Below, in pieces: positions 1 through 41,909 of a stretch of DNA of 41,909 nucleotides. A model generated the notes under the pieces. That model did no database searches, was not told the DNA's origin, and saw nothing but the letters and a program-made list of their open reading frames with translations. Origin of the DNA: Prevotella sp. (GTDB lineage Bacteria > Bacteroidota > Bacteroidia > Bacteroidales > Bacteroidaceae); assembly GCA_017619375.1 (NCBI GenBank), contig JAFZSL010000074.1:1-41909 (forward strand). Reading direction: 5' to 3'. Both the position numbers and the translations under genes were made by a program. Position 1 is the first letter of the stretch. Each line of letters starts with the position of its first letter.

Positions 1-1406
1 ACCTCGATCTGAGGGATGCCACGACGTGCGGGAGCGATGCCGGTGAGGTTGAACTGTCCGATGGACTTGTTCTGTGCAGCCATGGGGCGCTCGCCTTGAA
101 GCACGTGGATGGTCACCTCCGTCTGGTTGTCAGCAGCGGTGGAGAACACCTCGCTCTTCTTGGTCGGGATGGTGGTGTTGGCGTCGATGAGTTTGGTCAT
201 CACTCCACCGAGGGTCTCGATGCCGAGCGTCAACGGTGTGACGTCGAGGAGCACGATCTCTCCCACTCCACCTTCCTTGTTGAGGATGGCACCCTGGATG
301 CTGGCACCCACTGCCACCACCTCGTCGGGGTTGACACCCTTGGAGGGTTCCTTGCCGAAGTAGTTTTTCACCAGCGTCTGCACAGCGGGGATACGGGTGG
401 AACCGCCCACGAGGATGACCTCGTCGATGTCGGCAGTGCTGAGTTTGGCGTCGGCCATGGCCTTCTGGCAAGGAGCGAGGCAAGCCTGGAAGAGGTTGTG
501 GGCGAGTTGCTCGAACTTGGCCCTTGTGAGTGTCTTCACGAGGTGCTTTGGCACACCTGCCACCGGCATGATGTACGGCAGGTTGATTTCTGTCGAGGTG
601 CTGCTGGAGAGTTCGATTTTCGCCTTCTCGGCAGCTTCCTTCAGACGTTGCATGGCCATCGGGTCGCCCTTGAGGTCGGCACCCTCGTCGTTTTTGAACT
701 CCTGCACGAGCCAGTCGATGATGACCTGGTCGAAGTCGTCGCCACCGAGGTGTGTGTCACCATTGGTGGAAAGCACCTCGAACACGCCGCCGCCGAATTC
801 CAGGATGGAGATATCAAACGTACCACCACCGAGGTCGAATACGGCGATTTTCATATCCTTGTTGGCCCTGTCGAGGCCGTAAGCCAAAGCAGCAGCGGTA
901 GGCTCATTGACGATGCGCTTCACTTCGAGTCCGGCGATTTGTCCGGCCTCCTTGGTGGCCTGGCGCTGTGAGTCGCTGAAGTAGGCAGGCACGGTGATGA
1001 CGGCCTCTGTCACTTCCTCACCCAGGTAGTCCTCGGCTGTCTTCTTCATTTTCTGAAGAATCATGGCGGAGATTTCCTGCGGAGTGTACTTGCGTCCGTC
1101 GATGTCCACACGTGGGTAGCCATTCTCATTCACCACCTTGAAGGGCACGCGGTTCACCTCGGTGGCGCACTGTTGGTAAGTCTCGCCCATGAATCGCTTG
1201 ATGCTGTAGACGGTGTTCTGCGGGTTGGTGATGGCCTGTCGCTTTGCGGGGTCGCCCACCTTGCGGTCGCCATCCTTGATGAAGCCCACCACAGAAGGTG
1301 TGGTGCGCTTTCCTTCACTGTTTGCAATCACTACTGGCTCGTTGCCTTCGAATACGGAGACGCACGAGTTGGTTGTACCTAAGTCAATACCGATAATTTT
1401 TCCCAT
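1..1406 (-). CDS. dnaK: Chaperone protein DnaK (Hsp70), C-terminus cut by window edge
   Basis: ATP-dependent cytosolic chaperone that binds exposed hydrophobic segments and cycles with DnaJ and GrpE. The reading frame starts at the ATG at 1406 and stays open to base 1, giving about 468 residues of the usual ~635. Visible signatures are the N-terminal phosphate-1 motif [14 protein letters not shown], the second family motif [16 protein letters not shown], the third motif [14 protein letters not shown], and the start of the substrate-binding domain ([14 protein letters not shown]). The last residues in the window are about GIPQIEV of the beta-sandwich. It lies alone on the minus strand, about 280 bp beyond the Nudix gene. 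A sigma-54-like site sits about 85 bp upstream instead of the usual TAnnTTTG element. Identity is not in doubt; only the end is missing. Confidence 0.98.
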
Positions 1407-1491
1407 TGTCGTATGTAATTATATTTAGTTGATTATCTTGTTTTTGGCGGACTTGTGATGCCTGAGAGCATCATTGTCCACAACTCATACA

Positions 1492-1544
1492 ACAAATGGT
1501 GTGCCAAAACTGCCACCCCGACAACAAAAGTGACAGGATGGCAG
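1492..1544 (-). promoter_or_regulatory. Candidate sigma-54-type promoter with upstream inverted repeat, dnaK
   Basis: Read on the minus strand, 1507-1491 is TTGGCACACCATTTGTT. It matches the RpoN consensus TGGCACG-N4-TTGCW at all but two positions, and GG and GT are separated by exactly 10 nt. Just upstream, the arms CTGCCA (1544-1539) and TGGCAG (1515-1510) form an inverted repeat that could bind an activator. A start about 12 nt downstream would give a ~75-nt leader before the dnaK ATG at 1406. No TAnnTTTG element is seen in this leader. The site is inferred from sequence only. Confidence 0.45.
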
Positions 1545-1684
1545 ACTTATCTTGCATTATAAATGCCTGAGGACGGTTTTTTCACAACCACCCCATATCT
1601 CCCGTCATCGGGAGGGGCTCAATCGCAAATTACATCTTTGTTATAAAGAAGCATCGCGGCGGATTGGGCTATGAGTGAGAAAGT

Positions 1685-2086
1685 TTATGGGATGAAATCA
1701 AACAGTTTCATGTCACCCTCGGTCCATTTCAGCGTGTCGAATTGGTCTTTCTCCAGCCAACGGTAGTCCAAATGCCTGAGGAGTTTGAATTCTCCTTCTC
1801 CTCCTTTGCAGAGGTAAGCGGTGAGTGTGATGGTGAAATCGGGATATTCCTGTTCCACGGTGCCCAACTGACGTCCCACATAGACATCCCAGTCCATTTC
1901 CTCCTTGATTTCCCTGACGAGTGCCTCATGATGGCTTTCATCCTCCTCCACCTTTCCCCCGGGAAACTCCCAACGCTCCGAGACATAGTCAAAGTTCGAA
2001 CGACATCTTTGCATGCATAGGTATTTGCCGTCCTCCACGATGACGGCTGCCACCACGTTGTAATGTTCTTTCTGTTCCATGGTCAT
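1685..2086 (-). CDS. Nudix hydrolase, MutT-like
   Basis: A 133-aa Nudix-fold protein that hydrolyses nucleoside diphosphates linked to another group; the size and compact fold suggest a MutT-type dNTP sanitiser (8-oxo-dGTP) or a related nucleotide phosphatase. The Nudix box spans residues 43-66: GG, then E at 50, REI at 58-60, EE at 62-63. The usual glycine near its end is replaced by aspartate (EEMDW), which is tolerated in some members. The start is MTMEQKE; the internal ATG two codons later (2080) is an equally good start. It lies 6 bp after the stop of the upstream dehydrogenase gene, so the two are very likely co-transcribed. The substrate cannot be fixed from sequence. Confidence 0.9.
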   Translation of the reverse strand: MTMEQKEHYNVVAAVIVEDGKYLCMQRCRSNFDYVSERWEFPGGKVEEDESHHEALVREIKEEMDWDVYVGRQLGTVEQEYPDFTITLTAYLCKGGEGEFKLLRHLDYRWLEKDQFDTLKWTEGDMKLFDFIP

Positions 2087-2092
2087 AAAAAT

Positions 2093-2833
2093 TTATTTTA
2101 AGGATTTGGTTTCCAGTCTCAAATGTCGCCATATGCATCGCGGTATGCGCCGCCACAGTGCGGTGAGGATGCGCCATCGCCAGTCGATCACCCGGATGTG
2201 ATTTTTGTGGCGTATGGCATCCATCATCTCGCGAGCCACGTCCTCCTTTTTCAGCAGCAAGGGATAGTGCTTTCCATCGCCAAGGAGGGCCGTGTCCACA
2301 AATCCCGGCCTGAGGTCGGTGAACCTGATGTTGAGTTTTCTTGCGTTGGCCTGTTGCTCCAATGCCTGGAGGTAGGTGTTTTGGAAGGCCTTGGTGGCGG
2401 AATAAGCCGGTGCCGGTCCCAATCCCTTCGTCCCTGCTATGGAGGTGATAGCGGCGATGTGCCCACCACCATTCGTGGCCATGTATCTGAATGCCGTGCC
2501 CATCATCCGTGTGAATCCGAATGCATTGGTGGCTACGGTGGTGTTTTCCTTGTCGGGTTCGAGGGTGGGGTTCTGCCATCCCACCCCGGGTGCATAGAAA
2601 AAGAGGTCCACGCCCCCTGTCCTATCGATGAGACTCAGCAACTTTTCCTCCGCCCCGTCGGCATTCACGTCGATGGTTTCCACCACCACTCGTTCCGGGG
2701 CGGTATCCTTGAGTTGTTCCAACAAATCGGTGCGCCGGGCGGCCACCCCGATAGTCCATCCGTCGGCAAGCAGTAGTTTGGCCACTTCCATGCCGATGCC
2801 AGACGATGCTCCCATTACCACGGCTTTCTTCAT
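2093..2833 (-). CDS. Short-chain dehydrogenase/reductase (SDR), classical type
   Basis: A 246-aa NAD(P)-dependent oxidoreductase with a Rossmann fold, presumably cytosolic. It has the cofactor-binding motif GASSGIG (residues 8-14), catalytic Ser131 in ITSIAG, and the Tyr144/Lys148 pair in YSATK. Arg33-Arg34 after the second strand (AARR) suggest NADPH preference. The C-terminus is basic and Trp-rich (RWRILTALWRR), which could form an amphipathic or membrane-touching tail. It is the first gene of a two-gene unit with the Nudix hydrolase. The substrate is unknown. A TAAATTTG promoter element lies only 5 nt before the start codon, so the mRNA may be leaderless. Confidence 0.93.
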   Translation of the reverse strand: MKKAVVMGASSGIGMEVAKLLLADGWTIGVAARRTDLLEQLKDTAPERVVVETIDVNADGAEEKLLSLIDRTGGVDLFFYAPGVGWQNPTLEPDKENTTVATNAFGFTRMMGTAFRYMATNGGGHIAAITSIAGTKGLGPAPAYSATKAFQNTYLQALEQQANARKLNIRFTDLRPGFVDTALLGDGKHYPLLLKKEDVAREMMDAIRHKNHIRVIDWRWRILTALWRRIPRCIWRHLRLETKSLK

Positions 2834-2837
2834 GGCA

Positions 2838-2845
2838 CAAATTTA
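2838..2845 (-). promoter_or_regulatory. -7 element (TAAATTTG) of the SDR-Nudix unit
   Basis: On the minus strand, TAAATTTG matches the Bacteroidota TAnnTTTG -7 element. A TTTG lies 22 nt further upstream, slightly wider than the usual 19-21. The ATG of the dehydrogenase at 2833 follows after only four bases, which would put the transcription start at or next to the A of the start codon. Confidence 0.5.
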
Positions 2846-3077
2846 GTAATATTTCCGATTATATGAGCAAAATGAAATGATTTTTTTCATTTTTGAACAA
2901 GGGTTGTCTGCGGAGTCAAGGAGTTTGGGAGAATGCCCACCAAGGATGATATGTCTACGGACTCTAAGGACTCAAGGGAGTCGAAGACAAATGCCCTCCT
3001 TGCGGCTGTAGGGGGCTGTTTGGCGGGCGGATATGCATGAAGAAGCAAGTCCCCACCACTACGGATAATGGCAAGGT

Positions 3078-3908
3078 TTAGAATGCTGAACGCTGCTTGA
3101 GCGCCTTTTCCACGCTGCCGGCTTCAAGCAGGCATCGCCGGGCTTCGTCGTAACTGAGACCTAATGTCTCTTGGAGCATGCGAGTGCCACGGTCGATCAA
3201 TTTGGCATTTGAAAGTTGCATGTTGACCATGCGGTTGCCACGGACACGTCCCAAACGAATCATCAATGTGGTGGAAATCATGTTCAAAATCATTTTTTGG
3301 GCCGTGCCGCTTTTCATACGGGTGGAACCGGTTACGAACTCCGGACCTACAATCGTCTCGATGACATAGTCGGCAGCCTTTGCCAGAGGGGTGTTGAGAT
3401 TATTGGTGATGCCACCTGTCAACAAGCCATGCTGCCTAGCCATGCTGACGGCACCCACCACATAAGGTGTTGTTCCTGATGCAGCAATGCCCAGCACCGT
3501 GTCGTCGGCAGTGGGATGATAGGCCAGCAAATCCCGCCATCCTTGTTCTGCGACATCCTCCGCCATCTCCACGGTATGGCGCAATGCCCGGTCGCCACCT
3601 GCAATGACCCCCACGACCCACGTCTCAGGAACGCCAAAAGTGGGAGGCAGTTCACTGGCATCCAGCACGCCCAACCGTCCGCTGGTCCCTGCACCGATAT
3701 AGAACAATCGGCCACCACGTTTCAACCTTGGTTCAATAGCCTCAATCAACACATTGATTTTCGGAATGACTTGCTTGACAGCTTCTGCCACCATGGCGTC
3801 TTCCTCGTTGATGTGTTGCAAGATTTCCAAGACAGACATCTGCTCCAAATGGTCGAAATGCGATGTCTGCTCAGTGATTTTGATGGGTTTGGCATCTTCC
3901 TCTTTCAT
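3078..3908 (-). CDS. murQ: N-acetylmuramic acid 6-phosphate etherase MurQ
   Basis: Cytosolic enzyme of peptidoglycan recycling. It cleaves the D-lactyl ether of MurNAc-6-phosphate to give GlcNAc-6-phosphate and D-lactate. The 276-aa length is a little shorter than the E. coli enzyme (298 aa). The N-terminus has the family start (ITEQTSHFDHLEQMS). The SIS sugar-phosphate domain carries GAGTSGR (72-78), the active-site glutamate E86 in DASELPPTFG, the second SIS loop IAASGTTPYVVGA, and GSTRMKSGTAQKM, diagnostic for MurQ and GCKR. The C-terminal three-helix segment (LSYDEARRCLLEAGSVEKAL) is present. It is monocistronic, with its own -7 element upstream and the kinase terminator between it and the fructokinase gene. 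Confidence 0.96.
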   Translation of the reverse strand: MKEEDAKPIKITEQTSHFDHLEQMSVLEILQHINEEDAMVAEAVKQVIPKINVLIEAIEPRLKRGGRLFYIGAGTSGRLGVLDASELPPTFGVPETWVVGVIAGGDRALRHTVEMAEDVAEQGWRDLLAYHPTADDTVLGIAASGTTPYVVGAVSMARQHGLLTGGITNNLNTPLAKAADYVIETIVGPEFVTGSTRMKSGTAQKMILNMISTTLMIRLGRVRGNRMVNMQLSNAKLIDRGTRMLQETLGLSYDEARRCLLEAGSVEKALKQRSAF

Positions 3909-3927
3909 ATCATTTCCAATCTTTATG

Positions 3928-3935
3928 CAAAGATA
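3928..3935 (-). promoter_or_regulatory. -7 element (TATCTTTG) of murQ
   Basis: TATCTTTG on the minus strand is a perfect TAnnTTTG match, 19 bp before the murQ ATG at 3908. The predicted leader is only about 13 nt. No clear TTTG -33 element is seen at the standard distance. Confidence 0.6.
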
Positions 3936-3990
3936 GCAAATGATTTTATAAGTCCCTATTCTCAGTCGAAGATTTTTGGTCGGACAAAAG

Positions 3991-4044
3991 AAATGTAAAA
4001 AGACAAGGCCCTATCGAGAAAATGAGATTCTCGACCGGCCTTGT
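3991..4044 (-). terminator. Rho-independent terminator after the sugar kinase gene
   Basis: Arms ACAAGGCC (4003-4010) and GGCCTTGT (4037-4044) enclose a second paired block, CGAGAA (4015-4020) with TTCTCG (4028-4033). On the minus strand the hairpin is followed by a T-rich run (CTTTTTACATTT). It lies 36 bp after the kinase stop codon. Confidence 0.8.
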
Positions 4045-4079
4045 CCATATCTGTGGGAAACTTAGTCCAAGCAGGAAAC

Positions 4080-4964
4080 CTACTGTTTCAACTCAGACGG
4101 CACGACAGGCATGGCGCCATTCTGCGTGCAAACGTATGCACTGACCTGGACGGCAGTGCGGTGGGCCTGGGGCACGCTCTTGCCGAGCAAGATGCTTGCA
4201 ACAAACGAACCCGTGAAGGAGTCACCCGCTCCGACGGTGTCGGCGACCGTCACCTTGGGAGTGTCCAGGAATGACTTCTGGCCCGGTTTGAAGACAAGGC
4301 TGCCGTTGGTGCCACAAGTGAGCACGAGCATGTCAAGGTTGTACTTGCCAAGGATGAGCCAACACTTGTTTTCGATGTCGAGACCGGGATAGCCGAACAT
4401 ACGACCGATAAGCGTCAGTTCCTCATCGTTGATTTTCAAGATGTTGCAGCGCTTCAGCGACTCAACGATGACTTCCTTGGTATAGAATTGCTGACGCAGG
4501 TTGATATCGAAAATCTTCAGGCAGTCGGCAGGAGTGGCATCGAGGAACTTCTGGATGGTGGTGCGGCTGACCACGTTGCGCTGTGCCAGCGAACCGAAGC
4601 ACACGGCACGACAGTTGCGTGCGATGGCAGCGATGTCGTCGTCGAAGGGGATGTTGTCCCATGCGACGTTCTCCTTGATGTCATACGTCGGGATTCCTTG
4701 TTCGTCCAACTGCACCTGCACGGTTCCCGTGGGATACGGCACTCTTGGCAGCAAGTCGTTCAAGCCATGTTCCTTCAGGGCATCGATGGTTTCATCGGCC
4801 AGTTTGTCCTCACCCAGAGCACTCACGGCCACGGTGTTGTCCATGCCGAGGAATTGTCCGGCATGATAGGCGAAGTTAGCGGGCGCCCCACCCAGTTTCT
4901 TTCCTTCGGGAAGAACATCCCAGAGGACTTCTCCGAGTCCTACTACATAACGTTTTTGGTCCAT
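4080..4964 (-). CDS. PfkB-family carbohydrate kinase, fructokinase-like
   Basis: Cytosolic ribokinase-family kinase that phosphorylates a sugar with ATP; the sequence is closest in appearance to bacterial fructokinases (VVGLGEVLWDVLPEGKKLGGAPANFAYH near the N-terminus). The C-terminal PfkB signature DTVGAGDSF (about residues 242-250) carries the catalytic Asp, and the anion-hole GAG is intact. The frame is open to an upstream ATG at 5015, but the family N-terminus starts at MDQKRYVVGLGE, so the ATG at 4964 (294 aa) is preferred. It is monocistronic, with a strong terminator after it and a TGTCTTTG element about 90 bp upstream. Substrate specificity (fructose versus another ketose) is inferred. 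Confidence 0.9.
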   Translation of the reverse strand: MDQKRYVVGLGEVLWDVLPEGKKLGGAPANFAYHAGQFLGMDNTVAVSALGEDKLADETIDALKEHGLNDLLPRVPYPTGTVQVQLDEQGIPTYDIKENVAWDNIPFDDDIAAIARNCRAVCFGSLAQRNVVSRTTIQKFLDATPADCLKIFDINLRQQFYTKEVIVESLKRCNILKINDEELTLIGRMFGYPGLDIENKCWLILGKYNLDMLVLTCGTNGSLVFKPGQKSFLDTPKVTVADTVGAGDSFTGSFVASILLGKSVPQAHRTAVQVSAYVCTQNGAMPVVPSELKQ

Positions 4965-5054
4965 GGTTTTATGTGGTTTGCAAGAGGTTGGATGACCATG
5001 AGCGATATGACTCAAAGTGAAACATTTCCATGAATTGTGTCATTTCTTATTTTG

Positions 5055-5062
5055 CAAAGACA
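5055..5062 (-). promoter_or_regulatory. Candidate -7 element (TGTCTTTG) of the sugar kinase gene
   Basis: TGTCTTTG on the minus strand matches TAnnTTTG except at the second base. It lies directly after the hairpin that ends the upstream peptide gene and about 90 bp before the kinase start at 4964. Confidence 0.4.
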
Positions 5063-5066
5063 TAAG

Positions 5067-5100
5067 CATGAAAGCCTGGCGCTGTGCGCCAGGCTTATGC
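5067..5100 (-). terminator. Strong hairpin after the 49-aa peptide gene
   Basis: An 11-bp perfect stem (AAGCCTGGCGC at 5072-5082, GCGCCAGGCTT at 5086-5096) with a 3-nt loop is extended by GCAT/ATGC. It sits 18 bp after the stop codon of the small peptide gene. There is no long T-run on either side, so it may act as a transcript-stabilising hairpin as well as a terminator. Confidence 0.6.
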
Positions 5101-5117
5101 CGAAGTGTCTTTTCTTT

Positions 5118-5267
5118 TCAGAAGATGGGTGAGCGGGCCTCGTCGTCCACGCCGCCTTCTCCTGTAACGCCTTGCTCGTAGCCATCGCTTGTTGCAACAA
5201 TGGCCATGACATCCTTGTCATACATGGCCTTCGTTTTCACCGAAGGTGCTTGATAATTCTTTTTCAT
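5118..5267 (-). CDS. 49-aa peptide, YxxP-start small protein, function unknown
   Basis: The frame reads MKKNYQAPSVKTK, then MYDKDVMAIVATSDGYEQG, then a Gly/Asp/Glu-rich tail ending in DDEARSPIF. It looks like the short peptides common in Prevotella and Bacteroides that begin MKKxYxxP, continue with a weakly hydrophobic stretch, and end in a Gly- and acid-rich tail. I know of no firm function for them; a leader-plus-core precursor peptide is one reading. There is no classical signal peptide and no cysteine. It lies 95 bp after the stop of the large pectinesterase on the same strand, with a hairpin between them and another hairpin after it, so it is a discrete unit or a read-through product. 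Reading frame and flanking hairpins support a real gene; its role is open. Confidence 0.6.
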   Translation of the reverse strand: MKKNYQAPSVKTKAMYDKDVMAIVATSDGYEQGVTGEGGVDDEARSPIF

Positions 5268-5323
5268 GACTCTTAGATTTTATAGGATTGATTTTTCAAA
5301 GGAATCTGAATGATAGGAAGAAT

Positions 5324-5353
5324 CGGAGTGACCGGAATATTCCGACCACTCCG
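5324..5353 (-). terminator. Hairpin after the pectinesterase gene
   Basis: CGGAGTG (5324-5330) pairs with CACTCCG (5347-5353) around the inner palindrome CGGAATATTCCG. It lies 10 bp after the stop codon at 5363. On the minus strand it is followed by ATTCTTCC, a weak T-rich run. It is close in sequence to the terminator at 12797-12836. Confidence 0.6.
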
Positions 5354-5362
5354 AATTATCGA

Positions 5363-8300
5363 TTATTTTACCACGACCTTCTTGCCATCGATGATGTAGA
5401 CGCCCTTCTCGGCACGATTCACCTGCTGGCCGTTAAGGTTGTAGACAGGTTGCGACAGACGGTCCATCAGTTGGATGGCCTCGATGCCGTTCACAATTTC
5501 GTCGTCGAAGATGAAGGCGATGCGAGCCTCAGACGCCCCCACCTTTTTCATATAGGCGCGATAAGCCTTGATGGCATTGCCTCCATTGGCCTTGACAAAC
5601 TCATCCTTTCCTGCGATGAGGTCGCCGTTGGCGATGGGCGACTCACCTTTGGCATAAGCGGTGTATGTCCCCACGAAAGCATACTCGTCGTCGTCCACGG
5701 TGAGGTTGCCGGCTTCTTCCACGGTCTTTTCCTCGAACTGGCCGATGGCGGTATCCTCGTCAACGAAGACGACATACGGGGTGTTGGCCTCCAGTGCCGT
5801 GAGGGCGGAGAATTTGAGGTAAAGCACTCCGTCACGTTCCTCAGTGCCTTCATACTTGAGCACCTTCGCTGCGCCTATTTCCTCCTTGGTGGTGGCGAAG
5901 GGCAGCACGATGGTGTTCAGTCCAGCCAACAACACCCGGTCGCATTTGATGACAGGGTATTCGCCCGGTGCGAGCGTTCCTTGGTCGGAGTCGGAGATGG
6001 CGGCCTCGTTGGCGCCCGCCTCTGCCGTGGCTTCTTCACCAAAGCCACCCATGGCGTTGGCGCTGCGGATGGTGAGGATGTCGCCCTCTTCTGCTGCGAT
6101 GGTCAATGAAGTGGCATTTTCAACCAATGCGACAAACGCTCCGTTCTTGAAGATGGCGTAAGCGATGGCGCCGTCCACAGCCTCCCAGGTCAGTTCACCG
6201 TTGGCGTAGGTTGCTTTTGGAGCCTCCTTCTGGATGGTGAGGCTTGCAGGGTCCCATGCGTTGGCGTTCTCCTTGAACATCTTGTCGTAGGTGAATTCGG
6301 CTGCCTGCTCCTCGCTGAGGATGGTCTCGAAACTGCCACCGAAGGAGTTGATGATGTTCGAAGCGGGAGTGATGTTCTCCCCGGCCTCGTTCTTCGTGCC
6401 ATATTCGCCGAAGAGTTTCGGGTCGCGGTTGTTCATACCCCTTTGCGTCCAGCGTGAGCCTACGAGCGTGTTTGCTGCATTGTTGTCGAGCGTGGTGTTC
6501 AGATAGACGGCGATGGGTTCGTTCTGCCAGGTGCGGCCGAAGTTCCAGTCGCCCTTGCCATTGGCCAGGTCTACCACCTTGCAGTTGTCGAAGACATAGC
6601 CGAAGTTGCCCGTGGTGGTGGGAGCGCAGATGGTGCGTCCTCCACTGCCGTTCAGGTTGCGAGGCTCCAATGAGAGCGTGGTGTTGGTGAAGCGCACGTC
6701 ACCTCCTCCGCAGATGAAGTCCACGGTGCCGTGGATGTCGCAATTCTCCCAATAGGACTGCTTGGTGCCCTGGCTGTAGTAGGTGTCCTGGTAGGAGAGC
6801 ATGGCCACGTTCTTGAAGATGGCGCGGTCGGCCTTGTCCTGGAAGCACACGGCGCGTCCGCCAGCCTGGCCTGCACTCTGCGCTCCATAGTAGTCGAGCG
6901 CGTTCTGCAGTGTGAGGTCTTGCATGTAGAGGTTCTGACCCGAACTGATGAGAGTGGCCGTGGTGCCGATACCCTCGATGGAGCGGTCAGGAGCGTTCTT
7001 GATGATGGTGCCTTCGGTGGACTGTCCGATGATGGAGATGTTGTGTCCGCTGATGGCGGTGAGCACGGTCTCTCCCAAGTCATAGGTGCCGTCGGGCAGG
7101 AAGATGTAGGAGCGTTCCGCATCCCTTGAACCGTTGATGCCGTTCACTGCGTCGAGCACGTCGATGAAACTGCTGGCGTTGCCGGCCTTCACGAAGTACC
7201 AGTTGCCCTGGCTCTCATAGTTGGTCTCGCTGGTGTTCACAATCCTAACGCTGTGGATATAGACAGCACCTCCAGAAACAATCTCCATGGAGAGTTTGCC
7301 TACAGCGCCCTCATAGGCGAATGCGGCTATCTCGCCGTCGGTCTCTCCCTTGCCGGGGATGCGACCCACCTCGTTGCCTTCGGCATCCTTGAATACGAGT
7401 TCTGCGTTGCCGGCGGAGTAGAGGCAGTTGCCCACAGAGATGACGGCCTTCTCTCCAACGAGGAGGTTGATGATATCGCCATTCTTGAATGCCCATCCGT
7501 GTTGTGCATCGTGCCAGTAGCCGGAGCCGACAGACTCGAATGCCTCATGGTCGGCGGGGTCGAAGTTGACGTCTGCGAGGTTGAAGTTGTATTTCTTGTA
7601 AGGGCTGGGGCCTTCGATTTCCGTGGCGACGGCATAGAGGGTGATGTCGCCCGTGACGATGTCGGCGGTGGTGTATTTCCTGCCCCCTGCCGACTTCTCA
7701 AACCATCCGCGCACCTTGTAGCCTTCGGCAGCCTTGGCGGTGTTGAAGTCAATGGCGAACTCACCAATTGGAGCATCCTTCTCCACGGCCTGCTTGCCCA
7801 TCACCGACTTGTCGGTGTCGAGGTAGGTCAGGGTGAAGTCGGGCTTCTGCACGAAGTTGGCCACATAGTTGATGGTGATGTCGCCCAATGTGACGGGGAT
7901 GGTGACGGCGCACTTGGTATCGTCGCCAGCGTAGGTGATGTCGCCCACCTCTCCGCTGAGAGCCTTGACATTGCTCACGGGGTTGCTCTCGGAGACCATC
8001 TCCTCAGCCTTCGACAGTTCGATGGTGGCCACATACTGGTCGCCGTTGGCCTCAAACACCTTCTCTGCCAAGTAGTTCACGCCATTGGCGGTGAATCCTT
8101 CAAGGATGGGCACTTCCACCTCCACGCCGTTGAGCAGGCCCTTGATGACGATGTCGGCAAAGCCGATTTGCTTGCCACTTTGGAGATGATAGAGGTTGAC
8201 CTGGAGTCCGCATGGTCCCTCTGCACCTTGCACGTCGGTGATGGCGTAGGTGAGTTGGTCGTATTTCGGGTCGGTGTTGTTGCGGATGGGCTTCACCTCT

Positions 8301-9559
8301 GTTGCCAGCGTGGTGATTGCGCCGTCTCCGTTGAGCCATGCGATGTCGAGCAGTCCGTTGTCAGTCCCGAATCGAGTGGTCTTGAAAGCCACTTCGGTGG
8401 GAGTGAACTTGAACCCGTGTTTGGGTTGGATGATCCACTGGATGATGTTGGTTTCATCCGGATTGTTGTTCTGGTCGGTAGGTTCGATGGCAGTCTCGGT
8501 GAATCCCGGGTCGCTCTTCGTTCCCTTGTAGATGAGTCCGCTTCCCAACACTACCTTGCTGCTAAGGAAATAGTCGGCGGCATCGCCGAAGTCGGCGGTT
8601 TGGTCACTGGTACCCAGGTTGAACGGGAAAGTGGCCGTTGCCGGTTCGTCCTCCAGCGACACTGGCGGCTGTACGGCTTTCTGCACGACGCTGAGGGCGT
8701 AGAAGTAGTTGTTGTCGTTGGTGGAGGTGACCGCCACGAAACCTTGTGCGGCATCGCTATGCAGCGCGGTGTAGGTGGTGACGGGGTTGGTCTCGGTGTT
8801 GGTGATTTCGGTGTCGTTGTCACCGATGGTGTAGTAGGAGTAGTTGGGGTAGCCTTTCACGGTGACGATGTCGCCAGCGTTCTTCACCGGCACTTTAAGC
8901 ACCGTTCCCTTGCGCATCTGGATGTTGTTGCCATTGTTGCGGAAAGATGCTCCATTCGACTCCACGGTGAGGAGTATGCCGTTGTCCTCGATGGCCTTCA
9001 CCGTTCCACTGCCTTGCGAGAGAGCCATGGTGGCCTCCATCACGTTGGCGTTGCCGAAGTCCCATGTGCCGGTGACATCGGGTTCTGGGAGTGCTTTGTT
9101 GAGCACGACGCTCACGCCGTAGATGTATCCCCCGTCGGAGATGACCTCTACGTAGCCTTGCTTCAACTCGGCATTGGTGGCGGTGTGCGAGGTGGTGTTC
9201 TCGCAGACTTCCGTTTCGTTGCCATAGTGGTATTTGCTATAGCCCGGATACCCTTCCACGGTGACCACGTCCTTGGTGGAGGAGACGGGGATGCGGAGGA
9301 CGGTTCCCGTGTTGAACTGAGCATTGTCCCTGCCGATGCAGTAGAGTTTGCCATTGGTGGCGTCAACGTGCATGAAGATGCCCGGTACGTCCGACTCAAT
9401 GTCGGCCTCCACTCCTTGGAAGTTGGTGGCTTCGCAGATGCCTGCAGGGATGTCATTCTTGAAATCCCATTTGGCGGTGGTGCCGGCTTTCACTGCCGCT
9501 GCCGTCAACAGCATCACGCCCAACAATCCCATTTTCAAGAAAAGTTTTTTCATAAGCAT
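5363..9559 (-). CDS. Secreted modular pectin methylesterase (CE8) with T9SS-like tail
   Basis: A 1398-aa exported protein with signal peptide MLMKKLFLKMGLLGVMLLTA. Residues 25-300 hold two diverged repeats starting TAKWDF and TGTWDF, each with EGYPGYS or KGYPNYS, probably beta-sandwich binding modules; a third related segment lies at about 660-775. Residues ~785-1100 form the CE8 beta-helix, which de-esterifies homogalacturonan: QDTYYSQG and GTVDFICG supply the catalytic aspartates, and FGRTW the active-site arginine. An FN3-like stretch follows (~1108-1180), then the LPF module (LNTIVLPF, ~1210), then a T9SS-like tail (VYNLNGQQV to KKVVVK). CE8 enzymes are usually 300-400 aa, so most of this protein is accessory. 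The start could also be the ATG at 9553. It is the last large gene of the pectin block; surface display or secretion by T9SS is inferred from the tail. Confidence 0.92.
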   Translation of the reverse strand: MLMKKLFLKMGLLGVMLLTAAAVKAGTTAKWDFKNDIPAGICEATNFQGVEADIESDVPGIFMHVDATNGKLYCIGRDNAQFNTGTVLRIPVSSTKDVVTVEGYPGYSKYHYGNETEVCENTTSHTATNAELKQGYVEVISDGGYIYGVSVVLNKALPEPDVTGTWDFGNANVMEATMALSQGSGTVKAIEDNGILLTVESNGASFRNNGNNIQMRKGTVLKVPVKNAGDIVTVKGYPNYSYYTIGDNDTEITNTETNPVTTYTALHSDAAQGFVAVTSTNDNNYFYALSVVQKAVQPPVSLEDEPATATFPFNLGTSDQTADFGDAADYFLSSKVVLGSGLIYKGTKSDPGFTETAIEPTDQNNNPDETNIIQWIIQPKHGFKFTPTEVAFKTTRFGTDNGLLDIAWLNGDGAITTLATEVKPIRNNTDPKYDQLTYAITDVQGAEGPCGLQVNLYHLQSGKQIGFADIVIKGLLNGVEVEVPILEGFTANGVNYLAEKVFEANGDQYVATIELSKAEEMVSESNPVSNVKALSGEVGDITYAGDDTKCAVTIPVTLGDITINYVANFVQKPDFTLTYLDTDKSVMGKQAVEKDAPIGEFAIDFNTAKAAEGYKVRGWFEKSAGGRKYTTADIVTGDITLYAVATEIEGPSPYKKYNFNLADVNFDPADHEAFESVGSGYWHDAQHGWAFKNGDIINLLVGEKAVISVGNCLYSAGNAELVFKDAEGNEVGRIPGKGETDGEIAAFAYEGAVGKLSMEIVSGGAVYIHSVRIVNTSETNYESQGNWYFVKAGNASSFIDVLDAVNGINGSRDAERSYIFLPDGTYDLGETVLTAISGHNISIIGQSTEGTIIKNAPDRSIEGIGTTATLISSGQNLYMQDLTLQNALDYYGAQSAGQAGGRAVCFQDKADRAIFKNVAMLSYQDTYYSQGTKQSYWENCDIHGTVDFICGGGDVRFTNTTLSLEPRNLNGSGGRTICAPTTTGNFGYVFDNCKVVDLANGKGDWNFGRTWQNEPIAVYLNTTLDNNAANTLVGSRWTQRGMNNRDPKLFGEYGTKNEAGENITPASNIINSFGGSFETILSEEQAAEFTYDKMFKENANAWDPASLTIQKEAPKATYANGELTWEAVDGAIAYAIFKNGAFVALVENATSLTIAAEEGDILTIRSANAMGGFGEEATAEAGANEAAISDSDQGTLAPGEYPVIKCDRVLLAGLNTIVLPFATTKEEIGAAKVLKYEGTEERDGVLYLKFSALTALEANTPYVVFVDEDTAIGQFEEKTVEEAGNLTVDDDEYAFVGTYTAYAKGESPIANGDLIAGKDEFVKANGGNAIKAYRAYMKKVGASEARIAFIFDDEIVNGIEAIQLMDRLSQPVYNLNGQQVNRAEKGVYIIDGKKVVVK

Positions 9560-9635
9560 TGTTTTTTAGTGATTTGTTTTATAGAGTTAAGAATAGAAGC
9601 AAGTAGGAGCGAAGAGGAGATTTCAGGAAATCATG

Positions 9636-9660
9636 GGAGGCCATGGAATCCATGGCCTCC
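9636..9660 (-). terminator. Perfect hairpin after the C10 peptidase gene
   Basis: GGAGGCCATGG (9636-9646) and CCATGGCCTCC (9650-9660) form an 11-bp perfect stem with a 3-nt loop, 14 bp after the stop codon at 9674. No strong T-run follows on the minus strand. Termination is likely but not certain. Confidence 0.55.
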
Positions 9661-9673
9661 TGGGATATCCTTG

Positions 9674-12649
9674 TCATCTTGTGAGCAGCGCCTTCCCCTT
9701 CTTGATCACCAGTCCCTTGTATCCTGGTGTCACTCGTTGTCCAGCCAGGTTGTAGGCGGGCGTTTCGTCGTCGCTGCCTGTGGCGTAGGTGGGAGCAACG
9801 CGGGTCACATTGCCTATGCCCACGGTTTGCAGTTCCTTGGTGACGAGGAGGATGTCGCCGACATTGACCTCGCCTTCATCACTCTCGGTGTCGATATGAA
9901 GCATGGCAGTGCCGCCATTGGTGAAGGTCCTACCATCAAGGCTGTAGACGACAATGTTGTAGTTGCCTTCCTCGGTAGTTTCATAGGTCATCTGATACCT
10001 TCCCGCATAGGCTTCGTCGAGACGGATGTCGGTGACCCGGCTTCCCTCTCCAGGTTGCACGCACAACTGCATCGCGTTGAAGCGAGACGGGTCGTCGATG
10101 TGCAGCGTGTGCCGCCCAAGGTGGTCGTTCTCCATCATGGCACCACCCGTCGTGATGGTGGAAGGAGCATAGGCTTCGTCGGAGGGTCTTCTGATGACGA
10201 TTTGCACGATTCTCATGACATCCACGATGTCGATGCGGTTGTTCTCGTCGATGTCGGCCTCATCCTTGAAGAATGGTGTCACCTCCTTGCCCAAAGCTTG
10301 ATAAACGGTGGTCATCACGTCGCTCACATCGATGAGTCTGTCATGGTTGACATCCCCCAGGAGGAAGTGCTTGAAGGTCAACTTCGAGGTGAAGGGTGCT
10401 GGATAAACGCCATAGATGTCCTCGTTGTCATCCATGGTGCTGATGCTGATGTTTTCGAATTTGACTTCATATTCTCCTTCGGCCAGGCTGTCTTCGGCCT
10501 CAAGTGGAATGGTGAGAATGACGCCGTTGCTCTCAGCGACCTCCTCCAATGTCATCGACATCAGCAAGACGATGTATGAGTTATCCTCTTGCCTGGTGCA
10601 GTGTATCGTATGTCCTTCCGTCCTTTCCGTTGATTCCAAAAGCGGTATCCCCCTGTCGTTGGTGCTGATGGAGATGCCTTCTGGCAGCGTCAGTTGGAAT
10701 TGCAGTCCGATGGCGACATCCCTGTTGCACAATCCGACATCAAGCGTGGCTCCCAACGGCTTTCTGAACACGATGTCGTCGCAGTAGAGGTAGTTGTCGG
10801 CCTGGGGTTCTTCGAAGATGAGGACAGACCATCCCTCTGCACTGATGTATGCCTCTTTGGCACCGCTGGGTATATGAACAACGGCGGACACCTCGTCGAA
10901 AGCATTAGGTGCCGCCGTTGGCGGGACGGGTTGGTCGATGAAAATGGTGGCAAGGTTGGTGCATCCGGCGAAAGCCTTCTCTCCTATGCTGGCAAGTGTG
11001 ACGGGGAGCAAGACATCTTCCAAACCCGTGCATCCGGCGAAGCAGTAGTCGCCGATGGAGACGAGGTTTTCCGGCAAGTCCACCTCCAAGAGCTCGATAC
11101 AATCTTCGAAGACATGATTCCCCAAAGCAGTCACGCTCTGCGGGATGATGGTTTGGGAACATCCCGCCACAAGAGTCGACGTTGCTTTCTCAATGATGGC
11201 GTTGCAGTCTTCACGAGAGTCGAAGGTGGTGTTTTCATCCACCACGATGATTTGCGAAAGTTCCGGACAAAGGTGGAAGACGTTGACGCCGATGTATTCC
11301 ACGTTTTCTGGGATGGTGATGATGCCCAAGTGGGTGCATCCCTCAAAGGCGGCATCGGACAAACTTCTCAGTCTGGTGAAATAACGTAATTCCTCAAAGG
11401 AAGTGATGTCGCTGTTGTTTTTGAACGCATCGCCCAGGCTTAACACATTGGCAGCCTCGCTGACACTCAGTTCTCCATCTTGGTCGAAATCCCAGTTGCT
11501 GACACAGATTTCTTTCACGATCGGGTCTTCGAAGACCAGGTTGTTGCCCGAGTGTGCATTGGGTGTGATACCCACGATGGCATGCTGCTGTCTGGAATAA
11601 TCCCTTCCAGTCTCTTCATTCTCTTCGCCACCAGGAGTGAGGTTGGAGAGTTTGAAATACCCGTCGCATACTCCTCCCCATCCCCAGTTGATGTGGTAGA
11701 ACTCGTCACCGTCGTAACCATCCAGGACGAAGGCGTGTGAAGAGTTTTCTGTCGAACCGAAGTAGATGACGGGGCGGTTGCACGATAGTTCTTTGTAAAT
11801 CAATTCATCCCACTCCTCCGCATAGTCTTCCTTGTTGATGTTTCTGACAGAAGAGGCGTATCCAAAATAGTTGGTGAAGGCAAGGACGGCGTTTTTAGCG
11901 TATGCTTCCGCCTTGTTGGGGTAGTAGGTGGTGAGTGCTGCTTGTCCGCAATAGCGTATAAGTTGTGCCACAGCCAATTGTGCTTCCTCGTCTTCCCCAC
12001 CCTCGTATTTGTCGAGCATGTTATCCCAATCGAAGTCGAGTTGTGGCAGTTCGTCCAGCGTGAGGGCTGCGCCGGTGTTTTCATAGCCGGGGATGATGTC
12101 ACAGGCTTCCTGTGGCCATTTGTGATGCCTCATGATTTGCGCCATGGCCACGGCCACGCATCCCGCCGGGCAGTAAGCGCCGTCCACCACGGGACATAAC
12201 ATGTTGTATGCGCTGCCGCTCTCGTTCTTTGCGCCTTGCCCCCATGATGAGGACAATATCGGCCTGATGTCCTCATGGCTGACAACCCTTCTCGGCCCGG
12301 CGTTGTTGCCAGGGAGTTGGGAGCCATTGGCGGTCATGGCATTCAGCCATTCTCGCATGTTGGCGGGCATGCTGTTTTCGTTGAGAGAGCCGTTGTCGGC
12401 ATATCCCAGGATGTCACCTTGGGTGTCGTTCCCGGCAATGATGACAAATCCTTTTCCACCCTCAGCGTTGAAAATGTAATATGGGGCTTGAGGCGTGGTT
12501 TCATTTTTCGTGACCACTTGTTTCCCTCTTTTTGCAAAGAATTCGCAAGCAGTCTGCCGTGCCTTTTGTGGTGTCACGGGGCCTGCCAGGCAATTCATAT
12601 ATAAGCTGGCCAGCAATAGTAAAGTCCAAGCTTGTTTCATGATGTTCAT
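9674..12649 (-). CDS. Secreted C10 cysteine peptidase (streptopain/interpain type) with LRR, dockerin and T9SS-like tail
   Basis: A 991-aa exported peptidase. After a signal peptide (to about residue 22) comes an inhibitory propeptide of the Spi type (VIIAGNDTQGDILGYAD). The catalytic Cys lies in CPAGCVAVAMAQIM (about 165) and the catalytic His in SSHAFVLDGYDG (about 303), followed by the family's INWGWGG. Residues ~415-610 are BspA-like LRR_5 repeats (AFEGCTHL, VFEDCIEL, CFAGCTGL, AFAGCTNL). Two dockerin-like calcium loops follow at ~775-850 (GDVNHDRLIDVSDV, ADIDENNRIDIVDV), and the C-terminus is a T9SS-like tail (YNLAGQRVTPGYKGL). It is the only protein here with both a dockerin doublet and a tail. 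Related enzymes (SpeB, interpain A) degrade host proteins; here the target is unknown. The start could be the ATG at 12640. Confidence 0.92.
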   Translation of the reverse strand: MNIMKQAWTLLLLASLYMNCLAGPVTPQKARQTACEFFAKRGKQVVTKNETTPQAPYYIFNAEGGKGFVIIAGNDTQGDILGYADNGSLNENSMPANMREWLNAMTANGSQLPGNNAGPRRVVSHEDIRPILSSSWGQGAKNESGSAYNMLCPVVDGAYCPAGCVAVAMAQIMRHHKWPQEACDIIPGYENTGAALTLDELPQLDFDWDNMLDKYEGGEDEEAQLAVAQLIRYCGQAALTTYYPNKAEAYAKNAVLAFTNYFGYASSVRNINKEDYAEEWDELIYKELSCNRPVIYFGSTENSSHAFVLDGYDGDEFYHINWGWGGVCDGYFKLSNLTPGGEENEETGRDYSRQQHAIVGITPNAHSGNNLVFEDPIVKEICVSNWDFDQDGELSVSEAANVLSLGDAFKNNSDITSFEELRYFTRLRSLSDAAFEGCTHLGIITIPENVEYIGVNVFHLCPELSQIIVVDENTTFDSREDCNAIIEKATSTLVAGCSQTIIPQSVTALGNHVFEDCIELLEVDLPENLVSIGDYCFAGCTGLEDVLLPVTLASIGEKAFAGCTNLATIFIDQPVPPTAAPNAFDEVSAVVHIPSGAKEAYISAEGWSVLIFEEPQADNYLYCDDIVFRKPLGATLDVGLCNRDVAIGLQFQLTLPEGISISTNDRGIPLLESTERTEGHTIHCTRQEDNSYIVLLMSMTLEEVAESNGVILTIPLEAEDSLAEGEYEVKFENISISTMDDNEDIYGVYPAPFTSKLTFKHFLLGDVNHDRLIDVSDVMTTVYQALGKEVTPFFKDEADIDENNRIDIVDVMRIVQIVIRRPSDEAYAPSTITTGGAMMENDHLGRHTLHIDDPSRFNAMQLCVQPGEGSRVTDIRLDEAYAGRYQMTYETTEEGNYNIVVYSLDGRTFTNGGTAMLHIDTESDEGEVNVGDILLVTKELQTVGIGNVTRVAPTYATGSDDETPAYNLAGQRVTPGYKGLVIKKGKALLTR

Positions 12650-12673
12650 TTAAGTAAGTAAGTTAATAGTCTG

Positions 12674-12681
12674 CAAATATA
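12674..12681 (-). promoter_or_regulatory. -7 element (TATATTTG) of the C10 peptidase gene
   Basis: TATATTTG on the minus strand, 25 bp before the ATG at 12649, matches TAnnTTTG. The region upstream is AT-rich (long A/T runs), but no TTTG is found at 19-21 nt. Confidence 0.55.
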
Positions 12682-12796
12682 ATTTTTTTTCTCGAATTTC
12701 CCACTTTTTTCCGGTTTTTTTTTGTTGCATGGCCAACATTCTTGACCTATGACATAAAAGCTTGTCCTATTTGGTGTTATAATTGTTCTAAAAAGG

Positions 12797-12836
12797 AAAA
12801 TCGGAGCGACAGGCAAATACCTGTCACTCCGATTTT
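12797..12836. terminator. Bidirectional-looking terminator after the repeat protein gene
   Basis: Stem AAAATCGGAG (12797-12806) with CTCCGATTTT (12827-12836), and an inner stem GACAGG (12808-12813) with CCTGTC (12820-12825). T/A runs flank both sides, so it can terminate in either orientation. The only gene reading into it is the minus-strand gene ending at 12934. Confidence 0.8.
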
Positions 12837-12933
12837 TTGTAGTTTTATAGGAGAGCCTAAGACGCTATAGGCTATAGATGCTATAGGTTGTTATAGGATG
12901 TCATAGGAGCACTCCATGGAAAACCAGATTGTT

Positions 12934-15900
12934 CTATTTGCGGAGCAGTTTGCGTCCGTTCTGGATGACAACTCCCTTGTAGGAGGCGTCCACGCGCTGG
13001 CCGGCCAGGTTGTAGGCAGGTGCGTCTGTCATATCGTCGCTGACCAGTTGGTCTATGCCCTGATTGACATCGATGGTGATGGGATAGAGCTGATAGGCTT
13101 CCTTGAAGATGACGAGGATGCCGGTGGCTTTGACTTGGTTGGCGGCGACAAGGTCGATCTTGAACTTGTTGAACAAGGCGAGTGTCGACTGTCCGTCGGA
13201 AAGCGAGAAGTTTCCGTCAGCCTCCACGACGTTCACGTTGTCGAAGGTTACCAATTCGCAGACATACTTCATATCCTGAGCCTGTGCCAGTGTGAGGGCG
13301 ATGGGCTGTGCGGGCGAACCAGCGCTGAAGGTGATATTGTCGGCGTTGGTCTTGTCGGTCTTGGCAATCTCGGGCAGGTTGTTGTAGGGGCTGAACTTGC
13401 CGATGATGCTGCCGTTGAGCACCTGGTCGTTTTCGAAGGTGATGCCGAGGTTGTAGAACTCGATGGCACCCGATGCGTCGCGTACATAGACGTCGCGGTC
13501 CTTGGCGTAGAGCACTTGTGCGTTGTCAAGTTTCAACTGGGCTTCCGTTCCACTATCCAAAGCCTTGAAGGCTGCGATGTTGTCACATACCGGGACACCT
13601 GGGTCGGGAGGTGTATCGCCACCGCCGATGGAGATGGGATAGAGTTGGTAGGCTTCCTTGAAGATGACGAGGATGCCAGTGACTTTGGTACCTGTGGCGG
13701 CAGCGAGTTCAATCTTGAACTTGTTGAACAGGGCCAATGTCGACTGTCCGTCGGAGAGCGAGAAGGCACCGTCGGCCTCCACGACGTCCACATTGTCGAA
13801 GGAGACGAGTTCGCAGACATACTTCATATCCTGTGCCTGAGCCAGGGTGAGGGCGATGGGTTGTGCGGCCGAACCTGAACTGAAGGTGATATTGTCGGCG
13901 TTGGTCTTGTCGGTCTTGGCCATCTCGGGCAGGTTGTTGTAGGGGCTGTACTTGCCGATGATGCTGCCGTTGAGTTTCTGGTTGGTCTCAAAGTTGATGC
14001 CGAGGTTGTAGAATTCGATGGCACCCGATGCGTCGCGTACATAGACGTCGCGGTCCAATGCGTAAAGCACTTGTGCATTGTCAAGTTTCAACTGAGCCTC
14101 AGTACCGCTGGAAAGAGCCTTGAAGGCGGCGATGTTGTCACATACGGGTACTCCTGGGTCGGGCGGTGTGCTGCCTCCTGCGAGTGGCTGTGTGAGATAC
14201 ACCTCAAAGGCACCCTTGTAGGGTACGAGAATGCCTTCCATGTTGTAGGTGTCGTTCTCGTTCCAGTCGCCCAGTCCCACCTTGAAGCGGTCGTAGACCA
14301 TGATGGAGTCGTTGCCCACATAGGCGTAGTAGTTGGTGTAGGTGCCCTCTTGCTTGGCCACCACCTTGACTCCCTCGATGCGGATGAGGTTGCAGTAATA
14401 CTGCTCATCCTTGGCCTGTGGCACGGTGAGGACGATAGGTGTGGCTGTTCCAGCAGTGGCGGTGATGGCGTTGGAGTTGGTGTTGTCGCTCTTGACCAAC
14501 TCGGGGATGTTGTTGTAGGTGGCACGCTTGCCTACGACCGAACCATTGAGAATCTGTCCTGTCGTAAGTTTCAAGCCGGTGTTGTAGAAGTCGATGGCTC
14601 CGCTGGCGTCGCGCACGTAGATGTCGGCACTACCGGCATAGAGCACTTGTGCGTCGGAAAGGGTCAGGTTGGCCTCGACGCCATCCTCAAGGGCCTTGAA
14701 TGCGGCGATGTTGGCCACAGTCTGTATGTTGAGGTCTTCCTTGACGAAGGTCTTCTCCACCACGGCGCTCATGTTGCCTTCCAGGTCTTCCTCCACTGCT
14801 TTCACCGTCGTGGTTTCGGTGATGGTGAATGGTCCGCTATAGACGGTGGGGTTGGTCCTTGGGTCGGAACCGTCGGTGGTGTAATAGATGGCGAAGTCGG
14901 GGTTCGACGGGGTGATGGTCACTTGCGTAGACCCTATGAACGGCGTCGTGCCGTTGATTTTCAGCGTGGCGGGAGTCGATGAGCCGTTGATGACGGCAGC
15001 CACCTTCTGTACGCGCCAGTGTCCGGAGCCCGTGGGTCTGGTGAAAGTGACCGAAGGAGCCTGGCCGGTCCACACCCCTGTGCCTGGGTCGAAGGAGCCG
15101 TTGTCCACCACGTCGGCACTCTCTGGGCGATAGCCACCATCAGCGAAAGTGACGGTGACCTTGGTGAGGTTGCCTTCTTTGGCGGCCACGGTCATGGTGC
15201 CACCACCATAGACGCGGATGCCTTGTCCTGTGTTGTAGTATTTTCCGTCGTTGGCGCCACCGGCGAAGGTGACGGTGAAGGAACCGCCGTCAAACGGGTC
15301 GGTGTATTGGACGCCGTTCTCCAGACCAAGTTCGCCAAAGACGATGGCATCTCCATCATCGTCGGGTGTCTCCCCCGGATTCACGGTGAGGGCGTAGGAG
15401 GCAGTGCCGCGCTTGTAGTTGTCGGTCTCTGCCGCTGTTGCGGTGACGGTGGCCTTGCCGATACCGGTGACGGTGAGTTTGCCACTGTTGGCGTTGATGG
15501 TGGCCACGTTGTCGTTGTCGATGGAGTAGGTGATGGCGCCGTCGCCGTCATAGGACAGTGTGGGCTCAGTGAAACTCTCTCCCTTGGTGATGGTGAGCGA
15601 TGCGGGGTTGAACGACATGGTCGGCGTGGTCTTCTCCACGCTGGTGCCGCCTTGCACGGTGGCTTCTACCGCCTGCACCCTCCAGTGTCCGCTGCCTGAG
15701 GGACGTGTGAACGAGACGGAAGCCGACGTTCCGGTCCAAATGCCGCTTTCCACGTCGTAACTGCCAGTGTCGGCCACGTCGGCACTCTCGGGTTTGTAGC
15801 CTTCGGCAAAGGTGATGACGATTTTGGTGAGGTTGCCGCTCTTGGCGGCCACGGTCATGGTGCCTCCACCATAGACGCGGATGCCCTGTCCGGTGTTGTA

Positions 15901-16080
15901 GTATTTTCCGTCATTGGCTCCACCAGAGAAGGTGACGGTGAAATCGCCTCCATCGAACGGGTCGCTGTACTGGACGCCGTTTTCGAGGCCTAAGTCTGCG
16001 AAGGTGATGGTTCCACCCCACGCAGTGCCAAACACAACCGCAAGGAGTGCCAGCATGAAAAAGCGTAGATGTTTTGTCAT
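12934..16080 (-). CDS. Secreted multi-repeat protein (Ig-like, chitobiase-C-like, three OB-like repeats, T9SS-like tail)
   Basis: A 1048-aa exported protein with no recognised catalytic domain. The start is set at ATG 16080 because the signal peptide (MTKHLRFFMLALLAVVFG) begins there; the frame extends to 16110. After the signal, residues ~23-145 and ~243-365 are two near-copies of one module (NGVQYSDPFDGG, GKYYNTGQGIRVYGGGTM, SGHWRVQ). Between them is a BIG2-type Ig domain (145-238). Residues 368-447 look like a chitobiase C-terminal repeat (YYTTDGSDPRTNPTVYSGP). Three tandem modules beginning NIAAFKAL follow at ~452-632, 642-818 and 827-1003; the last two are almost identical and resemble OB-fold-like domains of Bacteroidota surface proteins (tentative). 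The C-terminus is a T9SS-like tail. Its position in the pectin block suggests polysaccharide binding or adhesion; this is inference. Confidence 0.82.
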   Translation of the reverse strand: MTKHLRFFMLALLAVVFGTAWGGTITFADLGLENGVQYSDPFDGGDFTVTFSGGANDGKYYNTGQGIRVYGGGTMTVAAKSGNLTKIVITFAEGYKPESADVADTGSYDVESGIWTGTSASVSFTRPSGSGHWRVQAVEATVQGGTSVEKTTPTMSFNPASLTITKGESFTEPTLSYDGDGAITYSIDNDNVATINANSGKLTVTGIGKATVTATAAETDNYKRGTASYALTVNPGETPDDDGDAIVFGELGLENGVQYTDPFDGGSFTVTFAGGANDGKYYNTGQGIRVYGGGTMTVAAKEGNLTKVTVTFADGGYRPESADVVDNGSFDPGTGVWTGQAPSVTFTRPTGSGHWRVQKVAAVINGSSTPATLKINGTTPFIGSTQVTITPSNPDFAIYYTTDGSDPRTNPTVYSGPFTITETTTVKAVEEDLEGNMSAVVEKTFVKEDLNIQTVANIAAFKALEDGVEANLTLSDAQVLYAGSADIYVRDASGAIDFYNTGLKLTTGQILNGSVVGKRATYNNIPELVKSDNTNSNAITATAGTATPIVLTVPQAKDEQYYCNLIRIEGVKVVAKQEGTYTNYYAYVGNDSIMVYDRFKVGLGDWNENDTYNMEGILVPYKGAFEVYLTQPLAGGSTPPDPGVPVCDNIAAFKALSSGTEAQLKLDNAQVLYALDRDVYVRDASGAIEFYNLGINFETNQKLNGSIIGKYSPYNNLPEMAKTDKTNADNITFSSGSAAQPIALTLAQAQDMKYVCELVSFDNVDVVEADGAFSLSDGQSTLALFNKFKIELAAATGTKVTGILVIFKEAYQLYPISIGGGDTPPDPGVPVCDNIAAFKALDSGTEAQLKLDNAQVLYAKDRDVYVRDASGAIEFYNLGITFENDQVLNGSIIGKFSPYNNLPEIAKTDKTNADNITFSAGSPAQPIALTLAQAQDMKYVCELVTFDNVNVVEADGNFSLSDGQSTLALFNKFKIDLVAANQVKATGILVIFKEAYQLYPITIDVNQGIDQLVSDDMTDAPAYNLAGQRVDASYKGVVIQNGRKLLRK
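13043..14167 (-). repeat. Tandem duplication of ~555 bp inside the repeat protein gene
   Basis: Two adjacent units are offset by exactly 555 bp (185 codons), for example the matching GCCTTGAAGG at 13562 and 14117. They are nearly identical over most of their length and encode the second and third OB-like modules. A third, more diverged module lies at about 14185-14725. The boundaries given are approximate. Confidence 0.8.
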
Positions 16081-16117
16081 AATGTTTTGATTTTGGTGAT
16101 GTATTCTCAATAGATTG

Positions 16118-16125
16118 CAAACTTA
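16118..16125 (-). promoter_or_regulatory. Candidate -7 element (TAAGTTTG) of the repeat protein gene
   Basis: TAAGTTTG on the minus strand fits TAnnTTTG and lies 38 bp before the chosen ATG at 16080. If used, transcription would start near 16111, so the longer frame start at 16110 would leave essentially no leader; this supports the 16080 start. Confidence 0.5.
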
Positions 16126-16178
16126 TAAAAAAATCTCCATACTTGTTTCTTTTTTCTCGATTATTTTCAAAAACGGGC

Positions 16179-16221
16179 AAAAAAGCAGCCCAGCCACCGC
16201 CTTGGGGGAGACGGTGGCTGG
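16179..16221 (-). terminator. Rho-independent terminator after the pectate lyase gene
   Basis: CCAGCCACCG (16190-16199) pairs with CGGTGGCTGG (16212-16221), and on the minus strand the hairpin is followed by GGCTGC and six T. It lies 53 bp after the stop codon of the lyase. Confidence 0.85.
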
Positions 16222-16273
16222 AAGAGGGAGTTAACTTCAAGCGGAGTTAACGAAGTTTGCCAAATCCGAGTGC

Positions 16274-18541
16274 CTAATGATTGTTGAGAATGATGTCCAC
16301 GGTGAGGGTGATGTCGGTGATTTCTATGGTACCGTTCTGGTTGACGTCGGCGTTGGTCATATTGAAAACACTCAAGTTGTTGCCCAATATATAGTCCACC
16401 ATGGATGTGATGTCTGTGATGGTGATTACGCCATCATCGTTGGCGTCACCAAGAAGGATGGCAGGCTCGCTTCCCTTCTTTCCAGTGAGGGTGATGTTGA
16501 GCACCACCTGCTTTCCTGCAGGCGTGAAGGTGATTGTCCCGGTGGCGGGTGTGGCTAAAGTGACGTCGTGTGTCACCACGGTGTGGGCTCCTGTTCCGTC
16601 CTTCCTTGGGAAGACATACTGCGTGGAGGGGTATTCAATGCCGTTGCACTCTTTGAGGTAGGCATCGGCCTCTGCGTAGTTGTCATATCCAGTGAAAGTC
16701 ATTTTCTCCACCTTGAAATCTTCCGGCAGATGGATGGTGTATTGCACTCCGGCGGAATATTTGATGCCGTTCAAGTTGCCCGTGGTGTATTCCTTGCCTT
16801 TGTTGTTGGTCACGCTGAAGCCGTCTTGGAACACCCATGTCGTGGTGTTGGTACTTTCCACGTAGGTTCTCTTCGAGATGGTGAAGGAATAATCCTCCAC
16901 GGGTTGGTCATCTTCCCCATTGATGGCGTCCACGTGTGTGCCGTTCTCCATGTTGTAGGCCGGGTAGTAGTCCTTCACGCTCTCTTCTGCATCAGCGTTT
17001 TCGTCGACCATGATGTCCTGCACGATGGAGTTGAGATACACCTCGAGGTTGTAGTATTTCGCCTCCGGGTCGAGCGTGTATGTGCTGGCATCGCTGGCAT
17101 CGTTGGGGTTGAGTCCGTTGGCGGTCTCCCATGCGTCGGGCATTCCGTCACGGTCGGTGTCGAATCCCGAGGGCCTCGTTCCCGTTCCGAAATTGTTCTC
17201 CGTGTAGCCACCTACGTCGGATACGCGGTCGATGATGCCTTTTTGATTTGTTACAGACCCAGTGTAAGTGTAATTCCCGTCCCTTGCCTCATTGGCATAA
17301 CGCGTATCCACGTTGTCGCGATGGAGTGAGGCACCGGCATAAGACAGCACCTTGTTGAAGGCGTTTTCTGCGCTATGGGTGGTGACCTCTCCTGCCGGAC
17401 AGGGGGTGTCCATCTTGATTCTCACGCATTTCACGCCTGCGGAGTTGTTGACGTGTGGCACGGCATCGCCGTAGTAGTTGTCGGGGTCTTGCGAGTATTT
17501 CTCCCCGTTGATGGTGAACACGCCGCTGTCATAGACCACACCCTTCCAGTCGTAGTTGGCGGCATTGGCGCCGGCGGCGGTCACATAGTTGCCGCTGATG
17601 TAGTATCTGCTGGTCATTCCCTCGAAGACGGTGGTGGTGGAGTTGCCCGAATTGCTCACCGAAACCTGGGTGACCCTTGTCTTGTTGGTCGTGGCGGGAC
17701 CAGCCTTGTAGTAATTGTTCACCATATTGATTTGTCCGCCTCCGGGACCTCCATAACAGCCGCCAGTGCCCCAGTTGTAGAGCACGCAGTTGCGGAAGTC
17801 CACGTTCTCGGCCTGCACCACGTTCTGCCACAAATAGGTGGTGTACTCATAGTTGTTGGTGTAGCCATCCCATCCATACCTTGAGCCGTTGAACCTTGGT
17901 GTTCGGTTTTGAAGGTGCTGAAGGAGGTTGTGGTGGAAGGAGGCGAGTTTTCCTCCCCAGATGCCGCCGTAGCCGTGGGCGTCCTTTCCGTGTCCTGCAT
18001 TGGTGAGGCTTTCGGCGATGGTGCACCACTGCATGGTGAAGTTGTTGTTGTCGTAGAAGGAGGCCACCTCGTCGATGGACCAACTGAAGGAACAGTGGTC
18101 GAGCATGATGCCTGTGACTTCGCGCTGCCAGATGGCGTCGGCCCCGTCGTTGACGTTCCTCTCCTCCCCTCGCCTGACGCGGATGAAGCGGATGACGTTG
18201 TTGGCGGTAGGCCTCACGGTGTAGTATCTGATGGTGACGCCAGGATAGGGTGCCGTCTGGCCGGCGATGGTGGTGTTGTTTCCGATGACGAGGTCGCTAT
18301 TGAGCGCTATAACGCCACCTACGTCAAAGACGACGATTTTCTTGTCGTTGCCCTTCACTGCGGCACGCAGCGACCCGTCGCCGCTGTCGTTAAGGTTGGT
18401 GACATGCACCACACGGCCGCCACGGCCTCCGGTGACATATCGTCCATGGCCTTCCGCACCGGGGAAGGCGGGGGTCTGTGCCATCGCGACTGTCATGGCC
18501 AAGGTGGCAAGAAAAGTGAATATTGCTTTTTTCATTTCCAT
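16274..18541 (-). CDS. Secreted pectate lyase (PL1) with C-terminal dockerin doublet
   Basis: A 755-aa exported lyase that cleaves de-esterified homogalacturonan by beta-elimination. A signal peptide covers residues 1-21 (cleavage after AMA). The beta-helix starts at FPGAEGHGRYVTGGRGG (26-42), typical of Bacteroidota PL1. Conserved points are LDHCSFSWSIDE (147-158), HHNL (203-206) and the catalytic-arginine segment RTPRF (213-217). DTDRDGMPDAWE marks the end of the helix. A C-terminal beta region (~550-690) precedes two dockerin-like loops, GDANDDGVITITDI and ADVNQNGTIEITDI, at ~692-755. There is no T9SS-like tail. It follows the GH28-GH105 gene by 59 bp without a terminator, so both are likely one transcript. 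The ATG at 18535 (MKKAIF) is an alternative start. Confidence 0.94.
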   Translation of the reverse strand: MEMKKAIFTFLATLAMTVAMAQTPAFPGAEGHGRYVTGGRGGRVVHVTNLNDSGDGSLRAAVKGNDKKIVVFDVGGVIALNSDLVIGNNTTIAGQTAPYPGVTIRYYTVRPTANNVIRFIRVRRGEERNVNDGADAIWQREVTGIMLDHCSFSWSIDEVASFYDNNNFTMQWCTIAESLTNAGHGKDAHGYGGIWGGKLASFHHNLLQHLQNRTPRFNGSRYGWDGYTNNYEYTTYLWQNVVQAENVDFRNCVLYNWGTGGCYGGPGGGQINMVNNYYKAGPATTNKTRVTQVSVSNSGNSTTTVFEGMTSRYYISGNYVTAAGANAANYDWKGVVYDSGVFTINGEKYSQDPDNYYGDAVPHVNNSAGVKCVRIKMDTPCPAGEVTTHSAENAFNKVLSYAGASLHRDNVDTRYANEARDGNYTYTGSVTNQKGIIDRVSDVGGYTENNFGTGTRPSGFDTDRDGMPDAWETANGLNPNDASDASTYTLDPEAKYYNLEVYLNSIVQDIMVDENADAEESVKDYYPAYNMENGTHVDAINGEDDQPVEDYSFTISKRTYVESTNTTTWVFQDGFSVTNNKGKEYTTGNLNGIKYSAGVQYTIHLPEDFKVEKMTFTGYDNYAEADAYLKECNGIEYPSTQYVFPRKDGTGAHTVVTHDVTLATPATGTITFTPAGKQVVLNITLTGKKGSEPAILLGDANDDGVITITDITSMVDYILGNNLSVFNMTNADVNQNGTIEITDITLTVDIILNNH

Positions 18542-18600
18542 TTTGTATCAGTGTATTTTGCAGGAGGTTGTAGGTGATTGTAGGAACTAAAAAAACATAA

Positions 18601-21192
18601 TCACTTGAGCATTAACCGCTCCATTTCGAGGGACGCCCAGATGAAAGGCCCCACGCCTTTGGCATCGTTGTCGCGGATGGGTTCGCTGAGATAGTATTCG
18701 TAAGAGCCATCGCGCTTGACGTTCTCCTTGGCTTTCGCCTTGGGGTTGATGCGTTTCAAGGCGGCCTCCACCTGTGGACTGATGCCCGGCCCCAACCCTG
18801 CCACGGAACAGCAGGAGGTGAGCGAGATGGTCTTGTCGGCGTTGACCCTTACGAACTGTTTGAGGATGCCGTTGTAAGCCTTCACGCCGGCGTCGCGGTA
18901 TTTCTCTCCGAGATAGCCTTTGCGGTAGGCCTTCAAGAGGGCGTAGGCGAACATGGACGAACAAGTGGACTCCAGGTAGTTGCCCTCGCGTCCCGGGGCG
19001 TCCATCACCTGATACCACACCCCCGTGTCCTTGTCCTGCCATTGGATGATGGCATCAAGGTCTTTTTTCAACAACTCGATGAGTTCACCGCGACGGGGAT
19101 AGTCCTCCGGGACGGCGTCGAGGAGTTCGATGAGCGCCATGGTGTACCATCCCTGCGCCCTGCCCCAGCAATGCTGGCTGAGGCCTGTGCTCTTGTCCGC
19201 CCAGAACATGTTGCGATTCTCGTCGTAGGCGTGGCGGTTGAGTCCGGTGACGGGGTCAAGGGTGCGGTCGTAGGTGATGCTGACCTGGTTGACGGCATCA
19301 TCGAATATTTTCCTGGCCTTGGCGGGCTTCATCAGAGTGGAAGCGGTGAGAGCGCGGTAGGGCAAGCCCATGAAGATGCCGTCGAGCCACACTTGGTAAG
19401 CATAGATGGCCTTGTGCCAGTAGACCTTGTCGACCACCGTCCTTGGCTGTTTGTCAAGTTGTTTGAGCATCGTCTGCATGGCGACGAGGTTCTTCTTCTC
19501 GGGTGCGAGTTGATACATCCTTGTGACGAAATGCCCGGTGCGGATGTTGTCGAGGTTGTAGTCGAGGATGTCGTATCCCCTGATGACCCCTTTGCTGTCG
19601 ATCATCGTGTCGGTGTATGCCTTGCAGTAGTCCATGATGTCCTGGCCACCATATTCGAGATAGGTGTCGAGCATGCTCTCCAATTCGATGCCCATCACAT
19701 AACTCCATTTGGGTTTGGTGGAGAAGTCGAGGAGGTAGGACTGTGGCACGCGTTTCATCTCCGAGTAGGTGAGCCATTCGCTATAGTGCTTGTATGGGTT
19801 CTCTGTGAGGAGCAGCGACCCGTTGGCGAAGACATTGTCGAGGTGCAGGTCGTGGCTGAGCCCGGTGCGCCTCAGCCCTGTGTCCTGCACGCCGTCGAAG
19901 CGGCAGTTCTTCACATTGATGTTGTAGATGTTGTCAGCGTCTTCAAGACCGTTGAGCAACAGTCCGTATTTGCTCTTCTTGCAGGTGACGTCTTCCATAT
20001 AGACATTGCGCACGGTGGGGTTGAACCCGCGGCAGCAGTTTTCCTTCGGCTCATAGTTGAGGTTGATGCGCATGACGGCTTCGCGGCATTCGCCCACCTC
20101 CACCTTCCGCATGAAAATGTTCTCGATGACACCGCCACGACAGGAGTTGGTCTTGATGCGCAACACGCGGTCGAGGTTGGGCGAGTCCATCTTGCAGTTC
20201 TCCACATAAACGTTCCTGCAGCCGCCAGAGATTTCGGAACCGATGACCACGCCTCCGTGACCGTCCTGCATCTCACAGTTGCGCACGATGATGTTCTGGC
20301 TGGGGATGTTCCATTTCCTTCCGTCCACATTACGTCCGCTCTTGATGGCGATGCAGTCGTCGCCTGTGTGGAAGAGGCAGTTCTCTATCAGCACGCGGTC
20401 GCACGATTCCGGGTCACAGCCGTCGCCGTTGGGTCCCTCGTTCCAGATTTTCAGTCCTCGCACGGTGATGTCGGTGGACATGAGGGGATGCACCACCCAG
20501 AAGGGGGAGTTGACCAACGTGAGGCCTTCCAACAATATGCCGTCGCATTTATAGAGGTTGATGAGTTGGGGACGCAGTCCTTTTCCGGGTCCGAACTGCC
20601 TCTCTTCCACGTCTTTGCCGTCCTCGGCCATCCGCAACAATTGCGGGCGTGTCTCACGTTGGTGCTCGGGGGTGCTTTCCGTCCAACCGTAACGTGCGGC
20701 TCCGCACATGGGCCACCAGGTCTCACGACTGCCGTTGCCGTCGATGACACCCTCGCCGGTGATGGCTACATCGGTTTCTCCATAGGCATAGATGCAGGGG
20801 GAGTAGTTGTACACGTCGATTCCTTCCCAACGGGTGAGCACGGTGGGATAGAGCGTGGTGTCGAAGGCGAAGAGCAGGCGTGCATCCTTCTCCACCACAA
20901 GGTTGACGTGGCTTCTCAGACGGAGGGCGCCGGTGTTCCACGTGCCGGCAGGCACCACCACCTTTCCCCCACCGGCCTTGGAACAGGCGTCGATGGCCTT
21001 GTTGATGGCGGCTTGGTTCTTGGCGGCAGTGGCGGTGGGTGACGCACCATACTTGGTGATGACGAAACTCTTGTCGGGGAACTGCACCTTTCGGATACTT
21101 CTTTCAATCTTGGCAAAGTCACTCTCCCACCCTTGCGCCAAAAGCGAAAGGGGGAACAGCAGGCCAAGCAGGATGGATGTCAAATGTCTCAT
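18601..21192 (-). CDS. GH28 polygalacturonase - GH105 unsaturated uronyl hydrolase fusion
   Basis: An 863-aa exported bifunctional enzyme with signal peptide MRHLTSILLGLLFPLSLLAQ. Residues ~40-470 are a GH28 beta-helix that hydrolyses galacturonan: NEGPNGDGCD (~257), HTGDDCIAIKSG (~277), QDGHGGVVIGSE (~312) and LRIKTN (~345) supply the three aspartates, the histidine and the Arg/Lys pair of the family. Residues ~490-863 are a GH105 (alpha/alpha)6 barrel that removes 4,5-unsaturated uronyl residues: WLDG, HAYD and WGRAQGWY match the Asp, His, Arg and Trp of YteR-like enzymes. All catalytic residues appear present in both halves. It is first in an operon with the PL1 lyase, and the lyase would generate the unsaturated ends that the GH105 half consumes. 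There is no dockerin or T9SS tail, so a periplasmic location is likely. Confidence 0.95.
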   Translation of the reverse strand: MRHLTSILLGLLFPLSLLAQGWESDFAKIERSIRKVQFPDKSFVITKYGASPTATAAKNQAAINKAIDACSKAGGGKVVVPAGTWNTGALRLRSHVNLVVEKDARLLFAFDTTLYPTVLTRWEGIDVYNYSPCIYAYGETDVAITGEGVIDGNGSRETWWPMCGAARYGWTESTPEHQRETRPQLLRMAEDGKDVEERQFGPGKGLRPQLINLYKCDGILLEGLTLVNSPFWVVHPLMSTDITVRGLKIWNEGPNGDGCDPESCDRVLIENCLFHTGDDCIAIKSGRNVDGRKWNIPSQNIIVRNCEMQDGHGGVVIGSEISGGCRNVYVENCKMDSPNLDRVLRIKTNSCRGGVIENIFMRKVEVGECREAVMRINLNYEPKENCCRGFNPTVRNVYMEDVTCKKSKYGLLLNGLEDADNIYNINVKNCRFDGVQDTGLRRTGLSHDLHLDNVFANGSLLLTENPYKHYSEWLTYSEMKRVPQSYLLDFSTKPKWSYVMGIELESMLDTYLEYGGQDIMDYCKAYTDTMIDSKGVIRGYDILDYNLDNIRTGHFVTRMYQLAPEKKNLVAMQTMLKQLDKQPRTVVDKVYWHKAIYAYQVWLDGIFMGLPYRALTASTLMKPAKARKIFDDAVNQVSITYDRTLDPVTGLNRHAYDENRNMFWADKSTGLSQHCWGRAQGWYTMALIELLDAVPEDYPRRGELIELLKKDLDAIIQWQDKDTGVWYQVMDAPGREGNYLESTCSSMFAYALLKAYRKGYLGEKYRDAGVKAYNGILKQFVRVNADKTISLTSCCSVAGLGPGISPQVEAALKRINPKAKAKENVKRDGSYEYYLSEPIRDNDAKGVGPFIWASLEMERLMLK

Positions 21193-21277
21193 TTTGTTAT
21201 AGTAGTTTGCTTCCCTGAAGGGGGGTAGTTTGATGTGAATCGGAATACGAATTCCAAGGGTTTAGGTTTGATTGGTG

Positions 21278-21309
21278 CAAAGGTAGTGCAAAAAGGGCGC
21301 AAATCCAAA
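21278..21309 (-). promoter_or_regulatory. Promoter of the GH28-GH105/PL1 operon
   Basis: On the minus strand, TTTG (21309-21306), 20 nt, then TACCTTTG (21285-21278): a full match to the Bacteroidota consensus. The predicted leader to the ATG at 21192 is about 80 nt. Confidence 0.75.
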
Positions 21310-21579
21310 CAAAATAAGATTTTTCTCAAGAAAGGGGAAGACTGGTGACAACTCCGTCATACCCTTATTGCAGTCGCTTCGCTCAAAATATTAAAAAAAC
21401 AGGCAATTACATAGGGTTTGACCCCGATATACTCTAAATGCAGTCAGCGATGGCTGCTTTTTTCATTTTATCACACTATTTATTGAATAATTGTATGGCA
21501 ATCATATGTTTTGATGAAATTCGCAAAAAGATACATTGCCACCGCGAATTGTTAAAAAATCAATATTTAGTGTTAAAAA

Positions 21580-21611
21580 TTTGTTTTTTACCCATGGTCA
21601 TTATATATTTG
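21580..21611 (+). promoter_or_regulatory. Orphan plus-strand promoter, reads into a terminator 45 bp on
   Basis: TTTG (21580-21583), 20 nt, TATATTTG (21604-21611): a full consensus match on the plus strand. No protein gene follows on this strand before the terminator at 21656-21690, so the promoter appears to serve the small RNA listed next. Confidence 0.7.
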
Positions 21612-21617
21612 CACCAT

Positions 21618-21690
21618 CTTTTTTAGGATTTCGATGTTTCGAAATCACATTTTTCGAGGTTGGAAGCTTCCTGCGCCAACCTCTTTTTTT
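21618..21690 (+). ncRNA. Candidate small RNA, about 73 nt, function unknown
   Basis: A start about 7 nt after the promoter gives a transcript with two stem-loops. The first pairs GATTTCGA (21627-21634) with TCGAAATC (21639-21646). An unpaired ACATTTTTC linker follows. The second is a terminator: GAGGTTGG (21656-21663) with CCAACCTC (21676-21683) and seven T. No open reading frame with a plausible start fits inside. The layout (own promoter, short body, terminator) is that of a trans-acting or regulatory RNA. It sits in the 622-bp gap between the second C10 peptidase and the GH28-GH105 gene. I do not recognise it as a known family. Confidence 0.55.
21656..21690 (+). terminator. Rho-independent terminator of the small RNA
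   Basis: An 8-bp GC-rich stem, a 12-nt loop and seven consecutive T on the plus strand. There is no plus-strand protein gene upstream for it to serve. Confidence 0.75.
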
Positions 21691-21765
21691 GTGCCTTGAA
21701 AGGGCATGGGAGTGAACAGGAGGTCTTAGTAGAGAAAAGGATATGGGAGGAGGTAGGTCGCGCTG

Positions 21766-21798
21766 AAAAACGATTTCGGGGGCGATGCCCCCGAAATC
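21766..21798 (-). terminator. Rho-independent terminator after the second C10 peptidase gene
   Basis: GATTTCGGGGGC (21772-21783) and GCCCCCGAAATC (21787-21798) form a 12-bp perfect stem with a 3-nt loop. On the minus strand GTTTTT follows. It starts 17 bp after the stop codon. Confidence 0.88.
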
Positions 21799-21814
21799 AT
21801 ATGGTTGTGTTTCT

Positions 21815-24187
21815 TTAGTTGTCCTTTTTGAGGATTTGATTGATGAGGATGGTCGCATCTGTCACGTTAACCGAATTGTCATTGTTGACGTCCGCATATT
21901 CATGGTGGTATCCCTCCGGGTCATTACCGGTCAACACACGCTCCACGATGAGCGAGACATCGGTCACATTGATAAATCCATCCATATTCACGTCGCCAGG
22001 CAAAACTGTTGGATTGGAGAAGGAGAAATCGACATCATAGAGTATGGTGTAGTACCCTCCCACGCTTTGCCTGTATCGGAAGTCGAAGTTGTAGGGCGTG
22101 TCAGGTTCCAAATCATAGAACTTCACTTTGATTTCCTTTGTCTCCCCCGCCTTGATAAGATAAACCGGCGTCTCTTCGCCCGACACGTAGGTGTAGGAGT
22201 TGTTAGCGTGGATGTAGAGGTTTGCCGAGAACGAATCATAGTAGTCGTATGAGGAGGTGTTCTTCACACGCACGGTTGCCGTGGTGGTGGGTTTGGCGTC
22301 GATGGAGAGGTCCACCTTTGACAAAGTGACCGTGTAGGTTGGTTTGGCCTTGATGGTGACATTTGATGTACCGACCACGTTGTTGCCCTCGGGATCGGTG
22401 CACACCCACACGTAGTATTTTCCAGCATTCTCGGGATAGAAATAGAAGGTGACGGTTTCCGACTGCCCTGCCTCGATGGCGGTGCCGGTGGAGAAGGTGC
22501 ATTCACCCTTGTTTGAACTGGATGTGCTGGCAAAGAAATAGAGTGGCTCTTTGTAATCGATGTTCTGGCATTCGATGGTGACCTCCACGGGCTGCACAAC
22601 AGTGGCGTACTTGTTGCCAGTGAAGTCAAACTGCTTGGCTTGAAGTTTGGACTTGCGCTCAGTGATGGTGTAAGTGCCGTTTTTGACGACCACATCGTAG
22701 TAAAGGCTGTAGGGGCGTGCACGCACCCATCCTGTGGCATTCTTCTCGGTGCTGACAAACACCAAGGTGTGTGTACCGTTGGAAAGATTGTATTGGGAGA
22801 CATCGAAAGTGAGACGTGATGTAAAGTAGTAGCCAGCGGGAAGTTCGTAATTCTTGAAGTACTCGTAATTCTTGTCCAGGACGGTGATGCTGCCATCGGC
22901 CTTCAATTCTCCCATGCCGAGTGCCAAGTATGCCGTACCGGCATTGTTGTTCTGCAACAAGGCACTGATGACGTTGCCGTCAACGGCTGGGTCGAGGGCT
23001 GTTGCCACAAGGTCTCCCGTCTGGCTTCCACTGCCTGGTCCCTGCCCTGTGTTGGGCTGCAGCCCTATGACAGCAGCAGCATTCATGGGAAATCCGTTGT
23101 CTACCGTGCCATCGTAGACTTCTGTGCCGTGGTATGGGTCGGTGGCGTGCAACTTGAAATAGCCATCATATTGTCCGCCCCATCCCCAGTTGAAGTGGTA
23201 GAGGCCTTCTTCGTTATACCCGTCACAGATGAAGGCATGTCCTCCATAGATGCCGTCGCCGCTGTATATCACCGGCCGCCCGGCCTTGAGTTCACCATAG
23301 ATGAGCGCATCCCATTCACTGATGGAATAATCGGAACGGTTCACATATTGCCAGGTGTAGGGGTCGTAATCGAAATACTCGGCCATGCCAACCGCCAGTT
23401 GATACTCACTCGCACCTGACCCATTGAGGCCGTAGTTCATAAGCGCCGCATAACCAGCATAAACCATCAGTTGCGAAACGGCCTTCTCACTCGGCGTCCC
23501 CACATCTGCCGAACTATAGATATTCTTCATATTCGCCCAATCAAATGTGACGGATGGCAGTGAGGAGAGTTCCCCAATGGTACTGTTGGGAGTGTATCCT
23601 GGAACGGCTTTCGTGGCTTTCTTCGGATATTGGTAATAATTCATCACCTGGGCTCCGGCAGTGGCCACGCAGCCAGTAACGCAATGCAAATTATTGATGG
23701 TCGGCGTCAACGTGTTGTAGATGTAACCCGTCGCCGTGGCACTTCCCTGATTCCATTTTGTCTTGATGAGCGGACTGATGGTGGTATGTACAGGCACACG
23801 GAGAGGCTGCGAGACGCCCTGCCCGTCGTTCGTATCTGGCAATGCACTGATTTCCAATGCCGTTTGCTCCAACCAAGAGCGGAAGTTGTCGGGCATGTTT
23901 TCCTCGTCGTATCTGCCTTCTTCTGTATAGCCGAGCAGGGGTACGGCACGGTCGTCACCGGCGATGATGACGAAGCCATGGTTGCCGGCCGTGTTGAACA
24001 CATAAAGTGGCTGGTGGTTTGCGCCCGAGGTGTTGCCCGGGGCGCGTTGTGGTTCTCCGGCCACTTGGAGTCCTCGTGTACGAAGGAAGGCGTTGGCCTG
24101 GTTCATGGCTTGCTGCTTGCTCACGGGACCAGCCGTGGCCAACAATGCAACTACCAATAATAATAAGGTGACAGTAATTTTTTTCAT
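21815..24187 (-). CDS. Secreted C10 cysteine peptidase with C-terminal dockerin doublet
   Basis: A 790-aa exported peptidase with signal peptide MKKITVTLLLLVVALLATAG. The propeptide carries the family motif VIIAGDDRAVPLLGY. The catalytic Cys is in VTGCVATAGAQVMNYY (about 175), the catalytic His in GGHAFICDGYNEEG (about 316), with FNWGWGG after it. Residues ~400-720 are beta-rich, probably two Ig-like modules. The last ~60 residues carry two dockerin-like loops (GDVNMDGFINVTDV, ADVNNDNSVNVTDA). Unlike the other C10 peptidase here it has no leucine-rich repeats and no T9SS-like tail. It is monocistronic with its own promoter and terminator. Peptidase identity is firm; the substrate is not known. 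Confidence 0.94.
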   Translation of the reverse strand: MKKITVTLLLLVVALLATAGPVSKQQAMNQANAFLRTRGLQVAGEPQRAPGNTSGANHQPLYVFNTAGNHGFVIIAGDDRAVPLLGYTEEGRYDEENMPDNFRSWLEQTALEISALPDTNDGQGVSQPLRVPVHTTISPLIKTKWNQGSATATGYIYNTLTPTINNLHCVTGCVATAGAQVMNYYQYPKKATKAVPGYTPNSTIGELSSLPSVTFDWANMKNIYSSADVGTPSEKAVSQLMVYAGYAALMNYGLNGSGASEYQLAVGMAEYFDYDPYTWQYVNRSDYSISEWDALIYGELKAGRPVIYSGDGIYGGHAFICDGYNEEGLYHFNWGWGGQYDGYFKLHATDPYHGTEVYDGTVDNGFPMNAAAVIGLQPNTGQGPGSGSQTGDLVATALDPAVDGNVISALLQNNNAGTAYLALGMGELKADGSITVLDKNYEYFKNYELPAGYYFTSRLTFDVSQYNLSNGTHTLVFVSTEKNATGWVRARPYSLYYDVVVKNGTYTITERKSKLQAKQFDFTGNKYATVVQPVEVTIECQNIDYKEPLYFFASTSSSNKGECTFSTGTAIEAGQSETVTFYFYPENAGKYYVWVCTDPEGNNVVGTSNVTIKAKPTYTVTLSKVDLSIDAKPTTTATVRVKNTSSYDYYDSFSANLYIHANNSYTYVSGEETPVYLIKAGETKEIKVKFYDLEPDTPYNFDFRYRQSVGGYYTILYDVDFSFSNPTVLPGDVNMDGFINVTDVSLIVERVLTGNDPEGYHHEYADVNNDNSVNVTDATILINQILKKDN

Positions 24188-24248
24188 AGGTATAGGTTTT
24201 TGAAATCGAAATTAAAGGCAGATTTTAGTTTTTGTCGGAAAGACTGGG

Positions 24249-24280
24249 CAAAAATATACACTTTTTAGCATATTTGCAAA
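24249..24280 (-). promoter_or_regulatory. Promoter of the second C10 peptidase gene
   Basis: On the minus strand, TTTG (24280-24277), 20 nt, TATTTTTG (24256-24249): a full consensus match. The leader to the ATG at 24187 would be about 55 nt. Confidence 0.72.
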
Positions 24281-24428
24281 TATTCTCCCCTTTTTTTTAT
24301 TCAACCACAGCCTGCCGTCGGCCAGGCTGGCTACCATTGTCCTATGCCCCGGCATCACATGGCCGACCCTTTATCGACCGACCCGCATCCGCGACGACGA
24401 GGGGCGTGAGGAGGCTCCGTAAATACGC

Positions 24429-24463
24429 AAAAAACCCGGTTCAGGTCGAAACCATCGCCGGGC
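24429..24463 (-). terminator. Terminator after tRNA-Phe
   Basis: On the minus strand, CCCGG (24462-24458) pairs with CCGGG (24439-24435) around a 18-nt partly paired loop, followed by TTTTTT. It lies just after the tRNA 3' end at 24479. Confidence 0.6.
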
Positions 24464-24478
24464 TAATGAAAGGAGGAG

Positions 24479-24551
24479 TGGTACCTCCAGGAATCGAACC
24501 GGGGACACACGGATTTTCAGTCCGATGCTCTACCAACTGAGCTAAGGCACC
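24479..24551 (-). tRNA. tRNA-Phe (GAA)
   Basis: The minus strand reads GGTGCCTTAGCTCAGTTGGT at the 5' end. The anticodon loop is CTGAAAA with anticodon GAA, the T-arm is GGTTCGATTCC, and the 7-bp acceptor stem pairs with AGGTACC at the 3' end (one G-U). The 3' CCA is not encoded. The discriminator base is A at 24479. A TACCTTTG element (24580-24573) lies about 22 bp upstream and a T-run terminator follows. Confidence 0.96.
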
Positions 24552-24572
24552 ATTTCTTTCTTTTTGCGGTTG

Positions 24573-24580
24573 CAAAGGTA
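24573..24580 (-). promoter_or_regulatory. -7 element (TACCTTTG) of tRNA-Phe
   Basis: TACCTTTG on the minus strand, 22 bp upstream of the tRNA 5' end, matches TAnnTTTG. The -33 element is not clear. Confidence 0.55.
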
Positions 24581-24780
24581 AGCATATTTCTCCAATCAAC
24601 GCCTATTTTTGTCGGGAAATCATCGATAATTAACATTTATTAATGATTCAAACTATATCAGTCACTCTTTTCACCCAACGTATGACACTTTTCCATGCCA
24701 GCCAATACGCCCTTGCGCCAGAAGATTTCTCATCCGTTTTTCATAAACATATAAAATAAGATAAAAAAAGTTTCATTTTT

Positions 24781-24811
24781 TTTGCATGTCTCTTTTAATT
24801 TGTTATCTTTG
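24781..24811 (+). promoter_or_regulatory. Promoter of the 259-aa secreted protein gene
   Basis: TTTG (24781-24784), 19 nt, TATCTTTG (24804-24811): a full consensus match within an AT-rich stretch. The predicted leader to the ATG at 24872 is about 55 nt. The 320 bp between the tRNA and this gene hold only the two promoters. Confidence 0.8.
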
Positions 24812-24871
24812 CATCATCAAAACGGACACATTGTCTTTATCTAGTCATCCATACAATTAAAATTATAAGCT

Positions 24872-25651
24872 ATGAAGAAATTCTACCTCATCGCAGCCAT
24901 GGCTCTCATGACCCTTGCTGCAAGCGCACAGCAAGCGCTCAACATCAGCACTTACAACGGAACGAATCTGGCCAAATATGACGGACAGGAGTGCAATGTA
25001 GTTGTCAACCGCTACATGTTCACCGGATGGAACACGATCGCCCTGCCTTTCGCTGTCAGCGCAGACGAACTCAACGAGGTTTTCGGCAGCGACTGCCAAT
25101 TGGAGAAGTTGGTGGCCGTGGATGCCAACGGCAACACGCTCAACCTCTATTTCCAGGACTGCAAAGAAAGCGGCATCGAGCCCAACACCCCGTACATCAT
25201 CCATTACACCGGGGAAACCGGCAACAGGCGCATCGCCAAGACCGCAACAGTGACTGATGCCCAAGCCGCCCTCACCCTCATCTCCAAGGGCAATGGCGAG
25301 ATGGTCACCATGGAAGGCGCTCGCGTGCACACTCCCGGCGAGGGACTCTATGGCATCCTCGCAGCCGACAACTCAGAGGCTCGCTTCGTGGCCGTGGACG
25401 ACACCAAGAGCGGATTCTATGCTTCTCGCTGCTTCATCAAAGTGGCCTCCGGCAACACCGCCGAACTCAACACCATCCACCTGGGTGCCAACGATGTTAC
25501 CAGCATCGCCTCCATCGCCTCTTCCAACAAGAAAGTGGATGTGTACACCCTTTCCGGTATCCGCGTAGCCTCCGGCATCAGCCCCAAGCAGATGAACAAA
25601 CTTCAGCCAGGCGTCTATGTGGTTAACGGACAGAAAGTTCTCGTGAAGTAA
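24872..25651 (+). CDS. Secreted 259-aa protein, LPF module plus T9SS-like tail, function unknown
   Basis: Signal peptide MKKFYLIAAMALMTLAASAQ, mature protein about 239 aa. Residues ~48-115 form a module with GWNTIALPFAVS and, 35-40 residues later, NTPYIIHY. The same arrangement occurs in the CE8 pectinesterase (LNTIVLPF, NTPYVVFV) and, less clearly, in the GH128-like protein. Residues ~150-195 are a second beta region (EGLYGILAADNSEARFVAVD). The last ~40 residues are a T9SS-like sorting tail (VDVYTLSGIRV, PGVYVVNGQKVLVK). It is monocistronic, with a consensus promoter and a strong terminator, suggesting good expression. No enzyme family is recognised; it may be a minimal secreted carrier of the LPF module. 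Confidence 0.8.
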   Translation: MKKFYLIAAMALMTLAASAQQALNISTYNGTNLAKYDGQECNVVVNRYMFTGWNTIALPFAVSADELNEVFGSDCQLEKLVAVDANGNTLNLYFQDCKESGIEPNTPYIIHYTGETGNRRIAKTATVTDAQAALTLISKGNGEMVTMEGARVHTPGEGLYGILAADNSEARFVAVDDTKSGFYASRCFIKVASGNTAELNTIHLGANDVTSIASIASSNKKVDVYTLSGIRVASGISPKQMNKLQPGVYVVNGQKVLVK

Positions 25652-25690
25652 TCACTCATCCTTTTAATATTTACCTACTCACAACCTTGC

Positions 25691-25731
25691 AGCGGGTGTG
25701 CCGGAAAACCGACACACCCGCTTTATTTTTT
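25691..25731 (+). terminator. Rho-independent terminator
   Basis: AGCGGGTGTG (25691-25700) pairs with CACACCCGCT (25713-25722), and CCGG/CCG pair inside. TTATTTTTT follows on the plus strand. It ends the 259-aa secreted protein gene. Confidence 0.9.
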
Positions 25732-25762
25732 GACCAGAGAAATCATCGGAATGACGATATCT

Positions 25763-25857
25763 CGGAATAACGGGATTACGTAATAACGTTATTCCGACAC
25801 TCCGTTATTACGTTATAACGGAATAACGATATAACGACAATAACGAAAAATAACGAA
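25763..25857. repeat. AATAACG/CGTTATT palindrome island
   Basis: About 95 bp built almost entirely from AATAACG and its complement. CGGAATAACG (25763-25772) pairs with CGTTATTCCG (25787-25796). CCGTTAT (25802-25808) pairs with ATAACGG (25815-25821) around TACGTT. Direct copies of ATAACGA follow up to the thiL stop codon. It lies between two converging genes and may end thiL transcripts. Confidence 0.7.
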
Positions 25858-25873
25858 AAAGCAGCAAAAAGGC

Positions 25874-26944
25874 TCAACTTTCCTTCAGGGGATTCCAGCC
25901 TTGCGCCTTGAGTTCCATCTCACTTCCATCTCTTGTGACGAGCATGGCACCGAGGCTTTTGTCTGTGATGTGTCCGATGAGGCGCACCCCTTCCATCTGG
26001 TTCACCTTGTCATAGTCGCCAATGCTGACGGTGAAGAGGAGTTCGTAGTCTTCACCTCCGTTGAGGGCGCAGGTGGTGACGTTCATGTTCAGTTCCTCCG
26101 CCATCACTGCAGTTTGGTAGTCGATGGGTATGTTTTTCTCAAACACCCTGCAACCGCACCCGCTACGTTCGCAGATGTGGAGAAGTTCGCTGCTCAATCC
26201 GTCGCTGATGTCCATCATCGAGGTAGGCCTGACATTCATCTCCCTCAGTGCGGCGATGATGTCGCCCCGCGCCTCCGGCATGATCTGTCTTTGGATGATA
26301 TATTCCTTTCCCGCGAAATCGGGTTGGAAATCAGCCAACTGCTGCAGCGTGGCCTTGTTGCCTGCCTTCTGAGCCTCTTTCACCTGTTGGTAATAGACAC
26401 GTTTCTCTCGCTCAAGCAGTTGCAGTCCCATGTATGCCGCGCCCAAGTCACCGCTCACGCAGACAAGGTCGGTATCCTTCGCACCGCTGCGATAAGCGAT
26501 GTCTTCCACTGCGGCCTCGCCGATGCAGGTGATGCTGATGGCCAGTCCGGTGACAGACGACGTGGTGTCACCTCCTACGACGTCCACCCCCCATTTGTCG
26601 CAAGCCAGCCGTAGTCCGCTGTAGAAGTCTTCCAGGTCTTCCACCTTGAAACGCTTGCTGAGTGCGATGCTCACCAACATCTGCCTGGGCGTCCCGTTCA
26701 TGGCGAAAATATCGCTGATATTCACCATGGCCGCCTTGTATCCCAGGTGTTTCATATCAATGTAGGTGAGGTCGAAGTGGATGCCTTCCATCAACATGTC
26801 GGTGGTAACGAGCACCTCCTTGTCAGGGTAATGCATCACGGCACAGTCATCTCCCACGCCCATGCGTGTGGATTCGTTTTTCTTCTCAAGGTCTTTGGTG
26901 AGGTGTTTTATAAGTCCGAACTCACCGAGTTGTGCTATTTCCAT
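25874..26944 (-). CDS. thiL: Thiamine-monophosphate kinase ThiL
   Basis: A cytosolic enzyme that phosphorylates thiamine monophosphate with ATP to thiamine diphosphate, the last step of cofactor synthesis. The 356-aa length is slightly above the usual ~325 aa; the extra part is a helical insert around residues 175-220 (EREKRVYYQQVKEAQKAGNK). Family marks are LGEFGLIKHL at the start, GVGDDCAVM (about 29-37), LVTTDMLMEGIHFDL, VNISDIFAMNGTPRQML, VVGGDTTSS and MDISDGLSSEL, and the C-terminal GGEDYELLFTV. It is on the minus strand downstream of lpxK, with a 241-bp repeat-rich gap. No thiamine riboswitch is visible in that gap. Confidence 0.95.
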   Translation of the reverse strand: MEIAQLGEFGLIKHLTKDLEKKNESTRMGVGDDCAVMHYPDKEVLVTTDMLMEGIHFDLTYIDMKHLGYKAAMVNISDIFAMNGTPRQMLVSIALSKRFKVEDLEDFYSGLRLACDKWGVDVVGGDTTSSVTGLAISITCIGEAAVEDIAYRSGAKDTDLVCVSGDLGAAYMGLQLLEREKRVYYQQVKEAQKAGNKATLQQLADFQPDFAGKEYIIQRQIMPEARGDIIAALREMNVRPTSMMDISDGLSSELLHICERSGCGCRVFEKNIPIDYQTAVMAEELNMNVTTCALNGGEDYELLFTVSIGDYDKVNQMEGVRLIGHITDKSLGAMLVTRDGSEMELKAQGWNPLKES

Positions 26945-26946
26945 TT

Positions 26947-27088
26947 TTTAGGGGAGTTAAGGGGGGTTGAAAGGGAGTTAAAGGGGAGTTAAAGAGGAGT
27001 TATAGGAGAGTTAAAGGGACGTATGTCTGTTTGTTTCGGGAGTTAAAGAGGAGTTATAGGGGAGTTATAGGGGAGTTCTCCCTCGCCC
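26947..27088. repeat. Degenerate GGAGTTA tandem array between lpxK and thiL
   Basis: About ten copies of a GGGGAGTTAAA/GGAGTTATAGG unit spaced 9-13 bp apart, broken once by a unique stretch at 27016-27037. On the minus strand these read as TAACTCC runs. No reading frame of interest and no promoter element is evident in it. Confidence 0.75.
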
Positions 27089-27185
27089 CCGGCCTACGGC
27101 CACCCCCTCTCGGGCAGAGGGGGAGAAGTTAAAGGGCACCAACCCCGAAGGGGTGACAGAGCACGGACGGGGGTGTCAACCCCCT

Positions 27186-28265
27186 TTATGGTGTTTTGCG
27201 AAAGTTGGGGGCTTTTACGTGCCTGATGATGGCTTCGTCGAAAACATCCTGTTGGTTCCTGAGTATCTCCACTTGTATGGGCACCTGGCAGGCGTTAGCC
27301 GCCACCTCCTTGGACAATCCTTTCATCGTCCTAAGCCTTGCGGCATCCTTCTCCGTAGTGAGGAGCAACCGTGGCTCCGGGAGTTGGGCGAAGGCTTTGT
27401 TGATTTCTGCAAAGTCACTGTCGGAGAAAGCGTGGTGGTCGCCGTAGGCCAAATGTCTCAAGTGGCAGGTATGTCGCCTCACCTCCTCTTCAAGTGGCGC
27501 CACGTTGGCAATGCCGGTGACCAGCAGCACGTGGGTGTCGGCATTGATGGCAGGCCGCAGCCCACTCTCCGGGAAAAGCGCTTCGAGGCTCTTGTAGGCC
27601 ATGCGGGAGAAGAAGAGTTTTTGTGACGTCAAGGCCTTCACTTGCGGAGAACATTGAGACAGGTGTCTTTCCGCCTCCTCGAAGCCGTTGTCCGCCATGT
27701 CGTCGGGGCATTTCGTCACCACCACGATGTCGGCCCTGCTCATGCCCCGAAGCGGTTCGCGAAGCCTTCCTGCAGGAAGCAGCCGGTCACCTATCAGGCG
27801 GTCATGCTCCATAAGGAGGATGGAGAGGCTGGGGTTCACATACCGATGCTGGAAAGCATCGTCGAGCACCACCACCTCCGCCCCCATGGCCATGAGTTGC
27901 TCTATGCCCTCGCAGCGGTTCTCATCCACAGCCACGATGATGTCGCTGTATTTCCGATGAATCTGCATCGGTTCGTCACCGATGTCAAGAGCCGTGCTGT
28001 CGCTGTCGGCCAAGACGAATCCCTTTGTTTTCCGCTTGTATCCCCTGCTGAGCACCGCCACCTTGTATTGGCTTTTGAGCAGCCTGACGAGATGCTCCAC
28101 ATGAGGCGTCTTGCCCGTCCCTCCAACAGCCAGGTTTCCAACGCAGATGACGGGAATGTCAAAACTGCGGCTTTTCAGCAAGCCGCAGTCGAAGAGTAGG
28201 TTTCTCGTCACCACTCCCAGCCCGTAGAGCCAGCTCACAGGCAGCAACGCCTTGTGGATGCGCAT
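27186..28265 (-). CDS. lpxK: Tetraacyldisaccharide 4'-kinase LpxK
   Basis: An inner-membrane-associated kinase that phosphorylates the 4' position of the lipid A disaccharide precursor, giving lipid IVA. It is 359 aa, near the usual size. The Walker A motif is VGGTGKTPHVEHL (about 47-59), preceded by PVICVGNLA. VLSRGYKRKTKG, GDEPMQ, VVVLDDAFQHRYV and RLLPAGRLREP are family marks; the DD-FQH segment includes the catalytic Asp. An N-terminal hydrophobic helix (LLPVSWLYGLGVV) fits membrane attachment. It starts 1 bp after the sppA stop codon, so the two genes are transcribed together. Confidence 0.96.
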   Translation of the reverse strand: MRIHKALLPVSWLYGLGVVTRNLLFDCGLLKSRSFDIPVICVGNLAVGGTGKTPHVEHLVRLLKSQYKVAVLSRGYKRKTKGFVLADSDSTALDIGDEPMQIHRKYSDIIVAVDENRCEGIEQLMAMGAEVVVLDDAFQHRYVNPSLSILLMEHDRLIGDRLLPAGRLREPLRGMSRADIVVVTKCPDDMADNGFEEAERHLSQCSPQVKALTSQKLFFSRMAYKSLEALFPESGLRPAINADTHVLLVTGIANVAPLEEEVRRHTCHLRHLAYGDHHAFSDSDFAEINKAFAQLPEPRLLLTTEKDAARLRTMKGLSKEVAANACQVPIQVEILRNQQDVFDEAIIRHVKAPNFRKTP

Positions 28266-28266
28266 G

Positions 28267-30051
28267 TCAGTGGATGTTGGGAACGAATGGCATTCGTGCT
28301 TGTATGGCGTTGTGACGATTGATGTTGCGTAGGAGTTTCATGGGCTCGTAGAACTCTCCGAGAGAGGCTCTCATGGCCTCATCGAGATAGTTCCCCTTCT
28401 GCTCGTCCATACTGCTCATCAGTTGTTCGAAGAAGTCGGGCACGGCGGGATAAGGAGCCGTGTGATAATTGTCGAGTTTGGCCAGTTTGGCTGCTTTGGC
28501 CACGGCATCGTCAAGACTTCCCAGTTGGTCTACGAGTTTGTTCTTGTAGGCATCCTGACCCAGCCACACACGACCTTGCGCTATGGCCTCCACGGCCTCC
28601 ACGCCAAGTTTGCGGCCGTCGGCCACACGTTTCCGGAAGAGTTTGTATCCACGGTCGACATAGGCATCCAGATAGCCCATTTCCTCTTCATTCATCGGTC
28701 GTGCCATGGTGCCGAAGGCGCTGTTTTTGTTGGTTTTCACCTCGTCGAATTTCACGCCAAGTTTGTCCTTGAGCAGTCCACTGTAGTCGGGTATCATGCC
28801 GAAGATGCCGATGCTTCCCGTCAGCGTGGTAGGCTCCGCCACAATCCAATTGCTGTTGCAACTGATGTAATAGCCTCCAGAAGCGGCCATGCCACCCATC
28901 GAGGTCACCACTGTCTTTTTCTTCTTGAGCATCTCTATCTGATGCCATATCTGCTCCGAGGCGTAGGCGCTGCCGCCACCGCTGTTGATTCTGAGCACCA
29001 CGGCTTTCACATCGTCGTCCTCAGCCAACTTTGCCAAATCCTTGCACACCACTTGCGCATCGATGACCGGTCCCTGGCTCGTCATACTCTGTGCATCGCC
29101 GTCGACGATGTCGCCTATGGCATAGTAGATGGCGATTTCGTCACCCTCTTCGTCCACGTCCTTCACGTTGGCCATGTCGGCAAGGGTGAGTTGGGGGATG
29201 TCGTCATCCTCATCCATCTTGAGTTGTTTTTTCACCAATGCCTTCACCTCGTCGGTATAGCATACGCCATCGACCATTTTCTTGGCCAAGAGGTCTTTGG
29301 TGGAGGTGAAAGTGATCATGTTGTCGGCATAGGCGTTGAGTGAGTCGACAGGGATGTTACGGCTTTTCGACACTTCGTTGAGCACATTCTCCCAGATGCC
29401 ATTGATGTAGGCGGTCACCTGCTCGCGGTTGGGTTCACTCATATGGTCGGAGGTGTACATCTCGGGAGCGCTCTTGTATGCACCCACCTTGGTGAGTTGA
29501 ATCTTCACGCCAAACTTCTCCAAAGCGTCCTTGAGGAAATAGGGTGTCGAAGCGATGCCATGCCAATCGATTTGCCCCTCAGGGTTGATGTACACCTTGT
29601 TGGCCACGGATGCCAGATAGTATGACCCTTGCGTGTAGGTGTCGGCATAGGCGATGATCCATTTCCCGCTTTTCTTGAAATCTTCCAATGCACGGCGGAA
29701 GGCCTGCAACGAGGCATAGGAGTCGGAAGAGAACATGCCGGCCTCGATGTAAATACCTTTGATGTCCTCATTGGCCTTGGCCTTCTTGATGGCCGTCAGC
29801 ACGTCGTCAAGTCCTATTTCATTGCCCGTGCTGCCCAAGATCATGGAACTGATGCCTGAACTGCTGCTGGCGCGCTCGTCGAGCTGGCCGGAAAGGTTGA
29901 GCACCATCACGCTGTTGCCTTCCACAGATTTCACACTGCTGCCAGAGGCTACCATCCCCACGAGTCCCATGACGAAGAAGATGCCCATGACGAACATGAA
30001 CAGAAATATGCCCAGCATGGTGGCGAAAACCATTTTGAAAAATTCTTTCAT
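28267..30051 (-). CDS. sppA: Signal peptide peptidase SppA, 67-kDa type
   Basis: A membrane-bound serine peptidase that degrades cleaved signal peptides. It is 594 aa, matching the long SppA type with duplicated halves. An N-terminal transmembrane helix spans about residues 7-35 (MVFATMLGIFLFMFVMG). The catalytic Lys is in TKVGAYKSAPE (about 192) and the nucleophile Ser in GGMAASGGYYISC (about 389), spaced as in the E. coli enzyme. RINSGGGSAYASEQIW is the conserved glycine-rich segment before the Ser. It is first in an operon with lpxK. Its promoter region contains a 61-bp imperfect palindrome. Confidence 0.96.
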   Translation of the reverse strand: MKEFFKMVFATMLGIFLFMFVMGIFFVMGLVGMVASGSSVKSVEGNSVMVLNLSGQLDERASSSSGISSMILGSTGNEIGLDDVLTAIKKAKANEDIKGIYIEAGMFSSDSYASLQAFRRALEDFKKSGKWIIAYADTYTQGSYYLASVANKVYINPEGQIDWHGIASTPYFLKDALEKFGVKIQLTKVGAYKSAPEMYTSDHMSEPNREQVTAYINGIWENVLNEVSKSRNIPVDSLNAYADNMITFTSTKDLLAKKMVDGVCYTDEVKALVKKQLKMDEDDDIPQLTLADMANVKDVDEEGDEIAIYYAIGDIVDGDAQSMTSQGPVIDAQVVCKDLAKLAEDDDVKAVVLRINSGGGSAYASEQIWHQIEMLKKKKTVVTSMGGMAASGGYYISCNSNWIVAEPTTLTGSIGIFGMIPDYSGLLKDKLGVKFDEVKTNKNSAFGTMARPMNEEEMGYLDAYVDRGYKLFRKRVADGRKLGVEAVEAIAQGRVWLGQDAYKNKLVDQLGSLDDAVAKAAKLAKLDNYHTAPYPAVPDFFEQLMSSMDEQKGNYLDEAMRASLGEFYEPMKLLRNINRHNAIQARMPFVPNIH

Positions 30052-30077
30052 TTTTTAGACTGATTTGGTTTGACGTG

Positions 30078-30085
30078 CAAAAGTA
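30078..30085 (-). promoter_or_regulatory. -7 element (TACTTTTG) of sppA-lpxK
   Basis: TACTTTTG on the minus strand, 27 bp before the sppA ATG at 30051, fits TAnnTTTG. It forms the outer edge of the palindrome at 30079-30139. Confidence 0.5.
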
Positions 30086-30139
30086 GGAAAAAATAATCGA
30101 ATCACACACTTTTGTGTGAAATTATTTTTCCCTACTTTT
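30079..30139. repeat. Long inverted repeat in the sppA promoter
   Basis: Arms AAAAGTAGGAAAAAATAAT (30079-30097) and its complement at 30121-30139 differ at one position. The 23-nt centre contains CACAC and GTGTG. It may act as an operator for sppA or as a terminator for the ADP-ribosylglycohydrolase gene whose stop codon is 75 bp upstream on the same strand. Confidence 0.8.
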
Positions 30140-30213
30140 CAAACTGTATGGAAACTGCGATGATTCGGATTACTCCAAATGCTCCGAAATACTCGGATTA
30201 CTCCGAGCCAGCA

Positions 30214-31263
30214 CTACATTTCTGTCACCTCACCCCTGTAGAGGTCGTCAGCCATGTGGATGATGACGTCGTGGAGTTCCAAATCGTCCTTGTAGAATTG
30301 TGGAATGGCCTCGTAGCCGACGGCCGCTCCCAGGATGTTTCCCGTCACCGCCCCGGTGCTGTCGCTGTCGCCACCATGGTTGACCGCTGCGATGAGGGCA
30401 TCCTCGAAGCAGCCAAAGTGCTTCAAGGCACAATAGAGGGAAATGGCCAACGCTTCTTCGCCAACCCATCCCTGGCCAAGTTCACCGACATTCTCAAGGT
30501 CGGTCTTGCCATTGCCTACCAGGCTGATGGCTTTCACCGACAGTTCCGCCATCCGTTCCACATCCTCAGGATACCGGCTGTAAAGTTTGCGTATTGCCTC
30601 CACACCTTCCATGATGTATCGTTTCATTGCATCGCGGGTGGGCTCCATGTCACATGCGAGCCGGTAGATGACGTGTGCCATAAGAGCAGCCGAAACGAAC
30701 CCCAACGGGTGGAAATGTGTGATTTCGGCGGCTTCGCCGGCAAGAAGGTCTGCTTCCTCGATGTCCATCCTGCCGTCAATGGCGGCATAGAGGGGGACGG
30801 GTGCGATGCGCATCACACCGCCGCAGCCCTTGCTGTTATTGAAGGGCTCACGACCGTTGTAAATGTCACGCAACGCCGACATGCAGGTGTTGCCCGGCGC
30901 ACGGTTTCTGTTCAGTTCGGGAATCTGGGCAATCCAGCAGTCATTGAACTTTCTTGATTTTTCCAAGGTCTGGGTCAGGTACCACTCGACATAGGCATTG
31001 GTGATGCCTTCTATTCCGGGCAGCCTCAACCGCTTGGCGTTCAACAGTCCATTGGCGGTGAAGAGCGTCATCTGGGTGTCGTCTGAAATGACAGCCTTGC
31101 CGCCCCTGCAATATTCCGTATCCAAGCGTGTGATGCCACGCTCACCATATTTTCTCTGGATTTGGCTGAAGAAATAGATGAACTCGACGGGGTAGCCAAG
31201 TGCGTCGCCAATGGCCCCGCCAATCAGCGAACCGCGTATTCTGTCTTGCAATGTTGTACTCAT
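30214..31263 (-). CDS. ADP-ribosylglycohydrolase family protein
   Basis: A 349-aa all-helical, magnesium-dependent hydrolase of the DraG/ARH fold that removes ADP-ribose from proteins or small molecules. The N-terminus has the family start DRIRGSLIGGAIGDALGYPVE. The metal-binding motifs are SDDTQMT (60-66) and, near residue 292-300, HGGDSDSTGAVTGNILGA. ITHFHPLGFVSAALMAHV is a further conserved segment. No ADP-ribosyltransferase or toxin-like partner lies nearby, so the target is unknown. It has its own promoter, divergent from the fucosidase gene. Cytosolic; no signal peptide. Confidence 0.94.
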   Translation of the reverse strand: MSTTLQDRIRGSLIGGAIGDALGYPVEFIYFFSQIQRKYGERGITRLDTEYCRGGKAVISDDTQMTLFTANGLLNAKRLRLPGIEGITNAYVEWYLTQTLEKSRKFNDCWIAQIPELNRNRAPGNTCMSALRDIYNGREPFNNSKGCGGVMRIAPVPLYAAIDGRMDIEEADLLAGEAAEITHFHPLGFVSAALMAHVIYRLACDMEPTRDAMKRYIMEGVEAIRKLYSRYPEDVERMAELSVKAISLVGNGKTDLENVGELGQGWVGEEALAISLYCALKHFGCFEDALIAAVNHGGDSDSTGAVTGNILGAAVGYEAIPQFYKDDLELHDVIIHMADDLYRGEVTEM

Positions 31264-31300
31264 AGGTTGGATTATTGATTAGGTGTTCAATACATGGCTA

Positions 31301-31331
31301 CAAATATAGATAAAAAAAGTGACAAGACAAG
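31301..31331 (-). promoter_or_regulatory. Promoter of the ADP-ribosylglycohydrolase gene
   Basis: On the minus strand, CTTG (31331-31328), 19 nt, TATATTTG (31308-31301). One base departs from the TTTG consensus. It lies back to back with the plus-strand fucosidase promoter. Confidence 0.6.
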
Positions 31332-31333
31332 CC

Positions 31334-31361
31334 TTGTTTCCACACTTTTTTACTATATTTG
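31334..31361 (+). promoter_or_regulatory. Promoter of the fucosidase gene
   Basis: TATATTTG at 31354-31361 is a consensus -7 element, 33 bp before the ATG. The nearest TTG (31334-31336) is 17 nt upstream, a little close. An ACAAGCCTTGT palindrome (31327-31337) overlaps the upstream parts of both divergent promoters. Confidence 0.55.
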
Positions 31362-31393
31362 CACATTCCATTACTACACACCTCTATTCAAAC

Positions 31394-33022
31394 ATGATGA
31401 AAAAGAAAAACACCTTGACCCTGGCCTTGGCACTTTCTTTGATGTCAGCCAACGCACAAACCACCTACCAAGTGCCCGTTTCGGAGATTCACGAGACGAT
31501 GCAGACAGGCCAATACCAACCCACGTGGGAATCGCTGAAGACCCACCAGACACCGGAATGGTTCCGCGATGCGAAATTCGGCATCTGGGCGCACTGGGGA
31601 CCACAGTGCGTGGAGGGCAGCGGCGACTGGATGGCCCGCGAGATGTACATGGAAGGCAGCGGTGCATACAGATGGCACGTGGAACATTACGGACACCCGT
31701 CGGAATTCGGTTTCAAGGACATCCTGCCGCTCTTCAAGGCGGAGAACTGGGACCCGGACAAACTCGTGGAACGCTACAAGCGATGCGGGGCACAATATTT
31801 CTTCGTCTTAGGCAACCACCACGACAACTACGACCTATGGGACTCCCAATACCAACCTTGGAACTCCCAGAACATCGGCCCGAAGAAAGACATCCTCGAC
31901 GGATGGGCGAAGGCAGCGAAGAAACACGGACTGCCACTGGGCATCTCCTTCCATGCCGACCATGCGTGGACATGGTATGAGCCGGCGCAACGCTACGACA
32001 TGAACGGCTCGAAGGCAGGCGTTTACTACGATGGCAAACTGACCAAAGAGGACGGCAAGGGCAAATGGTGGGAAGGCTACGACCCGCAGATGCTTTATCA
32101 ACAAGACCACCCCATGAGCGACCGCTCGTGGGCGAACAACAGCATCCACCGGCAATGGGGATGGGAAAACGGTGCCTGTCCGCCGTCGCAGGAGTTTGTC
32201 ACCAACTTCTATGACCGCACACTCGACGCCATCAACCGCTACCAGCCCGACCTCATCTACTTCGACGTCACCGTCCTTCCCTTCCACCCCATCAGCGACT
32301 GCGGACTGAAAATCGCCACCCACCTATACAACAAGAACCCACGGGCGGTGGTTTTCGGGAAAATCCTCGACGAGGAGCAGCGCAAGGCACTCACATGGGA
32401 CGTGGAACGAGGAGCACCCAACGAAATCATCCCCGAGCCGTGGCAGACGTGCAACTGCATCGGCGGCTGGCACTACAACACCAGCATCTATGAGAACAAC
32501 AGATACAAGAGCGCGGCTGTCGTGGTGAAGCAACTGGTGGACATCGTATCCAAGAACGGCAACCTGCTGCTCTCCATCCCTTTGAGGGCCGACGGCACCT
32601 ACGACGACAAGGAGTCGAAAATCCTTGACGACCTGGAGGCGTGGATGACGGTCAACGGCGAGAGCATCTTCGGCACACGCCCGTGGGTGAGGTTCGGCGA
32701 AGGCCCCGTGGCGGAAAAAGACATCAAGATCAACGCACAAGGCTTCAACGACGGACAGTTCTCCAACATGGACTACCGCGACATCCGCTTCAACCAGACG
32801 AAGAAATACCTGTATGTCACGGCAATGGGTTGGCCTACGGACGGCAAACTGCTCATCAAGTCGCTGGCAAAAGGCAACCCCGACTTCCACAAGTCCATCT
32901 CATCCGTCTATCTCCTCGGATACGGGAAAGTGAAAGCCCACCAGACAACCGAAGGTCTGGAAATCAACCTTCCCTCAACTCCATGCAACTCCATCGCACC
33001 CGTCCTCAAAATCAAGAAATGA
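31394..33022 (+). CDS. Secreted alpha-L-fucosidase, GH29 family
   Basis: A 542-aa exported retaining glycosidase that releases alpha-linked L-fucose. The frame is open from 31319, but the signal peptide begins at MMKKKNTLTLALALSLMSANA, so ATG 31394 (or 31397) is the start. The GH29 barrel shows WFRDAKFGIWAHWGPQ near the N-terminus, YFFVLGNHHDNYDLWDS, GISFHADHAWTW, and the nucleophile Asp in DLIYFDVTV (about residue 291). After the barrel, GNLLLSIPLRADG is also typical. The general acid varies in the family and is not assigned. There is no dockerin or T9SS tail, so it is likely periplasmic. It could act on fucosylated plant or mucin glycans; the specificity is inferred. Confidence 0.93.
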   Translation: MMKKKNTLTLALALSLMSANAQTTYQVPVSEIHETMQTGQYQPTWESLKTHQTPEWFRDAKFGIWAHWGPQCVEGSGDWMAREMYMEGSGAYRWHVEHYGHPSEFGFKDILPLFKAENWDPDKLVERYKRCGAQYFFVLGNHHDNYDLWDSQYQPWNSQNIGPKKDILDGWAKAAKKHGLPLGISFHADHAWTWYEPAQRYDMNGSKAGVYYDGKLTKEDGKGKWWEGYDPQMLYQQDHPMSDRSWANNSIHRQWGWENGACPPSQEFVTNFYDRTLDAINRYQPDLIYFDVTVLPFHPISDCGLKIATHLYNKNPRAVVFGKILDEEQRKALTWDVERGAPNEIIPEPWQTCNCIGGWHYNTSIYENNRYKSAAVVVKQLVDIVSKNGNLLLSIPLRADGTYDDKESKILDDLEAWMTVNGESIFGTRPWVRFGEGPVAEKDIKINAQGFNDGQFSNMDYRDIRFNQTKKYLYVTAMGWPTDGKLLIKSLAKGNPDFHKSISSVYLLGYGKVKAHQTTEGLEINLPSTPCNSIAPVLKIKK

Positions 33023-33041
33023 CGGAGGATAGCCTCCGACT

Positions 33042-33065
33042 CCTCAGGCGACAAAGCCCCTGAGG
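33042..33065 (+). terminator. Weak hairpin after the fucosidase gene
   Basis: CCTCAGG (33042-33048) pairs with CCTGAGG (33059-33065), 20 bp after the stop codon. No T-run follows, so terminator function is uncertain. Confidence 0.35.
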
Positions 33066-33137
33066 ACTATTCCGGATGCCTCCCACCTTTTTGCGAACTC
33101 TCACCACCATGATAAAAACAAACAGAGCATTTCACCT

Positions 33138-33809
33138 ATGAGCCACACTGAAGACAGCACATCATATAAAAACCAAAATGAAGAAACCGTAAGAAGCCAT
33201 GGCAATGACCAGGAAGAAACAAGCCACAGGCAGCAGGGTCAGGAAGAAAAAACCGTAATCTCTTTCAACAGCAACAAGGAAGATGAAGCCACAGAAATCC
33301 CTCAAAACAGAGAGGAAGTACCTGATACCATCTACAATCATGGCAAGGCAGACGAAGCCACGACCGTTCAACGTCAACGCCAAGAAGAGCACCTGGAATA
33401 TGAGAATCCTATCAAGGAAGAGCAGACGGCATCACCTCAAGTCGGGGATTTCATCTTGAACAAAGGCCCTGAGACGGACGCCAAACTGGTTTACGGGTGG
33501 AGCATCAAAGGACGCAAGAAATTCATACTCCGGGAGGGGAAGAACTACATAGGAAGGCGCGATGAGGCATTGCCGTCAGACCTCTCTCTCAACGACGATT
33601 ATGCCAGTGCACGCTCCATCTGCATTGAAGCGACCAAGACCTACTCCCAACGAGGAATGAAAAACTATGAATACCAATTGACCATCGAACGGGCAAAGAA
33701 TCCCGTGCTGATCTGCAACAGGGAGTATCCCATAGGTTCATGCATCATGCTGGATTACAACGACACCATCGTCCTGGGGAAAACCAAATTGACCTTGAAA
33801 AGCATATAG
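33138..33809 (+). CDS. Degenerate FHA-domain protein with acidic N-terminus
   Basis: A 223-aa, probably cytosolic protein. Residues 1-100 are highly charged and low in complexity (repeated QEE, NEE, DEAT, REE). Residues ~115-223 look like an FHA beta-sandwich: REGKNYIGRRDEALPSDLSL matches the GR-x-D core, and NPVLICNREYPIG plus LDYNDTIVLGKTKLTLKSI match the end of the fold. The usual SxxH phosphothreonine motif is changed to SARSI, so phosphopeptide binding may be weakened or lost. No kinase is nearby. It precedes a single-pass membrane protein gene on the same strand that has its own promoter. The FHA call is by pattern and is moderately sure. Confidence 0.7.
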   Translation: MSHTEDSTSYKNQNEETVRSHGNDQEETSHRQQGQEEKTVISFNSNKEDEATEIPQNREEVPDTIYNHGKADEATTVQRQRQEEHLEYENPIKEEQTASPQVGDFILNKGPETDAKLVYGWSIKGRKKFILREGKNYIGRRDEALPSDLSLNDDYASARSICIEATKTYSQRGMKNYEYQLTIERAKNPVLICNREYPIGSCIMLDYNDTIVLGKTKLTLKSI

Positions 33810-33865
33810 CATATCAAGATGATTGGCTCGTCCCAGCCACACATGATAAGAAAAACGTTCGCATT

Positions 33866-33897
33866 TTTGGTAGGTTCGCATATTTATACTATCTTTG
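33866..33897 (+). promoter_or_regulatory. Promoter of the 218-aa membrane protein gene
   Basis: TTTG (33866-33869), 20 nt, TATCTTTG (33890-33897): a full consensus match. The predicted leader to the ATG at 34004 is about 100 nt, long for this window. Confidence 0.75.
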
Positions 33898-34003
33898 CTA
33901 CGCAAACGGGATACCTTGCAGCATCGCCCGGCCCATCATCTTCATCCGAATCCCGACATATGAACCGGGGCGTACACGAACACAAACATCAATCATTCAC
34001 AAA

Positions 34004-34660
34004 ATGGACACACACATTCAAGACAAGATAGACAGGCACCTGCTGGGCAGGATGACTGAAGAGGAGAAGAAGGCGTTCGAGGCAGAAATGGAAGCCGACG
34101 AAGAATTGAAAAAGCAATACCTGGCCACAAAAGCCCGACAGAAGGAAACGGGGTTGGGAAAGGGAAAGCCTGCCTCTTCGTCCTCGAAAAGGAAATGGAT
34201 GTATGTCGCCATCTGCATGGCAGCCGCCGTATTGATTGCCTTCTTCTACCTGCATTTGGAAACAACAGATGTTGGCAACCCGCCCATCCGTGGAGGAGAA
34301 GGTTCCGCCTTCAACAAAGAAGTGGATTCGCTCGTGAAAAACAAGGATTATGCAAAAGCCCTTGAAAACATCGAGGGGAAAGTGACGTATTGCGAGGGTC
34401 TGATAGAGCATTACAACAACTTTGTCGATAGCATCCCCAAGGAATACGCCGAAGAAACAGGAGCGCCAGCATCTCCGGAAGAGGCACGGAAAGAATTAAA
34501 GAAAGCGGAAGCAGAGTTGATGGATTTGAAACTCATAAAGGCACAGGTGCTTCTCCAAAAGGGAGAGAAAGACAAGGCGGCAGCCATACTCATGGAATTG
34601 ACCCACGAAGACTCGACCGTCAAGGAGACGGCCAAGGAACTGCTCGAGGAAATCGAATGA
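34004..34660 (+). CDS. Single-pass membrane protein with anti-sigma-like N-terminus and helical (TPR-like) C-terminus
   Basis: A 218-aa protein. An in-frame ATG at 33740 exists, but the segment between has no protein-like character and contains the promoter, so ATG 34004 is chosen. Residues 1-64 are charged and helical, with DKIDRHLLGRMTEEEKKAFE. This resembles the cytosolic start of Bacteroidota anti-sigma or TPR-type membrane proteins. Residues 65-84 (WMYVAICMAAAVLIAFFYLH) form one transmembrane helix, with KRK before it pointing to a cytosolic N-terminus. The rest is helical with heptad-like charges (ARKELKKAEAELMDLKLI, QVLLQKGEKDKAAAILMEL), like one or two TPR units. No sigma factor gene is adjacent. 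Function is not known. Confidence 0.75.
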   Translation: MDTHIQDKIDRHLLGRMTEEEKKAFEAEMEADEELKKQYLATKARQKETGLGKGKPASSSSKRKWMYVAICMAAAVLIAFFYLHLETTDVGNPPIRGGEGSAFNKEVDSLVKNKDYAKALENIEGKVTYCEGLIEHYNNFVDSIPKEYAEETGAPASPEEARKELKKAEAELMDLKLIKAQVLLQKGEKDKAAAILMELTHEDSTVKETAKELLEEIE

Positions 34661-34747
34661 CAGAAGCCCCATCCCTTTCCAAGAAGTGAACCAAACCAAA
34701 CCCAACAATAGGCTTTACCTCTATCATCACCCACAACCGAAAACATC

Positions 34748-37700
34748 ATGAAACACCGACTGTCCATCCTCCTTGCCATCGTGCTGGCATGGGGGGCATA
34801 CACCATTCCCGCACACGCCATCAGCCGTTCACTTACTTACAACGGTTCGACGCTCAACACGGCCAGGAACGCCAAGATGACCGTGTCGCAACTGCAGTCG
34901 AGCATCACCTTGGACAACAACGTGGACTACACCATCACGGCGTTGGAAGGGAAGACCGCCATGACGGGAACCATCAACATCACCGACAACCGCTCGACGG
35001 TGATTTTCTCCAACATAAGGCCCTCACAGGTGCTGTCCAACTGGCTGCGCTACATCCAGGTCAACGGCGCCACCGCCGTCGACGGTGTCAACTGCCGTGT
35101 GGAGACCTACCGTCATGGCACCATCGTACTCCCCTACCCCGTCGCCTGCCACCCCCTCACCGTGTACACCAAAACCAACCTGGGCGGCGAGTCCAACAAC
35201 CAATACGAAGTGGGCACCTATTACGACCGCTTGGGCAACTTCGACAACGCCATACAGAGTTTCACGCTCAAGCGCGGCTACATGGTGACGATGGCCAACC
35301 ATGCCGACGGCACGGGCTACAGCCACTGCTTCATCGCCAACGACGGCGACATCACCGTCACCCTGCCCAAGGACATGCGCGGCAGCGTCAGTTTCCTCCG
35401 CATCTTCCGCTGGCGGTGGCCGAGCAAGAAAGGCTACGCCGGCCGCACACTCACCCCCATGGGGCTGATGCGCGTCACCTGGTACTACCAGTGGGACGCC
35501 GCCAATCACCAAGACACCGACTACGACTATGTGCCGCAACGCCACCATGAGAACGGCAGCACCTACAACGGCACGCCCACCTATGCCTGGCCCGGATGGG
35601 AAACGCTCAACCAACAGACGTCGGCCCACGTGCTCGGTGTGAACGAACCCGACAACACCAGCGGCAGCGAGATGTATATGACGGTGCCCGACCTCATCAA
35701 ACTCCACGCCGACTACCTCCGAAGCGGCATGCGCATCGGCACCTTCGCCACCTGCAACCCCAACACGGGATGGGTGAAAGCCTATGTGGACTCCTGCGAG
35801 GCCCACAACTACCGCGTGGACTTCGTGGCCACCCACTACTATATCGGAGGACAAAAGCCCGAAAACTGCATCGCCTCACTCAAGTCGCTCTACGACGCCA
35901 CCGGACTGCCCGTGTGGTGCACGGAATGGAACAACGGCGCCAACTGGACCAGCGAAAGTTCTTTCTACACCGACTCGCTGAAAACCTGGTACACCTGGGC
36001 CAGCGGCGACGACCAGAAGATGAACGGCATCTGGCTGCGCGACGTGCTGAAAAGGGCCGACTACGCTGCCAACACCGAGTGGCTGGAGCGCCTGGCCGTC
36101 TACAACAGCGTGCAGGAGAAAAGGTTCGTACACTGGGAGTCCGATGACTTCTGGACCACCGCCGGCGGAGAACTCTATGGCAGTTACAACAGCGATTTCG
36201 CCTACAAGAAGACCACCGACGTGTGGATGAACTGGCGCGACCAGGGCGACCCATGCAACCTCTCCGCCGGATACTCCCTCGATGGCAGCACCATCCAACT
36301 GTCGTGGAGAGACCCCAACACCGACTGGACGAAGACGGTGTATGTGCAGGAACGCACCTCCGGCAACCAATGGGTGACAAGGGCGACGCTCGGCGTCTGC
36401 GACGACGAATGGCGCGAGGCCACCATCCCCGCTGACGAATGCGATGGCAGCAAACTTTTCCGCGTGTTGGCCGTCGACGCCAACGGACAGTCGCACTACA
36501 GCAACTGGGTGGACCTCTCAAGCAACGACACCCCCAACGGATTCATCAAACTCACCTCGATTCCCGGCAACTACGAAGACTTCTATTATGTCGTCTGCAG
36601 CAAGAGCAACCCCGCGCTGTGCTGGACACTGGCCAACGCCAAGCCCACCGACGACTACACCTCCCTCGTGGGCACGAACCAAGCCAGTTGGCAAGGTGCC
36701 AGCGGCACGACAACGGGCAACGGCATCGCCTTGGTGGAACTGTACAACTCCTCTTCCGCCGGCACGAAGATGTCGCAGACGGTCAAATCGCTCCCCAACG
36801 GCATCTACCGCGCCGTGCTCTACGCCACCTCGCACAACGCACGTGGCGAGAACGGCGCCACGCTCAACGGTACCCGCGACGACGTGGCCTATGTCTTCGC
36901 CACGGCTTCGGGACAGACGCAGAAGACCTACTTCACCGCCTCTGGCATCACCCCGGGCTTCCTCGCCGGCGAGCCGCACGAATGCACCATCAGCAACATC
37001 AGGGTGACCAACGGCACGATGACACTCGGCCTGGGCCTCGACCAATCCAACGTGACGGGATGGCACTGCATCCAAATCAAGTCGCTCACCCGCACTGGCG
37101 ACATCGAGGGCGTGGAGGCCGGCGAGTCGGCCTTCAAGGCGGTGCATTACTCCACCATGGCGGAAACAGGCACCGTGCTTGACCAGGTATGGCAGATAGA
37201 GTCCAATGCGGCGAGCAGCGGCTACGCGCTGAGAAGTCCGGCTCGTCACGACGAGGTGCTGTGCAGCGCGTCGAGCAGTCTCTTCCAGACCGATGGCAAG
37301 ACGCATCTCGGCACGGCCACCAGCGGTTTCCTGCCGGTGTACGACAACGCCAACGGCTGCTGGAGGATGCAGAACGTCTATCACAACACCTACTGCGGCA
37401 CGGGAGCCACACCGACGGAGGATGCCGAGGTGAAGGGCGACATGACACAGGCACGCGCCGACCAACTCATCATCTATGCCGTCAGGAAGTTGGACTTCAA
37501 CCAGAAATACATCGTGGAGAAAGGCAACCACCAGACCGACTTCACCGTGAACAACCCCGGACTGGGATGGGGCACGGTGACCGGCTCGCCCATGGGCAGC
37601 GGAAGGGTGGAATATCCGGCATGCTGGGACTTCCAAAAGAATTTCGGCGGATGGAACGACGCCTTCACAGGGTCGGCGACACTCAGCGACGGCCACGCCG

Positions 37701-38845
37701 GCACCTTCTTCAACGCCTGGGCCGGAACGTTCACCTATGCCGAACTCTCCCAGGAGGTCACCTCACTGCCCAACGGCGTCTACAAGTTGACTGCCGACTT
37801 CGCCACCACGCAGGGCTACGACCGCGTCACCACCAAGACCGCCCTTTACGGCAATGCCGGCGAGGGCAACATCTCACGGGCATACAACATCACCGGAACG
37901 GGCGACAACTCCTTCAACCGCTACGAGTGCTACGTCCTGGTGACGGGCAACAAGATGACCCTTGGTGCCAGAAGCGACGGCACATGGTTCAAGGTGGCCG
38001 ACTTCCACCTCGAATATGTCTGTCAGGAAGGAGAAGCCACGGAGGAAATCCGAGGCTATCTGGACAATGGCCGCGCACTGCAATACCAATGCTGGCGGAT
38101 GAACGACGAGTGGCTCGACCTGTCGGCCTTCCCCGACTGCCGTGACCTGCAAATCGACCAGTTGCCGACAAACGCCCTGGTGAAGATGGCGCCCGGCGCC
38201 ACGGTGGATGCTGCCTACAACCCGTCTAACATCGTGAAGGACGGCCATTGCGCCAACTTCATCATCACCGACGAGGAGCCGCTCACCGTGGGCGAGGCGT
38301 TCGAGGCCGACAAGGTGACCTACGTCCGACACGACACACCCAATGAATGGCACGCATTGTTCCTGCCCTTCAGTATCAAACCCTCCGACAACGTGAAAGT
38401 GGGCAGGCTCTCCAAGAAGGACGGCAACACGCTCTTCTGCCTGTATGCCAACAGTCAGGCCAACGCCCCCGCCGTTGTGAAATTCGCCGATGCCAGCATC
38501 GTGCTTCAACATGTGCCGGTGTCGCCCACCGCAGAATACGATAATGAGGGATGGGGCATCCACGGCACTTATCTCGCAGGAAGCGGCGTGACACCCCTCC
38601 GGTGGAAAGCCGACGGCGTGGAGAACTGGAACGACCTGACCCTCATCTTCCTGGGTGACGTCAACCGTGACGGGGCCATCACCATCTCAGACGTGACAGC
38701 CATGGTGGACATCGTCCTGGGCATGGACAAGACACCTCCCTACCGTTACGACCACGATGCCGCCGACATGAACGGCGACAACGATATTAGTGTCTCAGAC
38801 GTCACCGTCCTCGTCAACATGATCCTGACCAATGGGATGGAGTGA
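34748..38845 (+). CDS. Secreted GH128-like glycosidase with FN3, two beta-sandwich modules, LPF-like module and dockerin tail
   Basis: A 1365-aa exported protein with signal peptide MKHRLSILLAIVLAWGAYTI. Residues ~230-470 fit the Asl1/GH128-type TIM barrel (PF11790-like): VLGVNEPD (Glu about 299, likely acid/base), DFVATHYYIGG, and VWCTEWNNG (Glu about 394, likely nucleophile). GH128 members cleave beta-1,3-glucan; the substrate here is inferred. An FN3-like domain covers ~500-590. Two jelly-roll-like modules lie at ~600-780 and ~955-1095, each with SLPNGIYR or SLPNGVYKL. An LPF-like segment follows (ALFLPFSIKPS, ~1200), then a dockerin doublet at ~1297-1362 (GDVNRDGAITISDV, ADMNGDNDISVSDV). 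It has no T9SS-like tail. The gene is visibly richer in G+C, with C-ending codons, than most of the window. Confidence 0.82.
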   Translation: MKHRLSILLAIVLAWGAYTIPAHAISRSLTYNGSTLNTARNAKMTVSQLQSSITLDNNVDYTITALEGKTAMTGTINITDNRSTVIFSNIRPSQVLSNWLRYIQVNGATAVDGVNCRVETYRHGTIVLPYPVACHPLTVYTKTNLGGESNNQYEVGTYYDRLGNFDNAIQSFTLKRGYMVTMANHADGTGYSHCFIANDGDITVTLPKDMRGSVSFLRIFRWRWPSKKGYAGRTLTPMGLMRVTWYYQWDAANHQDTDYDYVPQRHHENGSTYNGTPTYAWPGWETLNQQTSAHVLGVNEPDNTSGSEMYMTVPDLIKLHADYLRSGMRIGTFATCNPNTGWVKAYVDSCEAHNYRVDFVATHYYIGGQKPENCIASLKSLYDATGLPVWCTEWNNGANWTSESSFYTDSLKTWYTWASGDDQKMNGIWLRDVLKRADYAANTEWLERLAVYNSVQEKRFVHWESDDFWTTAGGELYGSYNSDFAYKKTTDVWMNWRDQGDPCNLSAGYSLDGSTIQLSWRDPNTDWTKTVYVQERTSGNQWVTRATLGVCDDEWREATIPADECDGSKLFRVLAVDANGQSHYSNWVDLSSNDTPNGFIKLTSIPGNYEDFYYVVCSKSNPALCWTLANAKPTDDYTSLVGTNQASWQGASGTTTGNGIALVELYNSSSAGTKMSQTVKSLPNGIYRAVLYATSHNARGENGATLNGTRDDVAYVFATASGQTQKTYFTASGITPGFLAGEPHECTISNIRVTNGTMTLGLGLDQSNVTGWHCIQIKSLTRTGDIEGVEAGESAFKAVHYSTMAETGTVLDQVWQIESNAASSGYALRSPARHDEVLCSASSSLFQTDGKTHLGTATSGFLPVYDNANGCWRMQNVYHNTYCGTGATPTEDAEVKGDMTQARADQLIIYAVRKLDFNQKYIVEKGNHQTDFTVNNPGLGWGTVTGSPMGSGRVEYPACWDFQKNFGGWNDAFTGSATLSDGHAGTFFNAWAGTFTYAELSQEVTSLPNGVYKLTADFATTQGYDRVTTKTALYGNAGEGNISRAYNITGTGDNSFNRYECYVLVTGNKMTLGARSDGTWFKVADFHLEYVCQEGEATEEIRGYLDNGRALQYQCWRMNDEWLDLSAFPDCRDLQIDQLPTNALVKMAPGATVDAAYNPSNIVKDGHCANFIITDEEPLTVGEAFEADKVTYVRHDTPNEWHALFLPFSIKPSDNVKVGRLSKKDGNTLFCLYANSQANAPAVVKFADASIVLQHVPVSPTAEYDNEGWGIHGTYLAGSGVTPLRWKADGVENWNDLTLIFLGDVNRDGAITISDVTAMVDIVLGMDKTPPYRYDHDAADMNGDNDISVSDVTVLVNMILTNGME

Positions 38846-38874
38846 CCTCCCAAAAGGTGACAGGAGGGGCTCTG

Positions 38875-39155
38875 GTATATGACGCTGAAAGCGTCACCTC
38901 TCAATAACCGTAGTGTCCGTAGGACCTGCGGCACGCATGAAGGATTAGCCTACACTCTGAAAGAGTGCCCCAACAGCAGACTTGGGTGACCCCTGCAGGG
39001 TCAATGCCCCTCCAACGCATTCCCATCCGGGGGTGCTACGCACACCCCGGCTATTGAGAGGTGAACCCTTCGGGTTCCCGTGCACTCTGGTAACTGATAA
39101 TCAGCCAATCAAAGACCCCACCCCAGCCCCTCCCCTGAGGGTAGGGGATATGCGC
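38875..39155. repeat. 280-bp intergenic direct repeat, copy 1
   Basis: It begins GTATATGACGCTGAAAGCG and ends GGGGATATGCGC. It is near-identical to copy 2 at 39248-39527. Inside, CACCTCTCAATA (38895-38906) and TATTGAGAGGTG (39052-39063) are perfect inverted arms 145 bp apart. Smaller hairpins such as GACGCTGAAAGCGTC are also present. Short frames through it lack starts and composition of real genes. Confidence 0.9.
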
Positions 39156-39218
39156 ACCGCACGTTGTAGGGGATATGCACACTGCACGTTGTTGGGGATA
39201 TGCGCACTACACGTTGCG
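39144..39218. repeat. Three 25-bp tandem repeats
   Basis: Units start at 39144, 39169 and 39194 with GGGGATATGC and continue RCACYRCACGTTG. A partial fourth copy of the first part occurs at the end of the second 280-bp repeat (39516-39527). No function is evident. Confidence 0.85.
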
Positions 39219-39247
39219 CACTGTAGGGGCGTGTCTTGTGCCCGCCC

Positions 39248-39527
39248 GTATATGACGCTGAAAGCGTCACCTCTCAATAACCGTAGTGTCCGTAGGACCT
39301 GCGGCAAGCCTGAAGGATTAACCTGCACTCTGAAAGAGTGCCCCAACAGCAGACTTGGGTGACACCTTCAGGGTCAATGCCTCCAACGCATTCCCATCCG
39401 GGGGTGCTACGCACACCCCGGCTATTGAGAGGTGAACCCTTCGGGTTCCCGTGCACTCTGGTGACTGATAATCAGCCAATCAAAGACCCCACCCCAGCCC
39501 CTCCCCTCGAGGGTTGGGGATATGCGC
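39248..39527. repeat. 280-bp intergenic direct repeat, copy 2
   Basis: This is the second copy of the repeat at 38875-39155, with scattered substitutions and a few 1-2 base indels. It carries the same inverted arms. It ends 18 bp before the stop codon of the minus-strand esterase gene. The 700 bp between 38846 and 39544 hold only these repeats and the 25-bp array. Confidence 0.9.
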
Positions 39528-39544
39528 GCAGATGTGCAAAGTGG

Positions 39545-41338
39545 TCAGAAAGCAAGGTATTTTTTCCCGTTCTTGATATATATCCCTTTTCGTAGTACAG
39601 AGGACGAATTGGATACAGAGACCTTGCGTCCCTGGAGGTCATAAACGGCATCGTCATTGGGCATTGCCCTCTTGTCATTCTGCACCTCATCGATGCCAGT
39701 GCCTTCATAGCTGTTGGCGGTCAGGATAAGTTGGCCGACGATGCAGTCGCTCCATTCCGAGGCGGCAGAATAGATGGCGATGGAATAGGTGCCCTGCTCC
39801 GTGATGTCAAACTCGAAGACTTGCTGTTCGGGATTGCCAAAGCTGTTGGATGCCACATTGCCGATGTTGATATCAGGCATGTAGGTCTGACTGGCAACAC
39901 TGCTGCCGCCCGTGCTTTTCTCGATATTCAATTCCACGGAACCGAAATTCGGCATGTTCCAGTTACAGATTCTGTACTTCAGCGTATAGTGTCCAGGAGT
40001 CAGGTTCAGTGTCGTACCACCGTCGGAAAGTCCGAATTTTGCCCAACCTTGATGAGCGCTTCCACTGATATTGCGGAAGTAAAGGCCATAGTTGAATCCA
40101 GGTGAAGCCCCTGTAAACTGTAGGACGCGGCAGCCCTGTGAGTAGCCGTTGCTATAGCCTGTTCGACGCTCCTTGCTGTCGTAGGTGGTCCATCCGGCGG
40201 GCAGTGCGCCTCCCTCGTTGAAATCCGACGAGAGGGTGAGCGTTGTCGGAGCCTGGAGCGTCACTACGACGGAGGCGGTGGTTGTCTCGCCGTCATTGTC
40301 TGTGGCAACGACCTTCAGCGTGTGCTTGCCAGCCTTGGCACCCGTCAGGACGGCCTCGTAGGGCTTGGCTGTACAGGTGGCAAGGAGCGTCGTTCCATCA
40401 TAGAACTCCACCGTTTCCACCGTGCCGTTGGAGTCGTCGGCCGTGGCGGTTATGGTAAGGTCGGGGAAGATGTTCTCTCCAGCAGGGGCGAAGCTGATGT
40501 ATTTGGCTCCTGCCTTGGGTGATGTGATGCTGACGTTGGGAGAGGTCTTGTTCAGAGAGTAGTTCTTGCAGAAATTCCAAATCTCCTTGCCCGTGTACAC
40601 CTGAGGCTCCTTGCATATCCAATGCCCTTTTCCTGCCAGTTCCAGCAGCCTTACTTCAACGTTGTCATTGCCCGGCCCCCAGACATGGAGTTTGGCGCCA
40701 CTGAAGCCATTGTAATTGTTCGTCACATTGGCCGTTGTGGGGCAACCGTTATGATTGATCCATACGTTCAGGGCCGGTTGGACACCACTGAAGGCGCACA
40801 CATCGTCAGCCGTGCCATGGATATGCAGAATCGGTATGGGACGCACGTTGGCATTGGCCGTGGCACCGCCCATGGGATAGCCGCTGACAGGACAGAAGGC
40901 GGCAATGAGGTCGGGAATCTTGTTCATGGCATGGTAAGTGAACATGCCACCCATGGAGAATCCACCGAGATAGACGCGGTTACGGTCAATCTTATACTGT
41001 GACGCCATCTTGTCGATAATGGCCTTGACGAAATTGATGTCACGGTCTCCGGAAGTGTCCCACGATTTGTCGATACCGTTTGGGAATACCACGACGAACT
41101 TGGCAGTGTCGCACACCGCTTCCATGCTCACATTGTCGTTTTTGAACTCATTGTTCTGCATCCAATTGGCATCCTGGCTGTAGCCATGGCAGAAGATGAG
41201 AAGCGGGCGGTTCTCGCCGAGGTTTTGCGGCGCATAGACGTTGTACGAACGGTTGGTGCCGTTAACGGTGATATTGTCGGCTTTCACCGATACCATCCCT
41301 GCCATTACCAAGAGGAGTAAGATAAAAATCTGTTTCAT
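39545..41338 (-). CDS. Secreted CE1-like esterase (feruloyl esterase / PHB depolymerase type) with Ig-like module and T9SS-like tail
   Basis: A 597-aa exported esterase, started at ATG 41338 because the signal peptide (MKQIFILLLLVMAGMVSVKA) begins there; the frame extends to 41365. Residues ~25-250 are an alpha/beta hydrolase of the LpqC/feruloyl-esterase type: PLLIFCHGYSQDA (oxyanion region), nucleophile Ser in GGFSMGGM (~128), Asp in HGTADDV (~178) and His in GKGHWICK (~238). An Ig-like module follows at ~265-360 (VEFYDGTTLLATCTAKPYEA), then a beta-sandwich at ~365-550. The C-terminus is a T9SS-like tail (VYDLQGRKV to GIYIKNGKKYLAF). Such enzymes release ferulate or acetate from plant hemicellulose; the exact ester is not known. 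It is monocistronic. Confidence 0.9.
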   Translation of the reverse strand: MKQIFILLLLVMAGMVSVKADNITVNGTNRSYNVYAPQNLGENRPLLIFCHGYSQDANWMQNNEFKNDNVSMEAVCDTAKFVVVFPNGIDKSWDTSGDRDINFVKAIIDKMASQYKIDRNRVYLGGFSMGGMFTYHAMNKIPDLIAAFCPVSGYPMGGATANANVRPIPILHIHGTADDVCAFSGVQPALNVWINHNGCPTTANVTNNYNGFSGAKLHVWGPGNDNVEVRLLELAGKGHWICKEPQVYTGKEIWNFCKNYSLNKTSPNVSITSPKAGAKYISFAPAGENIFPDLTITATADDSNGTVETVEFYDGTTLLATCTAKPYEAVLTGAKAGKHTLKVVATDNDGETTTASVVVTLQAPTTLTLSSDFNEGGALPAGWTTYDSKERRTGYSNGYSQGCRVLQFTGASPGFNYGLYFRNISGSAHQGWAKFGLSDGGTTLNLTPGHYTLKYRICNWNMPNFGSVELNIEKSTGGSSVASQTYMPDINIGNVASNSFGNPEQQVFEFDITEQGTYSIAIYSAASEWSDCIVGQLILTANSYEGTGIDEVQNDKRAMPNDDAVYDLQGRKVSVSNSSSVLRKGIYIKNGKKYLAF

Positions 41339-41412
41339 AGATAAGTTATTATTTTTGTTTGTCATTTATTGTGTTTGCTGTTGACACGATTGATATCTGT
41401 GCAAACGATGTG

Positions 41413-41420
41413 CAAAGATA
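41413..41420 (-). promoter_or_regulatory. -7 element (TATCTTTG) of the esterase gene
   Basis: TATCTTTG on the minus strand, 75 bp before the chosen ATG at 41338. A TTTG lies 23 nt upstream (41447-41444), wider than standard. Confidence 0.55.
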
Positions 41421-41482
41421 CGAAATATTAGAGAATTGTTAGTCAAACGAATAATTTTTTACTGAAGCGCCCATCTTTTTTA

Positions 41483-41617
41483 TCAAGAATTATATGTCTT
41501 TAGCTCCTTGCTGCCACATTTGGAGCATACGACACCCTCCTTCTCGCGAAGGTCGTGAAGGTAACGCTCACAGGACTCCTCATCTGTGAATCTCTTACCA
41601 AATTCTATCAGTTTCAT
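41483..41617 (-). pseudogene. IS1595-type transposase fragment (N-terminal zinc ribbon only)
   Basis: The 44-aa frame reads MKLIEFGKRFTDEESCERYL, then HDLREKEGVVCSKCGSKELK, and stops soon after. This matches the N-terminal helix and zinc ribbon of IS1595-family transposases (FPDEEAC..YL, GxVCPKCGS). The first zinc-ribbon pair C31/C34 is present; the second pair and the whole DDE catalytic domain are missing. It is either a decayed insertion remnant or a small stand-alone zinc-ribbon peptide. A remnant is more likely, because the region on both sides is AT-rich and has no companion transposase part. Confidence 0.7.
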
Positions 41618-41722
41618 ATATTTCAGTATTTACCATAAAAGTAATGATTACAAGGGAAAACGTCATACATTTTCATAGAAAAAAGCGGATAATCATTTTA
41701 ATTCGTGAAAAATATGCAATGC

Positions 41723-41754
41723 TTTGTGTGTTCGGAAATAAAGTATTACCTTTG
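41723..41754 (+). promoter_or_regulatory. Strong plus-strand promoter reading out of the window
   Basis: TTTG (41723-41726), 20 nt, TACCTTTG (41747-41754): a full consensus match. The following 150 bp contain no reading frame, but hold ACTTTAAAAAGT and a boxA-like TTGTTCTTTGACA (about 41836-41848), so the product may be a stable RNA or a long leader. The gene itself lies beyond the window. Confidence 0.7.
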
Positions 41755-41909
41755 CTTCAAATTTCATTATTGAGTCCACTTTAAAAAGTCCGGGCTCCGA
41801 GACCATTGGTTAATAATATGGTTCACTCTCACATTTGTTCTTTGACATTTTGCCACCTGGAGATAATAATGTACCTTTACACCTGAATCCAAGTCATTCG
41901 GCAATGTTC

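Follow-up and report, generated by a model that had tools for sequence, protein, structure and literature searches.

A predicted free-standing small RNA gene of the Prevotella group with a conserved UCCU terminator loop

A predicted small RNA unit between a pectinase and a peptidase gene

The window, which is the whole 41,909-nucleotide stretch of Prevotella sp. DNA analyzed here, contains a putative small RNA unit at positions 21580 to 21690. A sequence-only reading of the window had described a full promoter on the plus strand, followed by a perfect 8-bp hairpin, a linker and a terminator with seven T, and we recovered all of these parts in the intergenic gap. The flanking genes are also arranged as that reading had stated, both on the minus strand, with the 3' end of a peptidase gene and the 5' end of a pectinase gene facing the element. 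The features are as follows.

18601 to 21192, minus strand: neighboring GH28/GH88 pectinase (Pfam), its 5' end toward the element and divergent from the small RNA
21550 to 21556, plus strand: likely upstream promoter element TGTTAAA, 54 nt before the -7 box
21580 to 21583, plus strand: -33 element TTTG, conserved in alignment A2 and in a further set of loci
21604 to 21611, plus strand: -7 box TATATTTG, after a 20-nt spacer from TTTG; invariant in A2 (14 sequences)
21616 to 21690, plus strand: predicted small RNA transcript of about 75 nt, from the fold and the match of model R1, its start inferred
21627 to 21646, plus strand: stem-loop 1, GATTTCGA-TGTT-TCGAAATC, in which 21627 to 21634 pair with 21639 to 21646
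21647 to 21655, plus strand: single-stranded linker ACATTTTTC, 9 nt, poorly conserved (linker table)
21656 to 21683, plus strand: terminator hairpin GAGGTTGG-AA-GC-TTCCT-GC-G-CCAACCTC, loop UUCCU
21684 to 21690, plus strand: T7 run after the terminator hairpin
21815 to 24187, minus strand: neighboring C10 peptidase with Spi inhibitor and dockerin domains (Pfam), converging on the small RNA

The -7 consensus of Bacteroidota promoters is TAnnTTTG, and we take the TTTG-20 nt-TATATTTG arrangement of the element to be a promoter of this type; it is not among the sites listed by a sigma-70 scan. Six sites of the form TTTG-N19-21-TANNTTTG occur in the window versus 0.20 expected from shuffles. The transcript start was placed by register with the FopS start in Rfam. 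Folding of positions 21614 to 21690 gave a z score of -5.35, with none of 200 shuffles equally good, and stem 1 consists of 8 perfect pairs closed by the loop TGTT. Model R1, which was built from ten aligned members, matches positions 21603 to 21693 with 97.8 bits, the window being one of its ten building sequences.

Two mechanically called reading frames of at least 60 aa touch the element: one of 85 aa on the minus strand (21601 to 21858) spans it, and one of 62 aa on the plus strand (21438 to 21626) overlaps its promoter end. No small-protein frame is shared among the 60 members, in which the longest in-transcript frames vary in length and any ATG at all is found in 38. With its own promoter, its own terminator, a conserved structure and no conserved reading frame, the element has the sequence features of the class of intergenic trans-acting small RNAs. 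In the Rfam search of the window, a tRNA elsewhere was the sole match over the cut-off and none fell on the element, while the search of 21200 to 21830 returned weak matches, all under the cut-off. The search of its own genome for paralogues yielded only matches of 14 to 27 bases with E values of 0.04 or worse.

As a separate observation, the intergenic positions 21402 to 21470 carry a hairpin with a T6 run (21440 to 21457) and have a 69-nt copy in another genome (G009), and short sequences resembling parts of 21380 to 21520 recur at other places of the own genome. Positions 21402 to 21470 are perhaps a recurrent terminator or small repeat.

Covariation, the terminator loop and distribution within the genus

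In a conservation test set beforehand, the promoter, both stems and the terminator were found to be kept together in relatives. The covariation check proposed by the sequence-only reading also came out in favor of the structure. In alignment A6, with 61 rows, 96.6% of the cells are paired, 60 cells are changed on both sides, and 11 of the 19 pairs show changes on both sides versus a shuffle mean of 4.7. None of 500 shuffles matched any covariation measure, a count that is not a probability because the members are related by descent, and sliding the pairing partners abolished the signal. Helix 1 has both-side changes in 7 of 8 pairs with 92.6% of cells paired, counts that rest mainly on one stem type (type A) because the other (type B) is poorly aligned there; helix 2 has both-side changes in 4 of 11 pairs with 99.1% of cells paired. 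One locus that is FopS-like by eye (L114) was kept in these 61-row counts and left out of the 60-member counts. As read from the alignment, the structure is under selection.

Stem 1 is of type A (GATTT(A/C)G and like) in 48 of the 60 members and of type B (GATAAG/CTTATC) in 12, and all 60 fold with z < -2 (40 shuffles each). The loop GC-NUCCU-GC is exact in 57/60 members and TCCTG is present in 59/60; TCCT also occurs in 17 of 18 weaker-scoring loci, the eighteenth (L270) being judged a false R1 match by eye. In some members, the terminator stem is replaced and the loop kept. The linker, which had been put forward as the seed, does not bear this out: it reads ATTTTTC in the window and varies in relatives, where the commonest form, ATCCCTC, accounts for 7/60. 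On these comparisons, it seems that the distinctive part of the RNA is the terminator loop GC-NUCCU-GC and not the linker.

Upstream of the promoter, TGTTAA stands at -53 to -55 from the -7 box in 42 of 57 small RNA boxes versus 6 of 681 other TANNTTTG boxes in the same loci. The type B members of an earlier locus set, from which two loci without a -7 box had been dropped, do not have it at that position, but 5 of the 11 that were found among the weaker loci do. In the own genome, TGTTAAA lies 46 to 48 nt before TANNTTTG at 13 places (L330 to L342), the small RNA gene included, and the reversed pattern at none; by eye, the genes after these sites include those for a SusC-like protein, an HtrA-like protease and ribosomal protein L21. 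This layout is likely an upstream promoter element. It may be a general one, which says little about regulation.

By blastn, the element was found in 13 of 35 other same-genus genomes, 10 of them at E <= 1.4e-11, and in 0 of 24 genomes outside the genus; the tally of 16/60 also includes the own genome and two promoter-only matches (G014, G031). The control, a neighboring intergenic stretch of equal length, matched in 4/35 genomes in the genus and 3/24 outside, mostly with weak E values and with a single in-genus match below 1e-5. Model R1 matched in 108 of the 200 genomes of the genus, and in 54 of 86 when only the good genomes are counted, at least one match being false (G011, L270), and gave two matches in one genome, the second of which (L114) reads as a FopS gene by eye. 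Model R2, the terminator hairpin alone, matched at E 1e-5 in 105/200 genus genomes (54/86 good ones), with one match per carrier. Both models favor the sequences they were built from. About half of the sampled genus genomes are without a match. Among 19 presumed non-carriers (at least 90% complete), one (G489) carries the element and another (G032) has a diverged copy by eye; the remaining 17 gave weak R1 matches or none (6 of 13 match sequences inspected).

Outside the genus, the top R2 scores were 37.5 bits in 399 family genomes and 37.9 bits in 295 order genomes, close to the weakest in-genus match counted (39.4 bits). Spread beyond the genus was nevertheless rejected, as 20 of the best outside matches, when inspected, were all ordinary terminators with a GAGGTTG-type stem and without the family loop (TCCTG in 0/20); a TANNTTTG box lay within 110 nt upstream in 1/20, and their R1 maximum was 30.4 bits. 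Since terminators of the order commonly have the stem GAGGTTG/CAACCTC, the family is marked by its loop, its stem 1 and its promoter only. No clear member was found outside the genus among the genomes sampled. The GAGGTTG...CAACCTC stem with a T run and varied loops was itself seen as a recurrent terminator in many order genomes (L244 to L252, L343 to L353). A pattern scan of named genomes gave at least 118 stretches; the carrier titles among the matches listed are Prevotella, Segatella, Hoylesella, Leyella, Hallella and Xylanibacter, beside other titles reading Prevotellaceae and Bacteroidales. Type strains whose titles appear there include Prevotella veroralis and P. histicola. Phage spread was considered and set aside, as two patterns had no exact match in viral contigs.

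Genomic context, known small RNAs and alternative readings

The gene neighborhood differs with the stem type. Of the type A loci, 20/48 have a member of the pectinase family among the four genes upstream (by eye), and a sigma factor or a ribulose-phosphate epimerase often follows downstream (assigned by Pfam from representatives). Of the type B loci, 9/12 have upstream a gene with a PALP domain, taken to be trpB (by eye), and 11/12 have a ROK kinase downstream (by eye; assigned by Pfam from representatives). When the nearest genes at the 61 loci were clustered, none resembling the neighboring peptidase grouped with it. The gene downstream is not constant from locus to locus, which fits a role in trans. 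In another same-genus genome (L085:3182-3810), we also noted three Acido-Lenti-1 RNA matches over the cut-off.

Action on the neighboring pectinase or peptidase genes had been suggested, and duplex scoring, which covered the start regions of the flanking genes, does not support it. The pectinase of the window scored z values of -1.57, -1.72 and, with the whole RNA, -2.25, which relatives do not repeat: in 24 genes of the pectinase family, duplex z averages -0.07 with the 5' tail and 0.04 with the loop. The peptidase of the window scored 0.73, 1.73 and -0.48. No cluster of neighbor mRNAs shows a consistent duplex signal, the lowest mean being -0.89 for trpE with the loop (1/9 below -1.5). As far as tested, the targets are not among the neighbors of the small RNA.

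The closest known candidate is FopS (RF04319) of Bacteroides thetaiotaomicron, described in the available part of its report as a mostly intergenic RNA of about 65 to 70 nt with a Bacteroidota promoter and terminator, multicopy, with Bacteroides and Bacteroidaceae named as hosts (PMC11697453). The present RNA is likewise short, mostly intergenic and equipped with such a promoter and terminator, and in some relatives its 5' end shares GUGUUUUUCA with FopS in register. The two differ in that the FopS 5' seed is unpaired in the Rfam model and the FopS copies inspected have no fixed UCCU loop, while the present RNA has stem-loop 1 and is single-copy, with one R2 match per carrier versus 5 FopS matches in the own genome. 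The single-stranded 5' seed of FopS (R1') lies partly within stem 1 in the window and is partly kept in a subset of relatives. FopS is bound by RbpB, an RRM protein; a search of the own genome found no RRM_1 protein, whereas a Bacteroides control genome has one, so that a Bacteroides-type partner is not in sight. The five FopS matches of the own genome include G000:C55:142265-142334, G000:C17:262-328 and G000:C73:24956-25022.

We therefore weighed whether the element is a diverged small RNA of the FopS/GibS family that kept the FopS 5' seed and lost the rest, a reading that we consider quite unlikely. In the register comparison (three loci without a -7 box dropped), type A 5' ends agree with FopS at a mean of 8.49 of 13 positions versus 4.28 and 4.61 in controls, and type B, at 4.10, stays at control level. 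Four of five relatives scanned (L045 to L048) have sub-threshold FopS scores of 25 to 32 bits; the best, 31.6 bits, does not reach the gathering score of 56 bits, and the window element has no FopS match at E up to 10. In a stricter ranking, the 5' part of the small RNA comes first among the FopS matches in 5/60 loci and within the first 50 in 19/60, out of about 2400 stretches in most loci, a count that is not independent because the members are related. Against these stand a median rank of 186 and, for the window, rank 219 of 2393. FopS moreover has matches of its own in 191 of the 200 genomes of the genus, in 184 of them over the cut-off, and weak R1 matches pointed to a true FopS gene (L278, 75.5 bits). 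The FopS link is accordingly a lead and not a membership. A role as a sponge for FopS was not supported (mean duplex z 0.31 over 20 pairs).

Another reading, in which the UCCU hairpin loop docks an RNA-binding protein that the RNA sequesters or carries, appears quite improbable as well. The nearly fixed loop would suit it, yet some members keep the loop on a different stem, and the search for an RRM_1 protein in the own genome found none; a fixed stem needs no protein-binding reason because it is the common terminator stem of the order.

Identity or orthology with SrcF seems to us distinctly improbable. SrcF of Segatella copri was reportedly described by El Mouali et al. in 2024. According to the available part of one report, it is a small RNA of Segatella copri that affects nutrient-uptake genes, including PULs (PMC11814227), and it comes from a member of the same bacterial group. 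However, the title Segatella copri is absent among the matches listed (at least 118 named loci).

GibS (RF04182) appears in the available part of its report as an RNA of 145 nt with a largely unstructured 5' seed and promoter motif 2 (PMC7366714). Both are conserved intergenic small RNAs of a Bacteroidales genus with their own promoter and terminator, GibS being trans-acting; unlike the present RNA, GibS measures 145 nt, and the window element has no GibS match at E values up to 10. The consensus of BTnc231 (RF04180) has a U-rich 5' end and then AGAUUUAGA, like part of the present family by eye, but its model has 154 positions and other hairpins and did not match the window element at E up to 10. 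Five hairpin 20-mers were not found in the literature searched. A catalog of candidate structured RNAs from human microbiomes, available in part (PMC8040213), may contain the present motif.

That the element is a cis-acting leader or attenuator of the downstream gene, a DUF6359 lipoprotein or an ECF-type sigma factor, is very unlikely. A gene of the lipoprotein or sigma factor cluster (both identified by Pfam of one representative each) follows the R1 match on the same strand after 62 to 186 bp in 19/61 loci (by eye), and 31 of the flanking genes belong to the sigma factor cluster. The leader role is weakened because no downstream gene is constant and the next gene converges in the window, as it does in most ROK-kinase-context loci. 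Furthermore, a sigma factor orthologue is present in 12 of 13 presumed non-carriers (one of which, G032, has the diverged small RNA copy elsewhere), with its own TANNTTTG box 86 to 143 nt upstream in 12/12. A promoter-terminator pair that has no function, and persists by chance or as a roadblock to transcription, would agree with a short element, a transcript that is only predicted and a common terminator stem, but stem 1 covaries and the loop and promoter layout are fixed, which makes this reading extremely doubtful.

Proposed role

Taken together, the regulatory RNA of the sequence-only reading stands as a free-standing, conserved unit that fits no Rfam family at the cut-off, while its linker seed and neighboring targets find no support. 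We consider it more likely than not that the element is a free-standing small RNA gene of about 75 nt of the Prevotella group that acts in trans through a loop seed; from its conservation we infer both its transcription and its base pairing in trans. The RNA would be transcribed from its own Bacteroidota-type promoter with the upstream element and ended by its own intrinsic terminator. Stem 1 would mask some of the 5' region. The seed would be the exposed NUCCU loop, which is clamped by GC/GC on a strong stem and would meet AGGA-containing sites in mRNAs in trans. A bolder and on the whole unlikely extension is that this genus-wide small RNA split from the FopS/GibS seed family, with the FopS-type start retained in some members, the seed folded into a hairpin and recognition moved to the fixed UCCU loop on a common terminator stem. 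If true, the multicopy FopS network, which controls glycan uptake, would have in this RNA a single-copy counterpart.

Few small RNAs of Bacteroidota have been studied, and those described, as far as the available parts of the sources go, tune glycan use and gut colonization. A conserved, single-copy, fixed-loop small RNA in Prevotella and its relatives is a ready target for deletion, and it offers a test of whether these bacteria, in which no RRM protein was found here, use loop-seed small RNAs.
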